64,000 nucleotides of DNA from NCBI GenBank assembly GCA_003141555.1, contig PLMN01000007.1, positions 8,514-72,513 on the forward strand, written 5' to 3'. The translations under genes and the position numbers were made by a program. Positions 1-64,000 of the stretch are shown one piece after another. The number at the start of each line of letters is the position of its first letter. Position 1 is the stretch's first letter. This DNA comes from Candidatus Aminicenantota bacterium (GTDB lineage Bacteria > Acidobacteriota > Aminicenantia > Aminicenantales > UBA4085). Below the pieces are notes generated by a model. The model saw only the letters and a list, made by a program, of their open reading frames with translations, had not been told where the DNA came from and ran no database searches.

Positions 1-35
1 GTAGGTGTCCCCTATTCCGCGCGGTAGGTGTCCCC
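1..35. repeat. Direct repeat of GTAGGTGTCCCC
   Basis: The 12-mer GTAGGTGTCCCC occurs at 1-12 and again at 24-35, a period of 23 bases. The sequence resembles the GGTGTCCCC-type ends of dispersed intergenic repeats. It lies just upstream of the antiporter promoter and may be the edge of an element cut off by the window. No coding sequence is seen in it. Confidence 0.5.
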
Positions 36-47
36 ATTTCGGACGCA

Positions 48-76
48 TTGACTTCACCCAAGCGAGCGCGTAAAAT
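48..76 (+). promoter_or_regulatory. Sigma-70-type promoter for the antiporter gene
   Basis: A TTGACT -35 (48-53) and a TAAAAT -10 (71-76) are separated by exactly 17 bases. Transcription would start near 83, giving a leader of about 80 nt. The leader contains a small GGTGA/TCACC inverted repeat and ends in a GGAGG-type ribosome binding site before the ATG at 163. Confidence 0.6.
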
Positions 77-162
77 CTTGTCTCCCTGAGGTGATGGAGT
101 TCACCCCAACCGCTTCATCGTAAGCTGATAACTCCTACGGGCGTCGTCCCTCGGAGGCTTGC

Positions 163-1344
163 ATGAAAGCGGATATCGTCCCCTTGATCGTCGGTGGCCT
201 CGTCTTCCTGGCCAGCCTGATTTCCCTAAAGCTGGGGCTGTCTGTCGCCATCATCGAAATCATCCTCGGGTCCATCGCGGGGAACGCCGGCTTGAAACCC
301 GAAGAATGGATGCTCTACATGGCGAGCTTCGGCGGCATCATCCTCACGTTCCTAGCCGGCACGGAGATCGATACACGGCTGATGCGGGAGAAATTCAAGG
401 AGAGCTTTCTCATCGGAATGCTCTCATTCCTGGTGCCGTTCGCGGCCGTCTTCCTCTACGCCTTTTTCGTCGCCGGCTGGTCCTACAAGGCCTCGCTGAT
501 CGCGGGAACGGCGCTCTCGACGACGTCGCTGGCGGTCGTCTACTCGGTCCTTGTCGAGACCGGCCTCGCCCAGTCGGCGATCGGCAAAATGCTGATGGCC
601 GCCACCTTCGTGACCGATATGGGCACAGCGCTCGCCTTGAGCGCCCTGTTCGTCAAGCCCACCCTGTATACCCTGATTTTCCTATCCATTTCGGTCAACG
701 TCATTTACCTGGCCGACAAGATATCCCATCACGTCTTCAACAATCCGCTGCTCAAGAACAAGGTCATCGAGCCCGAAATAAAATATGTCTTTCTCCTGCT
801 CCTGACGTTCATGTATTTCGCCAACCTGGGAGAAGGCCACGCCGTCCTCCCCGCGTTCCTCCTGGGCCTGTTGATGTCGGGCCACTTCAAGGAGTCCTCG
901 GATTCTCGCGTCGTTAGAAATAGGCTGAGGACGGTCGCTTATGCCGTCATCACCCCCATTTTCTTCATCGTCGGCGGAATGAGGGTCTCTCTGCCGCTCA
1001 TCGCTTCAGCTCTAGGGCTGTTCTTAATCTTTTTCGTCCTTAAAATCGGGGCGAAATTCCTCGGCGTCTATTTCCTGGCCAAGAAGTTCGTCCCCCAGGG
1101 CCGGATGTATACGACGCTTTTAATGAGCACGGGCCTGACGTTCGGAACGATCGCCAGCGTTTTCGGGCTGAATTCCGGATTCATCACTCGAGTCCAGTAC
1201 TCCGTCCTGGTCGGCGTCGTCATCGCCAGCGCTGTCATCCCGACATTCATCGCCCAGCACTGGTTTCGCCCCGTGCACGACGAGGATCTCGTCGAGAACG
1301 ACGCGCCCGCCGGGACGATCGCTGCTGCCGGAACGCCTCGCTAG
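163..1344 (+). CDS. Cation:proton antiporter (CPA2/KefB-like)
   Basis: This 393-residue integral membrane protein has about 11-12 hydrophobic segments and reads as the membrane domain of a monovalent cation:proton antiporter (Na+/H+ exchanger superfamily). N-terminal residues such as FLAGTEID (about 64-71) and the SLAVVYSVL segment resemble the ion-path helices of CPA2 proteins. There is no C-terminal RCK/TrkA-N nucleotide-binding domain, so it is a short, NapA/KefB-core type. The start is chosen from GGAGG located 9 bases upstream. It is probably co-transcribed with the 67-codon membrane gene 18 bases downstream. Whether it carries Na+, K+ or another cation cannot be read from the sequence. 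Confidence 0.85.
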   Translation: MKADIVPLIVGGLVFLASLISLKLGLSVAIIEIILGSIAGNAGLKPEEWMLYMASFGGIILTFLAGTEIDTRLMREKFKESFLIGMLSFLVPFAAVFLYAFFVAGWSYKASLIAGTALSTTSLAVVYSVLVETGLAQSAIGKMLMAATFVTDMGTALALSALFVKPTLYTLIFLSISVNVIYLADKISHHVFNNPLLKNKVIEPEIKYVFLLLLTFMYFANLGEGHAVLPAFLLGLLMSGHFKESSDSRVVRNRLRTVAYAVITPIFFIVGGMRVSLPLIASALGLFLIFFVLKIGAKFLGVYFLAKKFVPQGRMYTTLLMSTGLTFGTIASVFGLNSGFITRVQYSVLVGVVIASAVIPTFIAQHWFRPVHDEDLVENDAPAGTIAAAGTPR

Positions 1345-1362
1345 CGCCGGCCCAGGATCAAA

Positions 1363-1566
1363 ATGCTCCTGTTCAATGTCTCCATCGCGGCCGTCTTTTC
1401 GCTGCTAGCGGCGCTTTGCGCCTTCGTGATTACCTACGGGGAATACACCAAGCACTATCCCGATAAGAAGAGGCCTCTCTTGCTCGCCGGGCGGACGGCC
1501 GTCGCCGCATTCGTATTTTTCATGCTGGCGGCGCTAGCCGTCAGCCTGCTGGCGACTCGCTTATGA
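1363..1566 (+). CDS. Small two-helix membrane protein
   Basis: A 67-residue protein with two predicted transmembrane helices (about residues 4-25 and 44-65) separated by a short charged loop (EYTKHYPDKKRP). It begins 18 bases after the antiporter stop, behind a modest GGAT ribosome binding site, so it is likely in the same transcript. Its last six bases overlap the 3' end of the convergent ABC ATPase gene. I do not recognise a family. An accessory subunit of the antiporter is possible but unsupported beyond position. Confidence 0.6.
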   Translation: MLLFNVSIAAVFSLLAALCAFVITYGEYTKHYPDKKRPLLLAGRTAVAAFVFFMLAALAVSLLATRL

Positions 1567-2628
1567 AACGGGAAACACCAGCACCGCCGAGGCCTTGAAC
1601 GTCAGCAGGACGTCCTCGCCGGGGCGTATCCCCAGCTCCTCGAGCGACTGGCGGGTGATGGTCACCCTGAGGGACAGGTCCCCGCATTCCACCCGGAGGG
1701 CGACGATCATACCCAGGTCGTCGACCGCCGCTACCTTCCCCGCGAGCCGGTTCCGGGCGGAGGACCGCACGGGCTCGCGGGAGACGATGATGTCCTCCGG
1801 CCGGAGGACGGCCGCCGCGGGCCCGTCCGCCGCGTCCGTCACGACTTGAATGCGGGCCGCCCCCGCTTCCAAAATAGCCGCCCCGCCTTCGTGCACGAGC
1901 CGCCCGCGGACAACGTTGGTCAACGGCGAGAAATAGGCCACGTCTAGGGTCGCGGGCCGCTCTAAAACCTGGAGGGCCGTCCCCTGCTGCACGATCCCGC
2001 CGTCCTTCAGGAAGAGCGCCCGGTCGCCGAACAGGCGCGCCTGGAGCATGTTGTGCGTCGTAAGGATCACGGTCCGCCCCGCTTCGGCCATGCGCCGGAG
2101 CCGGTCCTCGATCGTCCGGGCCGAGAGCGGATCGAGGTTGGCCGTGGGCTCGTCGGCGAACAGGACCTCGGGCTCGAGGACCATCGCCCGGGCGAGCTGG
2201 AGGCGCTGCTTCTCCCCACCGGAGAGGAGCCGGACGTCCAGATCGCGCTTCGCGGCCAGGCCGAGCGCGGCCAGCTCCCGCCCGATCGCATCCTCGGCGC
2301 CGGTCCGCCCGCGCGCCTTGAGGGCGAAGCGCATGTTGGCAATCACCGTTCCGTTGAGGAGGAGGGGATGCTGGAAAACGAACCCCATCCGCCGCCGCAG
2401 GGCGGTCTTCTCGCGCGCGGACAGGCCCGAGGCGGCCCGGCCGTCGTAGAGGATCTCGCCGGCGCTCGGCTTATCGAGCAGGGCCAGCGCGCGCAGGAGC
2501 GTCGTTTTCCCGGCGCCGTTGGGCCCGATGACGGTAAACACGCCCGCACCGCCGAGATCGAGCGAGACGCCGCGCAGGATGCGGTGGCCGCCGCTCGTCC
2601 GCCCGAGGTCCCGCGCTTCGATCCGCAT
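1561..2628 (-). CDS. tupC: Tungstate/molybdate-type ABC transporter ATP-binding protein
   Basis: A 355-residue ABC ATPase. Walker A is GPNGAGKTT, the Q-loop is GFVFQHP, the signature is LSGGEKQRL, Walker B is LFADEPTANLD and the H-loop is TTHN. Residues from about 285 form a TOBE/Mop-like domain, as in oxyanion importers (ModC, WtpC). The start is the ATG that overlaps the permease stop as TGATG, so the pair is translationally coupled. The partner permease is TupB-like, which makes tungstate the likeliest substrate and molybdate possible. A plausible client is the tungsten-type oxidoreductase encoded about 20 kb away. No periplasmic oxyanion-binding protein is encoded next to the pair. Confidence 0.8.
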   Translation of the reverse strand: MRIEARDLGRTSGGHRILRGVSLDLGGAGVFTVIGPNGAGKTTLLRALALLDKPSAGEILYDGRAASGLSAREKTALRRRMGFVFQHPLLLNGTVIANMRFALKARGRTGAEDAIGRELAALGLAAKRDLDVRLLSGGEKQRLQLARAMVLEPEVLFADEPTANLDPLSARTIEDRLRRMAEAGRTVILTTHNMLQARLFGDRALFLKDGGIVQQGTALQVLERPATLDVAYFSPLTNVVRGRLVHEGGAAILEAGAARIQVVTDAADGPAAAVLRPEDIIVSREPVRSSARNRLAGKVAAVDDLGMIVALRVECGDLSLRVTITRQSLEELGIRPGEDVLLTFKASAVLVFPVS

Positions 2629-3314
2629 CACTTCCCCTGGCACGCCTGGAGGACGGCGTTCACGAGCAGGGCCACCACGAGGAGGACGATCCCCAGAGCG
2701 AGCCCAATCTCGAAGTTGCCCTTCATCGTCTCGAGCGAGATCGCGGTCGTCATGACCCGCGTCGCGCCCTTGATGTTGCCGCCGACCATCAGGGTCATGC
2801 CGGTCTCGCCGATGACGCGAGAGAACCCGGTGATCATGGCCGTCAGGAAGGCGAAGCGGCCCTGGCGGACGATGGTCCCCAGCATCCGCCCGCGCGACGC
2901 GCCGAGCGAATAAGCCAGGTCGCGGGCCTCGCGCGCCTGGCCCTTGAGCGCGGCCAGGGTCAGGGCGGCGATGATCGGCGTCGCGAGCAGCGCCTGGGCG
3001 AGGATCATGGCCCCGGGGGTGAAGAGAAGGCCCATGAAGCCGAGCAGCCCGCGGCGGCTGACCAGGATGTAGACCACGAGGCCGATCAGGACGGCGGGGA
3101 TGGAGAGCGCGGTCTGGACGAGCCAAATGAGGAACCGCCGGCCGCGGAACTCGGCGACGGAGAGCCACAGGCCGAGCGGCGCCCCGATCGCCGCGGCCAG
3201 AAGGGTGGCCGCACCCGAGACGAGAAGCGACAGCCCGACGATCGACAGCAGCTCGCGGCTCGGCGGCACGAAGATGTGGAGCGCCTGCCTCAGCCCTTCG
3301 AGGAAATAGTCCAT
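2628..3314 (-). CDS. tupB: Tungstate-type ABC transporter permease
   Basis: A 228-residue inner-membrane permease with five to six transmembrane segments. The cytoplasmic coupling region (about residues 120-165) contains SLGASRGRM, then IGETGMTLMVGGNIKG and TRVMTTAISLETMKGNFE. The MVGGN...TRVMTTAI..ET.KG pattern is characteristic of TupB permeases and distinguishes it from ModB or PstC. Its stop overlaps the first base of the ATPase ATG. A ferredoxin gene on the same strand ends 181 bases upstream, and no internal promoter is obvious in that gap. The three genes could therefore share the ArsR-controlled promoter near 3800. Confidence 0.8.
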   Translation of the reverse strand: MDYFLEGLRQALHIFVPPSRELLSIVGLSLLVSGAATLLAAAIGAPLGLWLSVAEFRGRRFLIWLVQTALSIPAVLIGLVVYILVSRRGLLGFMGLLFTPGAMILAQALLATPIIAALTLAALKGQAREARDLAYSLGASRGRMLGTIVRQGRFAFLTAMITGFSRVIGETGMTLMVGGNIKGATRVMTTAISLETMKGNFEIGLALGIVLLVVALLVNAVLQACQGK

Positions 3315-3434
3315 GCGACAGGATAATAGCGTATTTCTCGGAAAGTGCCCAGCGGGTGGCGCCGATCGGGGCGCCCCGCCGGCTGAAGCGAATGGGACCC
3401 TCGTCAGGGTGATGAGCGAGGCTGGTGGGGCTGA

Positions 3435-3450
3435 TCGGCGACAGGACCCG
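3435..3450. repeat. Copy 1 of 16-bp repeat TCGGCGACAGGACCCG
   Basis: This 16-mer lies in the 181-base gap between the ferredoxin and permease genes and recurs identically at 56145-56160. The rest of the gap (3315-3495) is GC-rich, includes GGCGCC-containing inverted repeats around 3356-3376, and holds no convincing gene. Confidence 0.5.
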
Positions 3451-3495
3451 CTGGGTACGCCCCCTTGTGTTTGGCCAGGGGAAGAGCGGCGGGCA

Positions 3496-3765
3496 CTATG
3501 ATCCGTTCCGCAGCTTCCGGATGATCTCCGCGATCGCGTTGAGATCGGGGAATGAAATGGCGCCGGCCGCGCATTTGTCCTCGCAACCACTGCAACCGAC
3601 CACGCATTGATAGGGCTGGCGAACCTCGACGGCGCATGTGTCCTCGTTCCAGGCGTAGACGCCATGTTGGCAGTATTCGAGACACGCCCGGCAGCCGGTG
3701 CACTTTTCACCGTCGATCGTGGGGAACCAGGGAATCTTTTCCCGCGGAATGGGATTTGAGGTCAT
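3496..3765 (-). CDS. Two-cluster 4Fe-4S ferredoxin-like protein
   Basis: An 89-residue soluble iron-sulfur protein. The first half carries CTGCRACLEYC and the second CVVGCSGCEDKC, together giving eight cysteines, enough for two 4Fe-4S clusters. A longer in-frame start at 3798 is rejected because that ATG lies inside the -10 hexamer of the promoter at 3794-3823; the start used here is MTSNPIP. It is transcribed divergently from arsR and its promoter overlaps a predicted ArsR operator. A role in electron transfer is certain only at family level. The partner could be an arsenic-related or tungsten-enzyme reaction. Confidence 0.8.
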   Translation of the reverse strand: MTSNPIPREKIPWFPTIDGEKCTGCRACLEYCQHGVYAWNEDTCAVEVRQPYQCVVGCSGCEDKCAAGAISFPDLNAIAEIIRKLRNGS

Positions 3766-3780
3766 GCGTCGCTCAGGGTC

Positions 3781-3800
3781 ATATGAAAGTATTATCATAT
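3781..3800. promoter_or_regulatory. Predicted ArsR operator 1
   Basis: ATATGA (3781-3786) and TCATAT (3795-3800) form a perfect inverted repeat with an 8-base spacer. It covers the -10 of the minus-strand ferredoxin promoter. The same half-site arrangement recurs at 3858-3877 on the arsR side. AT-rich imperfect palindromes of this size at the -10 are typical of ArsR/SmtB repressor sites. Confidence 0.6.
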
Positions 3801-3823
3801 ATTAATCCCGACCGCGAAGTCAA
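3794..3823 (-). promoter_or_regulatory. Promoter for the ferredoxin (and possibly tup) genes
   Basis: On the minus strand, TTGACT (3823-3818) and TATGAT (3799-3794) are separated by 18 bases. The predicted start near 3787 leaves a leader of about 20 nt before the ferredoxin ATG at 3765. It overlaps predicted ArsR operator 1. Confidence 0.6.
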
Positions 3824-3835
3824 CATATCATTTTG

Positions 3836-3864
3836 TTGACAACGCATTTCGCTAATAATATGAT
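3836..3864 (+). promoter_or_regulatory. Consensus promoter for arsR-arsC-acr3
   Basis: TTGACA (3836-3841, full consensus) is followed after exactly 17 bases by TATGAT (3859-3864). Transcription would begin near 3871, which excludes the in-frame ATG at 3833 as the arsR start and supports the ATG at 3905. Confidence 0.75.
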
Positions 3865-3877
3865 TCTATCTTCATTT
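3858..3877. promoter_or_regulatory. Predicted ArsR operator 2
   Basis: ATATGA (3858-3863), an 8-base spacer and TCATTT (3872-3877) match operator 1 in 11 of 12 half-site bases with identical spacing. It overlaps the arsR -10 and the expected transcription start. This placement fits autorepression. Confidence 0.55.
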
Positions 3878-3904
3878 GTCATAAGTGCGGCAAGAAGACC
3901 GACA

Positions 3905-4297
3905 ATGGAATCCGTCAAGGTTTTCAAGGCGTTGGGCGACCCCACCCGGCTGCGCATCATTAGGCTTCTTTTCGAACGGCCCCTTTGCGTCTGCGAGCTC
4001 GTTTTCGTCCTGAAAATGGAGCAGTCGCGCGTATCCCACCACCTGCAGATCCTGCGGGAGGCGGGCCTGGTCGAGGACAAGCGCGAGGGGCGATGGATGA
4101 TCTACGGAATCCCGGCCGGCCGGCGGGAGGGATTAGACGCCCTCCTGAAGGTCGCTCTCCGAGACGACCGGGAAAGCTATCGGACATTTCGCCGCGATTT
4201 GGCGGAGCTCGACATCTGCCTCCAGGAAGACGTCCGGGGGAAAAAATGCGCGCCGGCGGGAGCGGGAGCCGAAACGGCAATCCCCGCCAAGGAGTGA
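3905..4297 (+). CDS. arsR: ArsR-family arsenic-responsive repressor
   Basis: A 130-residue winged-helix repressor. Residues 5-20 (KVFKALGDPTRLRIIRLL) and the recognition-helix region QSRVSHHLQILREAGLV are typical of ArsR/SmtB proteins. The PLCVCEL sequence with C28 and C30 matches the arsenite-sensing CVC motif of alpha-3 in classical ArsR proteins. The C-terminal tail carries one more Cys (KKCAPAG). It should repress until As(III) binds. Its own promoter and the divergent ferredoxin promoter each carry a matching operator. The gene ends within the ribosome binding site of arsC, so the operon is compact. Confidence 0.9.
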   Translation: MESVKVFKALGDPTRLRIIRLLFERPLCVCELVFVLKMEQSRVSHHLQILREAGLVEDKREGRWMIYGIPAGRREGLDALLKVALRDDRESYRTFRRDLAELDICLQEDVRGKKCAPAGAGAETAIPAKE

Positions 4298-4301
4298 TCG
4301 C

Positions 4302-4730
4302 TTGAACATCGAGGTGCCAAGAATCCTGTTCATCTGCGCCCACAACTCGGCGCGGTCCCAGATGGCCGAGGGCCTGGTCAACGCTCTTCACGCGGACCGG
4401 TTCCGGGCCTCCAGCGCGGGATCCGAGCCGACAAGAGTCCATCCCATGGCCATCGCGGCCATGGCCGAGATCGGGATTGATATTTCCGGCCATCGCTCCA
4501 AGAGTCTCGATGAATTCCTCGACCAGCCGTTCGATTACGTCGTCATGGTCTGCGACGAATCCCAGGTCGAATGCCCCTTTTTCCCAGGGGGAGGAGAGCG
4601 CATCCCGCACGCTTTCAAGGACCCGGCGGCATGCGTGGGCACGGAGGAGGAGATTCTGAATTGTTTCCGCCGGACGCGCGACGAGATTCGCGCTTGGATT
4701 GAGGAGACTTTTATCAGGAAACGCCCATGA
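4302..4730 (+). CDS. arsC: Thioredoxin-coupled arsenate reductase (LMW-PTPase fold)
   Basis: A 142-residue cytoplasmic enzyme that reduces arsenate to arsenite. The P-loop is C12-AHNSA-R18 (CX5R), and C84 and C91 ([12 protein letters not shown]) complete the redox triad of the thioredoxin-dependent ArsC class. The DPA segment near residue 107 (KDPAACVG) supplies the general acid Asp. Translation starts at TTG (4302), preceded by AAGGAG eight bases upstream inside the arsR stop region. The 3' end overlaps acr3 by four bases (ATGA). Length and motifs are normal for the family. Confidence 0.9.
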
Positions 4731-5782
4731 CGCCCGGAAACACGCGGCTCAAGTTCCTCGACCGCTATCTGACGCTCTGGATCTTCTCGGCCATGGCCGC
4801 CGGCGTCGGGCTGGGCTATTTCGTGCCGGCCATCGTCGGCTTCATCGGCAAATTCCAAAGCGGCACGACCAACATCCCGATCGCCATCGGGCTGATCCTG
4901 ATGATGTATCCGCCGCTGGCCAAAGTGAAATACGAGGAGCTGGGCGACGTCTTTCGCAACGTCAAGGTCCTCGCGCTGTCGCTCGTCCAGAACTGGATCA
5001 TCGGCCCTATCCTGATGTTCGCCCTGGCCCTCATCTTCCTGCGGGGCCATCCGCACTATATGTACGGCCTGATCATGATCGGGCTGGCCCGCTGCATCGC
5101 CATGGTCATCGTCTGGAACGATCTGGCGCGCGGCGATGCGGAATACGCCGCCGGCCTCGTCGCCTTCAACTCGATCTTCCAGGTCCTGTTCTTTTCGGTT
5201 TATGCCTACGTCTTCATCACCGTCCTGCCTCCCGTGTTCGGGATCAAAGGGACGGCCGTGGCCGTCACCATCGGCCAAATCGCGAAAAGCGTGTTCATTT
5301 ACCTCGGAATCCCGTTCCTGGCGGGCGTGATCACTCGGTTTTCAATGCTGAAAATCAAGGGCAAGGAATGGTACGAGCGGAAATTCATCCCGGCCATCAG
5401 CCCGATCACGCTGATCGCCCTTCTTTTCACCATCATCGTCATGTTCTCCCTCAAGGGCGAAATCATCGTCAAGATCCCGCTTGACGTCCTCCGGATCGCG
5501 ATTCCCCTCCTGTTCTATTTCGTCATCATGTTCCTCGTTTCGTTCTATATGGGCCGGAAGATCGGCGCCGACTACGCCAAGACGGCGACGCTGTCCTTCA
5601 CCGCCGCCAGCAACAACTTCGAGCTGGCCATCGCCGTGGCTGTGGCCGTCTTCGGCATCAATTCGGGCGAAGCCTTCGCGGCCGTCATCGGCCCCCTGAT
5701 CGAAGTGCCGGTCATGATCGGCCTGGTCAACGTGGCCCTCCATTTCCAGCGGCGATACTTCCGGGAAAGGGTGGCTTCCTAG
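4727..5782 (+). CDS. acr3: ACR3-family arsenite efflux permease
   Basis: A 351-residue, ten-helix membrane transporter of the ACR3 (BART) superfamily that exports As(III). The essential cysteine in GLARCIAMV (C123) and the conserved glutamate in [11 protein letters not shown] (about residue 295) are both present. The four-base overlap with arsC gives translational coupling. Together with arsR and arsC it forms a complete arsenate-reduction and efflux unit. A radical SAM gene begins 17 bases after its stop, so the transcript very likely continues. Confidence 0.93.
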
Positions 5783-5798
5783 GACCGGGACTTAGAGG

Positions 5799-7127
5799 TT
5801 GAAGGATGGGAAAAAGCAGGTGGGCGAAGAAGGTCGGGTGAGAGAGCTCGAAGAAATTCGCCGTGATCGAACGCCGATCCCGGGGAAAAGCCGGGTGCAT
5901 CAAGTTCGCCTCGGGGATAACGGCGACTTGATTCTTCCCTCCTCGTTGCTCAAGAAACTCGGCACGGCCGGCAAAGACCGGTTCGATATAGTCGAGAACC
6001 GGGGTTTCGTCGAGGTCCGGCCGAGTCTCCACGCCCTGGCCCGGGTTTATATCGAGCCGACCTCGCGCTGCAACCTGGCCTGCAAAACCTGCATCCGGAA
6101 CACTTGGGATGAACCCCTCGGCGATATGTCCATGAAGACTTTCGACCGGCTCGTTTCCCAGCTCCACGGGTTTCCGCATCTCGAATCGGTGATGTTCGGC
6201 GGATTCGGCGAGCCGACAGCCCACCCCGATATCCTGGTTATGATCGGCAAGGTCAAGGCGCTCGGGGTCCGCGCCGAAATGACGACCAACGGGACCCTGC
6301 TCGATGAACCCACGATCGACGGCTTGCTCCAAAACCGACTGGACAGGCTGTGGGTATCCTTCGACGGAGCGGACGAAGCGCGGTTCGAATCCATCCGTAA
6401 AGGCGCCTGGTTCATGGGTGTCGTCGAAAGCCTGAAACTTCTTCGGAGGAAAAGCGCGCGGCGCCGCAAGATCGATATCGGGATCGCCTACGTCGTCATG
6501 AAAAGCAATATCGACGACCTCAAGGCCATGGATGAACTGGCGCGCAGGATCGGTGCCGATAGAATTATGGTAAGCAACGTCCTCTCTTACAGCCCGGATA
6601 TGGAGAAGGAGATGCTCTGCCAGCTGACGCTGACGACCGATACGTTCACGTTCGCCCCGGGCAAGATCGAGATGAGCCTCCCCCGCCTCGACGTCAGCCC
6701 CGCCACCCGCGAGGCCCTTTTTAGCCTGCTCCAGGGATTCCAGAACCTGTCGCTCATGGAAAACAAGATCCGCGTCCCGTCCCAGCAGTGCCGTTTCATC
6801 CAGGACCGGACGACGTTCATCCGCTGGGACGGTCGGGTCAGCCCCTGCATGGGCTTGTTGCACCCCTACAAAACCTATCTCTACGGCAACGAACGGAAGA
6901 TCCGCGATTATACGCTCGGCGACATCCGCCGGAGCACGCTCCCGAAGATCTGGAATTCCAAGGAATATAAGGCATTTCGCGAGCGCGTGCGGGCTTTTGA
7001 ATTCTCGCCCTGCCACATCTGCGGGGGCTGCACCCTCGTCGAATCGAACGAAGAGGACTGCTACGGCAACACGTTCCCGGCTTGCGGGGCCTGCCTCTGG
7101 GCCCAAGGCATCATCCAATGCCCGTGA
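5799..7127 (+). CDS. Radical SAM/SPASM-like protein with AbrB-like N-domain, probable tungsten-oxidoreductase maturase
   Basis: A 442-residue protein in three parts. Residues about 30-75 (VRLGDNGDLILPSSLLKKLG...) look like a SpoVT/AbrB swapped hairpin. The radical SAM core follows, with C91-X3-C95-X2-C98. A C-terminal cysteine-rich region (PCHICGGC, EEDC, PACGACLWAQG, ending IIQCP) would bind extra 4Fe-4S clusters. The CIRNTWDEPLG segment and the C-terminal pattern recall the radical SAM maturases associated with aldehyde:ferredoxin-oxidoreductase-type tungsten enzymes; this is recognition from memory, not a search. It starts at TTG, 17 bases after acr3, so it belongs to the arsenic operon by position. 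Its likely clients are the tungsten-type enzyme at 24-26 kb or an unknown arsenic-linked substrate. Confidence 0.7.
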   Translation: MKDGKKQVGEEGRVRELEEIRRDRTPIPGKSRVHQVRLGDNGDLILPSSLLKKLGTAGKDRFDIVENRGFVEVRPSLHALARVYIEPTSRCNLACKTCIRNTWDEPLGDMSMKTFDRLVSQLHGFPHLESVMFGGFGEPTAHPDILVMIGKVKALGVRAEMTTNGTLLDEPTIDGLLQNRLDRLWVSFDGADEARFESIRKGAWFMGVVESLKLLRRKSARRRKIDIGIAYVVMKSNIDDLKAMDELARRIGADRIMVSNVLSYSPDMEKEMLCQLTLTTDTFTFAPGKIEMSLPRLDVSPATREALFSLLQGFQNLSLMENKIRVPSQQCRFIQDRTTFIRWDGRVSPCMGLLHPYKTYLYGNERKIRDYTLGDIRRSTLPKIWNSKEYKAFRERVRAFEFSPCHICGGCTLVESNEEDCYGNTFPACGACLWAQGIIQCP

Positions 7128-7149
7128 TATAAAGCCCTACGGGGACGAC

Positions 7150-7215
7150 AAGAGGGGACACAGAACGCCAGCCCTCTCTTTAGCAGGTCATCATCGGGGT
7201 TCTGTGTCCCCTTTT
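7150..7215. repeat. 66-bp inverted-repeat element (GGGGACACAGAAC family), copy 1
   Basis: Arms AGGGGACACAGAAC (7153-7166) and its reverse complement (7199-7212) enclose about 32 bases. The whole element, read on the minus strand, matches the element at 15666-15730 at roughly 85% including the loop (GACCTGCTAA). It lies between the radical SAM gene and transketolase and could fold as a strong hairpin. The two copies share arm and loop sequence, so this is a dispersed family rather than a chance hairpin. Confidence 0.75.
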
Positions 7216-7278
7216 CCCGGAGGCCGACCGGGGCGCCCCCGCCGGACGCATATTTCTATGGACAGCCTCCCGTGAAGT

Positions 7279-7287
7279 TGCTAGATT
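7279..7287 (+). promoter_or_regulatory. Extended -10 upstream of tkt
   Basis: TGC-TAGATT (7279-7287) fits an extended -10 element, with transcription expected near 7294. A matching -35 is not obvious. The gap from 7128 otherwise holds the inverted-repeat element and no gene. Confidence 0.35.
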
Positions 7288-7331
7288 AGAAAAAAGAAAT
7301 AATCGTGCTCGAAGGACAGAAGACGACCGCC

Positions 7332-9398
7332 ATGGACCCCCAAGACCGCCTCGCCGAACTGAGCATCGCCACCATCCGCACCCTGGTTATGGACGCCGTC
7401 CAGGCGGCGAATTCGGGCCACCCCGGCGCGGCAATGGCCCTCGCCCCGGTGGCTTACACCCTCTGGCAGGATGTCCTGCGCTACGACCCCGCCGACCCGC
7501 TTTGGCCCAACCGCGATCGATTCGTCCTCTCGGCCGGCCACGCTTCGATGCTGCTCTACGCGCTCCTCCACCTCACGGGGGTCAAAGCCGCCGACATGAC
7601 GTACGACACGATCGGCGGCCCGGCGGTCTCGCTCGAGGAGATCAAGCGCTTCCGCCAGCTCGGCAGCCGCACGCCCGGCCACCCCGAATACCGTTGGACC
7701 TCGGGCGTCGAGACGACGACCGGGCCGCTCGGCCAGGGGTTCGGGAACAGCGTCGGGATGGCGATCGCCGGCCGCTGGCTGGCCGCCCATTTCAACCGGC
7801 CGGGCTTCGAGCTGTTCAGCTACCGCGTCTACGCCATCGGCGGCGACGGCTGCATGATGGAGGGGATCACGGCCGAGGCCGCCTCGCTCGCCGGGCACCT
7901 GAAGCTCTCGAACCTGTGCTGGCTCTATGACAGCAATCGGATCACGATCGAGGGCAAAACCGACCTCGCCTTCAGCGAGGACGTGGGCGCCCGCTTCGCG
8001 GCCTACGGCTGGAACGTGTTGCGCGTGACCGACGCCAACGACCGGGACCGCATCGCCGAGGCCTTAAAGGCGTTCCGGGAGACGGCGGACCGACCGACCC
8101 TGATCGTCGTCGACAGCCACATCGCCTACGGGGCCCCGCACAAGCAGGACTCCGAAACCGCCCACGGCGAGCCGCTGGGCGAAGAGGAAATCCGGCTGAC
8201 GAAGAGGGCCTACGGCTGGCCGGAGGAGGCGAAGTTCGAGGTGCCCGCCGAAGTCCGGGCCCATTTCGCCGAGGGGATCGGGAGCCGCGGCCGCGCCCTG
8301 CGGACGGCCTGGCGATCCGAGTTCGACCGCTACCGCGAGCACTTCCCCGAGCTCGCGGACCACATCGTCCGGATGCAGAACCGGCGCCTGCCCGAGGGCT
8401 GGGACAAGGACCTGCCGGCCTTCCCGCCGGACGAGAAGGGCCAGGCCACCCGGGTCAGCTCGGGGACCGTGCTCAACGCCATTGCCAAGAACATTCCGTG
8501 GCTCATGGGCGGCGCGGCCGACCTCGCGCCCTCGACCAAGACGCGGCTGACGTTTGCCGGCGCGGGCGATTTCGAGGCCGGCAGCCCCGGCGGCCGCAAC
8601 TTCCATTTCGGCGTCCGCGAGCACGCCATGACCGCGATCCTCAACGGCCTGTCGCTCTCGAAGATCCGGCCCTACGGCTCGGGCTTCCTGATCTTCAGCG
8701 ATTATGCCCGGCCGGCCATCCGCCTGGGAGCGATGATGGAGCTGCCGGTCATCCTCATTTTCACCCACGATTCGATCGGCGTCGGCGAGGACGGCCCCAC
8801 CCACCAGCCCGTCGAGCAGATGGTCTCGCTCCGGACCGTCCCCGGCCTCATCGTCCTCCGTCCGGCCGACGCCAACGAGGTGGTCGAGGCCTGGAGGGTG
8901 ATCATGCAGTTCCGCCGCCGGCCGGTGGCCCTCATTTTGAGCCGCCAGAACCTGCCGACGCTCGACCGGACGAAATACGCGCCGGCGGCCGGCCTGGCCA
9001 AGGGCGCCTACGTCCTCGCCGACCCGTCCGACGGCCGGCCGGACATCATCCTCATCGGGACGGGCAGCGAGGTGGCGCTCTGCCTCAAGGCCGCCCAGGC
9101 CCTGGACAAGGAAGGCGTCAGGGCGCGCGTCGTCAGCATGCCGTCCTGGGAGCTATTCGAACAGCAGGAGCCCGACTACAGGGATGCGATCCTCCCGCCG
9201 GACCTCAAGGCCCGCGTCTCGGTGGAGCAGGGCGTGACCTTGGGCTGGGACCGCTACGTCGGCCCCGAGGGGCGGGCCATCGGGATGACGACGTTCGGCG
9301 CCTCCGCTCCTTATCAGGACGTGCAGCGAAAATTCGGGTTCACCGTCGAGAACGTGGTCGGAACCGCCAGGGACGTGCTGGCCGGCGGGCGGCGCTGA
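7332..9398 (+). CDS. tkt: Transketolase
   Basis: A 688-residue thiamine-diphosphate enzyme of the non-oxidative pentose phosphate pathway. The N-terminal half contains the ThDP motif GDGCMMEGITAEAASLAGHL ending in ...YDSN, and the entry motif NSGHPGAA. The middle carries FGVREHAM and GEDGPTHQPVEQ; the C-terminal domain contains GTGSEVALC and SMPSWELFE. I prefer the ATG at 7332 (MDPQDRL) with GAAGGA upstream; an in-frame GTG at 7305 is possible. Phosphoglucose isomerase follows after 31 bases, forming a sugar-phosphate operon. Confidence 0.95.
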   Translation: MDPQDRLAELSIATIRTLVMDAVQAANSGHPGAAMALAPVAYTLWQDVLRYDPADPLWPNRDRFVLSAGHASMLLYALLHLTGVKAADMTYDTIGGPAVSLEEIKRFRQLGSRTPGHPEYRWTSGVETTTGPLGQGFGNSVGMAIAGRWLAAHFNRPGFELFSYRVYAIGGDGCMMEGITAEAASLAGHLKLSNLCWLYDSNRITIEGKTDLAFSEDVGARFAAYGWNVLRVTDANDRDRIAEALKAFRETADRPTLIVVDSHIAYGAPHKQDSETAHGEPLGEEEIRLTKRAYGWPEEAKFEVPAEVRAHFAEGIGSRGRALRTAWRSEFDRYREHFPELADHIVRMQNRRLPEGWDKDLPAFPPDEKGQATRVSSGTVLNAIAKNIPWLMGGAADLAPSTKTRLTFAGAGDFEAGSPGGRNFHFGVREHAMTAILNGLSLSKIRPYGSGFLIFSDYARPAIRLGAMMELPVILIFTHDSIGVGEDGPTHQPVEQMVSLRTVPGLIVLRPADANEVVEAWRVIMQFRRRPVALILSRQNLPTLDRTKYAPAAGLAKGAYVLADPSDGRPDIILIGTGSEVALCLKAAQALDKEGVRARVVSMPSWELFEQQEPDYRDAILPPDLKARVSVEQGVTLGWDRYVGPEGRAIGMTTFGASAPYQDVQRKFGFTVENVVGTARDVLAGGRR

Positions 9399-9429
9399 CC
9401 CCGGCCCGGACCGCCCGCGGGGGGATTTC

Positions 9430-11169
9430 ATGATCTCAAGCCAGGATCCGCGAAGCCCCCTTCGATCCGCCCGGACCGATAAATACCGGCTCGGCGCCCA
9501 TCGCCCCGCGGTCGAGAAGCGGCTCGCCGATTGGGACGGGGCGCGCTTCGGACGGCGGCTCTGGGCGGGGGATCCGTCGCTCTGGGTGACGGGCTTAGCC
9601 GCGGAAATCTCCGACCGGCTGGGCTGGCTGCGCTTGCCCGAAGTCATGGCCGGGCGGCTCGCCGCGTTCCGCGCCTTTGCCGAGGAAGTCCGGGCCGAAG
9701 GGATCGACCGCGTCGTCCTTCTCGGGATGGGCGGATCGAGTCTGGCCCCCGAGCTCTTTCAAAGGACGCTGGGCAACGCACCCGGCTATCCCCGGATCTT
9801 CGTTCTTGACAGCACCCACCCCGCGGCCGTGGCCGCGATCGAGCGGGCGATCGACATCCGCTGGACGCTCTTCGTCGTCTCGAGCAAGTCCGGGACGACC
9901 ATCGAGCCGCTGTCGTTCTTCCGCTATTTTTGGGAGAAGGCCGGGCGCATCGACGAGCGCCCCGGCCGCCGGTTTGCCGCAATCTCCGATCCTGGAACGC
10001 CGCTCCAGGCGCTGGCTCGGGAGCGCGGCTTCCGGCGCGCGTTCGAGGCGCTCCCCGATGTCGGCGGCCGCTTTTCGGCGTTGACCGATTTCGGCCTCGT
10101 CCCGGCGGCGCTCATCGGCGCGGATATCGGCGCCCTGCTCGCGGCCGCCCGCGAAGCCGCGGCGGCTGACGGTCCTGATGTCCCCGCGGCCCAATCCCCG
10201 GCCCTGCGGCTGGGGGCGGCCCTGGGCGAGCTCGCCCTGGCCGGGGCGGACAAGCTGACGATCCGGACGACGGCCGGGCTGGCGAGCTTCCCCGACTGGC
10301 TCGAGCAGCTGATCGCCGAAAGCACGGGCAAGGACGGGAAAGGGATCGTGCCGATCGCGGGCGAGCCCGCGGGCCCCGCCGCCCGGACCTCGCTCGACCG
10401 GGCCTTTGTCTTTCTCGCCCTCGCGGGCGATAACGCCCGGGCGCTCGATAACGAGGCCCTCGCCCTGGAAGCCGACGGGCGTCCGGTGATCCGCATTCGG
10501 CTCGAAGGCCTGGGGGCGCTCGGCCAAGAAATCTTCCACTGGGAGCTGGCCGTCGCGGCTGCATGCTCCGCGCTCGGCGTTCACCCATTCAACCAGCCCG
10601 ACGTCGAGCTGGCCAAGGACCTTGCCCGCCGGGCAATGGCCGCCCGGGCGAAGGGCGCTCCGGCCGGCGCCGACGCCGCGCCCGGCGTCATGGCGAGCGA
10701 CGGCCCCGCCCTCCCCGAGGCCGTTGCCGCCTGGTTGGGTGGTTGCCGCGAGCACGATTACGTTTCCCTCCAGGCCTATCTCGGTCCCGGCGCTGACGTC
10801 GATCAGGGACTCGACCTCGTCCGGGAGCGGCTGCTCGCGGCGACCGGCCGGCCCGTGACCCTCGGCCGCGGCCCGCGCTTCCTCCACTCCACCGGCCAGC
10901 TCCACAAGGGCGGACCGGACGAAGCCCTCGTCCTCCAGCTCGTGGACACGCCCGCCCTCGAACTCCCCGTGCCCGAGACGGAGTTTGACTTCGGGACGCT
11001 CGTCCGCGCCCAGGCCGACGGCGATCTCCAGGCGCTCCGGCGTTGCGGCCGCCGCGTTCTGCGGGTCGACCTCGGCGGCAACGCCCCCGGAGGGCTCGCC
11101 CGCCTGGCCGCCGCCGTCGGCAGAGCGTACCTCCCCGGTCCGCGCCTTGACACCTCGGGCCGGACGTGA
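9430..11169 (+). CDS. pgi: Glucose-6-phosphate isomerase (type found in transaldolase-isomerase fusions)
   Basis: A 579-residue enzyme that interconverts glucose-6-phosphate and fructose-6-phosphate. GMGGSSLAPELF and SSKSGTTIEPLSFF are the first SIS-domain motifs; ESTGKDGKGI and HPFNQPDVELAK lie in the second. The extra C-terminal domain (about 440-579, with HDYVSLQAYLGP and GRGPRFLHSTGQLHKGGP) is the one seen in the isomerase half of bifunctional transaldolase/isomerase proteins. Here it is free-standing: no transaldolase domain precedes it, although transketolase is the neighbour 31 bases upstream. The start lies behind GGGGG at a normal distance. Confidence 0.9.
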   Translation: MISSQDPRSPLRSARTDKYRLGAHRPAVEKRLADWDGARFGRRLWAGDPSLWVTGLAAEISDRLGWLRLPEVMAGRLAAFRAFAEEVRAEGIDRVVLLGMGGSSLAPELFQRTLGNAPGYPRIFVLDSTHPAAVAAIERAIDIRWTLFVVSSKSGTTIEPLSFFRYFWEKAGRIDERPGRRFAAISDPGTPLQALARERGFRRAFEALPDVGGRFSALTDFGLVPAALIGADIGALLAAAREAAAADGPDVPAAQSPALRLGAALGELALAGADKLTIRTTAGLASFPDWLEQLIAESTGKDGKGIVPIAGEPAGPAARTSLDRAFVFLALAGDNARALDNEALALEADGRPVIRIRLEGLGALGQEIFHWELAVAAACSALGVHPFNQPDVELAKDLARRAMAARAKGAPAGADAAPGVMASDGPALPEAVAAWLGGCREHDYVSLQAYLGPGADVDQGLDLVRERLLAATGRPVTLGRGPRFLHSTGQLHKGGPDEALVLQLVDTPALELPVPETEFDFGTLVRAQADGDLQALRRCGRRVLRVDLGGNAPGGLARLAAAVGRAYLPGPRLDTSGRT

Positions 11170-11176
11170 TATTAAG

Positions 11177-11205
11177 TAGACGTCTATCGACTATCCTCCT
11201 AGAAT
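11177..11205 (+). promoter_or_regulatory. Promoter and palindromic operator of the MarR efflux operon
   Basis: TAGACG (11177-11182) and TAGAAT (11200-11205) are spaced by 17 bases. The -35 is embedded in the perfect 10-bp palindrome TAGACGTCTA (11177-11186), which is a good candidate site for the MarR protein encoded immediately downstream. An AAGGTG ribosome binding site precedes the ATG at 11224. Confidence 0.5.
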
Positions 11206-11223
11206 TTCGAAGGTGCAAACCCC

Positions 11224-11676
11224 ATGACGGCCGTAAAGACGATTGATCACACTCTCCTGGGCGAGCTCGTCCGCACCCACAAGTCCCTCCGCCAGCGGGG
11301 CGACCGCGAGCTCGGCCGGATCGGCCTGCGCGTCGGGCAGGACCTCGTCCTCTTCCGTCTCGCGGAAGGCGCCCTCTCCCAGGCCCAGCTCGCCGAGCGG
11401 CTCCGCGTGGAGCCGGCCACGGCCAGTATCATGGTCGGGCGCCTGGCGAAGGCGGGGCTCGTCGCGCGCCGGTCCGACCCGTCCGACGCCCGGGTGACAA
11501 AGATCCGCCTGACGCCGAAAGGCCGCGCCCTGGAAACGCCCGTCCTGCGCGTCTGGGCCGCCCTGGAGAAGGGCCTGGCGGCCGGGCTATCGGCCGCGGA
11601 GGTCCGCGCCCTGAAATCCCTGTTGGCCAAGGTCCGACAGAATCTGGAATCGAGGAGACCGAACGATGCCGAATGA
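11224..11676 (+). CDS. MarR-family transcriptional regulator
   Basis: A 150-residue dimeric winged-helix regulator. The DNA-binding core runs from LSQAQLAERLRVEPATASIMVGRLAKAGLV to the wing RRSDPSDARVTKIRLTPKGR, followed by the C-terminal dimerisation helix. It overlaps the membrane fusion protein gene by 11 bases and precedes efflux genes on the same strand, the usual layout for local ligand-released repression. The promoter upstream has a palindrome overlapping the -35. The ligand is unknown. Confidence 0.9.
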   Translation: MTAVKTIDHTLLGELVRTHKSLRQRGDRELGRIGLRVGQDLVLFRLAEGALSQAQLAERLRVEPATASIMVGRLAKAGLVARRSDPSDARVTKIRLTPKGRALETPVLRVWAALEKGLAAGLSAAEVRALKSLLAKVRQNLESRRPNDAE

Positions 11677-12697
11677 ACGTCCCACGCCCCCGCCGTCCGA
11701 TAGCGTCCCGCCCCAGGCCGGGGCCGCCGGGCCGAAGCCTGGGGGCAACGGCGCCGCCGGGAACGGCGACGAACGGATCGACGACGTACCGATCTACCGC
11801 AAGAAGCGCGTCATCATCCCCTTCGTCCTGCTCATCGCCGCCGTGGCTTTCGGGGGATGGTATTGGTACACGAAGCTCAAGGACTATGTCTCGACCGACG
11901 ACGCCTTCCTCGATGCCGACCGGGTCGCGATCAGCGCCAAGGTCCTCGGCCGCATCGTCAAGCTTTCGGCCGACGAAGGCAGCGCGGTGAAGAAGGGCGA
12001 CCTGCTCGTCCAGCTCGACGAGACCGACCTCCGGGCCCAGGTCGAACAGGCCCGCTCGGCGCTGGCTCTTGCCCAGGACAGCCTGCCCCTGTCCAAGGTC
12101 GTGGTCGCCCGCGCGACGGACGACTTCGCCCGGGCCGAGACGCAGTTCAAGGCGGCGATCGTCACCAAAGAGCAGTACGTCCACGCCCAGGAGGCGCTCG
12201 ACGCCGCCCGGGCCGAATTCGCCGTCGCCCAATCCCGGATCGCGCTCGCCCGAACCCAGTTGGCCGTCGTCGAGACCCAGCTTCTGAACATGACCCTGAG
12301 CGCCCCCTTCGACGGCGTCGTGGCCAAGCGCTGGTTGATGGAGGGCGACGTCGTCCAGCCCGGCCAGGCGGTGTTCACGATCTACGATACCGGCCGCATC
12401 TGGGTGACGGCCTACCTCGAGGAAACCAAGCTCGCCGCGCTGAAGATCGGCGAAACGGTCGAGGTCGCGGTCGACGCCTATCCGGACCGGCGGTTCGCCG
12501 GCCGGATCACGAGCATCGGCGACTACGCCGCCTCCCAGTTCTCCCTGATCCCGCCCAACAACGCCTCCGGCAATTTCACCAAGATCACTCAGCGCGTCCC
12601 GGTGAAGATCTTCTTCGACGGCCTGACGGCCGGCGCGCGCAAGGACTTCCCGCTGCGGCCGGGCATGTCCGTCGAGATCCGCATCAAGGTCCGGTAA
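11666..12697 (+). CDS. EmrA/HlyD-type membrane fusion protein
   Basis: A 343-residue periplasmic adaptor. A short Pro/Gly-rich cytoplasmic leader is followed by one transmembrane helix (about residues 49-68). After that come STDDAFLDADRVAISAKVLGRI (barrel-sandwich hybrid start), an alpha-hairpin, and MTLSAPFDGVVAKRWLMEGDVV closing the lipoyl domain. The beta-barrel contains GRIWVTAYLEETKLA and ends with RPGMSVEIRIKVR. It joins the inner-membrane pump to TolC, whose genes follow. It overlaps marR by 11 bases and ends three bases before the MFS gene. Confidence 0.92.
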   Translation: MPNERPTPPPSDSVPPQAGAAGPKPGGNGAAGNGDERIDDVPIYRKKRVIIPFVLLIAAVAFGGWYWYTKLKDYVSTDDAFLDADRVAISAKVLGRIVKLSADEGSAVKKGDLLVQLDETDLRAQVEQARSALALAQDSLPLSKVVVARATDDFARAETQFKAAIVTKEQYVHAQEALDAARAEFAVAQSRIALARTQLAVVETQLLNMTLSAPFDGVVAKRWLMEGDVVQPGQAVFTIYDTGRIWVTAYLEETKLAALKIGETVEVAVDAYPDRRFAGRITSIGDYAASQFSLIPPNNASGNFTKITQRVPVKIFFDGLTAGARKDFPLRPGMSVEIRIKVR

Positions 12698-12700
12698 TCG

Positions 12701-14323
12701 ATGATCGCCGGCATCGCCCGCTCGATGCGGCGCCAGGCGATCGGCCAGATCCGATCCCTGCACCACGAGCACGAGTTCTACCGCTGGTGGGTCCTGATAA
12801 ACGTCATGATCGGGACGTTCATGGCGGTCCTCGATTCGACCATCGTCAACGTCGCCCTGCCCAAGGTCATGGGCGTCTTCGGCGTCACGCTCGACCGCGT
12901 GGAATGGGTCGTGACGGCCTACATGCTGGTCTTCGCCGTCATGCTGCCCACGTCGGGCTGGGTGGCCGACCACCTGGGCTACAAGCGGACGTACCTCCTG
13001 GCCCTCAGCCTCTTCACCGCGGGCTCGCTCCTCTGCTCCCTGTCCTGGAACCTGAACAGCCTGATCGCCTTCCGCGTCATCCAGGGGGCCGGGGCAGGCT
13101 TCCTCATGCCGGTCGGCATGGCCATCGTCACCCGCGAGTTTCCCATCGAGCAGCGAGGGCTGGCCCTCGGCTTCTGGGCCATCGCCTCCGCGGCCTCGGT
13201 CTCGCTCGGCCCGATGGTCGGCGGCTACCTGGTCGACCATTTCGCCTGGCACACGATCTTCGACGTGAACATCCCCGTCGGGATCGTCGGGATCGCGGCC
13301 ACGGTCCTGATCCAGCGCGAGTACCGGTCCGAGCGGATTCGGGCGTTCGACGTCGTCGGGTTCGTTTCCGTGGCCGTCTTCCTGAGCACCCTCCTGCTCG
13401 CCCTGACCAACGGCAACGCCGCCTGGAACACGGGCGGCTGGACGTCGAGCTACATCCTGACCTGCTTCGCCCTCTCGGCCGTCGCCCTGGTCGTCTTCCT
13501 CATCACGGAGTTCACGGTCAAGCATCCCCTGATCGACCTAAGCCTGTTCAAGGGCCGCAACTTCAGCCTCGCGAACCTGGCCCTGTTCATCTTCGGCCTG
13601 GGGATGTTCGGCAGCACCTTCCTCCTGCCGCTCTACCTCCAGAATTCGCTCGGCTACACGGCCTTCCAGGCCGGCCTCCTGTTCCTCCCCATGGGAATCC
13701 TGCAGGGCGGCATTGCGCCCGTCGCCGGCTTCCTCTCCGACCGGCTGAACCCCAAGATCCCGGGGTTCCTCGGCATCGCCCTGATGGCCTCGAGCTTCTA
13801 CCTGAACCACACCCTGTCGCTGTACACCGAGCAGAACTACATCACCCTGACGCTCATTCTGCGCGGGATCGGGATGGGCCTGCTCTTCACGCCGCTGAAC
13901 ACGCTCGCCCTGGCCGAGATCCCGCGCGAGCGGATGGCCCAGGCGTCGGGCATGTTCAACGTCATCCGCCAGGTCGGCGGCAGCTTCGGCGTGGCCATGT
14001 TCGGGACGCTGATGACCCGCCGAGTACTATTCCACACGGCGGTCTACGGCGGGGCCATCGACCCCGGCTCCCCCGTGTTCAAGGCGACGCTCGGCAGGCT
14101 CCAGGCGTTTGCCGGCCACGTCGCCGGCGGCACGGCCGCCGAGGCGGCGGCCCGGGCCAAGTCCCTGGCCTTCAGTCACGTGAGCATGCAGGCCGTCGTG
14201 TCGGCCATCGGGGACGATTTCCTGCTCGCCTCCGGAATCACGTTCGCCTGCATCATTTTTCTGTTGCTGCTGCGGAGCCCCAAGCTGAAGCGCCGGTCCG
14301 GCGGCGCCTCGGCCCTGGAATGA
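12701..14323 (+). CDS. DHA2-family MFS drug exporter (EmrB/QacA-like)
   Basis: A 540-residue, 14-helix major facilitator pump. The helix-1 signature AVLDSTIVNVALP and the motif GWVADHLGYKRTYLL (loop 2-3) are typical of DHA2 drug:proton antiporters. RVIQGAGAGFLMPVGMAIV corresponds to the antiporter motif in helix 5. It is flanked by a membrane fusion protein and a TolC-type channel, so it is the inner-membrane part of a tripartite efflux system. A 25-residue cytoplasmic N-terminus precedes the first helix. Substrate unknown. Confidence 0.93.
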   Translation: MIAGIARSMRRQAIGQIRSLHHEHEFYRWWVLINVMIGTFMAVLDSTIVNVALPKVMGVFGVTLDRVEWVVTAYMLVFAVMLPTSGWVADHLGYKRTYLLALSLFTAGSLLCSLSWNLNSLIAFRVIQGAGAGFLMPVGMAIVTREFPIEQRGLALGFWAIASAASVSLGPMVGGYLVDHFAWHTIFDVNIPVGIVGIAATVLIQREYRSERIRAFDVVGFVSVAVFLSTLLLALTNGNAAWNTGGWTSSYILTCFALSAVALVVFLITEFTVKHPLIDLSLFKGRNFSLANLALFIFGLGMFGSTFLLPLYLQNSLGYTAFQAGLLFLPMGILQGGIAPVAGFLSDRLNPKIPGFLGIALMASSFYLNHTLSLYTEQNYITLTLILRGIGMGLLFTPLNTLALAEIPRERMAQASGMFNVIRQVGGSFGVAMFGTLMTRRVLFHTAVYGGAIDPGSPVFKATLGRLQAFAGHVAGGTAAEAAARAKSLAFSHVSMQAVVSAIGDDFLLASGITFACIIFLLLLRSPKLKRRSGGASALE

Positions 14324-14340
14324 AATCCATCGAAAGGTGA

Positions 14341-15693
14341 ATGAGGATGAGACACGTTCTCCCCACGGTTCTGATAATCGGCCTTCTGAGCCCGGCCTTC
14401 GCCGCCGTCCAGGCCGCTCCGTCCGAAACCCTGACGGTCGACGACGTCGTCCGCCTGGTCCTGGCCCGCAATTCCTCGCTGAAGGAAGTCGAGGACGCCG
14501 TCGAGGTCTTCAGGGCCAAAGTCGACGAAAGCCGGGCGGCGCTGCTCCCCGGTATCCGGGGCGAGGCGTCCTACGCCCGGATCGACCCCCTTCAATCGCT
14601 CACCGTCCCGGGCATGGGCACGCTCTCCCTCTACCCGGAGAACAACTACGACATCCACACGAGCCTGCACCAGATGCTCTATGACGGGAAGAAAACCCGG
14701 ACCGCGATCGATCTCGCCGGCGCCGAGGTCGAGGGCGCCGTGGACCGCGGGGAGATCCTGAAGCGCGATCTGGAGTTCCAGGCCGCCCAGTTCTTCTACG
14801 CCATCCTCTTCCTCCAGGAGAGCATCCGCGTCCAGAACGACCACCTGAAGACGCTCGACGACCACCTGGCCATCGCCCGCAAGAAGCTCGAGATCGGCAC
14901 GGCTATCGAGCTCGAGGTGCTGAACACGCAGGTCCGCATCGCCGCGGTCCGCAACCAGGTCACCGACCTCGAGAATGCTCTCCAGAAGCAGGAGGTCGCC
15001 CTGCGCCGGCTGGCCGGGATCGAGGGCTCGGCGCCGCTCCGGCTCCAGGGCGAGTTCACCCGTCAATCGATCGGCCTCGACGCCGACGTCCTCATTAGCG
15101 GCGCGCTGGAGAAGAGGCCGGAAGGCAAGGCCCTCCAGACCTTGAAGCGGGCGGCCGAGATCCAGGCCCAGCTGGCCGGCCTCCGGGCCATGCCCGTCGT
15201 GAGCTTCAATCTGGTCGTGGGGGCCAAGAACGGCTACATCCCCGACCTCAATCCCCTCAAGCTGAACTTCGTCGCCGCGCTCCAGGCCGACGTCCCCATT
15301 TTCGAGGGGAACCTGACGAAGTCGCTGAAGGCGGAGGCGGCCGCGAACCTGAAGACGGTCGAGGACCGGCGGAAAGAGCTCGAAGACCTTGTCCGGTCCG
15401 ACGTGGAGCAGGCGATCTCCGACGTGACGGCGAGCGAGCGGAAGCTCGAAACCGTGGAAGTCAACATCGGGCAGGCCCGGAAGGCCCTGGAATTCGCCAA
15501 AGCCCGCTACGAAGCGGGGACGCTCACCAACCTCGAGGTGCTCGATACCGAGGAAGCCCGCTCGGACGCGGAGTTCATGCGGCTCCAGGCCCTCTACAAG
15601 CTCGTCGTGAGCCGGCTTTCCCTCCGGCGGGCGGCGGGAGACCGGGCCGCGGGCCCTTCTCCGGAAAAAGGGGACACAGAACCCCGACGGTGA
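14341..15693 (+). CDS. TolC-family outer-membrane efflux channel
   Basis: A 450-residue protein with a signal peptide (residues 1-25) and the duplicated coiled-coil/beta-hairpin architecture of outer-membrane efflux channels. Examples are the LVLARNSSLKEVEDAVEVFRAKVDESRAA-type repeats (quoted in part) and AKARYEAGTLTNLEVLDTEEA near residue 390. It completes the MarR/EmrA/EmrB-type operon, 17 bases after the pump. The last ten or so codons (PEKGDTEPRR) and the TGA stop are encoded inside a 65-bp inverted-repeat element, so the native C-terminus has probably been replaced by element sequence. Confidence 0.9.
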   Translation: MRMRHVLPTVLIIGLLSPAFAAVQAAPSETLTVDDVVRLVLARNSSLKEVEDAVEVFRAKVDESRAALLPGIRGEASYARIDPLQSLTVPGMGTLSLYPENNYDIHTSLHQMLYDGKKTRTAIDLAGAEVEGAVDRGEILKRDLEFQAAQFFYAILFLQESIRVQNDHLKTLDDHLAIARKKLEIGTAIELEVLNTQVRIAAVRNQVTDLENALQKQEVALRRLAGIEGSAPLRLQGEFTRQSIGLDADVLISGALEKRPEGKALQTLKRAAEIQAQLAGLRAMPVVSFNLVVGAKNGYIPDLNPLKLNFVAALQADVPIFEGNLTKSLKAEAAANLKTVEDRRKELEDLVRSDVEQAISDVTASERKLETVEVNIGQARKALEFAKARYEAGTLTNLEVLDTEEARSDAEFMRLQALYKLVVSRLSLRRAAGDRAAGPSPEKGDTEPRR

Positions 15694-15730
15694 CCTGCTA
15701 AGAGTTGGCAGGCGTTCTGTGTCCCCTTTT
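15666..15730. repeat. 65-bp inverted-repeat element (GGGGACACAGAAC family), copy 2
   Basis: Perfect 17-bp arms, AAAAGGGGACACAGAAC (15666-15682) and GTTCTGTGTCCCCTTTT (15714-15730), enclose 31 bases. It is the opposite-orientation counterpart of the element at 7150-7215. It overlaps the last codons of the TolC gene and provides its stop codon. Transcribed, it would make a stable hairpin ending in UUUU, so it may also act as a terminator. Confidence 0.8.
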
Positions 15731-15746
15731 CTAGAACCCGGCCCGG

Positions 15747-15775
15747 TTGAAAAAGCGACGCCCGAAGATTACAAT
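15747..15775 (+). promoter_or_regulatory. Promoter of the first DUF5916-type gene
   Basis: TTGAAA (15747-15752) and TACAAT (15770-15775) are 17 bases apart. The expected start is near 15782, and a GGAAAGG-like ribosome binding site precedes the ATG at 15830. It sits just downstream of the inverted-repeat element, so this gene is independent of the efflux operon. Confidence 0.5.
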
Positions 15776-15829
15776 ACCCGCTCTTTTCGGAGATTCCCGG
15801 GCCGTCTCGGCAACCCCGGAAAGGCGATC

Positions 15830-18070
15830 ATGAAAAAGAACGTGTTCCTTCCGCTCCTCGTCCTGCTCGGCGCCGTCGGCTTGGCCGCCGCGCCGGCGCG
15901 GGCCGAATCCGTCGCGGCGGAGACCAAGGACACGGACGCAGCCAGGGCCGTAGTGAAAGCCGTCCGCGTCTCCGTCAGCCCCAAGATCGACGGCTCCCTG
16001 AACGACGAGGCCTGGGCGTCGGCCGTCCCGTTCGACGAGTTCCGGATGTTCGAGCCGCAGGCGGACGGCGTCCCGACGGAGCGGACCGAGCTGCGCGTCC
16101 TCTACGACGACGCGAACCTCTTCATCGGCGTCCGCTGCTTCGACGCCGAGCCGAAGCGGATCGCGGCCAACACCATGGCCCACGACGCCGGGACGTCGAC
16201 GTCGTCGATGATGATGTATTACGGCGGCGCCCCATCGAGCCCGAGCGACGACATCGTCCGGATCCTCCTCGATCCCTTCCAGGACAAGCGGACGGCGTTC
16301 ATCTTCTACGTCAATCCGCTGGGCGCCCGGAGCGAGGGCCTGGTCTACGCCGGAAGCGCCAGCCTCAACTGGGACGGCATCTGGGAAGCCAAGAGCCGGG
16401 TCCTCGACGACGGCTGGTGCGCCGAAATCCGGATCCCGTTCAAATCGATCTCGTTCAACCCCGGCCTGGACGCCTGGGGGATCAACGTCGAGCGGGTCAT
16501 CGCCCGCAAGCAAGAGACAATCCGGGCGTCGGGGACCAACCTCGACAGCAACTTTTACAACCCGAGGGAGGCCGCCGTCCTCCAGGGCATCTCCGACATC
16601 AAACAGGGCTTGGGGGTCACCTTCCGGCCGTACGGCCTGGCGGGCGCGACGAAAGACGCGCCGGCGGCGGCCACCCAGGGGAAGGTCGACGGCGGGTTCG
16701 ACATCTATAAGAGCTTCACCCCGAGCCTTGTCGGCGCGGTCAGCTACAACATGGACTTCGCCGAGACCGAGGTCGACGATCGGCTGATCAATCTGACCCG
16801 CTTCGCGATCAACTTCCCCGAAAAGCGGATGTTCTTCCTCGAGGGTTCGGAAGTCTTCAGCTTCAGCTCGAGCGTCAGCTTCATGCCGTTCATCAGCCGC
16901 AAGATCGGGATCCTCAACGGCAACCAGATTCCCGTCGTTTTCGGGACGAAGCTCTACGGCCGCGCGGGCGATACCAATCTGGCGGCCATCGACATCCAGA
17001 CGGGCTCGGGCCAGGGCCAGCCCGGCCGCAATCTCCTCGCGGCCCGCGTCGTCCAGAACATCTTCGCCCAAAGCAAGATCGGCCTGATCTTCACCAACGG
17101 CAGCCCCACCGGAGGGAAAAACTCGCTCGTCGGCGCCGACTTCAATTACTCGTCCTCCACGTTCCTGGGGAACAAGAACATCATGCTCGCCGCCTGGGCC
17201 GTCTACAACTGGAACGAGCAGACCGAAGGCCGCCACCACGGCTTCGGATTTCGGGCCGACCTCCCCAACGATTTGTGGAACCTCCAGACGGTCTACGCCT
17301 TCTATGGCGAGGCCCTCGATCCCGGCCTGGGCTACCTGATGCGCCAGTCGATCCAGACGGGCTACGTCCGCCTCGCCTACCAGCCCCGGCCGATGGGCGG
17401 CTGGCTCGACAAGATCGTCCGCCAGTTCTTCTTCTCCGGGAGCGCCGACTACTACTGGGACCTGGCCGGCAACCTCCAGACGCGCCATCTCACCCTATCC
17501 CCCCTGAGCTTCAAGATGGAGGGCGGCGAGCGGTTCTCGTTCAATGCCAACGTCTACCGCGACGTCCTGCCCTACGATTTCCAGGTGGCCAGCGGCGTCG
17601 TTCTGCCGGCCAAGGGTTATAATTATACGAACTACTCGGTTGGGATCGACACGGCGACCCACCGATCGGCAGTCTTCGACCTGAGCTATACGTTCGGCCA
17701 GTTCTATTCGGGCACGCTCGGCGAGTGGCGGGTCGGCCTGGCCCTGAAGCTCAACGGCACCGCCAACCTGTCCTTCAACGCCGACCTCGTCCGCGGGAAG
17801 CTGCCCGAAGGGAGCTTCGCCGAGGACGTGTACCAGATCAAGGCCGACATCTATCTCTCGCCGGACTTGGGCCTGATGAACTACATCCAGTACGACGATA
17901 TCTCCCGCCAGCTGGGCTGGAGCTCGCGGCTCCGGTGGCAGATCTCCCCCGGCAATGAAATCTACCTGGTTTTCAACAAGAACTGGCAGCGGAGCTGGGA
18001 CCCGACACAGCGCTTCGATCCCCTCGACCAGCACGGCGTGCTGAAGCTTACGCTGTCGGTCAGGCCGTGA
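15830..18070 (+). CDS. DUF5916-type outer-membrane protein with CBM9-like N-domain
   Basis: A 746-residue exported protein: signal peptide (1-25), then a CBM9-like beta-sandwich (about 35-215, with PKIDGSLNDEAWASA and RVLYDDANLFIGVRCFD). A long C-terminal region of alternating hydrophobic strands follows, ending in LTLSVRP and typical of an outer-membrane beta-barrel. MDFAETEVDDRLINLTRFAINFPEKR is the conserved join in this family (quoted in part: FPEKRMFFLEGSEVF). The function of DUF5916 proteins is not established; carbohydrate- or glycan-linked uptake is a guess. The start at MKKNV has a good ribosome binding site. It overlaps convergent pdxB by 11 bases. Confidence 0.8.
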   Translation: MKKNVFLPLLVLLGAVGLAAAPARAESVAAETKDTDAARAVVKAVRVSVSPKIDGSLNDEAWASAVPFDEFRMFEPQADGVPTERTELRVLYDDANLFIGVRCFDAEPKRIAANTMAHDAGTSTSSMMMYYGGAPSSPSDDIVRILLDPFQDKRTAFIFYVNPLGARSEGLVYAGSASLNWDGIWEAKSRVLDDGWCAEIRIPFKSISFNPGLDAWGINVERVIARKQETIRASGTNLDSNFYNPREAAVLQGISDIKQGLGVTFRPYGLAGATKDAPAAATQGKVDGGFDIYKSFTPSLVGAVSYNMDFAETEVDDRLINLTRFAINFPEKRMFFLEGSEVFSFSSSVSFMPFISRKIGILNGNQIPVVFGTKLYGRAGDTNLAAIDIQTGSGQGQPGRNLLAARVVQNIFAQSKIGLIFTNGSPTGGKNSLVGADFNYSSSTFLGNKNIMLAAWAVYNWNEQTEGRHHGFGFRADLPNDLWNLQTVYAFYGEALDPGLGYLMRQSIQTGYVRLAYQPRPMGGWLDKIVRQFFFSGSADYYWDLAGNLQTRHLTLSPLSFKMEGGERFSFNANVYRDVLPYDFQVASGVVLPAKGYNYTNYSVGIDTATHRSAVFDLSYTFGQFYSGTLGEWRVGLALKLNGTANLSFNADLVRGKLPEGSFAEDVYQIKADIYLSPDLGLMNYIQYDDISRQLGWSSRLRWQISPGNEIYLVFNKNWQRSWDPTQRFDPLDQHGVLKLTLSVRP

Positions 18071-19208
18071 CCTTGAATCCCAAGGCGGTGAGCGGCGCCG
18101 CAAGGCCCGCGTGGGCGCACGGCAGCCGGACCGTGATGTTCGAGAATTCACGGCGCTCCCGGTAGCAGGCCCTCAAAGCCCGGAAATAAGCAGCCCGCAT
18201 CTCGGCGGGCTGCCCCGCCCCACGGCGAAGCATATCGGCGTCGATTTGGATATCGTAGCAGGCGGAAACGGCCTCGCGCAGAACCTCTTCCGCGGGCGAC
18301 GGTTCGGGCCCGATCTCGATCTCCCGGAGGGCGGGCGGGGGGGGCTCCGCGGCGGGATCCCACGGCGCGTCGAACCCGAAATACCGGCAGAACGCCTCGC
18401 GGACCAGGCGGACGGCGTTCGTCTTGCCCTCCATCGAGTAGCCGGCGATGTGGGCCGTACCCAACAAGACGTGGGCCAATAGCTCGTTGTCGATATAGGG
18501 CTCGCCCTCCCAGACGTCGAGAATCGCGGCGCCGAGGGAACCATCGATCAGCGCCTGCATGAGGGCCCCCGAATCGACGACCGCCCCGCGCGAAGTATTG
18601 AGAAGGATCGATCCCCTCTTCATCCGAGCGATTCGGCCTTTGTCGAAGAGGTGATACGTCGCGTCCTCGCCGGTCCGCGTCAGGGGGACATGGAGCGTGA
18701 CAATATCTGCGGCCATGACCTCGTCGAGCGAGACGAACCCGTCCGGACCCTCGGCCCGCGCCCGGGGAGGGTCGTTAAGGAGCACGGCCATGCCCAGGCC
18801 GGCGGCCATATCCGCGACCTTGCGGCCGACGCTGCCCACGCCTACGATGCCGAGCGTAGTGCCTCGTAAGGAAGAGGATTTCATCCACGCAATGTGGAGA
18901 AGCGCCGCGGCGACGTACTCCTTGACCGAATCGGCGTTGCACCCCGGCGCATTGGCGAAGGCGATGCCCCGCGCGGCCAGATCGTCGAGGTCGACATGGT
19001 CGGTGCCGATTGAGGCCGAGCCGATGAAGCGGAGCCGGCTTCCGTCGACGAACGGACCGGTGACCCGGGTCTCGGAGCGGAGGATGAGCGCGTCGGCCGC
19101 GCGGACGGCGTCGCGGGTGATGGCCTTCGTGGGAAGCGCCGTGACTTCGCCGAACGGGGCGAAAGCCTTCAGCACGAACGGGATATTTTTATCGACGACA
19201 ATATTCAT
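18060..19208 (-). CDS. pdxB: 4-phosphoerythronate dehydrogenase
   Basis: A 382-residue D-2-hydroxyacid dehydrogenase of the PdxB type, acting in DXP-independent pyridoxal phosphate synthesis. The nucleotide-binding motif is GIVGVGSVGRKVADMAAGLG. The catalytic set is read in ILRSETRVT/NTSRGAVVD (Arg region), WEGEPYIDNELL (Glu) and GTAHIAGYSMEGKT (His). GSASIGTDHVD and the extra C-terminal domain after GYSMEGKTNA are typical of PdxB rather than SerA. The gene stands alone on the minus strand; an inverted-repeat element separates it from hemW upstream. Confidence 0.88.
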   Translation of the reverse strand: MNIVVDKNIPFVLKAFAPFGEVTALPTKAITRDAVRAADALILRSETRVTGPFVDGSRLRFIGSASIGTDHVDLDDLAARGIAFANAPGCNADSVKEYVAAALLHIAWMKSSSLRGTTLGIVGVGSVGRKVADMAAGLGMAVLLNDPPRARAEGPDGFVSLDEVMAADIVTLHVPLTRTGEDATYHLFDKGRIARMKRGSILLNTSRGAVVDSGALMQALIDGSLGAAILDVWEGEPYIDNELLAHVLLGTAHIAGYSMEGKTNAVRLVREAFCRYFGFDAPWDPAAEPPPPALREIEIGPEPSPAEEVLREAVSACYDIQIDADMLRRGAGQPAEMRAAYFRALRACYRERREFSNITVRLPCAHAGLAAPLTALGFKVTA

Positions 19209-19280
19209 GGCGAGAGCCTGCGGCTTGAGGCGGGCAAAATATACCTCATCACCCCCATCCCGGGCAAATCCGCATTTTAC

Positions 19281-19408
19281 AAATCGGTGACAGTAACCTG
19301 ATTTCCGGATTTCAGAACGGCAAAGTCTAAAATGACACCTCTCTCGCGAATTTAGGTAATGCCTAGCCTGTCACAGAAATTAGGAAATCAGGTTACTGTC
19401 ACCGATTT
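19281..19408. repeat. 128-bp element with perfect 26-bp terminal inverted repeats
   Basis: The left arm (19281-19306, beginning AAATCGGTGACAGTAACC) and right arm (19383-19408) are perfect reverse complements over 26 bases, enclosing 76 bases without an open frame. It occupies most of the gap between pdxB and hemW. Size and structure fit a MITE- or REP-like mobile element whose mobilising enzyme is elsewhere. Its lower GC content differs from the flanks. Confidence 0.8.
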
Positions 19409-19415
19409 AGCCGCC

Positions 19416-20546
19416 TTAGACAAAGGCGGCCATGACCCGATTGGAGACGAGGAGCCTGTCCTCGGGAATGCGAAGGATCCCTCCTTCGAGGGTGATCAGA
19501 CCGTCGCTCCATAGCTCCGCGATCTCGCGCTCGAACCTCGCCCCTACGTCCACTCCGAACCTTCGCTGGAATTCGGCGAGATCGATCCCGGCGACGAGGC
19601 GCAGCCCGGCCACGATCGCTTCCCGGAAATTTCTTTCCGGGTCGAGGACCACGCCCTCGGCCCGCGGGTCCGCCCCCGTAGCCAGGGCTTGGCTCCAGGC
19701 CGCAAGCCCGGCGGCGTTCGTCCAGCGCTCGGCACCGATGCGGGAGCCGGCCGATGGCCCCAATCCCAGGAAGGGCTCGCCCCGCCAGTATTTCAGGTTG
19801 TGGCGGCATTCGAATCCGGGCCGGGCGAAATTCGAGATCTCGTAGCGGGCGAGCCCGAGCGACCCGAGCCCTGCGGCGAGGTATTCGAAGGCGGAGGCCG
19901 CCGCGTCGTCGTCCACCGGGTTCTCGGCCAGGACGGCCTCGAACGGCAGGCCCTCGACGTTTTCCAGGAGATAGACCGAGACATGGTCCGGCCCGGCCCG
20001 CTCCACGGCCTCGAGCGTCCGTCGGAGCGAGGCCCGCGATTCGCCCGGCACGCCGGCCATCAGGTCGATCCCGATCGCCTCGAATCCGGCCCGCCGGGCG
20101 CGCGACAGGAAAGAGAGCGCGTCCGCAGCGGCGTAATCGCGGCCCAGCACGGCCAGGGTCGCATCGTCGAAGCTCTGGACGCCGACGCTCAGCCGCGTGA
20201 CCCCGACGCCAGCCCATCTGGCCAGGGTCGCATCGTCCGTCCCGGCCGCCGGGTTCGCTTCCAGGGTGAATTCCGCGATTCGCAGCCGGAGGCGCCGGCC
20301 CAACGCCGCTATGAGCCCGGAGATGTCCGCGGGATCGAGGAGAGAAGGGGTCCCGCCGCCGAAATAGAGCGTCTCGAATTCGATCTCCGGACGCGACCGG
20401 AGCGCGGCCTCGCGCTCGATCCCCTCACGCCAGGTCTCCCAATCGCCCTCCCGCGGCGGAGCGCTGGCGAAGTGGCAATAGGGGCACTTCCGCCGACAGA
20501 AGGGAACATGGATATAGAGGCCGGCTTTCTCCGGCGCGCTTCGCAT
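19416..20546 (-). CDS. hemW: HemW-like radical SAM protein
   Basis: A 376-residue protein related to coproporphyrinogen III dehydrogenase. CRRKCPYCHF (CX3CX2C) near residue 20 binds the radical 4Fe-4S cluster; LYFGGGTPSLL and TLEANP are the next SAM-binding motifs. A HemN_C-like domain lies at the C-terminus (from about residue 290). Length and the lack of an N-terminal extension place it with HemW (heme chaperone) rather than HemN. The start is MRSAPEKAG, preceded by GGGAGG; upstream in-frame codons lie in the promoter zone. A strong minus-strand promoter lies at 20593-20621. Confidence 0.85.
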   Translation of the reverse strand: MRSAPEKAGLYIHVPFCRRKCPYCHFASAPPREGDWETWREGIEREAALRSRPEIEFETLYFGGGTPSLLDPADISGLIAALGRRLRLRIAEFTLEANPAAGTDDATLARWAGVGVTRLSVGVQSFDDATLAVLGRDYAAADALSFLSRARRAGFEAIGIDLMAGVPGESRASLRRTLEAVERAGPDHVSVYLLENVEGLPFEAVLAENPVDDDAAASAFEYLAAGLGSLGLARYEISNFARPGFECRHNLKYWRGEPFLGLGPSAGSRIGAERWTNAAGLAAWSQALATGADPRAEGVVLDPERNFREAIVAGLRLVAGIDLAEFQRRFGVDVGARFEREIAELWSDGLITLEGGILRIPEDRLLVSNRVMAAFV

Positions 20547-20592
20547 TTCTTCGCCCTCCCGGCTCAGGCCCCCGGCCGGCGACGGCGTCCCG

Positions 20593-20621
20593 CTTATAAC
20601 AGATGGTCCGGGCATTGTCAA
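20593..20621 (-). promoter_or_regulatory. Promoter of hemW
   Basis: On the minus strand TTGACA (20621-20616) and TATAAG (20598-20593) are separated by 17 bases. The -35 overlaps the -35 of the divergent promoter for the S9 peptidase, so the two are likely to compete for polymerase. Confidence 0.6.
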
Positions 20622-20643
20622 ACCAGCGCCGTTCGCATATATT
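20615..20643 (+). promoter_or_regulatory. Promoter of the S9 peptidase gene
   Basis: TTGTCA (20615-20620) and TATATT (20638-20643) are spaced by 17 bases. Transcription would start near 20650, leaving a very short leader that still includes most of the GGAGGAGGG ribosome binding site. Confidence 0.5.
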
Positions 20644-20659
20644 TTTGGAGGAGGGATCC

Positions 20660-22966
20660 ATGAAACGCATCGCCGCCGCTTTTCTGACGCTCGTCGTGAC
20701 TGCCGGCTTCGCCGGGCCGGTTCTCGCCGCTCCTTCCGGGCCGCAGCTCCACGGCAAGCCGCTCTACGACCAATGGGCCAAGCTCGAGCTCGTCAAAACG
20801 ACGGGGATGCAGCGCGTCACGTGGCTTCCTGAAGGGATGGGCTGGCTCGAGGCCGAAACCGACAAGGCCGCCGGCACGAGCGTCTTCTTCAAGGTCGACC
20901 CCGTCACCCGAAAAAGAGAGCGCTTGTTCGAGCCGGAGACCGAAAAAAGCCTGACCTCGGAATACAACAGGCTCAGCTTCAAGAATTTGGCCGGCCTCCC
21001 CTTCACCGCGTTCACCTATCTCCCCGCCAGCCGGGGGATTCGTTTTACGGCCGCGGACGGCGAATTCGTCTATTTTTTCAAGGAGCGCCTGATGCGGAAG
21101 CTCGAGCGGCCGGCCGGGACGGCGGCGCCTGCCGAAGCCGGTCCGCCGCGCGGCGGACCGGCGGGCGCTCCCCCTCAGGTTCAGGACTATTCGCCCGATT
21201 TCACGAAGCTCCTCTACGTCAAGAAGAACAACCTGTGGGTGTTCGATCTCGCCGCGAAGAAGGAGGAGCCGCTGACCTTCGACGAGGAGGAGACCCTGCT
21301 GAACGGAAAGACCGACTGGGTCTATCCCGAGGAGCTGGGCCAGCGGGAGGCGTTCTGGTGGTCGCCCGACGGCCGGAAGATCGCCTTCCTCCAGTTTGAC
21401 GAGCGCGAGGTCTACGGGTTCCCGATCGTCCACGACCTCGCCCCGGACCGCCGGCCGGCCTTCGAGTCGACCCTCGAGCTCGAGCGCTATCCCAAGGCGG
21501 GGCGGCCCAATCCCACGGTCAGGATGTTCGTCATCGACCTCGAAACCCGCAAAACCGTGGCCATGAAGACCGAGAGCTCCGGGGACGTATACCTCACCCG
21601 GGTCGCCTGGCGCAACGACGGGAGCGAGATCTTCTTCCAGCGGCTGAACCGGCGGCAGAACCGTCTCGAGCTCCTTGCGGCCGACCCCGTCGAAGGCGCC
21701 GTGCGGACCATCCTGGTCGAGGAGGAGTCCTGCTTCATCAACCTCCACGACGATTTCCGGCAGCTCGCGGACAACAAGCGGTTCACCTGGAGCTCGGAGC
21801 GGACGGGCTGGAAGCACCTTTACCTCTACGATTACGCCGGCAAGCTCCTCGCCACGCTGACCCGGGGCGAATGGGAGGCGACCGGGATCGCCCTGATCGA
21901 CGAAAAGGCCGGGTGGGTTTATTTCACCGTCGCCGACAACGTCGGAATGGACACCCACTTCGGCCGCGTCCGGCTCGACGGCAGCCGGCTGACGCGCCTG
22001 ACCCCCGAGCCCGGGACGCACCGGGCGTCCATCGATCCCGCGGGCCGGTTCTTCCTGGACAGCTGGTCGTCGCTGACCGTCCCGCCCACGGTCAACCTCC
22101 GCCGGGATGACGGCACGCTGATCAGGACGGAGGCCTCATCGAATGTCGACGAAATCAAGAGCCTCGGCCTCCGCGAGCCGGAATTCATCAAGCTCAAGGC
22201 GGCCGACGGCAAGACCGACGTCTACGGGATCCTGTTCAAGCCGGCCGATTTCGACCCGGCCGGGAAATACCCGCTTTACGTCCAGGTCTACGGTGGACCG
22301 TCCCACCGGAACAGCAACGCCTACCAGACCGCCGGCCCCAAGGCCCAGCTCGCCCAGCTCGGCTACCTCGTCTGGGAGCTCGACGGCCGGGGGACGACCC
22401 GCCGCGGCAAGACCCATCTCACCGCGACCTACCTCAAGTTCGGGCAGGTGGACGTCGACGACCAGGCCGCGGCCGTGACCCAGCTTTGCGCACGGCCCTA
22501 CATCGACGGCGCACGCGTCGGGATCACCGGCGGCTCCTACGGCGGCTATATGACCTGCATCTCGATCCTCCGCTATCCGGAAGTCTATGCCGCGGGGGTA
22601 GCCGTCTCCTCGGTCACCGACTGGCGGAGCTACGACTCGATCTACACCGAGCGCTACATGCGGACGCCCGAGTCCAATCGCGACGGCTACGACCGAGGCT
22701 CGGCCCTCACCTATGCCAAGAGCCTCAAGGGCAAGCTCCTCCTCGTCCACGGCACCATCGACGACAACGTCCACCCCGAGAATACCCTCCATCTCGTCGA
22801 CGCACTCCAGCGGGAAGGCAAGAGCTTCGACCTGATGTTCTACCCGGAGCACCGCCACGGCATCACGGGCTACAACGCCGCCCATCTGGGCAAGCTGAGG
22901 CTCGAATTCTTCCTCCGCAGCCTGAAGCCGGACGGCTGGGAGGACTCGATCAAGACTGTCTGGTGA
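20660..22966 (+). CDS. Secreted S9-family (DPP-IV-like) prolyl peptidase
   Basis: A 768-residue exported serine peptidase that probably removes N-terminal dipeptides from proline-containing peptides. Signal peptide at 1-23; beta-propeller about 60-500; alpha/beta-hydrolase domain about 510-768. The nucleophile is S626 in GGSYGGYMT, the acid lies in GTIDDNVHPEN (about 701-702) and the base is H733 in HRHGI. YVQVYGGP is the usual oxyanion-region motif. The propeller contains YPEELGQREAFWWSPDG, like the DPP-IV glutamate region. The start follows GGAGGAGGG. Fits a peptide-degrading lifestyle, together with the M3 peptidase. Confidence 0.9.
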   Translation: MKRIAAAFLTLVVTAGFAGPVLAAPSGPQLHGKPLYDQWAKLELVKTTGMQRVTWLPEGMGWLEAETDKAAGTSVFFKVDPVTRKRERLFEPETEKSLTSEYNRLSFKNLAGLPFTAFTYLPASRGIRFTAADGEFVYFFKERLMRKLERPAGTAAPAEAGPPRGGPAGAPPQVQDYSPDFTKLLYVKKNNLWVFDLAAKKEEPLTFDEEETLLNGKTDWVYPEELGQREAFWWSPDGRKIAFLQFDEREVYGFPIVHDLAPDRRPAFESTLELERYPKAGRPNPTVRMFVIDLETRKTVAMKTESSGDVYLTRVAWRNDGSEIFFQRLNRRQNRLELLAADPVEGAVRTILVEEESCFINLHDDFRQLADNKRFTWSSERTGWKHLYLYDYAGKLLATLTRGEWEATGIALIDEKAGWVYFTVADNVGMDTHFGRVRLDGSRLTRLTPEPGTHRASIDPAGRFFLDSWSSLTVPPTVNLRRDDGTLIRTEASSNVDEIKSLGLREPEFIKLKAADGKTDVYGILFKPADFDPAGKYPLYVQVYGGPSHRNSNAYQTAGPKAQLAQLGYLVWELDGRGTTRRGKTHLTATYLKFGQVDVDDQAAAVTQLCARPYIDGARVGITGGSYGGYMTCISILRYPEVYAAGVAVSSVTDWRSYDSIYTERYMRTPESNRDGYDRGSALTYAKSLKGKLLLVHGTIDDNVHPENTLHLVDALQREGKSFDLMFYPEHRHGITGYNAAHLGKLRLEFFLRSLKPDGWEDSIKTVW

Positions 22967-23047
22967 GAAAAGGCGGGCCGGGGCGCAACGAATCCATGGA
23001 TATCGGGGTTGGAAAAGTGTAGAATGGCCCGGATTAGGAGACCGAAA

Positions 23048-23824
23048 ATGCGTCCAGCCCCGTCCCGCTCCCGGCGATTGTCCGCCGTCCTGCTCGTCCT
23101 GCTCTTCGCCGCGGCCTACGCCGGCGCCCAGGGCCGCGACCGCTCCCCCAACCAGGAGTTTTCCCGCTTCTCCCTGTCCATGGCCGGCGGATTCGGCTTT
23201 TCGGAAAATCATCGCGGGCTTCTCGATCTCCAGACCGAGCTCCAGTTCGGGCTCACGCCCCGGCTGCGCCTCGGACTGGGCGTCGGCTACCTGAACGACC
23301 ATGCCGGACGAGGGATGGACAGGGGCCGGAACGATCAGCTCGACGCCTTCTCCGGCGGGATGGGATATGACGGCCTCAGGGCCCGGATCGTCCCGGTGAG
23401 CCTGAACGCCTATTATGGGCTGCCGATCGGCCGCAAATGGACCGTCTTCATGAGCGGCGGGGGCAGCTACTATTTCGGCTCGTTCGCCGGGTCGGACGCC
23501 AGCCAGCATAGGCCCGCCTGGGGCGGGCAGGCCGGCCTCGGCCTCGAATACCGGGTCGCCCCGCGCCTCCAGCTCTTCGCCGAGGCCGCCTACCGCTTCG
23601 TCGAATTCACCGGCTTGACGATCGCGGCCGCCACCACAACGAGCTATGAGCAGATGGTTGAAAGCCTGGTGAGCTCCATCACGGGAAGCGACCGGGCCGA
23701 CGTCGACAAGATCGCCGACTATCTGAAGGGACTCGTCGTCCCGCTTGCATCCAAGCCCGCCCGAACCGCGGACATGAACCTCAGCGGCCTCAGCCTGCGG
23801 ATGGGCGTGAAGTTCGGGCTCTGA
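23048..23824 (+). CDS. Exported outer-membrane beta-barrel protein
   Basis: A 258-residue protein with a signal peptide (about 1-27, ending AYAGAQG) followed by amphipathic beta strands with aromatic girdles (FSLSMAGGFGF, LRLGLGVGYL, FMSGGGSYYFGSF, LQLFAEAAYRF). It finishes with LRMGVKFGL, a typical barrel terminus. It resembles OmpA-membrane-domain/outer_membrane_beta-barrel families; no periplasmic domain is present. A polar insert (about 205-240) forms a loop. The start is the ATG seven bases after AGGAG. Stand-alone between the peptidase and VOC genes; role unknown. Confidence 0.7.
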   Translation: MRPAPSRSRRLSAVLLVLLFAAAYAGAQGRDRSPNQEFSRFSLSMAGGFGFSENHRGLLDLQTELQFGLTPRLRLGLGVGYLNDHAGRGMDRGRNDQLDAFSGGMGYDGLRARIVPVSLNAYYGLPIGRKWTVFMSGGGSYYFGSFAGSDASQHRPAWGGQAGLGLEYRVAPRLQLFAEAAYRFVEFTGLTIAAATTTSYEQMVESLVSSITGSDRADVDKIADYLKGLVVPLASKPARTADMNLSGLSLRMGVKFGL

Positions 23825-23869
23825 GCCCGCGCCCCGGCGGCGCCCGCGGCTTCGCCGGGCTTGAAGATC

Positions 23870-24193
23870 ATGCGCAAATTTCATCACCTCGGATTGCCCA
23901 CCTCGGTTCAGCGCCCCGGCGAATACCATCTCCCCGAATACAAGATCCACGTCTTGGACTACGGCTCGAATCCCTACGGCATCGAGTGGATGCGCTATGA
24001 TCCGGATTGCCCCCTGCCCGAGCTCGTGAAGACGGTGGCCCATCTCGCCTTCGAAGTGGACGACCTCGAGGCCGAGATCGCCGGGAAGGAGATCCTGATC
24101 GCCCCGAATTCCCCGTCGCCGGGCGTTCGCGTGGCGTTCATCATCTCGGACGGCGCGCCCGTCGAGCTCCTCCAGTTCACCAAGGACGAATAG
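23870..24193 (+). CDS. VOC-superfamily (glyoxalase-like) protein
   Basis: A 107-residue single-domain protein. FHHLGLPT at the start, VAHLAFEVDDLEAEIAGKE in the middle and APVELLQF at the end are the recurring beta-alpha-beta-beta-beta elements of the vicinal-oxygen-chelate fold. Metal-ligand candidates are His5 or His6, His in VAHLAFEV and Glu in PVELLQF. Substrate not evident; functions in this fold range from glyoxalase to antibiotic binding. The ribosome binding site is weak (GAAG). The AOR promoter follows directly after the gene. Confidence 0.7.
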   Translation: MRKFHHLGLPTSVQRPGEYHLPEYKIHVLDYGSNPYGIEWMRYDPDCPLPELVKTVAHLAFEVDDLEAEIAGKEILIAPNSPSPGVRVAFIISDGAPVELLQFTKDE

Positions 24194-24207
24194 CCGACCG
24201 GCGCGCC

Positions 24208-24236
24208 TTGCCAGCGGCCCCCGTTCTTTCTATAAT
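24208..24236 (+). promoter_or_regulatory. Strong promoter for the AOR gene
   Basis: TTGCCA (24208-24213) and a perfect TATAAT (24231-24236) are spaced by 17 bases. The start is expected near 24243. AAGGAG lies seven bases before the ATG at 24266. Confidence 0.7.
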
Positions 24237-24265
24237 CCGGTCAGCCCTCAGGATAAGGAGTCATC

Positions 24266-26230
24266 ATGCCTTCCTCCGGAAACGGTCCGTTCGGCTACAA
24301 AGGCGTCTGGGCCAAAATCGACCTCGGCGAGCGAACCGTGCGGGTCGAGCCCGCGGACCCCGCCGTTTATCGCGATTACGTCGGGGGCCGCGGCGTTCAG
24401 GCCAGGCTCATCTACGACCATCTCCGCAAGACCGGCCCGCTGAAGGACCCGCTTTCCCCCGCCAACCGCATCGTCATCGGCAGCGCGGCCCTGAACGACA
24501 CGGCCGTCCCGACGGCCGGCCGCGGGTCGTGCTCCTTCATCGGCCCCATGACCGCCTCGCCCGGGCCAGCGCCCTGGGTCCCCGGCCATGCCCCGGTCGC
24601 CGGGCTGCTCACCCATTCGAGCGCCGGCGGCCTGTTCCCCAACATGCTCAAGCGGGCCGGGATCGACCACCTGATCATCGACGGCCGGGCCGACACGCCC
24701 GTGCGCCTCCTCGTCGCGGACGGGAAGGTCGAGATCCTCGACGCCGAGGACGAGCTCTTTGAAACCGTGGACGGCCGCCGGGTCGCCCGGACGGCCTCGG
24801 CCATCACCGATGCCCTCACCCGCAAATACCCCGGCTCTTCGACCATGTGCCTGGGACCGGCCGGGTGGAACCTGGTCGCTTATGCCTGCCTGACGGGCGA
24901 CCACCACCGCAACTTCGGCCGCGGGGGCGCGGGCGCGATCTTCGGCTCGAAGAACCTGGTCGCGATCACGGCCTTCGGCCGCGGAGCGACCGCCTATCAT
25001 GACGCCGCGGCGTTCGCGGCGCTGGCCAAGGAGATCGATGCCCAGGTCAGGACGCACGTCGCCGATCCCAAGTGGACGGCCTCGTTCCGGCCGACGACGG
25101 GCACGACCTGGTGGCTCGACCGGACTTTCAACGGCAAATACCTCGGCAAGCAGGGCGGCTATCTGCCCTGGCACAACTTCGACGAGGGCTGGTTTCCGCC
25201 GGAGGACCAGGCCAAGGTCGGCACGGACGCCTTCCTCGCGATCTCGGGAAGACACAACGTCTGCAACCGCTGCCGCCATGTGATGTGTACCCGGGCGGCC
25301 AAGGTCGAAGCCGGGCCCTACGCCGGCGCCGGCGTCCGGCCCGAGTTCGAGACCATCGCCCTCTGGATCAATTGCTGCATCCTCGACCGCGACGCCCTCT
25401 TCCGCCTGAACTACCTCTGCAACGAATACGGGATCGACACGATGACCTTCGGGAGCGTCATGGCCGGAGCCATGGATCTCGCCGAGAAAGGCTTCATGAA
25501 GGCCTTCCCCGGGGCGCCGGCGTTCGGCAGCGCGCCGGACATGATCCGGACGCTGAAGGCCATCGCCTACCGGACGGGCGACCTCGGCTCGCTCCTGGCC
25601 GGGCCGTCCGACCGGGTGATCGCCGGCGTCGGCGCGGCGAATCCGGGGGCCGCCCTCAAGGACATCGCCCGCTGCGTGACGACGGCTTACGGGGGCCTCG
25701 GCTACGCCGGCATCGAGCCCAAGGCCTTCCCGGGCATGTTCACGGCCTACGGGACCTCGAATCGCGGGCGGGGCGACCACACCTACGCCTGGACCATCCA
25801 GGCCGAGGAAGGGGGCCTCGAAGGCGCCGGAAACCTGGCCGCCTACGTGGCCGGCGGCCAGACCGGCAAGGCGCTCGTCGATTCCATGGGCCTGTGCGAC
25901 TTCTTCACCGAGGATCACACGTCGGAGCCGTTTCTGGCCCTCTACCGGGCCCTGACGGGACTGGAATACACGACGGCCACGATGACCGCCTGCGGGCGCC
26001 GGATATACGCCCTCGAACGACACGTAAACAACGGCCAGGGACGGACGCGCGCCTACGACGCCTACGTGCCGCCCAAGCTGACCGTACCCATGACGGGCGG
26101 GGCGCTCAAGGGACGGGCGGTCGACGAGGCCTATTACGGCCGGGTTCTAGACGCCTACTACGAGCATCAGGGCTGGACCAATGACGGCCTCGTGCCGGCC
26201 GAAAAGCTGAAAGAGCTCGGGATCGCCTGA
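24266..26230 (+). CDS. Tungsten-type aldehyde:ferredoxin oxidoreductase family enzyme
   Basis: A 654-residue enzyme of the AOR family, which oxidises aldehydes to acids with a tungsten bis-pterin and passes electrons to ferredoxin. The N-terminal domain shows LGERTVRVE and YVGGRGVQARLIYD; NRGRGDHTYAW is the second pterin-contact region. Cluster ligands are C333, C336 and C341, plus C544 in DSMGLC. The CX2CX4C spacing differs from the usual CX2CX3C. No signal peptide, so cytoplasmic. It has its own strong promoter. Likely partners are the tungstate-type transporter, ferredoxin and radical SAM maturase at 1.5-7 kb. Substrate unknown. Confidence 0.88.
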   Translation: MPSSGNGPFGYKGVWAKIDLGERTVRVEPADPAVYRDYVGGRGVQARLIYDHLRKTGPLKDPLSPANRIVIGSAALNDTAVPTAGRGSCSFIGPMTASPGPAPWVPGHAPVAGLLTHSSAGGLFPNMLKRAGIDHLIIDGRADTPVRLLVADGKVEILDAEDELFETVDGRRVARTASAITDALTRKYPGSSTMCLGPAGWNLVAYACLTGDHHRNFGRGGAGAIFGSKNLVAITAFGRGATAYHDAAAFAALAKEIDAQVRTHVADPKWTASFRPTTGTTWWLDRTFNGKYLGKQGGYLPWHNFDEGWFPPEDQAKVGTDAFLAISGRHNVCNRCRHVMCTRAAKVEAGPYAGAGVRPEFETIALWINCCILDRDALFRLNYLCNEYGIDTMTFGSVMAGAMDLAEKGFMKAFPGAPAFGSAPDMIRTLKAIAYRTGDLGSLLAGPSDRVIAGVGAANPGAALKDIARCVTTAYGGLGYAGIEPKAFPGMFTAYGTSNRGRGDHTYAWTIQAEEGGLEGAGNLAAYVAGGQTGKALVDSMGLCDFFTEDHTSEPFLALYRALTGLEYTTATMTACGRRIYALERHVNNGQGRTRAYDAYVPPKLTVPMTGGALKGRAVDEAYYGRVLDAYYEHQGWTNDGLVPAEKLKELGIA

Positions 26231-26240
26231 CGAGCGGCCT

Positions 26241-27728
26241 TCAGTCGAGGGGCTTGTAAGTGAACTCCCCGACCTTCACCGTGCCGGCGCCCTTGACATA
26301 GACGCCGAGCTTCAGGCTCAAAAACGATCCCAGGACGTTGGTCTGATATCCGGACACTTCGGTTGAATTCGGATAGGGCTTCCACGATTTCCCGTTGTCG
26401 CTGTAGAAGGCCTGCAAGTCGAAGTCCGTCATCCTCAGCTTTAAATACTTGGCCGAGGACGCCTTGATCCGAGGGCCGAACGCCGCGCCCCTGGACATCC
26501 CCTCCACGGTTCCCTTCCGCAGGCTGATTCCGGCGAACATCTTGGCATTGTAGAAGGCCACGAGGCCGGTCTCGACGTCTGCCTCGGGCTCGAGCCGGAC
26601 GGTCGCCTCGTAGGAATGGTCGCCGACCGTCACAAGGAGGGCCCGGAGATCGAGCGCGTTGCCGGTCAGGATCAGGCGTCCGTCCCGAAGGGCGTGGTTC
26701 TCGAAGGCGTCTGCGCCCAAGAACTGCCACTGGAGCTTGAGGGCGGGGGCCGCAAAGTCGTCGGGCTCGACGGCGGCGTTCCGGAGCCGGGCCACGGGAC
26801 CTTCGGCCTTCGCGTCACGTATGGTCTTGAACCATCCGTCCTTCGTCCATTCGATCGGTTCGAGAAGCGTGGAGCGGCCCAGGGGGAGATAGCCGTTCTC
26901 ATAAGCGTGATAGACGATGTACCAGCGGCCGTCGGCGTCGTCGAAGATCGTGCCGTGGCCTTTGGACCAGTATTTCTCGGCGCGGCTCCAGGTCTTGACG
27001 ATCGGGTTGAAGGGGCTGTTCTTCCAGGGCCCGAGCGGGTTCTTGGAACGGGCCGACACGATCATGTGGCTCGTCGAGGGCCCGGAAGTCCCGCCCTGGG
27101 CGGTCGTCAGGTAGTAATAGCCCTTAACGAAGGCGATCTTCGGCGATTCGGCATAAAAGCCTTCGACCACCCAGTCCTCGGGGAATTTCCAGCCTTCGTA
27201 GTAGCCCTTCGCCACGCCGACGATGGACAGCCCGTCCGGGGCGAGGTGGACGGCGCGGCCGCCGTCGATGAAGAGGTACCTCTTCCCGTCCGGCGCGGCG
27301 ACGTGCCCGGGATCGATCCCTGGGAGCTTGAGATCCACGGGCTCGCTCCACGGTCCCTCGGGCTTGTCGGCGGTCACCACCCAATTCGTCCGGGAGGCCG
27401 GGAAGTAGATGTAATACTTGCCCTTGTAATAGACGAGGTCCGGCGCCCAGACGTCGCCGACGGGCTTGCGCAGGGCGTAGCCGACCCGCTGCCACGACAC
27501 GAGATCGGTCGAATGCCAGACGAGCAGGCCGGGGATGCTGCGGCCCGAGGAATGGGTCATGTAGAAGTCGCGCCCGACGCGGACCATGGTCGGATCCGGA
27601 TAATCGCCGGCCAGCACGACCCGGATCTCGCCTTTGGCGGGGACGACGGGCTGTTGGGCCGGCTGGGCGGCCAGGGCCGCAACCGAGGCCGCGATCAGGA
27701 GGCCGAGCACGGTCTTCGTTGTCTTCAT
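26241..27728 (-). CDS. Secreted glycoside hydrolase family 43-like enzyme
   Basis: A 495-residue exported protein with signal peptide (1-21). The five-bladed propeller spans about 35-320: GDYPDPTMV holds the catalytic base Asp45, GIDPGHV a second acidic residue, EGFYAESPKI the general acid region, and SKGHGTIFDDADGRWYIVYHAY the GHG motif of GH43. The C-terminal 170 residues form a beta-sandwich similar to the concanavalin-like module of beta-xylosidases. Expected activity is on arabinosyl or xylosyl side chains of plant-type glycans. Start MKTTK follows a weak ribosome binding site. Downstream end faces AOR convergently, 10 bases apart. Confidence 0.88.
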   Translation of the reverse strand: MKTTKTVLGLLIAASVAALAAQPAQQPVVPAKGEIRVVLAGDYPDPTMVRVGRDFYMTHSSGRSIPGLLVWHSTDLVSWQRVGYALRKPVGDVWAPDLVYYKGKYYIYFPASRTNWVVTADKPEGPWSEPVDLKLPGIDPGHVAAPDGKRYLFIDGGRAVHLAPDGLSIVGVAKGYYEGWKFPEDWVVEGFYAESPKIAFVKGYYYLTTAQGGTSGPSTSHMIVSARSKNPLGPWKNSPFNPIVKTWSRAEKYWSKGHGTIFDDADGRWYIVYHAYENGYLPLGRSTLLEPIEWTKDGWFKTIRDAKAEGPVARLRNAAVEPDDFAAPALKLQWQFLGADAFENHALRDGRLILTGNALDLRALLVTVGDHSYEATVRLEPEADVETGLVAFYNAKMFAGISLRKGTVEGMSRGAAFGPRIKASSAKYLKLRMTDFDLQAFYSDNGKSWKPYPNSTEVSGYQTNVLGSFLSLKLGVYVKGAGTVKVGEFTYKPLD

Positions 27729-27753
27729 GGTTCTCTCTCCACGGGGCCTCCCT

Positions 27754-28095
27754 TTAAAAGCGCAGCGACAGGCAGGTCAGTCCTCCATCCATTTTCCTAA
27801 CCTCGCTCACCTCGGGCTCGAGCGTCGCCTCCTCGCCGCGGCGCGACGGCGCCCCGAGGTCCGAGATCACGGCCACCTCGGGCGTGACGACGGCCGGATC
27901 CTCGACGAAATAAGCGTCGGGGAACCCGGGCGCAGGGTCCAAGACGGTCACTTCCAATCCGAGGCCGCGCAGCGCGGCGACGTAGGCCGCATGCTGCTCG
28001 AGGATCAGGGGAAAGCTCGGCGGACCGAGGTCGGCCGTGGTCAGGCCGCGGGCGAAGTCGGGGCCGGGCTGGCGGACGATGGCCCGCGAAAACAT
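27754..28095 (-). pseudogene. Internally deleted dimethylarginine dimethylaminohydrolase (DDAH)
   Basis: The 113-codon frame begins like DDAH/arginine-deiminase-like hydrolases (MFSRAIVRQPGPDFARGL, then FPDAYFVEDPAVVT and PSRRGEEATLEPEV). It then passes directly into the family's C-terminal end KMDGGLTCLSLRF with the catalytic cysteine. Normal length is about 255; roughly 140 central residues, including the catalytic His and substrate-binding segments, are missing. The frame is intact across the join. Near-repeats GAGGTGAG and GAGGTTAG sit at the junction on the coding strand. An active enzyme is implausible. It lies six bases after a small secreted-protein gene. Confidence 0.75.
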
Positions 28096-28100
28096 TCCTT

Positions 28101-28493
28101 CTATTTCTTCTTCTTGGCCGTGAAGGTCGAGCTCCCGAAGTCGCCCATCTGGACATCGCCGGTCATGGAATCGCCGTCGACCTTGGCCTTGAAGCCGAGG
28201 GCGAACTCGCCGTTCGGCGTGCTGATCGTCAGCGTCCATTGGAGATCCTGGCCCTTGATCGTGCCTTCGCCCTTCATGTCCGTACCCATCGGGCTCGTCA
28301 TCGAAACCTTGAGGGCTTCCTTGTCCTGGGTGAAGGTGGCTTCCTGGGTCATCTCGCCCTGGGGCGTCTGCATGGTGACCAGCCAGACGCCGGAAACGTC
28401 CACCGTCTTCTGCGGCGCGGGAGCCTGGGCGAGGACGGGAAGTGTCAGGGCCAGGACGGCCGCGACGGCGAGGATTGAAGATGTCTTGCGCAT
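28101..28493 (-). CDS. Small secreted lipocalin-like protein
   Basis: A 130-residue protein with a clear signal peptide (1-23, cut after VLAQA) and a series of short beta strands (VSGVWLVTMQTPQGEMTQEA, LQWTLTISTPNGEFALGF, in part). It ends in a polylysine tail TAKKKK. The strand pattern and the 'sGtW...tp.g.' opening resemble small calycin-like periplasmic proteins, but I cannot assign a family firmly. It precedes the DDAH remnant by five bases on the same strand. Confidence 0.65.
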   Translation of the reverse strand: MRKTSSILAVAAVLALTLPVLAQAPAPQKTVDVSGVWLVTMQTPQGEMTQEATFTQDKEALKVSMTSPMGTDMKGEGTIKGQDLQWTLTISTPNGEFALGFKAKVDGDSMTGDVQMGDFGSSTFTAKKKK

Positions 28494-28560
28494 GGTGAAC
28501 CGCTTCTCCTTATTATTCCTGGATTCCGTCTTGGATTTATATTCCTTTCGGAGGCGGAAA

Positions 28561-29463
28561 TCAATTCGCCCGGAAAGCGGCGGAAGAGGCCGCCGCGGGC
28601 GCGCCGCCCTTGCCGGACGTCAACTGGACGGTCGCCCAGATCTTGAGAGGCTCGGACAGGCCCATCATTCCACCCCGACCGCCCCGACCGCTGGAGTTTC
28701 CCGTGCCGCCCCGGCCGCTCGTCCCGCCGGAGGGCGGATTGTCCGTCCCCCCCGTGTTGCCGATGGGGCCGTTCCGCGACAGCGATGAGGCATCGAACTT
28801 CGGCGTCTCGAAGCCGAGGCCGATGACGGAGCCCGGGGCGGCGCCGACAGCCAAGGGATGTCCGGCGTCGGGCAGAAGGAGGATCTTCATCTCGTAGACC
28901 AGCAGCCCCGTTCCCGGAACGACCTTGATCTCGAGGCCTTCGGGCTTCCCCTCCGCGACGCTGATCCGCCGGGCGGGCCCTTTCTCGGAGCGGAGGATCT
29001 CGAGCTCGGACAGCGCTTCGTCAGGCAGGTCCGGAAGCGTAAGCCCCTCGCCTTCGCCTCCCGGCCGGGACGCCGGCCGCTGACCGGCCGGGAGGCCAAG
29101 CGGATAGCGGATGCCGAAGACCTTCTTCGTTCCTCCCTTCGGATCGAACCAGATCGTCAATCCCTGGGACATGGCCTGGTAGCGTTGAAAGGAGTCTTCG
29201 ATGAGCAGGGCGACATAGAGATACCGCCCGTCGTTCTGGAGGCCCATCGACATGCGCTCGCCGGGAACGACGTACATCTCGCCCGACCAATCGTCGGTCA
29301 TCCCGTCGATCGTGATCGGCCGGGACAAGGCGTGGCTCTCTGTGTCGAAAGTGTTGAACGTCGCGCAGCCGGCGAGGGCCAGGAGGACGGCGGCTACGGC
29401 GGCCAGCGACGCGGCGCGCGTCCCGGACCCGGCCGGCTCAAAGGCGTGTTTCCAAATGCCCAT
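28561..29463 (-). CDS. Lipoprotein with CBM9-like domain
   Basis: A 300-residue probable lipoprotein. The signal sequence ends with a lipobox (LLALAGC, Cys about 30). Next comes a CBM9/DOMON-like fold: PITIDGMTDDWSGEMYVV, then LQNDGRYLYVALLIED and LTIWFDPKGG. This is the same opening as in the DUF5916 protein encoded divergently at 29649. Residues about 235-275 are a Gly/Arg/Ser-rich linker (SGGTSGRGGTGNSSGRGGRGG, in part). The start follows GGAGG (GGAGGTCCCATG). It may work with the neighbouring outer-membrane protein. Biochemical role unknown. Confidence 0.75.
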   Translation of the reverse strand: MGIWKHAFEPAGSGTRAASLAAVAAVLLALAGCATFNTFDTESHALSRPITIDGMTDDWSGEMYVVPGERMSMGLQNDGRYLYVALLIEDSFQRYQAMSQGLTIWFDPKGGTKKVFGIRYPLGLPAGQRPASRPGGEGEGLTLPDLPDEALSELEILRSEKGPARRISVAEGKPEGLEIKVVPGTGLLVYEMKILLLPDAGHPLAVGAAPGSVIGLGFETPKFDASSLSRNGPIGNTGGTDNPPSGGTSGRGGTGNSSGRGGRGGMMGLSEPLKIWATVQLTSGKGGAPAAASSAAFRAN

Positions 29464-29648
29464 GGGACCTCCTCGATTCCAATAACGCTCGGGCGATATA
29501 AGACATCTATATACCATAACCGCGGAACGGGCCGCATCGGACAAGAAAATCTTGGCCGCCTCGCGAGGACCGGGGCAAACCTTCCGGCCGTCCGGTGCGT
29601 ATATATATGCGAACGCCGAATGGAAAGTTCTCGTCAGGAGTCTGGGAT

Positions 29649-32324
29649 ATGAGAAAGATCGTTGCCGCGCTCGCGCTGCTGGCGTTGCCCCTCCTCGGAG
29701 CGGAGGCGAACGGAAGCATACCGTCATCCAAGCAAGACAAGAAGCCCTTCGAGCCCCGGGTGGTCAGGGCCGTCCGGACCGAGGAGCCGATCGTCCTCGA
29801 CGGGATCCTCAGTGAGAGGGTCTGGCAGAACTCTCCCGCCCAAGGATTCACCCAGAACGACCCCAAGGACGGAGAGCCGTCGACCGAACGGACCGACGTT
29901 TGGGTGGCCTACGACGACAAGGCCCTCTATGTGGCCGCCTTCTGTTATGATTCCGATCCCAAGGGGATCATCAGCCTGATGGGCCGGCGCGACTCCCAGA
30001 TCGACTCCGACTGGTTCTATTTCGCGGTGGATCCCTACAACGACAAGAGGTCCGGGTTCCTCTTCGGCGTCAACCCGGCCGGTTCGATCCTGGACGAGGC
30101 CCTCTCGAACGACGTCAGCGAAGACCCGACCTGGGACGGCGTTTGGGATTGGAAGACCCGGATCAACGGCGAAGGCTGGGCCGTGGAGATGAAGATCCCA
30201 TTCGACCAGATCCGCTTCAAGAAGAAGGACGACTACATCTGGGGGGTGAACTTCAGCCGGGTCATCAAGAGGAAGAACGAGAAGGCCACCTTTTCCTGGA
30301 TCCCGAAAAGCGAGTCGGCCTTCGTCTCGAAATTCGCCCAGCTGGAGGGCGTCCGCGGCATCAGCCCCGGCCGCCATTTCGAGATCCTGCCCTACACGGT
30401 CGGCCAGGCCCAGTTCCGGCCGATGGAACGGGGCAACCCTTTCGAGCTCGGGCACCGCTACACCGGCAACTTCGGGTTCGACCTCAAGGCCGGCCTCCTG
30501 AGCAACCTGACCCTCGACGCCACGGTCAACCCCGACTTCGGCCAGGTCGAGGTCGACCCGGCGGTCCTCAACCTGTCCGCCTACGAGACCTACTACGATG
30601 AAAAGCGCCCGTTCTTCATCGAGGGCGCCTCGCTCTTCAACGGCTTCGGCCGCGGCGGCGTCTACCTGAACGCCAACATTAACTGGCCGCAGCCGAGCTT
30701 CTTCTACAGCCGCCGCATCGGGCGATCGCCGGAGGGCCCGGTCACCGAGGACGGCTTCGCGAGCGTTCCCGACCGATCGGAAATCATCGGCGCAGCCAAG
30801 CTCACCGGCAAGTTCGGCGACTGGAACATGGGATTCATGAATGCCCTGACCTCCCGCGAATACGCCGAGATCGACCAGTCCGGCCTGCGCCTGCAGCAGG
30901 AAGTCGAGCCCTTCAGCTATTATGGGGCCTTCCGCGCCGAGAAAGAGATCGACAAGGGCCAGAGCGGCTTGGGGCTCATGGCCACCGGCGTGATGCGCGA
31001 CCTCCGGACCGACACGCTCGACGGGATCCTGAACAAGAACGCCTTCAGCCTGGCCGCCGACGGATGGACCTTCTTCGACAAGGACCGGACGTACGTGGTC
31101 GGCGGCTGGGTCGGCGCGACGCGCGTCGAAGGCACGGCCGACGAGATCTTCCGCCTCCAGAACTCCTCGATGCACTATTTCCAGAGGCCGGACGCCACCG
31201 AGGTTTCCTTGAACCCCGACGCGACGTCGCTCTCGGGCTGGGGCGGCCGGCTGACGTTCGGCAAGCAGAACGGCAACTTCCTGTTCCTCACTCAGCTCGG
31301 GGCGCTCTCGCCGGGCTTCGACCCTAACGACGCCGGATACCAGCGCGGCAGCTCGGACATCATCAACGTCTCGGTCATCCCGGCCTATCAATGGACGAAG
31401 CCGGGCAAGGTCTTCCAGCTCTTGCAGATATTCGGCGGCGTCGCCCGCAACTACGACTTCGGGGGCAACAAATTCTACGAGGGCTGGGTCGCCGTGGCCC
31501 AGGGCGTCTTCGCGAACTTCTGGAATTTCGGCCTAACCTACGCCTGCAACCCGCCGACGATGAGCGACACCCTGACCCGGGGAGGCCCCCGGGCGATCAC
31601 GCCCTGGGGCTGGGAGCTCGACGCCCAGCTCGCGACCGACAGCCGCCGGCCCGTGGTGATCGAGAGCCAGATGTCCTCGTATCAACAGCCCGGCGCGAGC
31701 CGTCAGATCAGCGGCCAGATCACGATCCGCTGGAAGCCGCGGGGCAACTTCAGCCTGTCCATCGGCCCGAGCTACACGACGGAGCTCGACGAGCACCAGT
31801 GGGTGACGCAGGTCCAGGACGCGGCCATGACCCCCACGTACGGCTCGCGCTACGTATTCGGACGGATCAACGAGAAGGTGATCTCGGCCGAAATCCGGTT
31901 GAACTGGACGTTCAATCCCAAACTGACCCTCCAGGCGTATCTCCAGCCCTTCATCGCCGTCGGCCGCTATGACCGCTTCAAGGAGCTCGCCCGGGCGCGC
32001 ACCGGCGCCTACAACGTCTACGGCGAGGGCGCCTCGACGATCCAGTACGCGGACGGGAGCTACACGGTGGACCCCGACGGCGACGGCCCTGCCCAGGCCT
32101 TCGCCTTCGGCAACCCCGACTTCAATATGAAATCGCTGCGGGGCACGGTCGTCCTCCGCTGGGAATACCGCCCCGGCTCGCTCCTCTATTTCGTCTGGAC
32201 GCAGAACCGGGTCGACTACGCGCACCCCGGAGACTTACAGCTCCGCCGCGACCTCAGCGACCTCCTGACGGCGCCCGGAGACAACATCTTCCTGCTCAAG
32301 TTCTCATACCGCTGGAACATGTGA
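29649..32324 (+). CDS. DUF5916-type outer-membrane protein, second copy
   Basis: An 891-residue exported protein, paralogous to the one at 15830. Signal peptide 1-20; CBM9-like domain about 35-225 (EPIVLDGILSERVW, VWVAYDDKALYVAAFCYD, WDWKTRINGEGWAVEMKIPF). The family join is VDPAVLNLSAYETYYDEKR, then PFFIEGASLF. The remainder is a long barrel ending LLKFSYRWNM, a good outer-membrane C-terminus. The start is set by AGGAG eight bases upstream; the frame remains open 18 codons further. Divergent from the CBM9-like lipoprotein across 185 bases of AT-rich intergenic DNA containing TATATA tracts. Confidence 0.82.
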   Translation: MRKIVAALALLALPLLGAEANGSIPSSKQDKKPFEPRVVRAVRTEEPIVLDGILSERVWQNSPAQGFTQNDPKDGEPSTERTDVWVAYDDKALYVAAFCYDSDPKGIISLMGRRDSQIDSDWFYFAVDPYNDKRSGFLFGVNPAGSILDEALSNDVSEDPTWDGVWDWKTRINGEGWAVEMKIPFDQIRFKKKDDYIWGVNFSRVIKRKNEKATFSWIPKSESAFVSKFAQLEGVRGISPGRHFEILPYTVGQAQFRPMERGNPFELGHRYTGNFGFDLKAGLLSNLTLDATVNPDFGQVEVDPAVLNLSAYETYYDEKRPFFIEGASLFNGFGRGGVYLNANINWPQPSFFYSRRIGRSPEGPVTEDGFASVPDRSEIIGAAKLTGKFGDWNMGFMNALTSREYAEIDQSGLRLQQEVEPFSYYGAFRAEKEIDKGQSGLGLMATGVMRDLRTDTLDGILNKNAFSLAADGWTFFDKDRTYVVGGWVGATRVEGTADEIFRLQNSSMHYFQRPDATEVSLNPDATSLSGWGGRLTFGKQNGNFLFLTQLGALSPGFDPNDAGYQRGSSDIINVSVIPAYQWTKPGKVFQLLQIFGGVARNYDFGGNKFYEGWVAVAQGVFANFWNFGLTYACNPPTMSDTLTRGGPRAITPWGWELDAQLATDSRRPVVIESQMSSYQQPGASRQISGQITIRWKPRGNFSLSIGPSYTTELDEHQWVTQVQDAAMTPTYGSRYVFGRINEKVISAEIRLNWTFNPKLTLQAYLQPFIAVGRYDRFKELARARTGAYNVYGEGASTIQYADGSYTVDPDGDGPAQAFAFGNPDFNMKSLRGTVVLRWEYRPGSLLYFVWTQNRVDYAHPGDLQLRRDLSDLLTAPGDNIFLLKFSYRWNM

Positions 32325-32342
32325 TCCGGCCCGGCGTCCGGA

Positions 32343-32370
32343 TTGCCTTCCGCCGCGAAATCGATACAAT
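32343..32370 (+). promoter_or_regulatory. Promoter ahead of the Nudix remnant
   Basis: TTGCCT (32343-32348) and TACAAT (32365-32370), with 16 bases between. The ATG at 32385 follows about 8 bases after the expected transcription start, so the leader would be almost absent. Confidence 0.4.
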
Positions 32371-32384
32371 GTCCTTTTCCACCC

Positions 32385-32714
32385 ATGACCGATTTCTCCG
32401 CTCTCGTCCTCGACATTGAACGCCGGCTCCGCGCCGCCCTCCCGGGACCGCCCTCGCAGCTCAAGATGGTCCCGACGCCCCGTCCCGGGCAGCTGGCGTA
32501 CACCGAAGTCGAGGGCACCAGCCTCAAGGCGGGGGTGATGGTCCTCCTTTACCCCAAGGCGGGCGGGGCCCATCTCGCCTTCATCCGCCGCCCGGCGACC
32601 GTCCTCCACCACAAGAACCAGATCAGCTTTCCCGGCGGAGGGATCGAGGAGGGCGTCGGCGCGACGGCCATGGTCCTGGCCGAATTCCTGGACGTCCTCG
32701 AAAAGAACGAATAA
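32385..32714 (+). pseudogene. Internally deleted Nudix hydrolase (CoA pyrophosphatase-like)
   Basis: The 109-codon frame begins as a Nudix CoA-diphosphatase (RPGQLAYTEV...AGVMVLLYP, FIRRPATVLHHKNQISFPGG). It breaks inside the Nudix box after GGIEEG and continues directly as VGATAMVLAEFLDVLEKNE, which matches the usual C-terminal end (WGATAM.L.EFL) of these enzymes. The REXXEE catalytic helix and about 80-90 following residues are absent, so the protein cannot bind Mg2+ normally. The frame is preserved, as in the DDAH remnant 4.3 kb away. The M3 peptidase starts 38 bases on. Confidence 0.75.
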
Positions 32715-32752
32715 AATAGCCGCACCGCCATCCTACTAAGGAGTCGAACGAC

Positions 32753-34879
32753 ATGAGAACATCCGCCCTCGTTCTGGCCCTGACCGCGCTCTTGGCCCTG
32801 TCCTGCGCGAAGAAGGAAACCCCGCCGCCGCCGCCCGCCGAGGCCCCGAATCCGCTCCTCGCGGCCTGGACGACCCCGTTCGAGACGCCGCCCTTCGACG
32901 CGATCAAAGACGTCCATTTCCGGCCGGCCTTCGACGCCGGCATGGCCGCCCAAAAGAAGGAAATCGAAGCCATCATCGCCTCGCCCGACGCCCCGACGTT
33001 CGCCAACACGGTCGAAGCCCTGGAGAGGACGGGCGTCCTGCTGACCCGGACGTCCAACGTCTTCGGCGCCCTGACCTCGGCCAACACGAGCGAAGCGCTG
33101 CAGAAGATCGAGGCCGACCTCGCCCCCGTCCTGGCCAAGCACCAGGACGACATCATCCTGAACGCCAAGCTCTTCGCCCGGATCAAGGCCGTCGACGACC
33201 AGAAGGCCAAGCTGAGCCTCACGCCGGAACAGGCCCGCCTCCTCGAGCGAACCAGCAAGCAGTTCATCCGCAACGGCGCCGCCCTCGACGAGGCCAAGAA
33301 GGCGGAGCTCCGCAAGGTCAATGAGGAGCTCGCGGTCCTGACCCAGAAGTTCGGCCAGAACGTCCTGGCCGAGGACAACGGCTTCACCCTCGTCCTCGAG
33401 AGCAAGGACGACCTGGCCGGCCTGCCCGCGGACGTCGTGTCCGCCGCAGCCGAGGCTGCCAAGGCCAAGGGGCGGGAGGGCAAGTGGGTCTTCACCCTCC
33501 ACAAGCCGAGCTGCATTCCCTTCTTCCAATACAGCAGCCGCCGCGACCTGCGGGAGAAGCTCTTCAAGGCCTTCATCGGCCGGGGGGCCAACGGCAACGC
33601 CAACGACAACCGGGCCGTCCTGACCAGGATCGCCGCCCTCCGCGTGACGCGGGCCAATCTTCTGGGCTACAAGACGCATGCCGACTACGTCCTCGACGAC
33701 ACCATGGCCAAGACGCCGGCCGCCGTCCATAAGCTCCTCGACCAGGTCTGGACGCCGGCTTTGGCCACGGCCAAGGTCGAGGCCCGCGAGCTCAAGGCGA
33801 TGCTGAACAAGGACGGCCTCGCCGGCGAGCTCCAGCCCTGGGACTGGTGGTATTACGCCGAGAAGCTGAAGAAGGCCAAATACGACCTCGACGACGAAAC
33901 GCTCCGGCCTTATTTTGAGCTCACGGCCGTCCGCCAGGGCGCCTTCGACACGGCGAACAAGCTCTGGGGCTTGACCTTCACCAAGCGGACGGACATCCCG
34001 GTCTACCACCCCGACGTCGAGGTCTTCGAGGTCAAGGAGGCCGACGGAACGCACATCGGCATTCTGTATTCGGATTACTACCCCCGGCCTTCGAAGCGCG
34101 GCGGCGCCTGGTCGAGCGCCATCCGCTCGCAGCAGGTCCGCGACGGGAAGAAGATCACCCCGATCGTCTACAACGTGGGGAACTTCACGAAGCCCACGGC
34201 CGAGAAGCCCTCGCTCATCACCTTTGAAGAGGCCCAGACGCTCTTCCACGAGTTCGGCCACGCCCTTCATGACCTGCTCTCGAACGTGACCTATGAATCC
34301 CTCTCCGGGACGAACGTGCCCCGCGACTTCGTCGAGCTTCCCTCCCAGATCATGGAGAACTGGGCCGCGGACGCCGAGGTCGTCAAGACCTACGCCAAGC
34401 ACTACAAGACCGGCGAGCCCATCCCCCAGGCGCTCCTCGACAAGATCAAGAACGCGGGCTTCTTCAACCAGGGCTTCACGACCGTCGAATTCATGGCGGC
34501 CAGCTACCTCGACATGGACTGGCACACGCTGACCGAGGCCAAGGAGCCGGACGCAGGCGCCTTCGAGGATGCCTCGATGAAAAAGATCGGCCTGATCCCC
34601 GAGATCGTCGTCCGCTACCGCAGCCCCTACTTCCAGCACATCTTCTCGAGCGGCTACTCGGCGGGCTATTACAGCTACGTCTGGTCCGAGGTCCTGGACG
34701 CGGACGCTTTCCAGGCCTTCAAGGAGACGAGCCTCTTCGACCAGAAGACGGCCAAGAGCTATCGGGACAACATCCTGGCCAAGGGCGGCTCGGAGGAGCC
34801 CATGGCCCTCTATAAGGCTTTCCGGGGGCGCGAGCCCAAGGTCGAGCCCCTGCTCAGGCGGCGGGGCTTCCTGAAGTGA
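32753..34879 (+). CDS. M3-family metallopeptidase lipoprotein (Dcp/oligopeptidase-like)
   Basis: A 708-residue zinc oligopeptidase with a lipobox signal (LLALSC, Cys about 18) and a Pro-rich linker. The HEXXH zinc motif is H499-EFGH-503, with the third ligand Glu expected in the downstream LSGTNVPRDFVELPSQIMENW segment. The C-terminal SGYSAGYYSYVWSEV is the conserved substrate loop of dipeptidyl carboxypeptidase/oligopeptidase A relatives. Envelope location suggests breakdown of imported or periplasmic peptides. Ribosome binding site AAGGAG; its stop overlaps the next gene's GTG start (GTGA). Confidence 0.92.
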   Translation: MRTSALVLALTALLALSCAKKETPPPPPAEAPNPLLAAWTTPFETPPFDAIKDVHFRPAFDAGMAAQKKEIEAIIASPDAPTFANTVEALERTGVLLTRTSNVFGALTSANTSEALQKIEADLAPVLAKHQDDIILNAKLFARIKAVDDQKAKLSLTPEQARLLERTSKQFIRNGAALDEAKKAELRKVNEELAVLTQKFGQNVLAEDNGFTLVLESKDDLAGLPADVVSAAAEAAKAKGREGKWVFTLHKPSCIPFFQYSSRRDLREKLFKAFIGRGANGNANDNRAVLTRIAALRVTRANLLGYKTHADYVLDDTMAKTPAAVHKLLDQVWTPALATAKVEARELKAMLNKDGLAGELQPWDWWYYAEKLKKAKYDLDDETLRPYFELTAVRQGAFDTANKLWGLTFTKRTDIPVYHPDVEVFEVKEADGTHIGILYSDYYPRPSKRGGAWSSAIRSQQVRDGKKITPIVYNVGNFTKPTAEKPSLITFEEAQTLFHEFGHALHDLLSNVTYESLSGTNVPRDFVELPSQIMENWAADAEVVKTYAKHYKTGEPIPQALLDKIKNAGFFNQGFTTVEFMAASYLDMDWHTLTEAKEPDAGAFEDASMKKIGLIPEIVVRYRSPYFQHIFSSGYSAGYYSYVWSEVLDADAFQAFKETSLFDQKTAKSYRDNILAKGGSEEPMALYKAFRGREPKVEPLLRRRGFLK

Positions 34880-35742
34880 CGGCGTTCTCCCGCGCGGCGG
34901 CCGGCATCCTGGCCGCCGCCTTCACGGTCGGCGTCTGCGCCGCCGCCCCCGAGGAACGAACGGCGAAGTCGCCCGACGGGGTGGAAATTTCCTATCGAGT
35001 CGAAGGCGCCGGCGAACCGGCCCTGGTCTTCGTCCACGGCTGGGCCTGCGACCGGAGCCATTGGGACGCCCAGGTCAAGGACCTATCGCCGCGCCGCAAG
35101 GTCGTCGCGATCGATCTGGCCGGCCACGGCCGCTCGGGCGAGAACCGGAAGGAGTGGACGATCGCGGCGTTCGGAGCCGACATCGCGGCCGTCCTCGACA
35201 AGGAGGCCATCGGCGGCGCCGTCCTGATCGGCCATTCGATGGGCGGCTCGGCGATCGTCGAGGCCGCGCGCCTGCGGCCGGCCGCCGTCCTGGCCCTGAT
35301 CGGCGTCGACACATACAAGGACCTGACACGCCCCGTCTACGGGCAAGACGACGTCGACGCCTACCTGCGCCTCTTCCAGCCCGACTACGCCGCCTTCGCC
35401 GAGTCCGTGGTGCGGAGCATGTTCCGGCCCGAGACCGACGCCGCGCTCGCGGATCGCATCGTGAAGGGCATGCTCCGCACGCCGGTCCCGGCCAGCCTGG
35501 GCGCGCTCGCGGCCGACATGCTCTACAGCCCGGTCGCGGCCCTAACCGCGCTGCGCAAGCCCGTAGCCGCCATCAACTGCGACAGGTTCCCCACCGCCCT
35601 CGAGGCCAACCGGCGCGTCGTCCCGTCCTTCATCCTCAAGACGATGAGCGGGGTCGATCATTTCCTGATGCTCGAGGCGCCCGCGGAGTTCGACCGGGTG
35701 CTCGAGGAGACGCTCCGGGAATTGCTGGGGAATTCGATTTAG
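34876..35742 (+). CDS. Exported alpha/beta hydrolase
   Basis: A 288-residue protein with a signal peptide (1-23, cleavage near CAAA) and an alpha/beta-hydrolase fold. FVHGWACDRSHW is the oxyanion region, GHSMGGSA carries the nucleophile Ser, and the acid and base are likely the Asp in INCDRFPT and the His in MSGVDHFLMLE. It starts at GTG, overlapping the peptidase stop by four bases, so the two are translationally coupled. Substrate is not evident; esterase or lactonase activity is likely for the family. Confidence 0.85.
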   Translation: MTAFSRAAAGILAAAFTVGVCAAAPEERTAKSPDGVEISYRVEGAGEPALVFVHGWACDRSHWDAQVKDLSPRRKVVAIDLAGHGRSGENRKEWTIAAFGADIAAVLDKEAIGGAVLIGHSMGGSAIVEAARLRPAAVLALIGVDTYKDLTRPVYGQDDVDAYLRLFQPDYAAFAESVVRSMFRPETDAALADRIVKGMLRTPVPASLGALAADMLYSPVAALTALRKPVAAINCDRFPTALEANRRVVPSFILKTMSGVDHFLMLEAPAEFDRVLEETLRELLGNSI

Positions 35743-35790
35743 GCGCCGCGAGGCGACGAAACACGGCCTTACGGAATCGACTGCGCCGGA

Positions 35791-36123
35791 TCAGTCCACG
35801 ATGAAGGCGCGCGCCCCCCGCGGCGAAAAGGCCTGGTGCGGGTTAGCCTCGTCGTCGGAGACCTGGAAGCTCTGCCCAGCCGCCAGCCGATGCTCGGCGC
35901 CGTCCTTGAGGCGCAGCGTGATTTCGCCCTCCAGGACGAGCAGGACATGCCCGCGCGCACACCAGTGGTCGGACTCGTAGCCCGGCGCGTAATCCACCAT
36001 CCGGACGCGCAGGCCGTTGGCTTCGACCGTCCGCCAGAACGAGGTCCCGCGCACGCCGGGGTGTTCGGTCCGGGGAATGTTTTCCCAGTCGGGCACGAAA
36101 AAAGGGATGGGCGGCAGCTTCAT
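35791..36123 (-). CDS. Small cupin-fold protein (DHCW-motif type)
   Basis: A 110-residue single-domain cupin. DYAPGYESDHWCARGHVLLVLEGEITLRL corresponds to cupin motif 1 (quoted in part: SDHWCARGHVLLVLEGE), and AAGQSFQVSDDEANPHQAFSP to motif 2. The DHWC/DHCW signature is typical of a small uncharacterised family. Ligand-binding His residues are visible in both motifs. It begins four bases after the dsbD stop and is the last gene of the menA-CPBP-dsbD-cupin operon. Function unknown. Confidence 0.75.
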   Translation of the reverse strand: MKLPPIPFFVPDWENIPRTEHPGVRGTSFWRTVEANGLRVRMVDYAPGYESDHWCARGHVLLVLEGEITLRLKDGAEHRLAAGQSFQVSDDEANPHQAFSPRGARAFIVD

Positions 36124-36127
36124 GGGC

Positions 36128-38098
36128 CTATTTCCTTCCCCGGTCGAGCGCTTGTTTCAGCCTCGCCAGGAATTCCTTCTTCGGCTCGAACCCGACCAGC
36201 CGGAGCGGCTCGATCTCCTTGCCGTCCGGCCCGAGGATCACGTAGGTCGGCACGCCCCGGACGCCGTAGCGGCGGTAGAGCTCCTTAATCGCCGGATCCT
36301 TGTCCGTGGTCAGGTTGGAGCGGAGGCAGACGAACTCGCGCGAGGCGGCGATCACCTCGGCCTGGGAGAACGTGTCGCGGTCCATCTCCTTGCAGGCGAT
36401 GCACCAGTCCGTGAAGAAATCGATGAAGACCGTCTTGCCGTCGCGGGCGGCCGCGGCCAGCCGCTCCTCGCTGTAGGGCTGCCAGGCGATGCCTTCGGTC
36501 TTTGTCGCCGCGCCCCCCCCGGCGGCGAGGCCCTGAACCCGGGCGTTCACCTGGTCGTCCAGGTAGCCGCGGATGCCGGCCGCGGCCGTCGCCAAGGCCA
36601 GGCCGAAGAAGATCACGCCGACGACATTCCGGACGAAGGGGAAGACCTTGCCCGCCGTTTTCGTGGGCTCGATCCAGGCCATATAAATGCCGGCCAGGAG
36701 CATGATCAGGGCGAGGGCCAGGTCGTAGAGAAGCGCATCGGGAAATAGTGTCTTGAGAAAATAGACGGCCATGCCCAGGAGGATGAAGCCGAAAATCGTC
36801 CGGACCCAGACCATCCACGCCCCGGAGCGCGGGATCTTGTTGATGCTCCCGGAAAAGATCCCGAGGAGGAGAAACGGGACGCCCAGGCCGAGGGCCAGGA
36901 CAAAGAACAGCGAAAAGCCCAGGACGACGTTGCCCCGGTTGCCGACATAGGTCAGCAGCCCGAGGACGAAGGGTCCGATGCAGGGGGCGGCAATGATGCC
37001 GACCGTCAGGCCCATGAAGAACGTCCCGAAATAGCCCTTCTGTCCCCCCCCCGCAAACCTGTTGAGGAAGGCGGGCATGCGGAGCTCGTAGACGTTGAAC
37101 ATGCTCAGGGCCAGGACGACCATGATCAGGGCGATACCGACCAGCACCGGCGGATATTGGAGGGCCACGCCGAACAGGCTGCCGGTGAAGGCGGCGATGA
37201 TGCCCAGGACGGAATACGTCACGGCCATGCCGATCACGTAGAGAACCGCGTGGGCCACAACGCCGCCCTTCTTGCCCTCGGCCTGGCCGCCGAAATAGCT
37301 GATGGTGATGGGAATCAAAGGATAGATGCAAGGCGTCAGATTGAGAGCCAGACCTCCGAGGAAGACGAGGAGGAACGTCAGGGGCAGCCCCTTGTCGTCG
37401 AACGGAGACGAAGCCTTGGCGGCGGCGCTGGATTTATCGGCCGCCGGCGATGCCTTCTTTTCCGCCGCGGCAAGGTCCGCGGCTTTCTGCTTCTCGATCG
37501 CGCCAGCGCGATCCTCCTCGTGCTCCGACGCGGACACGAGGGGAGGCGCTACCGGTGCGACAAGAATCGCGGCGCCTTGACCGGTGGACCCGCCTTTGGT
37601 TTCGGCACCAGTGACCGCCACCTTCCGCGAGAACTTGGCCTCGGCGGGCGGCAGACAGGCGCTGCCGTCGCAGGCCTGATAGCCGACCGTGCCCTCGATC
37701 GCGAGCTCGGCACCCTTGAAATCCGGGCCGAGAGTCACCTCGGCCGTGACCTTGACCGTGCCCTCGTAGATGGCCATGGGATTCGGGGAGAGGTCGAGCT
37801 TCCGAACCTCGGCCGGAGGGAACGCGATCTTCCGGTACGCCACCCCCGCCGGGGCTTTGAACTCGACCGTCGTCCCGATGAGGAAATCCTCGAGCGGCTG
37901 GTCGGCGTTGATATGATACGGCGACTTGACCGTCAGCTCGAGCGTGATCGGCGCGGACTGACCGGCTTTAAGCGGCAAAGCGGGAGGCACGACCTTGACC
38001 GTGACGATATCCAGGCCCTGACCGTACGCGGCGCGCGGAAGGCCGGGGCCGAGGACGAGAAGCGTCAGCCCGAGGAGAATCGAAGACGTGCGCTTCAT
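36128..38098 (-). CDS. dsbD: Thiol:disulfide interchange protein DsbD
   Basis: A 656-residue inner-membrane electron conduit that moves reducing power from cytoplasmic thioredoxin to the periplasm. Signal peptide 1-25; N-terminal alpha domain with C-DGSA-C (YQACDGSACLPP); eight-helix central domain with the two essential cysteines in LTPCIYPLIP and AAPCIGPFVLG; C-terminal thioredoxin domain with WCIACK. All three cysteine pairs are present. An Ala/Lys-rich linker (about 200-235) is unusually long. Operon with CPBP protease 22 bases upstream and cupin four bases downstream. Suggests periplasmic disulfide or cytochrome maturation. Confidence 0.93.
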   Translation of the reverse strand: MKRTSSILLGLTLLVLGPGLPRAAYGQGLDIVTVKVVPPALPLKAGQSAPITLELTVKSPYHINADQPLEDFLIGTTVEFKAPAGVAYRKIAFPPAEVRKLDLSPNPMAIYEGTVKVTAEVTLGPDFKGAELAIEGTVGYQACDGSACLPPAEAKFSRKVAVTGAETKGGSTGQGAAILVAPVAPPLVSASEHEEDRAGAIEKQKAADLAAAEKKASPAADKSSAAAKASSPFDDKGLPLTFLLVFLGGLALNLTPCIYPLIPITISYFGGQAEGKKGGVVAHAVLYVIGMAVTYSVLGIIAAFTGSLFGVALQYPPVLVGIALIMVVLALSMFNVYELRMPAFLNRFAGGGQKGYFGTFFMGLTVGIIAAPCIGPFVLGLLTYVGNRGNVVLGFSLFFVLALGLGVPFLLLGIFSGSINKIPRSGAWMVWVRTIFGFILLGMAVYFLKTLFPDALLYDLALALIMLLAGIYMAWIEPTKTAGKVFPFVRNVVGVIFFGLALATAAAGIRGYLDDQVNARVQGLAAGGGAATKTEGIAWQPYSEERLAAAARDGKTVFIDFFTDWCIACKEMDRDTFSQAEVIAASREFVCLRSNLTTDKDPAIKELYRRYGVRGVPTYVILGPDGKEIEPLRLVGFEPKKEFLARLKQALDRGRK

Positions 38099-38120
38099 GG
38101 CGACTCCTTTGCGGATTCCA

Positions 38121-38762
38121 TTAGCTGAACGGGAAGAGGACGAAGACCGCCAGGTCCCAGATCGTGTGGCTGATGAGGACCAGCAGGATTGATTTCGTCC
38201 GCAGGTAAAGATATCCCCAGAACAGGCCGCAGACAGCGGCCGCGAGGACGAGCATCGGGTTGCCGCTCCCCGCGTGGACGAGGGTGTAGAGGGCCGTGGC
38301 GGCCAGAAATCCCCGGATACTACCCCACCGGTCCTGGAAACGGCGCTGCAGGTAGCCCCGCCAGAACAGCTCCTCTCCCGGGCCGATGACCATGACCATG
38401 AGGAAAATGACCCGGAGCGGGGACACGCCCGCCTTGAAGCCGTAGACCCGGGAGATGCCGGACCCGGCGAACGGCAGGATCCGCCGGGCCAGGATGTTGG
38501 CGGCGAAGAAGACGGCGTACAGGCCGGCGGCGGCCAGCAGCCCGAGCCCGATCTTCGCCGACGGCCGGTCGAGGATGTCGTTGGCCAGGCGGATGAGCTG
38601 CTGCGGGTCGATCGCGGCCGTCAAGACCAGGAGCCCCGCCAGGTTCGCGCTCATCCACCACCAGAAATCGAACGCTCCGACCCCGCGGAGGACGAACAGA
38701 GGGATGAAGAGCGCCGCTGCTAGGACGGCGACGACGAGCGGCTGCCGGGAACGGTTCGTCAT
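38121..38762 (-). CDS. CPBP-family intramembrane glutamic protease homologue
   Basis: A 213-residue membrane protein with about six helices. GPGEELFWRGYLQRRFQ supplies the Glu-Glu motif 1 (EExxxR), AATALYTLVHAGSG the motif-2 His, and LYLRTKSILLVLISHTIWD the motif-4 region. These features define the CAAX protease/bacteriocin-processing family. It overlaps menA by four bases (ATGA) and precedes dsbD by 22. Substrate unknown. Confidence 0.85.
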   Translation of the reverse strand: MTNRSRQPLVVAVLAAALFIPLFVLRGVGAFDFWWWMSANLAGLLVLTAAIDPQQLIRLANDILDRPSAKIGLGLLAAAGLYAVFFAANILARRILPFAGSGISRVYGFKAGVSPLRVIFLMVMVIGPGEELFWRGYLQRRFQDRWGSIRGFLAATALYTLVHAGSGNPMLVLAAAVCGLFWGYLYLRTKSILLVLISHTIWDLAVFVLFPFS

Positions 38763-39703
38763 CCGAGCTTCAGGATGGCCTGCAACCAGACCGCAGCCGT
38801 CGAGAGCAGGCCGAACATGAGGTTGTACTGGGCTGTGGCCCCATCCAGGATCACGAAATCCAGCGGCTGGCGCGGGGCGCGGCGCCGCCGCGCCCGCCCC
38901 CAGAGGGCGAGCGCCCGGGGCAGGGCCGCCAGGACGATCGCGAACGTCCAGGGCAGGGCCGGCAGCCCCCCGCCGATCAGTCGCGGCACCAGGATAAAGG
39001 CCAGGACGAAGGCCGTCGCGCCGAAGAGGAGGAAGGCGTAATAAGCCTCGGCGCCCTTATCGCCCAACAGCGAAGCCACCGTCCGGATGCGGAGCTCGGT
39101 ATCGGAGATCGAATCCCGCCAATTGTTGGCATGGAGGATGGCCACGACCAGCATGGATATCGGTACGGTCCAAACAACGGGGATCCAGGAAAATGTCCGG
39201 GTCTGGACGACCCACGCCCCCAGGGCGCCGAGAATCCCGAAGTCCAAGAAGACTGCGAGATCGCCGAGCGCCCGGAACTTGAGGCCGGTGTAAAACACGC
39301 CGATCACGACCCCAACGCCGCCGATGATCAGCAGCGTCGGCCCGGTAACCAGCGTCAGGACGAGGCCAAGGACGATGCCGACGGCGAAAAAGGCGGCGGC
39401 CCCGCGCGAGGCTGCGCCGGGCGACAGCCAGCCCCGGACGACCGCCCCGCTCACCGGGGTGACGTCCTTGTCCAGGCCGCGTTTGAAGTCGAAGGCGTCG
39501 CTCAGCATGTTGGCCGCTGAATGCATGATCATCATCGCCGCGAGGGCGATCAGGAACCGGAGGGGATCGAGGCGGGCCCCGCCGAAGACGACGGCCATCG
39601 AGGTCCCGAATATGACCGGCATGGTCGAGGCGGGCCACGACCAGGGCCGGGCGGCGATCAACCATTTTCTCAAAGTCGGCACGGTTTCGGGAGTATCGGT
39701 CAT
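38759..39703 (-). CDS. menA: UbiA-family prenyltransferase, probable MenA
   Basis: A 314-residue membrane prenyltransferase with about nine helices. The two aspartate-rich motifs are NMLSDAFDFKRGLDKD and NNWRDSISD; GWLSP and YTGLKFRALGDLAVF lie between, as in 1,4-dihydroxy-2-naphthoate polyprenyltransferases. MenA fits the motif sequence better than UbiA or chlorophyll synthases, implying menaquinone as the quinone, but this is family-level recognition. The start MTDTPETVP has AAGGA upstream; in-frame codons extend further into the promoter zone. First gene of the operon with CPBP protease, dsbD and cupin. Confidence 0.75.
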   Translation of the reverse strand: MTDTPETVPTLRKWLIAARPWSWPASTMPVIFGTSMAVVFGGARLDPLRFLIALAAMMIMHSAANMLSDAFDFKRGLDKDVTPVSGAVVRGWLSPGAASRGAAAFFAVGIVLGLVLTLVTGPTLLIIGGVGVVIGVFYTGLKFRALGDLAVFLDFGILGALGAWVVQTRTFSWIPVVWTVPISMLVVAILHANNWRDSISDTELRIRTVASLLGDKGAEAYYAFLLFGATAFVLAFILVPRLIGGGLPALPWTFAIVLAALPRALALWGRARRRRAPRQPLDFVILDGATAQYNLMFGLLSTAAVWLQAILKLG

Positions 39704-39792
39704 GGACTTGGTCCTTTCTGTCCGGGGGAAAAGCCGGCCGATATCATACCAGACTTCGGCCAGGGACAAAAGGCGGCTCTCGCCGCCCCGCG

Positions 39793-39821
39793 TTGACAGT
39801 CCGGCGGTTCTATGCTACAGA
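39793..39821 (+). promoter_or_regulatory. Promoter for the Fe-S aldo/keto reductase
   Basis: TTGACA (39793-39798) is followed after 17 bases by TACAGA (39816-39821), preceded by TGC, so an extended -10 compensates for a weak hexamer. AGGAGG lies just before the ATG at 39844. Confidence 0.5.
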
Positions 39822-39843
39822 CTATTTTTTTCAGGAGGTCCAC

Positions 39844-41082
39844 ATGTCTCAGTCCCGAACCGGCATCGACCGGCGATCCTTCCTCAAAAACAGCCTGATG
39901 GGCGTCGCCGGCGCGGGCGTCCTGGCCGCAGCCCCCTCCGCCCTCCGCGGCGGGCAGAAGCCCTTCACGGCACCCAAGGCCGACGCCAAGACCGGCGGCT
40001 CCGTCCTGCGCAAGCTGGGCAAGACCGGCGTCACCCTGCCCATTGTCTCCATGGGCGTGATGAACTCCGACAACGACAACCTCGTCCGGGCGACGCTCGA
40101 CGCGGGGATCATCCACCTCGACACGGCCAACGGCTACATGCGGGGCCGGAACGAGGAGATGATCGGCAGGGTCCTCCAGGGCCGGCCGCGCGATTCCTTT
40201 TTCATTGCCACCAAGGTCGAGGGCCAGCCGCGCGACGGCCGGTCCGGGCTCTTCTCCGCCGAGACCACGGGCGAGAAGTTCCTCGCGGCGTTCGAGGTCA
40301 GCCTTAAGCGCCTCGGCCTCGAGTATGTCGATATCCTCTACCTGCACAACGTCCTCCACCGGGAATCCGTGCTTTTCGAGCCCCTGATGAAGGCCCTGGA
40401 ATCCGCCAAGAAAAGCGGCAAAACCCGCTTCATCGGCGTCTCGACTCACGCCAATGAGCCCGAGGTCATCCGGGCGGCGATAGAAAGCAAGCTCTACGAC
40501 GTGGTCCTCTCCGGATACAACTTCATGAAAACCAACCTCGTCGACCTCGACAAGGCCATCGCCGAAGCCAACCAGGCCGGCTTGGGGATCATCGCCATGA
40601 AGACGCTGGCCGGCCGCTTCTTCGATCGGGCCCGCACCCAGCCGATCAACACCAAGGCGGCCCTGAAGTTCGCTCTCTCAAACCCCGGCATCACGACCGC
40701 GATCCCGGGCATGACCGCCTTCGACCACCTCGAGATGAACCTCCAGGTCGCGCGCGACCCGATGCTCACCGACCAGGAGCGCAAGGACCTGAAGCTCACG
40801 GTCGAGCCCGAAGACGTCCTTTTCTGCCAACAGTGCGGCGCCTGCCTGGATCAGTGTCCCAAGGAGCTGCCCATCCCCTCGCTCCTGCGGAGCTACATGT
40901 ACGCCTACGGCTACAAGAACCTCGGCGCGGCCTACGACCTAGTCGCCTCGACCGGCGTGGGACAGGATCCGTGCGCCTCGTGCGCGGGCTGTTCCGTGCG
41001 CTGCGCCCAGGGCTTCGACGTCCGGGCGCGCGTGACGGACATCGCCCGGCTGCAGGCCGCCCCGGCCGACTTTTTCGCATAA
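39844..41082 (+). CDS. Tat-exported aldo/keto reductase with two 4Fe-4S motifs
   Basis: A 412-residue protein. A twin-arginine signal (RRSFLKNSLMG) is followed by an aldo/keto reductase barrel (about 50-330): GIIHLDTANGYMRGRNEEMIG gives Asp and Tyr, IATKVEGQ the Lys, and DILYLHNV the His. The C-terminus carries CQQCGACLDQCP and CASCAGCSVRC, two CX2CX2CX3C cluster motifs. A Tat-exported flavin-free reductase with clusters is expected to exchange electrons in the periplasm, perhaps with quinone. The start is set by AGGAGG. A hairpin terminator candidate follows. Confidence 0.88.
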   Translation: MSQSRTGIDRRSFLKNSLMGVAGAGVLAAAPSALRGGQKPFTAPKADAKTGGSVLRKLGKTGVTLPIVSMGVMNSDNDNLVRATLDAGIIHLDTANGYMRGRNEEMIGRVLQGRPRDSFFIATKVEGQPRDGRSGLFSAETTGEKFLAAFEVSLKRLGLEYVDILYLHNVLHRESVLFEPLMKALESAKKSGKTRFIGVSTHANEPEVIRAAIESKLYDVVLSGYNFMKTNLVDLDKAIAEANQAGLGIIAMKTLAGRFFDRARTQPINTKAALKFALSNPGITTAIPGMTAFDHLEMNLQVARDPMLTDQERKDLKLTVEPEDVLFCQQCGACLDQCPKELPIPSLLRSYMYAYGYKNLGAAYDLVASTGVGQDPCASCAGCSVRCAQGFDVRARVTDIARLQAAPADFFA

Positions 41083-41094
41083 GAAAAAAGGGGG

Positions 41095-41125
41095 GGTTCT
41101 CTTTTCCGCGGAAAAAAAGAGAACC
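41095..41125. terminator. Candidate bidirectional terminator hairpin
   Basis: GGTTCTCTTTT (41095-41105) and AAAAGAGAACC (41115-41125) form a perfect 11-bp stem around CCGCGGAAA. It sits between the convergent AKR and amidohydrolase genes, where a terminator for both is expected. Flanking G and C runs (41090-41094 and 41128-41132) lengthen the stem imperfectly. The sequence also resembles dispersed GGGGACGGTTCTCTTTT repeats. Confidence 0.5.
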
Positions 41126-41167
41126 GTCCCCCTGTCAAAGCTACGCCCATGGGCTTTCCTTGGTTGC

Positions 41168-42544
41168 TTATTTTTCTTGGGAACGGGACTGTAACAGCCC
41201 CGCCGGATCGTAGACCACGCCGCCTTTGATGACCCGATAAAGATTACGGAGGTTTCTAAGATCGCCCAGGGGGTCCGCTTCGACGATGATGAGATCGGCG
41301 AGCCGGCCTGCCTCGACCGTCCCGATCTCGCGTTCCTTTCCCAGCGCCTTGGCCGCATCGCGCGTGGCCATGAGAATCGCTTCCATGGCGGTCGATCCCA
41401 TTCTGGTTTCACCGTAGAGCGCCTTATACTCCTCGCCGTGGATCGCCAGAAAAGCGCCCGCGTCCGTGCCGAATATCAGGAGCACCCCGGCCTTGCGGGC
41501 ACGGTCCGTTTCCCGGATGAACCCGGCGCGGACCTGTTCGGCATCCCAGCCCGACGCTTTCATCTGGGCGGTCTGCTTCCGGAGCACGGCCGCCCCTTGG
41601 CGCAGGGCCGATACGACGCCGTCGGGGAAAAGGCGGATGGCGGCCTGCCCGATGGGATCGCCGAGGCCCGCATCCTCGAATCGCTGAACATAGAATTCGC
41701 CGCTTCCGGCCATGACGGTCATCCCTTTCCGGGCGATTTCTCCAAGCAATGCGTCATCTTTCAGGCGAAGCGGCGCGTTGTGCTCGATGCCGTCCGCCCC
41801 GGCGTCGACCGCAAGCCGGACGAGATCATCCGCGGGGACATCGGTGTGAACGGTGGCGCGCAGGCCGAGCTTGTGGGCCTCGTCGACGATGGCCCGGACT
41901 TCCTCGAGCGAGGGGACGGCGCGCTGATGGGTCAAACGGATCTTGATCAGGTCGACCCGAGAAGAGGCCAGCCGCCGGACTTTCGCCCGCGCATCGTCGG
42001 GGCCGTCATAATCCAGGAACATTCCGACCTTCGCCGCCCCGGGAGTCGTCTTGACCAGCTGCATGCCCGCGGCCAGGATGCGGGGGCCGGCAATCTTGCC
42101 CGCGTTGATTTCGTCGCGCACCTGGAGGACGAGCGCCGTGGACCCCAGGTCCCTGACCGTCGTGATCCCCCCGATGAGATCGAGCCGGGCATTGATCATA
42201 ATCAATTCCTTGATCTTGTCCGGCGAATCCCAAACGGCCGGCAGCTCTCCGACGTCCGAGAGGCCGACATACTCCAGATGGACATGGGTGTCGATAAGCC
42301 CGGGAAGGAGGTATTTGCCGGTCGCATCGATGATCTTCGCCCCGGGCGGGATTTTCAGGGCGCTTTGCCGGCCGACGACCGTTATGCGTTCCCCATCGAC
42401 GATCACGACCGCTTGCGGAAGCGGCGGACCGCCTTTCCCGTCGATCAGCGTCCCGCCCGTGATATAGAGCGGAGTCTTCTGTTGAGGAATTACGGGGACG
42501 GCGACCAGGAGCACGATCCAGAGTCCGATCAATCGTCGTTTCAT
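41168..42544 (-). CDS. Exported amidohydrolase (imidazolonepropionase/prolidase-like)
   Basis: A 458-residue metal-dependent hydrolase with a signal peptide (1-20). LLPGLIDTHVHLEY holds the HXH ligands. The Lys in DLIKIRLTH may be the carbamylated bridge; histidines in ATVHTDVPADDL and GIEHNAPL are further ligands, and Asp in IFGTDAGAFL is catalytic. This architecture occurs in Xaa-Pro/Xaa-Arg dipeptidases and related enzymes, consistent with the peptide-degrading neighbours. The start MKRRLIG has GAGGG upstream; the frame stays open 18 codons further. Confidence 0.88.
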   Translation of the reverse strand: MKRRLIGLWIVLLVAVPVIPQQKTPLYITGGTLIDGKGGPPLPQAVVIVDGERITVVGRQSALKIPPGAKIIDATGKYLLPGLIDTHVHLEYVGLSDVGELPAVWDSPDKIKELIMINARLDLIGGITTVRDLGSTALVLQVRDEINAGKIAGPRILAAGMQLVKTTPGAAKVGMFLDYDGPDDARAKVRRLASSRVDLIKIRLTHQRAVPSLEEVRAIVDEAHKLGLRATVHTDVPADDLVRLAVDAGADGIEHNAPLRLKDDALLGEIARKGMTVMAGSGEFYVQRFEDAGLGDPIGQAAIRLFPDGVVSALRQGAAVLRKQTAQMKASGWDAEQVRAGFIRETDRARKAGVLLIFGTDAGAFLAIHGEEYKALYGETRMGSTAMEAILMATRDAAKALGKEREIGTVEAGRLADLIIVEADPLGDLRNLRNLYRVIKGGVVYDPAGLLQSRSQEK

Positions 42545-42658
42545 CACGCCCTCTTTCAATACCGCTTCCCCATGAGAGAATACCGGCGCATAAAGCAAGA
42601 GGTTACAATTGATGAATTCCGGCCGAGGAAATCCACGTTCCCGGCTGCAGCTCCGCCG

Positions 42659-44023
42659 TCAATCCGGACAGGGGGCGCCGTCGCCCAACGGCTTGAAATC
42701 CTTCGGCCGGACCTTCTTGTCGATGGCGTACACCAGCAGTCCGACCAGGGTGATCCCAATCCCGAAGAGCGACTCCTTCGTCCGATAGAGAATTCCGTAG
42801 CCGAGCAGGAACAGGCTGAACAAAAGAAAGAAGATGGGGACGACGGGGTATCCGAGTGTTTTATAGGGCCGGGGAAGCTCCGGGTGCTTCCTCCGGACGA
42901 TCATCACTCCCAGGACGGTCATGAACGTGAACAGGCTCAGGGTGAAGCCGATAAAGACCATAACCTGCTCGAACGAGGAAGTGATGATATACAGGCACGA
43001 GAGAAGGCCTTGGAAGACGATGGCGATCGCCGGGGTATCCCGGCGGCTCGAGCGCCCCATCCAGCGAAAGATATAGTAATCTTCTCCAAGGACCTTGTTG
43101 ATCCTCGGGCCGGCAATGATCATCGCGCTGGCGCTCGCCAACAGCAGGAAAGAGATGATGCCGCCCATGATCCTTCCGGCCGTGGGCCCGAACACATTCG
43201 TCGCGAAAATCAGCCCGACCTCCACTTGCCCTTTGATCTGGGCGATGGGCACGGTGTAAAGAAAAACGAAGTTCAAGAACAGGTACAGCCCGATGACGAA
43301 AAGGGTCCCCGTGATCAGGCTGATCGGCAGGTTTCGGGAGGGGCGATCGATCTCGCCGGCGACATAGGCCGCGGCATTCCAGCCCGAATAGGCGAACGAA
43401 ACGAAGAACATGGACGTCCAGAAGGCGGGGCTGAAGATGTCATGAGCCGCCGCCCGCGAAAGGCCGAAACTCAAAGAAGTCGATTTCCCCAAGACCAGGC
43501 CGAGGACGACGATGCTCAGCACGAAAAGGACGTTGAAAATCGTGATGGCGTTCTGAAACTTCGCCCCGATCTTCTTGTTGAGGGCGTGGATGCCGGTCAG
43601 GACCGCGACGACGGCCAAGGCGATGAGAGTCTGGGTTTTGAGGAAAGAAAAAGACCCCGGCAAAGCCTTCGGCAGGCTCAAGGCCCCGCCCATGTATTTC
43701 CCTAACGCCATCGAGCTCACCGCGACCGGGGCGGCAAATCCGACGACGAGGGAAATCCAGCCGGCCAGGAATCCGACCTCGCGATGATACATTTTCGTCA
43801 AATAATGGTATTCGCCGCCGCAGCGGGGATAGAGGACCGCGGCCTCGGAATACGTGAGGGCCCCGGCCAGGGCGGCCAGGCCGCCGAGGGCCCAGAGGAA
43901 CATGAGGGCAAAGCCCGAAGAGAGGCCGACGACCTGGAAACCCAGGCTGGTGAAAACTCCGGTCCCCACCATGTTGGCGATGACCAAAGCCGTGGCCGTG
44001 GTCAGGCTGAACTTGGTCTTCAT
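42659..44023 (-). CDS. APC-superfamily amino acid permease
   Basis: A 454-residue, 12-helix transporter. Helix 1 has the unwound substrate-site motif ANMVGTGVFTSLG, helix 2 follows with GGLAALAGALTYSEAAV, and SFAYSGWNAAAYVAGEIDRPSRNLP is the helix 6-7 signature of LAT/YfnA-type members. It starts nine bases after the stop of the secreted unknown gene at 44033, so both are probably co-transcribed. It likely imports or exchanges amino acids; specificity cannot be read. Confidence 0.9.
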   Translation of the reverse strand: MKTKFSLTTATALVIANMVGTGVFTSLGFQVVGLSSGFALMFLWALGGLAALAGALTYSEAAVLYPRCGGEYHYLTKMYHREVGFLAGWISLVVGFAAPVAVSSMALGKYMGGALSLPKALPGSFSFLKTQTLIALAVVAVLTGIHALNKKIGAKFQNAITIFNVLFVLSIVVLGLVLGKSTSLSFGLSRAAAHDIFSPAFWTSMFFVSFAYSGWNAAAYVAGEIDRPSRNLPISLITGTLFVIGLYLFLNFVFLYTVPIAQIKGQVEVGLIFATNVFGPTAGRIMGGIISFLLLASASAMIIAGPRINKVLGEDYYIFRWMGRSSRRDTPAIAIVFQGLLSCLYIITSSFEQVMVFIGFTLSLFTFMTVLGVMIVRRKHPELPRPYKTLGYPVVPIFFLLFSLFLLGYGILYRTKESLFGIGITLVGLLVYAIDKKVRPKDFKPLGDGAPCPD

Positions 44024-44032
44024 CGTCCCCCC

Positions 44033-45265
44033 TCAGCGGGCGGCCGCCGGGCGCCGCTTGAACAGCAGGAGCGAGTCCTTCTGCGTGCCCCAGTGGTACC
44101 CGACGTGGAAGGGCAGCGTCCGCACCGCGGCCGGATCGGCATAGGCGGCCTTGAGGTCCGCCTGCTCGACGCCCCTGAACTCGCTGATGGGCGTGCTGTA
44201 CTCGCCGTAAAGGCGCACATCCCAGATCCGCGGCGAGAAGAACTTGAACGGGACGGCCGTATCGTCTTGGAGGACGAACTTGCTCCTGGCCAGGATGAGG
44301 CTCCGGATGTTGCTGAAATACCGGTACTGCATCAGATACGAGGCCGATTTAATCAGCGACGTCTCGAAGCCCAGCCCGTCCAGATACTTGTAATACAGCG
44401 AGTCCTTGGCGAAATACTCGTCGGCGATGTTGCAGGAGAAGTAGTACAGGGAGCGAACCCGGCCCGATCCCGGCTGAAAGAACTCGATCTTGACTCCATA
44501 AGGTTTGCGGAACGTTTTGCGCGGGTAGGAGAAGTCGTACTCGAAAACCTCGCCCGGGGCCAGGAACTCGCAGCGCTTGACGGACGAGATCGTATACCCC
44601 GTCCGCTTGAGGAACAGGCAGAGGATCGGCAGCACGCCCTCGACCCGGTCCCGGACGAGCAGGGCGTTCATGTTGCGGGTGATGAAATAGCTCTTGTTGA
44701 AGAAATCGGATACGGCCGCGGTCAGGTTGCCGAGGTAGTTCTCGAGGTGCTTGGCGGCGCGCGGGCCGTCCGCGGCGAACTCGGGGAGCTTGCCCACGAA
44801 CTCCAGGCCGAAGAGGACATAGGCGGAAGCATCGGGGAACATTTGAGACGGGGTCACGAAGTCCGGCCCGCCGAACGGGTAGAACAGCGTCCGCGTGGCG
44901 GCGTTCGCCTCGGCGAGCTCGGTCGCGGCCCACTCGCGCATCGGCGCCCACCGCTTCGCCTCGAGCTCCGCCCAGCCCTTGTCGAGCGCCTGGGCGTAGG
45001 CCTGCCAGGCGGGAGTCGCCTGAAGGGCCCGGAGCGCTTCCGAGTCGCAGGGCAGGCCGCTGATGAACTTGGCGAGCTCGTCGTTCGCAACATCGACCGG
45101 CGGCCCGGGCTTGGGAGGGATTACGACGGCCGCCTGGTCCTGGGCTCCCGCGGCGGGGGCGGCTCCCGCCGCACCGGCCGGATCCGCTCCGAACCACGCG
45201 AGGGCGAGCGTGAGAAGCCCGGCGAAGAGCAGGATCGCGAGGGCCCGGGCGGCGGCGTTCTTCAT
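44033..45265 (-). CDS. Secreted protein of unknown function
   Basis: A 410-residue protein with a signal sequence (1-30) and an Ala/Gly/Pro linker. The rest is a soluble, aromatic-rich domain with phrases such as FYPFGGPDFVTPSQMFPDAS, LPILCLFLKRTGYTI and FHVGYHWGTQKDSLLLF. I do not recognise the family; three scattered cysteines show no metal motif. The tail HVGYHWGTQKDSLL is striking and may be a conserved end motif. The start at 45265 is preferred for GGAAG spacing; 45271 and 45298 are alternatives. It precedes the APC permease by nine bases. Confidence 0.7.
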   Translation of the reverse strand: MKNAAARALAILLFAGLLTLALAWFGADPAGAAGAAPAAGAQDQAAVVIPPKPGPPVDVANDELAKFISGLPCDSEALRALQATPAWQAYAQALDKGWAELEAKRWAPMREWAATELAEANAATRTLFYPFGGPDFVTPSQMFPDASAYVLFGLEFVGKLPEFAADGPRAAKHLENYLGNLTAAVSDFFNKSYFITRNMNALLVRDRVEGVLPILCLFLKRTGYTISSVKRCEFLAPGEVFEYDFSYPRKTFRKPYGVKIEFFQPGSGRVRSLYYFSCNIADEYFAKDSLYYKYLDGLGFETSLIKSASYLMQYRYFSNIRSLILARSKFVLQDDTAVPFKFFSPRIWDVRLYGEYSTPISEFRGVEQADLKAAYADPAAVRTLPFHVGYHWGTQKDSLLLFKRRPAAAR

Positions 45266-45346
45266 GCGCATTTTCTTCCGATTCAAGTCTCCCATCATAA
45301 GGAATTTCGCCCGAAAATGCTATGGGAAAATCGGAGAGGCGGAAGG

Positions 45347-47023
45347 CTAAGCGATGCGCCGGACGATGACCAGGGTCCTGTCGTCCGCGGCCGGGGAGGA
45401 ACCCGTAAAAGCCTCCAGGTCGAGGAAAATCGCGGCCATCAGCTCCCGGGCGGTCGACCGGGGAAGCTTACGGCAGACGTCTGCCAGCCGGTCGGCCCCA
45501 TACTCCTCCTTGGCCGCATTCCGGCTTTCGGAGAGGCCGTCGGTGTACAGGATCATGACCTCGCCCGGAGCCAGGGTGTCGTGGCGCGCCTCGTAGGCCA
45601 TCTCGGGGAGCATCCCCAGGCAGAGGCCCGTGCTCGGCAGCGTCCGGAGACCGCCGTCCCGACCGACGACGAGCGGGGCGTTGTGGCCGGCGTTGACGTA
45701 GGCCAGCTCGCCCGTCGTCCGGTCGAGCTCGGCGAAGAAGAAGGTGATGAAGGAATTGATGGCCGAGCTGCGGTGGACGAAGCCGTTGAGCTTGACGGCC
45801 ATATCGGGCAGCCGGTAGTCCGGGCGCACCTCGGACTGGAGGGCGGCCCGGAGCGAGGCCATCAGGAGCGAGGCGCTGACGCCCTTGCCCGCCACATCGG
45901 CCACCGTGATCCCCAGGCGGCGATCGTCGATCCGGAGGAAGTCGTAATAATCGCCGCCGACCTGGAGGCAGGGGATGTTCTTCCCGGCGATGTCGAGCTC
46001 CGCGCAGGACGGATCGGACTTCGGCAGGAAATCCTTCTGGATGCGGGCGGCCAGCTCGAGCTCGCGCTCCATCTTCTCCTTCTCGATCGACTGCTCGATC
46101 AGGATCGCGTTCTCGATCTTGATCGCGGCCACGTTGGCCAGGAGCGTCAGGAGCCGGAGATCCTCCTCGGTGAACTCCTGGAGGAACGAGATCCGGTCGG
46201 CGTAGATGATCCCGATGATCTCCTTGTTGTTCCAGAGCGGGACGCACATCACCGAGTGGATCCCGGAATCGATGATGCTTTCGCGGGCCTTGAACCTCGG
46301 GTCGACGGCCGCATCGGAGGTCAGCACGGAGAGCTGCTGGTCGAAGGCCATGGCGATGATGCTCCGGCTGACCTCGATCTTCTGGTTGCGAAGAGACTTA
46401 GCGTTGACCCGGATGACCTTGGGGATGAGCTGGACGGGGTTGCCCTCCTTGAGCATCATGACCCCCCGGTCCATGGAGAGGTGGGCTGAGATGAGGTCCA
46501 TGACGTGTTCGAGGAGCTCACCGAGCGGCTTGTGGAGGACCAGGGCCTGGCTGACCTCGCTCAGGACGGAGAAGATCCGGTGCTCGATCCGCATCCGGTC
46601 CGCGTCCGTCGCGGGGGCCGACGCCGTGGCCGTCATGCGCGACGCCGGCTTGGCCAGGATCTCCCGCATGGGGATGATGGTATTGAGGTTCGTCGCCGGG
46701 GCGGGCGCGTCCGTCAGCTCAACGTTGGTCCGGAGCGGCCGATCATACAGGATGCGGACCGAGCCGATGAGAATCTCGTCGCCGGGCTTGAGGTCGGTCG
46801 GGGCCAGGATCTTCTTCCCGTTGACGAACGTTCCGTTCTTGCTGCCGCCGTCCTTGACGGCAAAACCCCCGTCCGAGGAAACGATGAGGGCGTGATGGCT
46901 CGAGCAGAACGGATCCGGGAGGGGGATGTCGTTGTCCGCCGCGCGGCCGAGGCCGGTCGCCCCGGCCTTCAGCGGGACGGCATAGTGGTCGCCCTGCTTC
47001 GGATAGATGTACAGCGTGGGCAT
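45347..47023 (-). CDS. FHA-GAF-SpoIIE (PP2C) serine phosphatase
   Basis: A 558-residue cytoplasmic signalling phosphatase. An FHA domain (about 15-95: TGLGRAADNDIPL, SSHHALIV, DGGSKNGTFVNGK) reads phosphothreonine. After a linker, a GAF domain (about 150-315) senses a ligand. The SpoIIE/PP2C domain spans about 325-555, with metal-binding Asp residues in GGDYYDFL and VADVAGKGVSASLLMASL, plus NAGHNAPLVV and YTDGLSESRN. Its expected target is the STAS protein encoded at the head of the same cluster. An extended -10 (47042-47050) may give it separate expression. Confidence 0.93.
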   Translation of the reverse strand: MPTLYIYPKQGDHYAVPLKAGATGLGRAADNDIPLPDPFCSSHHALIVSSDGGFAVKDGGSKNGTFVNGKKILAPTDLKPGDEILIGSVRILYDRPLRTNVELTDAPAPATNLNTIIPMREILAKPASRMTATASAPATDADRMRIEHRIFSVLSEVSQALVLHKPLGELLEHVMDLISAHLSMDRGVMMLKEGNPVQLIPKVIRVNAKSLRNQKIEVSRSIIAMAFDQQLSVLTSDAAVDPRFKARESIIDSGIHSVMCVPLWNNKEIIGIIYADRISFLQEFTEEDLRLLTLLANVAAIKIENAILIEQSIEKEKMERELELAARIQKDFLPKSDPSCAELDIAGKNIPCLQVGGDYYDFLRIDDRRLGITVADVAGKGVSASLLMASLRAALQSEVRPDYRLPDMAVKLNGFVHRSSAINSFITFFFAELDRTTGELAYVNAGHNAPLVVGRDGGLRTLPSTGLCLGMLPEMAYEARHDTLAPGEVMILYTDGLSESRNAAKEEYGADRLADVCRKLPRSTARELMAAIFLDLEAFTGSSPAADDRTLVIVRRIA

Positions 47024-47041
47024 CGATCTGGTCCCCGGGCC

Positions 47042-47050
47042 ATTCTAGCA
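47042..47050 (-). promoter_or_regulatory. Extended -10 upstream of the SpoIIE phosphatase gene
   Basis: On the minus strand TGC-TAGAAT (47050-47042) followed by GG. The same TGC-TARRAT form appears upstream of rsbW-like, redoxin, 57871 and phoU genes. No good -35 is visible. Confidence 0.45.
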
Positions 47051-47083
47051 CAATCGGACCGCCCCCGGCATTCGGGCCTTCCC

Positions 47084-49561
47084 TCAGAGGGCCCGGAGGA
47101 TCTTCGCGCAGACGGCCGCCTTCTCGTCGAGCGGCCGCTCCTCGAGAAGCGGCAGGAGGGGGTCCTTGATGCCCTTGGCGAGGATGTGCTCGAGGAGCTC
47201 GAGCGAATAATCGACCGAGCGTTTCGTCCCTTCGGTATAGTTCTGGTAAGCTCGGGCGATGTCGTCTTGGGGATAGATCAAGCCCAGGAGCTCGAAGATG
47301 AGCTTCAGGGTCCTCACCAGGCGGGTCGCCGCCGCGGCGGACGGACCGGCCCTCGTCCCGCTTCCCTCTCCCGCCATTTCCAGGACCGCGGCGCAGGCGC
47401 GCTTGATGAGGTCCAGGATCTCGGGCTCGACGTCGGCCGGCCGGAACGCGGCCGCGGGATGGAGCGTCCGGAACCGGGCCAGGCCTTCGATGACGGCGGT
47501 CCGGACGGCTTCGTCCCGCTTCCTGAGCTCGCGGACCAGGGCGCCGGCCGCCCGCGCCGAGCCGATGCGGGCCAGGACACCGGGAACCGCATTCCGGACT
47601 GCGGCCGGCTCGTCGGGATCGGCCAGGTAATCCTTCAGCGTGCCTGAGATCCGGTCGCGATAGGCGAGGAGCGCCTCGGCCGCGGCTTCCCGCGTGGCCG
47701 GCGGACCGAGGCGGGGCACGATCAGGGGCACGAACTCCGGCCTCCGCTGCCGGCCCGCGCTTTCGAGGGCGTAGCGGACGACCTCGGGCGACTCGTGCTT
47801 CAGGAGCCGGCCGAGGTTCCGGACGAGCGGCGCGTCGGCCGACATCATCCCCAGCGCCTTGGCGACTTCCATCTGGGCCGTGACGTCCCCGCCGCCGCGC
47901 GTTGCGGCGATCTCCTCCACCCGCTCGCGCATCACCTGCTGGTAGACGTCGAGCGAGAGGACCTCCCGGATCTCGGAGTCCAGGTCCGCGTCCTCGAGGA
48001 CGTCATCCCAATCGGCCCCGGCCGCTGCGGCGCCGGCGTCGGTGAGGCCGTCGAAACCGCCCGCACGGACGACGGACGACTGCTGGGCGATGATCGCCTT
48101 GAGCTCGGGCGTGAGCTTGTCCTTCTTGATCAGGGCCAGAAGGTTCATGGCGTAGAGGACCGAGCTTCGGTTGCGGCTCTCGAGCGTGTCGAAGACCAGC
48201 TTGGTCGCGTCGACGTCGATCTGGTCGAAGACGAGCTTGTCCGCGTCTGGCCACTTCAGGGCCAGGTTCTTCTTGACGATCCCCGCGTATTCCCGGATCA
48301 GGCGACGGTTGAGGGCGAGCCAGGCCAGGATGAACGCCACGAGAAGCCAGCTCAGCTGCGGGATCAGGAGATGGGAATAGAGAAGAAGGAGCAGCGCCGC
48401 CACGGCGTCGCCCAGCTTGCCGATGAAGAGATCGATGAAGATCTTGGCCTTGTACTTCGTCGCGGAAGGGACGGGGATGTAGAGGAGCTCGCGAGTCGAC
48501 TGGTTGAGCGAATGCGACAGGCTCTTGTCCGTGCCGCGCATGGCGGTCGCCCAGACGAGCAGGGCGAAGGCCCCCCCCGGCACCGCCAGCAGGGCGGCGC
48601 AGCCCAGGGCCAAGACGACGGGAGGAATGGAGATCGCGTTCCGCAGCCCGAACCGGCGGAGGATGCGGCTCGTCGCCAGGGCGTTGAAAAAGTAGGAGAC
48701 CACCAGGAGAACGGTATAGAACGTGGCCACGTAGACCGTGATCTTGGCCTTGTCGCCCTGGTAGTAGATCTTGAGGGACGCGGAGAATTGGAAGTCGATG
48801 ATCTTGGAGACGATGGTGGCCGAGAGCATCATCCCGCTCAGGAGGAGCAGGTAGGGGCTGCCGAGGACGGCCCGCAGGCTTTGAAGATAGCCGACGCGCG
48901 CCCGTGCGGGCCGGGGCGGCTCAGGCTCGGCCGCGCCGTCCGCCTCCTCCGGCGGCTTGCGCGGAGGCCGGCCGGTCAACGGCATCCCGGCGAGGAGCAG
49001 GCCCGCGCAGACCAGGAGCAGGTCATCGCCGCTCCTCAAAAATCGGCCGTTGAAGGACGCGATCAGCGAACCGGCCATGCCGCCCAGCAGCCCCCCGCCG
49101 ATAAAGAAGCCGACGAAGCGACGGGCCTGGCGCGGGCTGAAATGATCGCCCGCCTGGATCCAGAACTGGCTGACCGACGTCGCCAGGAACACATCCGACC
49201 AGAACCAGAAAGCCACCGTCACCCCGATCCGGTGGTTGAGGAACAGGATCCGGAAGACGATGAGGCTGAGGACGTAGAAGACCTGGGTTCCCAGGACATA
49301 GCGGCGCCGGTCCATGCGTTGGAGGAGGCGGGCGTTGAAGGCCGCGACGACGCTCATGAGGACGGCGGTGAGGAGATAGATGAGCGGCAGCTTCTCGGTG
49401 CCCAGGTCCTGGAGGAACGACGAGAGCTTCAGGGGCATGATCAGGTAGGACGAAGCCATGACCAGGAAGAACTGGAGCGTGAAGCGGAGGACGGCCCCGG
49501 ACTCGTCCGGACGCACGTCCACGAAGCGGCGCAGGAGAGTGTAGGCCCGCCCGTCCTTCAT
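47084..49561 (-). CDS. ADP/ATP-translocase-like transporter with HEAT-repeat C-domain (copy B)
   Basis: An 825-residue protein. Residues about 25-430 are a 12-helix MFS-fold transporter; DKSLSHSLNQSTRELLYIPV followed by YKAKIFIDLF is the hallmark region of TLC/Npt nucleotide transporters. The rest (about 480-820) is alpha-helical and contains HEAT-like repeats (PEVVRYALESAGRQRRPEFVPLIVPRLG, quoted in part), presumably a cytoplasmic protein-binding platform. It overlaps the paralogue upstream by four bases. Nucleotide transport is a family guess; free-living bacteria with this form have no established substrate. Confidence 0.85.
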   Translation of the reverse strand: MKDGRAYTLLRRFVDVRPDESGAVLRFTLQFFLVMASSYLIMPLKLSSFLQDLGTEKLPLIYLLTAVLMSVVAAFNARLLQRMDRRRYVLGTQVFYVLSLIVFRILFLNHRIGVTVAFWFWSDVFLATSVSQFWIQAGDHFSPRQARRFVGFFIGGGLLGGMAGSLIASFNGRFLRSGDDLLLVCAGLLLAGMPLTGRPPRKPPEEADGAAEPEPPRPARARVGYLQSLRAVLGSPYLLLLSGMMLSATIVSKIIDFQFSASLKIYYQGDKAKITVYVATFYTVLLVVSYFFNALATSRILRRFGLRNAISIPPVVLALGCAALLAVPGGAFALLVWATAMRGTDKSLSHSLNQSTRELLYIPVPSATKYKAKIFIDLFIGKLGDAVAALLLLLYSHLLIPQLSWLLVAFILAWLALNRRLIREYAGIVKKNLALKWPDADKLVFDQIDVDATKLVFDTLESRNRSSVLYAMNLLALIKKDKLTPELKAIIAQQSSVVRAGGFDGLTDAGAAAAGADWDDVLEDADLDSEIREVLSLDVYQQVMRERVEEIAATRGGGDVTAQMEVAKALGMMSADAPLVRNLGRLLKHESPEVVRYALESAGRQRRPEFVPLIVPRLGPPATREAAAEALLAYRDRISGTLKDYLADPDEPAAVRNAVPGVLARIGSARAAGALVRELRKRDEAVRTAVIEGLARFRTLHPAAAFRPADVEPEILDLIKRACAAVLEMAGEGSGTRAGPSAAAATRLVRTLKLIFELLGLIYPQDDIARAYQNYTEGTKRSVDYSLELLEHILAKGIKDPLLPLLEERPLDEKAAVCAKILRAL

Positions 49562-51990
49562 GGAATTTCCTGCGCCGCGCCGCCGCGCGCGAGCGACTCG
49601 AGCCGGGGGAGCAGACCGCCCTTGAGCTCGGGATCGAGCGTCTGGTCCAAGAGCTCGACGGCGTAGCCGACCGAATCTTCCGTTCCCTTGAGGAGGCTTT
49701 GATAGGCTCGGAAGACATCCTCATGGTTATAGATGAGGCCCAGCAGCCTGAAGACGGGCAGGACGTCGGCCGCGGCCGTCACCGGCCCGAGCGCCGCGAG
49801 GGCCCGGGCGAGCCCCGCCCGGACGGCGTCCTCGGGGAACGCCACCTCGGAATTGCGGGAGCGGATCCGGTCCAGAGCGTCGACGATGTCGGGTTCGAGA
49901 CCGGCCGGCCCGCGCGCGAGCTCATCGAGGAGGGCTTCGGCCGCCTCCGCGGTCCCGATCCCGGCCAGGAGGGACGCGACCGGGCCCCGGATCCCGGGGC
50001 TCTCCTCCCGGTCCGCGAGGAAATCCGAAAGAGTCCCGACGACCGAGTCCCCGTACTTCTCGAGCGCCGCCCGGGCGTCGCCCCGGCTCTGGGGATCGGT
50101 CAGCCGCCGGACGAGGGCCGGGACGAACTCGCGCCGGCGGAGCCGGCCGGCGGACTCGGCCGCGAACTGGAAGACCGCCGGCGAAGCATCGGCCAGGAGC
50201 TCATCGAGCCTGGACACGAGCGGCGAGCCGCGGTCCATCAGGCCGATGGCCTTGGCCAGCTCCATGCGCGAGGTCTCCCCTCCTCCGCTCCGGTCCTCGA
50301 GGACGCCGGCCGCGTAACCGCCCATCAGCGCTTGGTAGCTGTCGAGCGACAGGATTTCGCGGATCTCCCGATCCATCTCCGCCGAGAGGGCTGGATCGGC
50401 CGCCTCGGGCGTCCAAGGCGCCTCCTCGGCCTCGAGCAGCGAGTTGATCGCCGAGGCCGAACGCTCTGCGGGCGACCCGGTCGTCGCGGACGGCGGGACG
50501 AGGAGGCTTTTGATCTCCGGCGTGAGCTTCTTTCGCCGGGCCAGGTCGTAAAGATGCAGGGCGAACAAGGTCGGGCTCTGGCTCCGGCTCTCGAGGGCGT
50601 CGACGATGAGCTTGGCCGTCTCGACGTCCATCCGCTCGGAGACGAGGACGTCGGGCCGCTCCCATTTTTTGGCGAGCTGGAGGCGGACTTCGCGGACGTA
50701 GGCCCGGCCGAGGAGGATATTCAGGACGATCCAGACGACGATGAAGGCCGCCGAGGCGATGCTGGCCTCGGTGACGAGGCGGGGGCTCGCCGCCGCGTTC
50801 GAAAGCCGGACATGGGCGATGGAGAAGACGATGAGAAGCGCAAGCCCGCCGAGCGCCTTGGAGAACCGATTCACGAACATGTCGATGAAGATCTTGGCCC
50901 GGTATTTCAGTTCCGGCGCGACGGGGATATACAGCAGCTCCCGGGCCGACTGGTTGATGGAGTAGGACAGGGCTTTGTCGCTGCCCTTGATGCCCACGGC
51001 CAGCCACAGCACGGCCGGGGCGGCCGCGATGCCCACCGAAAGGAGGAGGAGGGCGGCGGGATAGATCATCAGCCCGAGCCGGATGCCGAACCGATCGATG
51101 AAACGGCTGGTCAGGACGAGCTGGAAGAGGAAGGCGAAGGCGAGGAGCCCGGAATTGAGGAAGCCGAAGAACGAGGTCAGGTTGGCCTGCCCGGCCACGA
51201 AAATGATGTTCTTGGACTGCCAGTCGATGAGCGTCGAGACGATGCCCGTCACCAGGACCACCGCCGCGATGAGGATTAGGTAGCGGCTCCCCTTCACGCT
51301 CCGGGCGCAGTCCCAGAACCCGACTTTGGCCGGAGCCGCCGGGGGCGGTTCGGCAGCCCGCCTCCCGGCCGCTTCGGCCGACGGCCGGCCGGCGAACAGG
51401 CTCCGGACGACCGCCAGGGCGGCCGCGAGGAGAAGGGCCGAGATTAGAAGCAGGTCGTGGGGGTCCATCCGCCTGGCCGCGAACCCGGTCAGTATCCCGC
51501 CGGCCACTCCCCCCAGAATGCCGCCGCTCCCGAAGAAGCCGATCAGCCGCTTGGCCTCCCGCGGGTTGAAGAGGTCGTTGACCAGGATCCAGAACTGGGT
51601 CGTCAGGACCACGACCAGGACGTTGGCCCACATCCAATAGACCAGCGACCACCATTTCCAGCTGGAGGCATGGAACACCTGCCAGAAAACGAGGTCGAGG
51701 ACGACGGAGACGGCCAGCGTCCCCATGAGGAGCCCGCGGCGGGAGAGCCGGGCCTGGAGGCGGGCGTGAAGCGAAACCGCCAGCCCGACCACCACCACCG
51801 ACGCGTAGGCGAAGGGCAGGAAGTTGGGCCCCAGGTCTTCGAGGTAGGACGCGTCGCGAAGCGACTTGATGATGTTGTACGGGGCGGTGATGAGGAAAAA
51901 ATAGGCGAACAGGAGGAGCGCCAGGCGGGCCTCGCCGGGCTTGACCTTGGCGACGGCCGCCAGGACTTTGTGAAGGCGACGTTCCGCCAT
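49558..51990 (-). CDS. ADP/ATP-translocase-like transporter with HEAT-repeat C-domain (copy A)
   Basis: An 810-residue paralogue of the next gene with the same plan: 12 transmembrane helices (about 20-430), including DKALSYSINQSARELLYIPV and YRAKIFIDMF, then HEAT-like helical repeats (about 500-800). Its ATGA overlap with copy B implies equal synthesis and suggests a heterodimer. The STAS gene ends 31 bases upstream on the same strand. No nucleotide-binding cNMP domain is visible. Sequence divergence between the copies is substantial outside the NQS-RELLYIPV segment. Confidence 0.85.
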   Translation of the reverse strand: MAERRLHKVLAAVAKVKPGEARLALLLFAYFFLITAPYNIIKSLRDASYLEDLGPNFLPFAYASVVVVGLAVSLHARLQARLSRRGLLMGTLAVSVVLDLVFWQVFHASSWKWWSLVYWMWANVLVVVLTTQFWILVNDLFNPREAKRLIGFFGSGGILGGVAGGILTGFAARRMDPHDLLLISALLLAAALAVVRSLFAGRPSAEAAGRRAAEPPPAAPAKVGFWDCARSVKGSRYLILIAAVVLVTGIVSTLIDWQSKNIIFVAGQANLTSFFGFLNSGLLAFAFLFQLVLTSRFIDRFGIRLGLMIYPAALLLLSVGIAAAPAVLWLAVGIKGSDKALSYSINQSARELLYIPVAPELKYRAKIFIDMFVNRFSKALGGLALLIVFSIAHVRLSNAAASPRLVTEASIASAAFIVVWIVLNILLGRAYVREVRLQLAKKWERPDVLVSERMDVETAKLIVDALESRSQSPTLFALHLYDLARRKKLTPEIKSLLVPPSATTGSPAERSASAINSLLEAEEAPWTPEAADPALSAEMDREIREILSLDSYQALMGGYAAGVLEDRSGGGETSRMELAKAIGLMDRGSPLVSRLDELLADASPAVFQFAAESAGRLRRREFVPALVRRLTDPQSRGDARAALEKYGDSVVGTLSDFLADREESPGIRGPVASLLAGIGTAEAAEALLDELARGPAGLEPDIVDALDRIRSRNSEVAFPEDAVRAGLARALAALGPVTAAADVLPVFRLLGLIYNHEDVFRAYQSLLKGTEDSVGYAVELLDQTLDPELKGGLLPRLESLARGGAAQEIP

Positions 51991-52020
51991 GCGGGGACTC
52001 GCGCGCCGCCGCGGGGGCGG

Positions 52021-52368
52021 CTATTCTTTGAGGAAGCTCCGGAGGGCCAGGTCCTCCTCGTCGAAGATGTCGAGGACCTTGGTGAGCATGGTGACCTGAA
52101 AGATCAGGAACAGCTTCTTGGAGATGCGGGCCAGCTTGAGCTTCCCCCCGAGGTTGAGGGTGGAAATGTAGCTGGCCAGGATCTCGCCGACCCCGAAGCT
52201 GTCGATGAAGTCCACCTTCTCGAAATTGAGGAGGATCTGCTTCTTGCCCAGCTCGAGCTCGTTCTTCACCAGTTGATGGAGGGTGACGTCGGTGATGTCC
52301 GAGCGGCGGATCTCCCCCTCGATGTCGAAAATGACGACGTTGTTTTTTTCCCGCTTGTCGATCACCAT
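52021..52368 (-). CDS. STAS-domain anti-sigma-factor antagonist-like protein
   Basis: A 115-residue single STAS domain. KVDFIDSFGVGEILASYIS is the phosphorylation loop; the Ser in IDSFG corresponds to the regulatory serine of SpoIIAA/RsbV. It heads a minus-strand cluster with two HEAT transporters and a SpoIIE phosphatase, a partner-switching pair separated by membrane genes. The cognate kinase may be the HATPase protein at 56172-56573. A promoter candidate lies 30-55 bases upstream of the start. Confidence 0.9.
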   Translation of the reverse strand: MVIDKREKNNVVIFDIEGEIRRSDITDVTLHQLVKNELELGKKQILLNFEKVDFIDSFGVGEILASYISTLNLGGKLKLARISKKLFLIFQVTMLTKVLDIFDEEDLALRSFLKE

Positions 52369-52394
52369 GGGCTCTCTTGCCTCTTTAGCCTAAT

Positions 52395-52423
52395 CCAATA
52401 TCAGAACGACCCGGGAAAGTCAA
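52395..52423 (-). promoter_or_regulatory. Candidate promoter of the STAS-transporter-SpoIIE cluster
   Basis: On the minus strand TTGACT (52423-52418) and TATTGG (52400-52395), spacing 17. The -10 is weak. Confidence 0.35.
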
Positions 52424-52488
52424 TTCGGCGGGGCCGGGCGCGAGCCGCCGCGTTGCGCGTCGGCCGGGCGGGGATGCGACCCCCGTCT

Positions 52489-53232
52489 TCAGCGGGCCCA
52501 GGTCGTCCGCAACCGGGTCAGCTCCGTCCCCTTCGCCTTGTGATAGATCCCATGGAGGAATACGGGCCGGGGGCCGTCTTCGATCTGGAGGATCCGGGAC
52601 ACGACCTCCTCCCCGTACACCGCCTCCCCCTTATAGGCGACCTCGATCTCGGCGGGGGCCAGCGTCCGGAGGACTGGCTCCGGGGCGGTCTCCAGGGCCC
52701 ATTGGATGTATACCGGGTGATTGACATGGTTGTTGAAGTCGATGTCCTGCATCTGCACGCGGAACCCGAGCTCCCGGCCGCCCGGGGGACAGGTCGGGAG
52801 CGCCGGGAAATCGTCGGGGATGGCGCGCCGGGCCAGGGTCACCCGGTCGGGAAGGTTCTCCTCGATACGGGCGGGCTGGCGGCTCTTGGGGTTCCACAGG
52901 ATCCAGGAGCTCGTGGCCGCGCCGATCGCCCGCCCCTCGCCGTCCGTCATCTCGAAATCGCGGAGGGCGAAAATCCCCTGCCGCCCCGAGGGCCAGGTGG
53001 TGATCGTGACGGTTTCGCCGAGCGACGGGTAGCGGAGGACCCGGACGTGATATCGCGACAGCAGCCAGGTGAGATCGCGCTTCAGGAGCTCGAGGACGGA
53101 AAACCCCAGGAGGGCGGCATGCTCGCCGGCCGCGTCCTGGAGGTAATTCAGAAGAGCGAGCGGCAGGGCTTTCGCCCGGAAATCGACCTCATAGGTACGG
53201 ACGAGAAACGAAACGGAATGGGCTTTGTCCAT
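52489..53232 (-). CDS. Acyl-ACP thioesterase
   Basis: A 247-residue double-hotdog enzyme that releases fatty acids from acyl carrier protein. The second domain has the catalytic NXHXN-type cluster in MQDIDFNNHVNHPVYIQWALE. The first has LLNYLQDAAGEHAALLG and ITTWPSGRQGIFALRDFEM, typical of the FatA/bacterial thioesterase group. The length is normal for the bacterial family. It lies 120 bases upstream of the STAS gene on the same strand and is divergent from the metallophosphatase. Confidence 0.88.
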   Translation of the reverse strand: MDKAHSVSFLVRTYEVDFRAKALPLALLNYLQDAAGEHAALLGFSVLELLKRDLTWLLSRYHVRVLRYPSLGETVTITTWPSGRQGIFALRDFEMTDGEGRAIGAATSSWILWNPKSRQPARIEENLPDRVTLARRAIPDDFPALPTCPPGGRELGFRVQMQDIDFNNHVNHPVYIQWALETAPEPVLRTLAPAEIEVAYKGEAVYGEEVVSRILQIEDGPRPVFLHGIYHKAKGTELTRLRTTWAR

Positions 53233-53282
53233 GGCCCGGTCAACGTATCACGAGAGGCGAGGGAATGTAAAATCCTCCGCGC

Positions 53283-53310
53283 TTGACTCTGAACGCAGAA
53301 GATTTAAGAT
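53283..53310 (+). promoter_or_regulatory. Promoter of the metallophosphatase-kinase-fold cluster
   Basis: TTGACT (53283-53288) and TAAGAT (53305-53310) with a 16-base spacer. The start is expected near 53317, giving a leader of about ten bases with GGATAGG before the ATG at 53327. Confidence 0.5.
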
Positions 53311-53326
53311 AGCCGGATAGGCCCTC

Positions 53327-54358
53327 ATGCCCCGCCGAAGACCGCGACCGCCGCTTCCCTCACGGGGAATCCCCGTTTTCCTCGTCCTCGCCCTCGTCCT
53401 CGGCTTCACTCTCCCCCGGCCGGCGGCGGTCCAGCCCGAGAGCGTCTGGACCGGGGTCGAGAAGATCGTGGCCATCGGCGACCTCCACGGCGGCTACGAC
53501 CAATTCGTCCGCCTCCTGCGCGGCACGGACCTGATCGACAGCCATTTAAAGTGGATAGGCGGCAAAGCCCATCTCGTCCAGATGGGCGATGTCATGGACC
53601 GCGGGGACCGGGCCAAGGATATCTTCGACCTCATCCGCCGCCTTGAAAAAGAAGCCGAGGCGGCAGGCGGCCGCGTCCATATGCTCATCGGGAACCATGA
53701 AGAGCTGAATTTGATTCGCCGATCCCTCCAGTATGCCGACTTCGTTTCCCAAAAGCAGTTCTTCGATTTCCTGCCCCTGGGAATCCGGATCGCCGAGGAA
53801 AGCCGGGTCGGCGGCCGGCTCAGCTGGAACGATTGGCTGGACATCATCGCCAATGAGGAGTCCGTCGCGAAGGCCTACTACGACAATTTCCGAGACACCT
53901 ACGGATATTGGATCGCCGAGCACAACGTGGTCATCCAGATCAACGACACGGTCTTCGTCCACGGCGGACTGACCGAATCCTACGCGGCCATGGGCATCCA
54001 GGCCATCAACGATCTATACCACGGCGAGATTCAGCCCGGCCTGCGCGGCGAAGATATCTCCCGGCCGCGGATCGTCTTCCAGGCCGACGGACCGCTCTGG
54101 AATCGGCGCCTGGCCGATACCGACGAGACCGCCGAGCATCATGCGACCATCGACCGGATCCTGGCCAGCCTCAACGCCAAGCGGATCGTCGTCGCCCACA
54201 CGCCCACGAACTTCCATGGGCGCGAAGAAGAGATGAAACGGTACGACGGCAAGATCTGGGTGATCGACACGGGCATCGGTTTCCGCGGCGGTCGCGTCTG
54301 GGCCATCGTCATCGAGAACGGCGAAGTGGGGGTCCACAAGGGGGGTGGAACGCCATGA
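53327..54358 (+). CDS. Exported PPP-family metallophosphatase (Shewanella-like type)
   Basis: A 343-residue phosphatase with an N-terminal signal or anchor (about 12-38). All calcineurin-fold motifs are present in order: IGDLHGG, GDVMDRGD, LIGNHEELN, VFVHGGLTE and VVAHTPT, followed by WVIDTGIGF. The order and spacing match Shewanella-like protein phosphatases. It should remove phosphate from Ser/Thr or Tyr of exported proteins. Its stop overlaps the ATG of the next gene by four bases; that gene encodes a kinase-fold protein, so the pair may be opposing activities. Confidence 0.88.
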   Translation: MPRRRPRPPLPSRGIPVFLVLALVLGFTLPRPAAVQPESVWTGVEKIVAIGDLHGGYDQFVRLLRGTDLIDSHLKWIGGKAHLVQMGDVMDRGDRAKDIFDLIRRLEKEAEAAGGRVHMLIGNHEELNLIRRSLQYADFVSQKQFFDFLPLGIRIAEESRVGGRLSWNDWLDIIANEESVAKAYYDNFRDTYGYWIAEHNVVIQINDTVFVHGGLTESYAAMGIQAINDLYHGEIQPGLRGEDISRPRIVFQADGPLWNRRLADTDETAEHHATIDRILASLNAKRIVVAHTPTNFHGREEEMKRYDGKIWVIDTGIGFRGGRVWAIVIENGEVGVHKGGGTP

Positions 54359-55200
54359 ACATTCTGTCCTTCGCTCTGATCGTCGGTGTCCTGGGGACGG
54401 GCGGCGGGGGGCGCGGACCGGACGCGCAGGCGGCCCCGCCCGGCGGCGGGCAGCTCGAGCTTGAGGGCTTCCTGAAGAACGCGAAAATCGCGTCCGTCGA
54501 GAAGAACGTCGCGACAGGCCGGGGCGCGCCCTGGCGCGTGACGCTCCGCGACGCGGCGTGCTCCCGGCGGGGTTTCTTCAAGTACATCAACGCCCGGCGC
54601 CCCCAAATCGCCCCGATGAGCTACAAATACGAGATCGCGGCCTACGCCCTGTCCAAGCTCGTCGATACGCCCATCATCCCGCCCATCATCGAGCGGGACG
54701 TCGAGGGGAAGAAGGGCTCGCTCCAAATCTTCCTGGAAACCTGCGTCTCCGACATCGAGCGTCGGAAGTCCGGCAAACCGGTGTCCGGCGATCCCGTGGC
54801 GCTGGCGAACGCGTTCGACGAGCTGACCCTCTTCGAAGCCCTGACGGCCTGCGAGCGCGACCCGAACGATGTCCTGATCCACAAGGATACGGGCCGGCTT
54901 TGCCGGGTCGACTTCGCCGAGGCCTTCGATCCGACGCCCGAGCTTTCGCCGGCCGCGGCCGCGGCCGGCCGCTGTTCGCGGCGGCTGTATGCCGGCCTGC
55001 GCGATCTCGATCCCGCGGCCGCGGAAGCGGCCCTGGCGCCCTTCCTCAATGCCGCCGAGATCAAAGGCCTGCTCGTCCGCCGGATGCTCCTCCTCGAAAA
55101 ATTCAAGACGCTGATCGGGGCCAAGGGCGAGGCGGCGGTGCTGTTCGACCTCGCCGTTCCCACGAGCGACCGCGAAGGAGCGGGCAAAAGGATTCCGTGA
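54355..55200 (+). CDS. Exported kinase-fold protein, degenerate catalytic loop (paralogue 1)
   Basis: A 281-residue protein with a hydrophobic leader. It aligns by eye with the paralogue at 55272: PWRVTLRD...FFKYI, YKYEIAAYALSKLVDTPIIPPIIE, then a catalytic-loop-like ERDPNDVLI (E167 to D172) and RVDFAEAF (D186). The layout recalls HipA/FAM20/PI4K-like atypical kinases, whose loop is D-X4-N and whose metal site is a later Asp. Here the loop Asp is Glu and the Asn is Asp, so activity may be lost or altered. Translationally coupled to the phosphatase. Family assignment is tentative. Confidence 0.6.
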   Translation: MNILSFALIVGVLGTGGGGRGPDAQAAPPGGGQLELEGFLKNAKIASVEKNVATGRGAPWRVTLRDAACSRRGFFKYINARRPQIAPMSYKYEIAAYALSKLVDTPIIPPIIERDVEGKKGSLQIFLETCVSDIERRKSGKPVSGDPVALANAFDELTLFEALTACERDPNDVLIHKDTGRLCRVDFAEAFDPTPELSPAAAAAGRCSRRLYAGLRDLDPAAAEAALAPFLNAAEIKGLLVRRMLLLEKFKTLIGAKGEAAVLFDLAVPTSDREGAGKRIP

Positions 55201-55271
55201 CGGCGGGCCGCCCATCGAGGCCTAACCGCCGGTCAAGCGCTGGAAGGGCGTTCGTTTCGGGAGGTGGGGTC

Positions 55272-56144
55272 ATGAATCCAAAGACGCGGCGGACGGGGCG
55301 GCTGGTCCTTTGGGCGGCGGCCGCGGGACTGGTCTTCGGAGCGGCGGCGGGCTTTGCCGGCCCCCAATACAAGCCCGATGAGGTCGCGCAGCGCGAAGCG
55401 TGGGAGAGCTTCCTCCAAACGGCCGAGATCGTGAGGTCCGAGCCCATCGGCGAAGGCGTGACGAATCCCTGGAAGATCTATCTGAAAGCCGGCGGCGTCG
55501 AGAAAAAGGCCGCCTGGAAAGGGACGACCGGCCTCCAGGAATGGCGGTTCGAGATCGCGGCCTACCGCCTGGACAAACTCCTCGGCTTGAACATGCTCCC
55601 CCCGGCGGTCGAGCGCGAGTTCAACCGGAAGCGGGGGGCCCTCATCCTTTGGGCCGATTCCAAGACGAGCCTCTTGAAGCTCGCCGAGGACAACGAGAAG
55701 GCGCGGAAGGCCGGGCGGAAGGAGGACCCGCCGCCCGAGTTCGTGGCCGTCTACGGCCGGGGCAAGTACATCGCCCGGATCTGGGACTGCCTCGCGGCCA
55801 ACGAGGACCGGACGCAGGAGAACATCCTCTACACCGACGACTGGCGGACGCTCCTCATCGACCATTCCTTCGCCTTCCGCTCCGAGGGCGAGTACGCGAC
55901 GAAGCTCATCTACGGCAGGAACGGGATCAAGAAATACGAGAACGGCGACCCGATCCTGATCAAGCAGGCCCCGCGGGCGCTCGTGGACAGGATCCGGGCC
56001 CTCGACGCCGAGAGCCTCAAGAAGGCCGTCGGCCCCTATCTGACCGCCAACGAGATCGCCGCCGTCCTGAGCCGGGCCAAGATTCTGGTCACCGAAATCG
56101 AGGAAATGGCCAAGCTCATCGGCGAAGACAAGTTCTATTTTTAG
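55272..56144 (+). CDS. Exported kinase-fold protein, intact catalytic loop (paralogue 2)
   Basis: A 290-residue protein with a signal peptide (1-29, ending GFAG). PWKIYLKAGG...AAWK, EWRFEIAAYRLDKLLGLNMLPP and VEREFNRKRGALILW form a kinase N-lobe-like region. ANEDRTQENIL supplies the catalytic loop (D179, N184) and TLLIDHSFAF the metal-binding D197. These resemble motifs of HipA/PI4K-like and FAM20-type kinases (recognition by pattern). A good GGGAGGTGG ribosome binding site precedes it, 71 bases after paralogue 1. It may phosphorylate exported proteins or a lipid or sugar; untested. Confidence 0.65.
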   Translation: MNPKTRRTGRLVLWAAAAGLVFGAAAGFAGPQYKPDEVAQREAWESFLQTAEIVRSEPIGEGVTNPWKIYLKAGGVEKKAAWKGTTGLQEWRFEIAAYRLDKLLGLNMLPPAVEREFNRKRGALILWADSKTSLLKLAEDNEKARKAGRKEDPPPEFVAVYGRGKYIARIWDCLAANEDRTQENILYTDDWRTLLIDHSFAFRSEGEYATKLIYGRNGIKKYENGDPILIKQAPRALVDRIRALDAESLKKAVGPYLTANEIAAVLSRAKILVTEIEEMAKLIGEDKFYF

Positions 56145-56160
56145 TCGGCGACAGGACCCG
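56145..56160. repeat. Copy 2 of 16-bp repeat TCGGCGACAGGACCCG
   Basis: Identical to 3435-3450 and placed just after the stop of the kinase-fold gene, between convergent genes. Both copies are intergenic and followed by a TGGG-type continuation. Confidence 0.5.
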
Positions 56161-56171
56161 GTGGGCGGCCG

Positions 56172-56573
56172 CTATATTTTCTTGGTCATCGTCAGGACGT
56201 TCTGCCCGTCCTCGCGTCGGTAGGAGCAGACGTCCATCAGCTGCAGGGTGAGATAGATCCCCAGTCCCCCCTTCCGGCCGGCGGCGATGATCTTCTTGAT
56301 GTCGGGCTTGGGGGCCGAGCAGGGGTCGAACGGCACGCCTGAATCCCGGATCTCCACGATCACCCGGCGCCGCCCCTCCTTGAGGGACAGGCTGATCGAG
56401 CCGCGCTTCTTCGGATAAGCGTAGCGGATGATATTGACGCAGATCTCAACGACGGCCAGCTCGATCTTGAAAAAGTCCTGCTCGGACAGGGCCGCGGGGG
56501 CGAGATGATCGCGGAGAAAGCGGCGGACGTCGTCGATCCTGGACAAATCGGCCGTGATGGCGAGCGTCTTCAC
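56172..56573 (-). CDS. RsbW/SpoIIAB-like HATPase (anti-sigma factor kinase)
   Basis: A 133-residue GHKL ATPase. VVEICVNIIRYAYP is the N-box, VIVEIRDSGVPFDP the G1 box and GRKGGLGIYLTLQLMD the G2 box. This is the size and order of serine kinases that phosphorylate STAS antagonists and bind sigma factors. The start is a GTG at 56573, eight bases after GGAGG; the ATG at 56594 overlaps the promoter. The nearest STAS gene is 3.7 kb away (52021-52368), with a SpoIIE phosphatase in the same cluster. No sigma-factor gene is in the window. Confidence 0.88.
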   Translation of the reverse strand: MKTLAITADLSRIDDVRRFLRDHLAPAALSEQDFFKIELAVVEICVNIIRYAYPKKRGSISLSLKEGRRRVIVEIRDSGVPFDPCSAPKPDIKKIIAAGRKGGLGIYLTLQLMDVCSYRREDGQNVLTMTKKI

Positions 56574-56592
56574 CGCAAATCCCTCCGAGCCC

Positions 56593-56601
56593 ATTCTAGC
56601 A
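56593..56601 (-). promoter_or_regulatory. Extended -10 of the RsbW-like gene
   Basis: Minus-strand TGC-TAGAAT (56601-56593) then GGG; start expected near 56586, 13 bases before the GTG. A plus-strand counterpart TGC-TAAGAT (56626-56634) faces the other way for the redoxin gene. Confidence 0.45.
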
Positions 56602-56625
56602 GAAGGCTCCCCGGCCCGCAATTTG

Positions 56626-56634
56626 TGCTAAGAT
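56626..56634 (+). promoter_or_regulatory. Extended -10 of the redoxin gene
   Basis: Plus-strand TGC-TAAGAT (56626-56634) followed by GGGG. Transcription would start near 56641; AGGAGG lies just ahead of the ATG at 56659. Confidence 0.45.
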
Positions 56635-56658
56635 GGGGACCTCTTGCAGGAGGTTCCC

Positions 56659-57381
56659 ATGAACAGAATCCTATCATCCCGGGCCGCGGCCGCCGCGCTG
56701 GCTATCGCTTTCGGCGGTGCGCTCCTTTTCGGCCAGGCCGCCGAGATCAAGCCCGTCACGATCGGCCGGCCCATGCCCGCCTTCACCCTCCCGACCTTCC
56801 AGGGCGGGACGTTCGACCTGGCCGGGCTCAAGGGAAAGAACGTGATGCTCATCTTCCCCCGAGGCTTCGCCGCCGAAGGCCGCTGGTGCACGATCGACAA
56901 CTACAAGTACGCGGAGATCGTCGATCTGGACAAGACGGCGGACATCCGCAAGAAATACAACGTGGAAATCGTCTATGTCTTCCCCTACGCCCGGGACGTC
57001 GTGGCCCAGTGGGTGGACGACAATCCCGAGCAGCTGGTCAAGATCAAGGACTTGAAGAACCCCGCCGACCCGTCCAAGCTGGACGACCAGGCGAAGGCCC
57101 GGATGGAGCGGTGGCGGACAAGCTACCCCAAGAACTTCGGCATGGAGAAGGGCAAGGTCCCGCTCCCCTTCCCGATCCTCATCGACGCCGACCGGAAGCT
57201 CTCTAAGGGCCTGGGCCTGTTCGCCACGGAATGGGGCGGCAGCAAGGTGGACCAGAACATGACGAGCGTCTTTATCGTCGACAAAAAGGGGCTGCTCCAG
57301 TTCAAGTACATCGGCCAGAGCACGGTCGACCGGCCGGAATACGACACCCTTTTCAAAATACTCGATCAGCTGAACAGATAA
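56659..57381 (+). CDS. Exported redoxin-domain (AhpC/TSA-like) protein
   Basis: A 240-residue periplasmic protein: signal peptide 1-26, then a thioredoxin-like fold starting IGRPMPAFTLPTFQGGTFDLAGLKGKNVMLIF. The peroxidatic-position cysteine is in GRWCTIDN; it is the only cysteine in the mature protein, so a one-Cys mechanism or none. FPRGFAAEGRWC differs from the usual FPxxFTPxC. The end (FIVDKKGLLQFKYIGQ) is typical of the family. AGGAGG precedes the ATG by five bases. The exact role, peroxide reduction or structural, is open. Confidence 0.82.
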   Translation: MNRILSSRAAAAALAIAFGGALLFGQAAEIKPVTIGRPMPAFTLPTFQGGTFDLAGLKGKNVMLIFPRGFAAEGRWCTIDNYKYAEIVDLDKTADIRKKYNVEIVYVFPYARDVVAQWVDDNPEQLVKIKDLKNPADPSKLDDQAKARMERWRTSYPKNFGMEKGKVPLPFPILIDADRKLSKGLGLFATEWGGSKVDQNMTSVFIVDKKGLLQFKYIGQSTVDRPEYDTLFKILDQLNR

Positions 57382-57406
57382 AGAAGGCGCTCGCCCTCGC
57401 CCGGCG

Positions 57407-57871
57407 CTACTCGGAGTCGAGAACGCCCTCGAACAGGAATTTCCGGTAGCGGGCAATAATGTCCTGGGCCAGGGTCTCGATCTCGAGCCGGAGGATTTCC
57501 TTGGCCTCCACGTTCCGGATGAGGGGGACGGTCTTCTCCTCGAGCGGGCCGGGCGGCGTCCGCCGTCCCCGGACGGTCAGCTTCAGCATGAGCTCGACGG
57601 AGTTCTTCGGCATCCAGAGAATGTAGTGGAACTGGTCGACCCGGGAGCGGGGAAACCGGATTTCGAGATGCGTCGAGACGCCCCGGATCGTCCGGTATCT
57701 CGTCTTCACCCCGAACCGAAGGAACTCCTCCTCCAAAGCCTCGAAAGCCGGCTCGGCGACGTATTCGCAGAATTCGATGAAGCGCTCGAGGGCCTCGGCC
57801 CGGCATTTTTCGATGACCTGGAGGTCCTCGAAACACGCCTTGAGGTCGCTTTTCCAGTTCTTGTCGTCCAT
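57407..57871 (-). CDS. Cytoplasmic protein of unknown function
   Basis: A 154-residue soluble protein, rich in charged helices at both ends (residues 1-45 and 120-150), with a central beta-like part (TRYRTIRGVSTHLEIRFP, VELMLKLTVRG). No motif or family is recognised. The ATG at 57871 (MDDKNW) is chosen because the upstream in-frame ATG (57892) lies in the -10 element at 57891-57899. It may be nearly leaderless. It lies convergent to the redoxin gene and downstream of GT9. Confidence 0.65.
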   Translation of the reverse strand: MDDKNWKSDLKACFEDLQVIEKCRAEALERFIEFCEYVAEPAFEALEEEFLRFGVKTRYRTIRGVSTHLEIRFPRSRVDQFHYILWMPKNSVELMLKLTVRGRRTPPGPLEEKTVPLIRNVEAKEILRLEIETLAQDIIARYRKFLFEGVLDSE

Positions 57872-57890
57872 GGGCGGGCCTACGTCCGCC

Positions 57891-57919
57891 ATCTTAGCAT
57901 AAAAAAAGCCCGAAATTAA
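57891..57919 (-). promoter_or_regulatory. Promoter of the 57871 gene
   Basis: Minus-strand TTAATT (57919-57914) and TGC-TAAGAT (57899-57891) with 17 bases between hexamers. The -35 overlaps the GT9 stop. Start expected near 57884. Confidence 0.45.
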
Positions 57920-58860
57920 ACGCCGGAGCGGCCGAGGGCCCGCCGGGCGGCGGCGATGACGTCGACGACCGCGACCTCGTCCACACGAGGAGCGCTCAGG
58001 ACGGTCGCCCGGCCGAACGGCCGCCAGGCGGGGACGAACTCGTCGCGAAAGACGGCGATCGTCTCGGTCCCGCAGGCCGCGGCCAGGTGCGTCACCCCCG
58101 AATCGTTGCCGACATAGACGGCCGCCCGCCGGAGCGCATCCGCGAGCCCTGGGAGCGGCGGCCGGACGGCGCGACGCCAGCCCCGCGGAAGGGGCATCGC
58201 TTGGAGCTCACCTTCGAGACTCGCCTCGGCCTCTCCCGTCACGACCAGGCCGTCGAGTCCATCCGCCGCGAGGGCTTCGATCACGCTTCGGAAACGCTCG
58301 AGCGGCCAGAGCTTGAGACGCCCGCCGCTCCCCGGATGGACGACGCCGAACCGTTCGCCCGGACGGGGGCTTCGGCCGAAGAGGAGCCGGCAGTCCTCGA
58401 AGCCCGCCGCCGGCCTGCCCTCGGCGCGGACGAATTCCGCGGTGCGATCGAAGAAATAGCGGCTGATGGGGATCGACGATTCCCGGTCATACATGAACGG
58501 GCGGAAAACGGGCGGGGAGCCCACGGCGGGCGCTCCCTCCGCCCGGAGAAGATCTTCCCTCCAGGGCGGCCGCCCCGCCGCCCCATGAAACCAGCCCGCG
58601 ACGCAATCCAAACGCCCCAGGGCGGCCCGGAATTCCGGCGACGGCGTCCCGCCGCCGTCGAACAGGGGCGTCCAGGCCGGATCATCCGCCTCGGACACGG
58701 CGTCCACGACGCCCGCCTCCCGGAGCAACTCCCCGTACCCGGCCCGGGCGAGGAGGCGGAACGAGGCCTCGGGGAAGGCCTTCCGCAGGAGGCTTATCGC
58801 GGGGAGCGCGACGACGAGGTCGCCCAGCCCGCCGAGGCGGATGAGGAGCGCAGCCTTCAC
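57916..58860 (-). CDS. Glycosyltransferase family 9 (heptosyltransferase-like)
   Basis: A 314-residue GT-B enzyme. LIRLGGLGDLVVALPAI is the N-terminal motif of ADP-heptose:LPS heptosyltransferases; GVVHPGSGGRLKLWPLERF and YVGNDSGVTHLAAACGTETIAVF are the donor-site motifs in the C-domain. It probably adds a sugar during outer-membrane glycolipid synthesis. It starts at GTG (58860). No other LPS gene is nearby. A 175-base AT-rich gap, with the palindrome GCTGTTA-T-TAACAGC at 58914-58928, lies upstream. Confidence 0.88.
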   Translation of the reverse strand: MKAALLIRLGGLGDLVVALPAISLLRKAFPEASFRLLARAGYGELLREAGVVDAVSEADDPAWTPLFDGGGTPSPEFRAALGRLDCVAGWFHGAAGRPPWREDLLRAEGAPAVGSPPVFRPFMYDRESSIPISRYFFDRTAEFVRAEGRPAAGFEDCRLLFGRSPRPGERFGVVHPGSGGRLKLWPLERFRSVIEALAADGLDGLVVTGEAEASLEGELQAMPLPRGWRRAVRPPLPGLADALRRAAVYVGNDSGVTHLAAACGTETIAVFRDEFVPAWRPFGRATVLSAPRVDEVAVVDVIAAARRALGRSGV

Positions 58861-58913
58861 CCTAAAATCCCATTTACCGATAGGATCATCGTAATATGCC
58901 CCCAGGAATGCCG

Positions 58914-58928
58914 GCTGTTATTAACAGC
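58914..58928. promoter_or_regulatory. Palindrome GCTGTTA-T-TAACAGC
   Basis: A perfect 7-bp inverted repeat around a single T in the 175-base gap between phoU and the GT9 gene. It could be a repressor site for the GT9 gene or part of a phosphate-regulated site; it is not a clear Pho box. The remainder of the gap is AT-rich with no gene. Confidence 0.3.
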
Positions 58929-59035
58929 AGAAAAGGGGAAAATGATGATATAAGGTAGGTTTTGTTTTCTCCAGCCGGCACGAGAAAACTTGTCTTCAGT
59001 ATAAAAGCCTGAAAAACGAAAATCAAGGACTATTT

Positions 59036-59722
59036 TCAGGGAGCATCGCAGCCGGCGGAACGCGTCCGGTCGAGGTAGTGTTTGACCGTCTTGCCCTTGA
59101 CCATGTAAATGACATCCTCGCCGATGTTGGTGGCGTGGTCCGCGATCCGCTCGAGGTGGCGGCCCACCAAGAGGAGGCCGACCGCCCTCTTGACCGACGT
59201 CGGGTCCTGGATCATGTAGGTCAGGAGCTCGCGGAAGATCTGGTCGTTGAGGCCGTCCACGCCCTCGTCGCGCTTCACGACGTCCTCGGCCAGGACCGCG
59301 TCCCGGGCGATGAACGAGGCGATGGAATCGCGGACCATGGCCTGGGCCATCTTGGCCATGCGGGGGATGTCGATCAGGGGCTTGAGAAGGGGCAAATCCC
59401 TCAGCTCCACGGCCCGCTCGACGATGTTCACGGCCAGGTCGCCCATCCGCTCGAGCTCGGCTCCGATCTTCATGGCCGAGGTGACGAAGCGGAGGTCGCC
59501 GGCCATGGGCTGGCGAAGGGCCAGGAGCCTCAGGCAGGTCTCGTCGATCTCGATGTCCAGGAGGTTGACGTCGCGCTCGCGCCGCAGGACTTCGCAGCCC
59601 GGCTCCTCCTTCTGGGTCTTGAGCGCCTCGATCGCGAGTTCGATGGAATCCTCCACGAGCGCGGCCATGCGCAGGAGCTTTTCCTTGAGCCTGGTGAGTT
59701 CCTCGTCGAACAGTCGTTCCAT
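59036..59722 (-). CDS. phoU: Phosphate-transport regulator PhoU
   Basis: A 228-residue all-helical protein of two similar three-helix bundles. LLDIEIDETCLRLLALRQPMAGDLRFV and RHLERIADHATNIGEDVIYMVKG (partly quoted) contain the conserved E/D metal-binding repeats and the typical C-terminal motif ERIADHATNI. It tunes PstSCAB and PhoR signalling. It is placed divergently from pstS rather than at the end of the pst operon, across a 215-base gap with promoters for both. The minus-strand extended -10 lies at 59774-59782. No phoB/phoR pair is in the window. Confidence 0.93.
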   Translation of the reverse strand: MERLFDEELTRLKEKLLRMAALVEDSIELAIEALKTQKEEPGCEVLRRERDVNLLDIEIDETCLRLLALRQPMAGDLRFVTSAMKIGAELERMGDLAVNIVERAVELRDLPLLKPLIDIPRMAKMAQAMVRDSIASFIARDAVLAEDVVKRDEGVDGLNDQIFRELLTYMIQDPTSVKRAVGLLLVGRHLERIADHATNIGEDVIYMVKGKTVKHYLDRTRSAGCDAP

Positions 59723-59773
59723 GGCGATCTCCCGTCTTCCTCCGGGCCGTTCGTTTCGCTTGCCCCGGATGGA

Positions 59774-59782
59774 ATTCTAGCA
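59774..59782 (-). promoter_or_regulatory. Extended -10 of phoU
   Basis: Minus-strand TGC-TAGAAT (59782-59774). A start near 59767 gives a leader of about 45 bases, with a GGGAG ribosome binding site before the ATG at 59722. The -35 is weak. Confidence 0.45.
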
Positions 59783-59849
59783 ATTTAACACACTTGCCGG
59801 GGAAAGTCACCGGCCCGAGCCGCCGCCGGCGGGTCCTCCCTTCGCCCGC

Positions 59850-59879
59850 TTGACTCCGCCGCGGCCGTCCCCGTATAAT
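59850..59879 (+). promoter_or_regulatory. Promoter of pstSCAB
   Basis: TTGACT (59850-59855) and perfect TATAAT (59874-59879), spacer 18 bases. Start near 59886; AAAGGAG lies eight bases before the pstS ATG. No clear Pho-box repeat (CTGTCAT-like) overlaps the -35. Confidence 0.65.
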
Positions 59880-59937
59880 CGAAGCTCAAATATCGCTGTT
59901 CTCGCGAGGCCCTGAGGATCAACAAAGGAGACCGAAC

Positions 59938-60798
59938 ATGAGGAAGTATACCGTCCTCTTCGCCGTATCTCTCGTCTTGCTCTCGGCAGCGGCGGGGGCC
60001 GCCGCACCGCAGAAGGCGAAGGCCGTCCAGATCAAGGGCTCGGACACGATGGTCAACCTCGGGCAGGCCTGGGCCGAGGCCTTCAGCAAGCGCACGCCGG
60101 CGGTCAACATCGCCGTCACCGGCGGCGGGTCGGGCACGGGCATCACCGCCCTCATCAACGGCACATGCGACGTCGCCGAATCGTCCCGGGCCATGGAGGA
60201 CAAGGAGATCAAGCAGGCCGAGGCGAAAGGCATCAAGCCCAACCAGGAAAAGGTGGCCCTGGACGGGATCGCTATCGTCGTCCATCCCAAGAACCCGGTC
60301 AAGAACCTGACGGCCGACCAGCTCCGGGAGATCTTCATGGGCAACATCGAGAACTGGAAAGTGGTCGGAGGAGCGAACAAGCCCATCGTCATCCTCTCCC
60401 GCGAGGTGAACTCGGGGACCCACATCTTCCTCAAGGAGCATATCCTGCGCCGGGGCAACGCGAAAGGCCCCGAGGAGTTCTCGCCCTCGGCCCTGATGAT
60501 GCCTTCCTCCCAGGCCATCGCCGAAGAGGTCGCGGGCAACGAGAACGCGATCGGCTATTACGGCATGGGCTACATCAGCCCCCGCCAGAAAGTCATCGCC
60601 GTGGCCAAGGACGCCAAGTCGCCCTTCATCGAACCGACCATCGACAACGTGAAGTCCGGCTTCTACCCGATCTCCCGGCCCCTGTTTCTCTATACGAACG
60701 GGGTTCCCCAGGGGATCATCAAGGGCTTCATCGATTTCGTCTACTCCAAGGACGGCCAGGAGATCGTCAGGAAGCTCGATTTCGTCCCCGTGAAATAG
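59938..60798 (+). CDS. pstS: Periplasmic phosphate-binding protein
   Basis: A 286-residue solute-binding protein with signal peptide (1-23). IKGSDTMVNLGQAWAEAF, TGGGSGTGITALINGTCDVAESSRAM, SREVNSGTHIFLKEHIL and ENAIGYYGMGYI form the phosphate-binding cleft as in PstS. Length and order are standard. It is the first gene of the pst operon. Six bases separate it from pstC. Confidence 0.95.
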   Translation: MRKYTVLFAVSLVLLSAAAGAAAPQKAKAVQIKGSDTMVNLGQAWAEAFSKRTPAVNIAVTGGGSGTGITALINGTCDVAESSRAMEDKEIKQAEAKGIKPNQEKVALDGIAIVVHPKNPVKNLTADQLREIFMGNIENWKVVGGANKPIVILSREVNSGTHIFLKEHILRRGNAKGPEEFSPSALMMPSSQAIAEEVAGNENAIGYYGMGYISPRQKVIAVAKDAKSPFIEPTIDNVKSGFYPISRPLFLYTNGVPQGIIKGFIDFVYSKDGQEIVRKLDFVPVK

Positions 60799-60804
60799 GT
60801 CTCG

Positions 60805-61680
60805 ATGTCGCCGAGAAAGATCAGGGAATTCTTCATCGAGAAGCTGATTTTTCTCAGCGGCGTGGCGTCCATCGTCTTCGTCGCCCTGATCTTCGTCTTC
60901 CTCCTCAAGGAAGGCGTTTCCCTGTTCAAGACGATCGGCCTGGGCGACTTCCTCGGCGGGCGCTTCTGGTACCCGATCTCGGACCCGCCCAAGCTCGGGA
61001 TCCTGCCCCTCATTCTCGGCTCGCTCCTCGTGACCGCGGGGGCGATCGCCCTGGCGGTCCCCCTGGGCATCGCCTCGGCCTTTTACATCGCCGAAGTCGC
61101 GCCGCCGCGCCTGCGGGACGCCCTCAAGACCTGCATCGAAGTCCTGTCGGCGATCCCCTCGGTCGTCCTCGGTTTCATCGGCATGGTGACCCTCGTGCCC
61201 TTCATCAAAAGGGTGTTCGGCATCCCGACCGGCCTGACCGCCATGACCGGCTCGATCATGCTGGCCCTCATGGCCCTGCCGACGATCATCAGCATCTCCG
61301 AGGACGCGATCAACTCCGTGCCCGGGGAGTATAAGGCCGGGGCCATCGCCCTGGGGGCCACCCACTGGCAGACGCTCCGCCGAGTCATCATCCACGGGGC
61401 GATGCCGGGGATCATCGCCGCCTCGATGCTGGGCATCGGCCGGGTCTTCGGCGAGACCATGGCCGTCATGATGGTCACCGGCAACGCGGCCGTGATCCCC
61501 AAGAGCCTCCTCCAGCCCGTCCGGACCCTGACCGCGACCATCGCCGCCGAGATGGGCGAAGCCGTCCGGGGCAGCGAGCACTTCTACGCCCTGTTCGCCA
61601 TCGGGATCGTCCTGTTCATCATCTCCTTCGCCATCAACGTGACCGCCGACCTCTTCCTGAACCGGGGGAAGAAGCGATGA
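60805..61680 (+). CDS. pstC: Phosphate ABC transporter permease PstC
   Basis: A 291-residue permease with six transmembrane helices. LVPFIKRVFGIPTGLTAMTGSIML and NSVPGEYKAGAIALGATHWQT contain the permease coupling region; AMPGIIAASMLGIGRVFGETMAVMMVTGN is the PstC-specific stretch. Four-base overlap (ATGA) with pstA. A modest ribosome binding site inside the preceding stop region. Confidence 0.95.
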   Translation: MSPRKIREFFIEKLIFLSGVASIVFVALIFVFLLKEGVSLFKTIGLGDFLGGRFWYPISDPPKLGILPLILGSLLVTAGAIALAVPLGIASAFYIAEVAPPRLRDALKTCIEVLSAIPSVVLGFIGMVTLVPFIKRVFGIPTGLTAMTGSIMLALMALPTIISISEDAINSVPGEYKAGAIALGATHWQTLRRVIIHGAMPGIIAASMLGIGRVFGETMAVMMVTGNAAVIPKSLLQPVRTLTATIAAEMGEAVRGSEHFYALFAIGIVLFIISFAINVTADLFLNRGKKR

Positions 61681-62519
61681 GCCGCGAAGGCCGCCGGCAG
61701 ACGGTCGGCTTCGGCGCCCTCCTCCTGGCCACGCTCCTCGTGGTCATCCCGGTCATTTTCATCGTCGGGATGATCGTGGCCAAGGGCTGGAGCGCCCTGT
61801 CGCTCAATTTCCTGTTCACGATGCCGACCGAAGGGATGAAGGCCGGCGGCATCTTCCCGGCCCTCGTCGGCACGATCTACCTCGTCGCCGCGGCCGTCCT
61901 TTTTTCCCTGCCGATCGGCATCATGGCCGCCATCTACCTAAGCGAATACGCCAAGGACAACCTCCTGACCCGGCTGATCAACCTGTCCATCATCAACCTG
62001 GCCGGCGTGTCCTCGGTCGTCTACGGCCTGTTCGGATTGAGCCTGTTCGTCGTGTTCCTCAAGTTCGGGGTGTCCATCATCTCCGGGGCCCTGACCCTCG
62101 GCGTCATGACCCTGCCGGTCATCATCACCACGACCCGGGAAGCGCTCCGGACCGTCCCCCGGTCCTACCGCGAGGTCAGCTTCTCGCTCGGGGCCACCCG
62201 CTGGCAGACCGTCCGCCACTCCGTCCTGCCCTCGGCCGTCCCCGGGATCATCACCGGGGCCATCCTCAGCATCGGCCGCATCGCGGGCGAGACCGCGCCC
62301 ATCCTCTTCACCGTCGCCGCCTTTTATCTCCCGAAGCTGCCCCACGGCCTCTCCGACCAGGCCATGGCCCTGCCCTATCACCTGTACATCATTTCGACCC
62401 AGATCCCCGGCATCCCCGAGAATTACCGCTACGGGACGGCCCTGGTCCTGGTCGGACTCGTCCTGATCCTGAACATCTCGGCCACGATCGTCCGGGCGAG
62501 ATACCGGAAGCGGAAATGA
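61677..62519 (+). CDS. pstA: Phosphate ABC transporter permease PstA
   Basis: A 280-residue permease with six helices. SSVVYGLFGLSLFVVF and LRTVPRSYREVSFSLGATRWQTV carry the EAA-like coupling motif; GIITGAILSIGRIAGETAPILFTVAAF is typical of PstA. It overlaps pstC and the first pstB by four bases each, which points to tightly coordinated translation. Confidence 0.95.
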   Translation: MSREGRRQTVGFGALLLATLLVVIPVIFIVGMIVAKGWSALSLNFLFTMPTEGMKAGGIFPALVGTIYLVAAAVLFSLPIGIMAAIYLSEYAKDNLLTRLINLSIINLAGVSSVVYGLFGLSLFVVFLKFGVSIISGALTLGVMTLPVIITTTREALRTVPRSYREVSFSLGATRWQTVRHSVLPSAVPGIITGAILSIGRIAGETAPILFTVAAFYLPKLPHGLSDQAMALPYHLYIISTQIPGIPENYRYGTALVLVGLVLILNISATIVRARYRKRK

Positions 62520-63283
62520 CCGCCGAAGCGCCGACCCCCAAGATCGAGGTCCGGGACCTGACCGTCGCCTACGGGCGGGAAAGCGCCCTCCGAAACCTGT
62601 CGCTCGACATCCTCCCGAACGAGATCCTGAGCATTATCGGCCCCTCGAACTCGGGCAAGACTTCATTCCTCCGGGCCCTGAACCGGATGAACGACCTCGA
62701 GCCCCGCATCCGGACGACGGGCACGATCCGCCTCGACGGCGCGGACATCCGCCGCGATCTCGCCGCCGAGGACCTGCGGAAGCGGGTCGGGATGATCTTC
62801 GCCCTGCCGAATCCCCTTCCCCTGTCCATCTTCGAGAACATCGTCTACGGGCCCCGGAGGTCCGGTGTCCGCGACAAAAACATCCTGGCCGGGCTCGTCG
62901 AGAGCAGCTTGCGATCCGCCTTCCTCTGGGATGAGGTCAAGGACCGGCTCCAAAGCTCGGCCTTCAAGCTCTCCGGAGGGCAACAGCAGCGCCTGTGCAT
63001 CGCCCGGACCCTGGCCCTCGGGCCTGAGGTGATCCTCTACGACGAGCCCTGCTCGGGCCTCGACCCCATCTCGACGGCCAAGGTCGAGGAGTCCATGACC
63101 GAGCTCCGGAAGAGCCAGACCATCGTCCTCGTGACCAACAACACCAAGCAGGCGGCCCGGGTCGGGACGCGGACGGCCTTCTTCCTATCGGGCGAGATGG
63201 TCGAGATCGGGCCGACCGACAAGATCTTCACCGCGCCCGACGACAAGCGGACGGAAGACTACATCGTGGGACGGTTCGGATGA
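62516..63283 (+). CDS. pstB: Phosphate ABC transporter ATPase PstB, copy 1 (degenerate Q- and H-loops)
   Basis: A 255-residue ABC ATPase. Walker A is GPSNSGKT (42-49), the signature LSGGQ (152-156) is intact and Walker B ILYDEP is intact. The Q-loop reads IFALPNP, with Ala96 in place of Gln, and the H-loop reads VTNN, with Asn208 in place of His. The rest matches PstB ([24 protein letters not shown]). A homodimer would have two impaired sites. The second PstB has complementary defects, so a heterodimer is likely. Overlaps its neighbours by four bases. Confidence 0.93.
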
Positions 63284-64000
63284 GCGCCAAGATCGAGGTC
63301 GCGAAGCTGAACCTCTGGTACGGGGACTTCCAGGCGCTGATCGACGTCGACCTGGCCGTCCGGGAGAAGACCATCACCGCCCTGATCGGCTCCTCGGGCT
63401 GCGGCAAGTCGACGCTCCTCCGCTGCCTCGACCGGATGAACGATCGGATCGACGGCGTCCGCATCACGGGCTCCGTCCGGATCGACGGCGAGGACATCTA
63501 CCGGATGAAGAAGGCCGAGCTGCCCCGCCTCCGAAAGAAAGTCGGCATGGTCTTCCAGCGGCCAAACCCGTTCCCCCTGAGCGTCTACAAGAACGTCGCC
63601 TTCGGGCCCACGGTCCACCATCAGGCTAACCACGACGAGCTCGACGCCCTCGTCGAGGAGAGCCTCCGGGCGGTCAACCTCTGGGATGAGCTGAAGGACC
63701 GGCTCGACGAGAGTGCGCTCGGGCTGTCGCTCGAGCAGAAGCAGCGCCTGTGCATCGCCCGTCTGGTCGCGGTCAAGTCCGAGGTCCTGCTCATGGACGA
63801 GCCCTGCTCGGCCCTGGACCCGGTGGCCACCCTCAAGATCGAGGAGCTGATGCGCCGCCTCCGGGCTGATTTCACGATCGTCATCGTCACCCACAACATG
63901 CAGCAGGCCGCCCGCGTCTCCCAGGAAACGGGGTTTATGCTCCTCGGCGAGCTGGTCGAGTTTGGCCGGACGCCGGACATCTTCACCAGCCCGCGCGACA
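63280..64000 (+). CDS. pstB: Phosphate ABC transporter ATPase PstB, copy 2 (degenerate signature; runs off the window)
   Basis: The first 240 residues of a PstB-like ATPase, cut by the window edge. Walker A is GSSGCGKST, the Q-loop MVFQRPNP (Gln93), Walker B LLMDEP and H-loop VTHN (His205), all canonical. The signature reads LSLEQKQR (149-153) in place of LSGGQ, so its own contribution to the opposite ATP site is weakened. It overlaps copy 1 by four bases (ATGA). A few tens of C-terminal residues are probably missing. Confidence 0.93.

Follow-up and report, generated by a model that had tools for sequence, protein, structure and literature searches.

In a 3.8-Mb genome closely related to genomes named Candidatus Aminicenantes, four genes lie consecutively on the minus strand between positions 45347 and 52368 of the window (here, the whole 64,000-nucleotide stretch that was analyzed): a STAS-domain gene, two paralogous transporter genes, TLC1 and TLC2, and a gene for an FHA-GAF-SpoIIE phosphatase. 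Both transporters consist of a nucleotide-transporter (NTT) domain followed by HEAT repeats (NTT-HEAT). Only 30 nt separate STAS from TLC1 and 60 nt separate TLC2 from the SpoIIE gene; the end of TLC1 and the start of TLC2 overlap in an ATGA at 49561-49558. A first-pass annotation, made from the letters alone, had described this order, strand and overlap, all of which the coordinates and the Pfam matches (Table 1) bear out. It had stopped at these four genes, and in this it was incomplete: an RsbW-like ATPase and a divergent phosphatase/kinase run share the conserved cluster with them. The divergent run, on the plus strand at 53327-56144, comprises a calcineurin-like phosphatase and two proteins without a Pfam family above the cut-off, K1 and K2. 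In most relatives, the kinase strand also carries a third, HEAT-less TLC transporter, TLC3; it has been lost here, leaving 71 nt between K1 and K2. A protein of 421 aa that begins with a hydrophobic stretch and matches no Pfam family (window 44033-45298) is encoded 3' of the SpoIIE gene in most genomes of the same family but not elsewhere.

Table 1. Genes and sites of the cluster, their positions in the window and the matches on which their assignment rests.
Feature	Coordinates	Strand	Evidence
STAS-domain protein (RsbV/SpoIIAA type), 115 aa, Ser in FIDSFG	52021..52368	-	PF01740 2.6e-10; SpoIIAA structures 2.2e-8
TLC1, NTT-type ATP/ADP translocase domain (~1-440) + C-terminal HEAT domain (~445-805), 810 aa	49558..51990	-	PF03219 6.7e-14, HEAT_2 9e-8; AF2 model
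TLC2, paralogous NTT-HEAT protein, 825 aa	47084..49561	-	PF03219 2.7e-12, HEAT_2 2.4e-8
FHA-GAF-SpoIIE (PP2C-type) phosphatase, 558 aa	45347..47023	-	SpoIIE 1.3e-44, FHA 2e-20, GAF 3e-16
RsbW-like serine kinase / switch protein (HATPase_c_2), 149 aa, possibly starting 3' of TTG	56172..56621	-	PF13581 4e-30; RsbW structure 1.3e-5
Secreted calcineurin-like protein phosphatase (Shewanella PTPase type), predicted signal peptide	53327..54358	+	PF00149 1.5e-13; 2z72 3.5e-31
K1, secreted FAM20-like pseudokinase-like protein; ATGA overlap with phosphatase gene	54355..55200	+	Catalytic Asp absent
K2, secreted FAM20-like kinase, K83/E94/D179/D197 intact	55272..56144	+	Profile and AF2 fold match
Site of TLC3 in most relatives, between K1 and K2; TLC3 absent here	55201..55271		Neighborhood comparison

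Conservation and co-inheritance of the cluster

The four-gene arrangement is more than chance. Among 63 named loci of relatives, a STAS gene lies upstream of NTT-HEAT in 39 of the 43 loci that are testable and the FHA-GAF-SpoIIE gene lies downstream in 48 of 51; both flanks are in place in 34 of the 37 testable loci of named Candidatus Aminicenantes relatives. The number of NTT genes is less constant, with two in about half of the 63 loci and one in about half. The first-pass annotation had asked whether STAS and SpoIIE genes accompany HEAT-type TLC transporters in other genomes or whether neighborhoods are shuffled and the families unlinked; the survey finds the link conserved and its members co-inherited. 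Genomes of the same family have the block where their contigs span the locus, and two genomes have one NTT-HEAT gene rather than two. Elsewhere in the order, the aldo-keto reductase, UbiA, amino-acid permease, 421-aa protein and thioesterase genes are gone from the surroundings, but STAS-NTT-(NTT)-SpoIIE is retained, with an opposite-strand phosphatase/kinase run adjoining. Since these neighbors are kept only within the same family, general synteny has been lost elsewhere. In nine named loci, SpoIIE is followed after 27-42 nt by the RsbW-like gene, giving the order STAS-NTT-SpoIIE-RsbW; in two genomes (G045 and G046), the SpoIIE gene is retained though it lies on a different contig from the NTT gene. 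The title of one record, Clostridiales (L145), is very likely wrong: the record contains the complete cluster of the Aminicenantes type.

Are the genes also gained and lost together? The presence of NTT-HEAT, the SpoIIE and STAS orthologues and the kinase was compared across 94 genomes of the order, 49 of which are near-complete (at least 90%). NTT-HEAT is found in 34 of these 49, accompanied by SpoIIE in 33, STAS in 32 and the kinase in 33; the remaining 15 have none of the four families. NTT, STAS, SpoIIE and kinase are inherited nearly all-or-none in the order (p ~1e-11, values that overstate the independence of the genomes, which have ancestry in common). The exceptions are three (G037, G038 and G055), assemblies of 400-510 contigs, and the losses are spread over several genera (g13, g20, g21, g27 and g33). 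The cluster is almost certainly a real conserved module. One order does supply most of the intact clusters, as neutral hitchhiking (an old synteny with no functional link) would have it; however, other neighbors are not retained beyond the family, co-loss is nearly all-or-none, and the NTT-phosphatase-kinase link recurs in different gene orders in other families of the phylum (below). Together, the lost neighbors, co-loss and shuffled recurrence largely refute this explanation, which we consider highly improbable.

Transporters, switch proteins and secreted enzymes

Against a PF03219 cut-off of 21 bits, TLC1 scores 52 and TLC2 46.7. The NTT fold is assigned to TLC2 by sequence and to TLC1 by an AlphaFold2 model (34 sequences, pLDDT 84), which aligns with ADP/Pi-bound AtNTT1 over 414 residues at 2.4 A with a Z score of 40.7, compared to ~29 for the unrelated MFS proteins that come next. 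In AtNTT1, the charged residues K155, E245, E385 and K527 were reportedly found to be functionally important by Trentmann et al. in 2000. At the four matching positions, TLC1 has R/N/D/(K or R) in all 23 sequences; TLC2 has K/(D or E)/D followed by K, R or D, and about one third of the TLC2 proteins are without the last Lys. As judged from these alignments, TLC1 and TLC2 appear to be stably different paralogs in which the NTT basic/acidic pattern is largely kept. Yet the Asn that replaces an acidic AtNTT1 residue in TLC1 and the losses of the last Lys in TLC2 make the nucleotide specificity uncertain and thus count against the ATP-export explanation that we favor (below). Other NTT-HEAT architectures also exist: some genomes of the order have a second type (frames of ~950 aa, with more HEAT repeats) with no STAS, SpoIIE or kinase gene nearby (L101:8291-10879 and L102:8269-10851), and three loci of other Acidobacteriota (L117, L118 and L123) have two NTT-HEAT genes back to back, of ~930 aa and ~1230-1260 aa, the long protein bearing C-terminal cyclic-nucleotide-binding-like domains in L117 and L118.

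The switch proteins keep their canonical residues. The STAS Ser aligns with SpoIIAA Ser58, and the Ser of the FIDS motif is present in 43 of 43 relatives; the RsbW-like protein retains the N box in 22, the G1 box in 23 and the G2 box in 21 of 23 sequences; and SpoIIE has GGD[YF][YF]D in each of 47 relatives, with a full PP2C metal-motif set, matched by a regular expression, in 36. What do these proteins control? Sigma factors are the classical target of partner switching (PMC8256260), and with all three switch proteins so well preserved, SpoIIE, STAS and RsbW might act on a distant sigma factor, NTT-HEAT, kinase and phosphatase being co-localized targets and the HEAT domains serving an unrelated role. 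This is unlikely: no sigma factor gene is found among the window neighbors scanned or, in L164, among the scanned flanking genes, the transporters sit between STAS and SpoIIE in a tight co-directional run, and non-sigma targets have been suggested for STAS-only proteins (PMC8256260). With intact switch residues and no sigma factor gene in the scanned flanks, the cytoplasmic half of the cluster is best read as putative mutual control between partner switching and the HEAT transporters, as proposed by the first-pass annotation. That interpretation is thus partly supported, and it is extended here by the extracytoplasmic half, which the annotation had missed.

The extracytoplasmic half is set apart by its N-termini: 91% of the kinases and phosphatases, as against 0-2% of the STAS, SpoIIE and RsbW proteins, begin with a hydrophobic stretch, signal peptides being called by a simple hydrophobicity rule. 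A profile of 56 family members (A4) finds FAM20A (4.7e-9), FAM20B (1.9e-6) and FAM20C (7.9e-6) as its best matches in the PDB, the FAM20 range extending to 9.6e-6 and PI4KII coming next. The AlphaFold2 model of K2 (pLDDT 90) likewise has its closest structural matches in Fam20 (Z 19.8 to 18.1, 225-235 residues), compared to Z scores of 18 for PI4KII, 16 for CtkA and ~12 for HipA; the last value led us to reject a HipA-like identity, though HipA_2 is the commonest weak Pfam match. K2-type proteins have the beta-3 Lys, the Glu and the DFG-type Asp in 38 of 38 sequences and the Asp-Arg of N-x-D-R in 37, with a gap in the remaining one. In K1-type proteins, whose gene comes immediately after the phosphatase gene, the catalytic Asp is missing from all 18 sequences, although the DFG-type Asp is kept; in one locus (L185), phosphatase and K1 are fused in one open frame, encoding a 618-aa protein. 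The phosphatase itself matches a Shewanella protein-tyrosine phosphatase of the PPP fold (Table 1). Away from the cluster, the genome that contains the window encodes two more FAM20-like kinases (G000:C2:52190-52966 and G000:C20:47649-48470).

The kinase-transporter link across Acidobacteriota

Are STAS and SpoIIE the only partners of these transporters? We rejected this idea because the link to the kinase and phosphatase is wider, while STAS/SpoIIE are confined to the order with one exception found (G203/L174). Among 396 genomes of the phylum, a TLC protein is encoded in 79 of the 80 that bear the kinase; outside the window's own order, TLC is present in 61/62 kinase-bearing but only 75/306 kinase-free genomes (p=4e-30). 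The kinase lies within 10 kb of an NTT-HEAT gene in 14 of the 41 non-order genomes with both listed, compared to an expected 0.3, and is absent from 16 of the 61 non-order genomes with strong NTT-HEAT matches. This asymmetry, in which the kinase is almost never found without TLC whereas NTT-HEAT is found without the kinase, is the pattern that a dependence of the kinase on the transporter would produce. Outside the order, gene arrangements vary: kinase-phosphatase-NTT in L124; phosphatase-NTT, then an opposite kinase, in L120; NTT, a cyclic-nucleotide-binding (cNBD) gene and a phosphatase-kinase as a single ORF in L125; and a kinase facing NTT-cNBD in L127. Because transporter, phosphatase and kinase recur in shuffled orders across Acidobacteriota, without STAS/SpoIIE, they look like the older partnership, whose secreted enzymes give the system its likely purpose. 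The regulator's place, occupied by STAS/RsbW/SpoIIE in this order, is often taken by cNBD genes in other lineages of the phylum. The exceptional genome, G203 (L113/L174), belongs to non-Aminicenantia Acidobacteria and has a cluster of the order STAS-NTT-SpoIIE-RsbW in which a single frame encodes both phosphatase and K1, reflecting either horizontal transfer or a misbinned contig.

An extension of the kinase-NTT link to Gemmatimonadota was also rejected (one weak match in 200 genomes); examples from Gemmatimonadota and Poribacteria have NTT-HEAT-cNBD without the kinase. Together with the 16 kinase-free genomes above, they indicate that NTT-HEAT has other uses, which counts against our preferred explanation. 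In intracellular bacteria, the NTTs that have been characterized take up nucleotides from the host (PMC5381601). The NTT-HEAT proteins of the cluster might likewise be importers or sensors ("transceptors") of external nucleotides, with the HEAT domain relaying occupancy to STAS/SpoIIE and the secreted enzymes acting on scavenged nucleotides or other small molecules, and a GAF-FHA sensor phosphatase in the module would suit this role. We nevertheless find it quite improbable as an account of the cluster: a FAM20 fold and a phosphatase whose closest match is a protein-tyrosine phosphatase point to macromolecular phosphorylation, and it is the kinase that almost never occurs without TLC, not TLC without the kinase.

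A proposed ATP-export mechanism and its known relatives

If K2 acts outside the cytoplasm, where would its ATP come from? Bacterial kinases are generally assigned to the cytoplasm on the ground that periplasmic ATP is lacking. Indeed, the periplasm has been described as devoid of ATP (PMC11032199). A periplasmic kinase would need ATP brought out and ADP taken back, and thus an ATP/ADP exchanger fits. We give roughly even odds to a model in which the NTT proteins export ATP for FAM20-like extracytoplasmic phosphorylation and a partner switch gates the export via the HEAT domains. The cluster would then work as a single functional module, half of it cytoplasmic and half extracytoplasmic. The NTT-HEAT proteins, joined by TLC3 in relatives, would move cytoplasmic ATP out and ADP in across the inner membrane; K2 would use the exported ATP to phosphorylate its presumed substrates, with K1 probably serving as its allosteric partner, as FAM20A does for FAM20C; the exchanger would take back the ADP produced by the kinase reaction; and the secreted phosphatase would undo the modification. 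In the cytoplasm, the FHA-GAF-SpoIIE phosphatase and the RsbW-like kinase would set the phosphorylation state of STAS, and free STAS would dock on the HEAT domains, directly or via RsbW, to open or close the transporters. The HEAT domain, expected to be cytoplasmic, would be a natural docking site for a switch that differs by lineage, cNBD or STAS/RsbW. More tentatively, the same scheme may hold across the phylum: a FAM20-type kinase with a pseudokinase activator and a phosphatase would have its own ATP/ADP translocases to deliver ATP to the periplasm, gated in Aminicenantes by STAS/RsbW/SpoIIE partner switching at the HEAT domains and, in other Acidobacteriota, by cyclic-nucleotide-binding proteins.

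Each part belongs to a known family; the novelty lies in the assembled system. To our knowledge, no such system has been described, and no counterpart was found in the open-access literature searched. If the ATP-export model is true, (i) a dedicated, regulated ATP route out of the cytoplasm powers phosphorylation in a compartment thought to be ATP-free; (ii) the broadly conserved, uncharacterized NTT-HEAT proteins acquire a role; (iii) partner switching extends to a membrane transporter; and (iv) bacteria possess a FAM20A/FAM20C-like pseudokinase-kinase pair. The model is directly testable because one cluster holds the candidate ATP source, users, eraser and switch.

Each half has recognizable relatives. 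The cytoplasmic half resembles SpoIIAA/SpoIIAB/SpoIIE and RsbV/RsbW/RsbU of Bacillus in having a STAS protein with a conserved Ser, an RsbW-type HATPase and a PP2C-type SpoIIE phosphatase, but differs in that no sigma factor gene lies in the scanned flanks, the genes are interleaved with transporters, and the phosphatase carries FHA and GAF domains. Among the FAM20 secretory-pathway kinases, FAM20A is a pseudokinase that activates FAM20C via heterodimerization (PMC5865150). FAM20A/B/C are the best fold match of K2, and the module shares with them the Lys, Glu, catalytic Asp and DFG-type Asp, (predicted) secretion and a kinase-pseudokinase pairing; by contrast, the module's kinases are bacterial, ~270-290 aa long, 16-21% identical to FAM20 and encoded beside an ATP/ADP translocase. 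Bacteria go unmentioned in that FAM20 paper, and a search of the open-access literature for FAM20C in bacteria found no relevant paper.

For the transporters, NTT-HEAT and NTT-HEAT-cNBD fusions are known in free-living bacteria, and one Aminicenantes NTT sequence has been surveyed (Major, Embley and Williams, 2017; PMC5381601). As in those systems, the NTT domain here is followed by HEAT repeats and a regulatory domain is adjacent or fused; however, the regulator in the accessible part of that survey is a cyclic-nucleotide-binding domain, with no mention of STAS and no secreted kinase/phosphatase neighbor of NTT-HEAT reported, whereas the neighbors here are STAS, SpoIIE and RsbW genes. AtNTT1 and CpNTT1, the plastid and chlamydial translocases (PDB 9j3m, 9j3n), are the best fold match of TLC1, and most of the four charged intramembrane positions appear similar. 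Unlike them, the TLC proteins (17-20% identity) have an extra HEAT domain, come as tandem paralogs and belong to a free-living host, and their expected net direction is reversed, with ATP going out.
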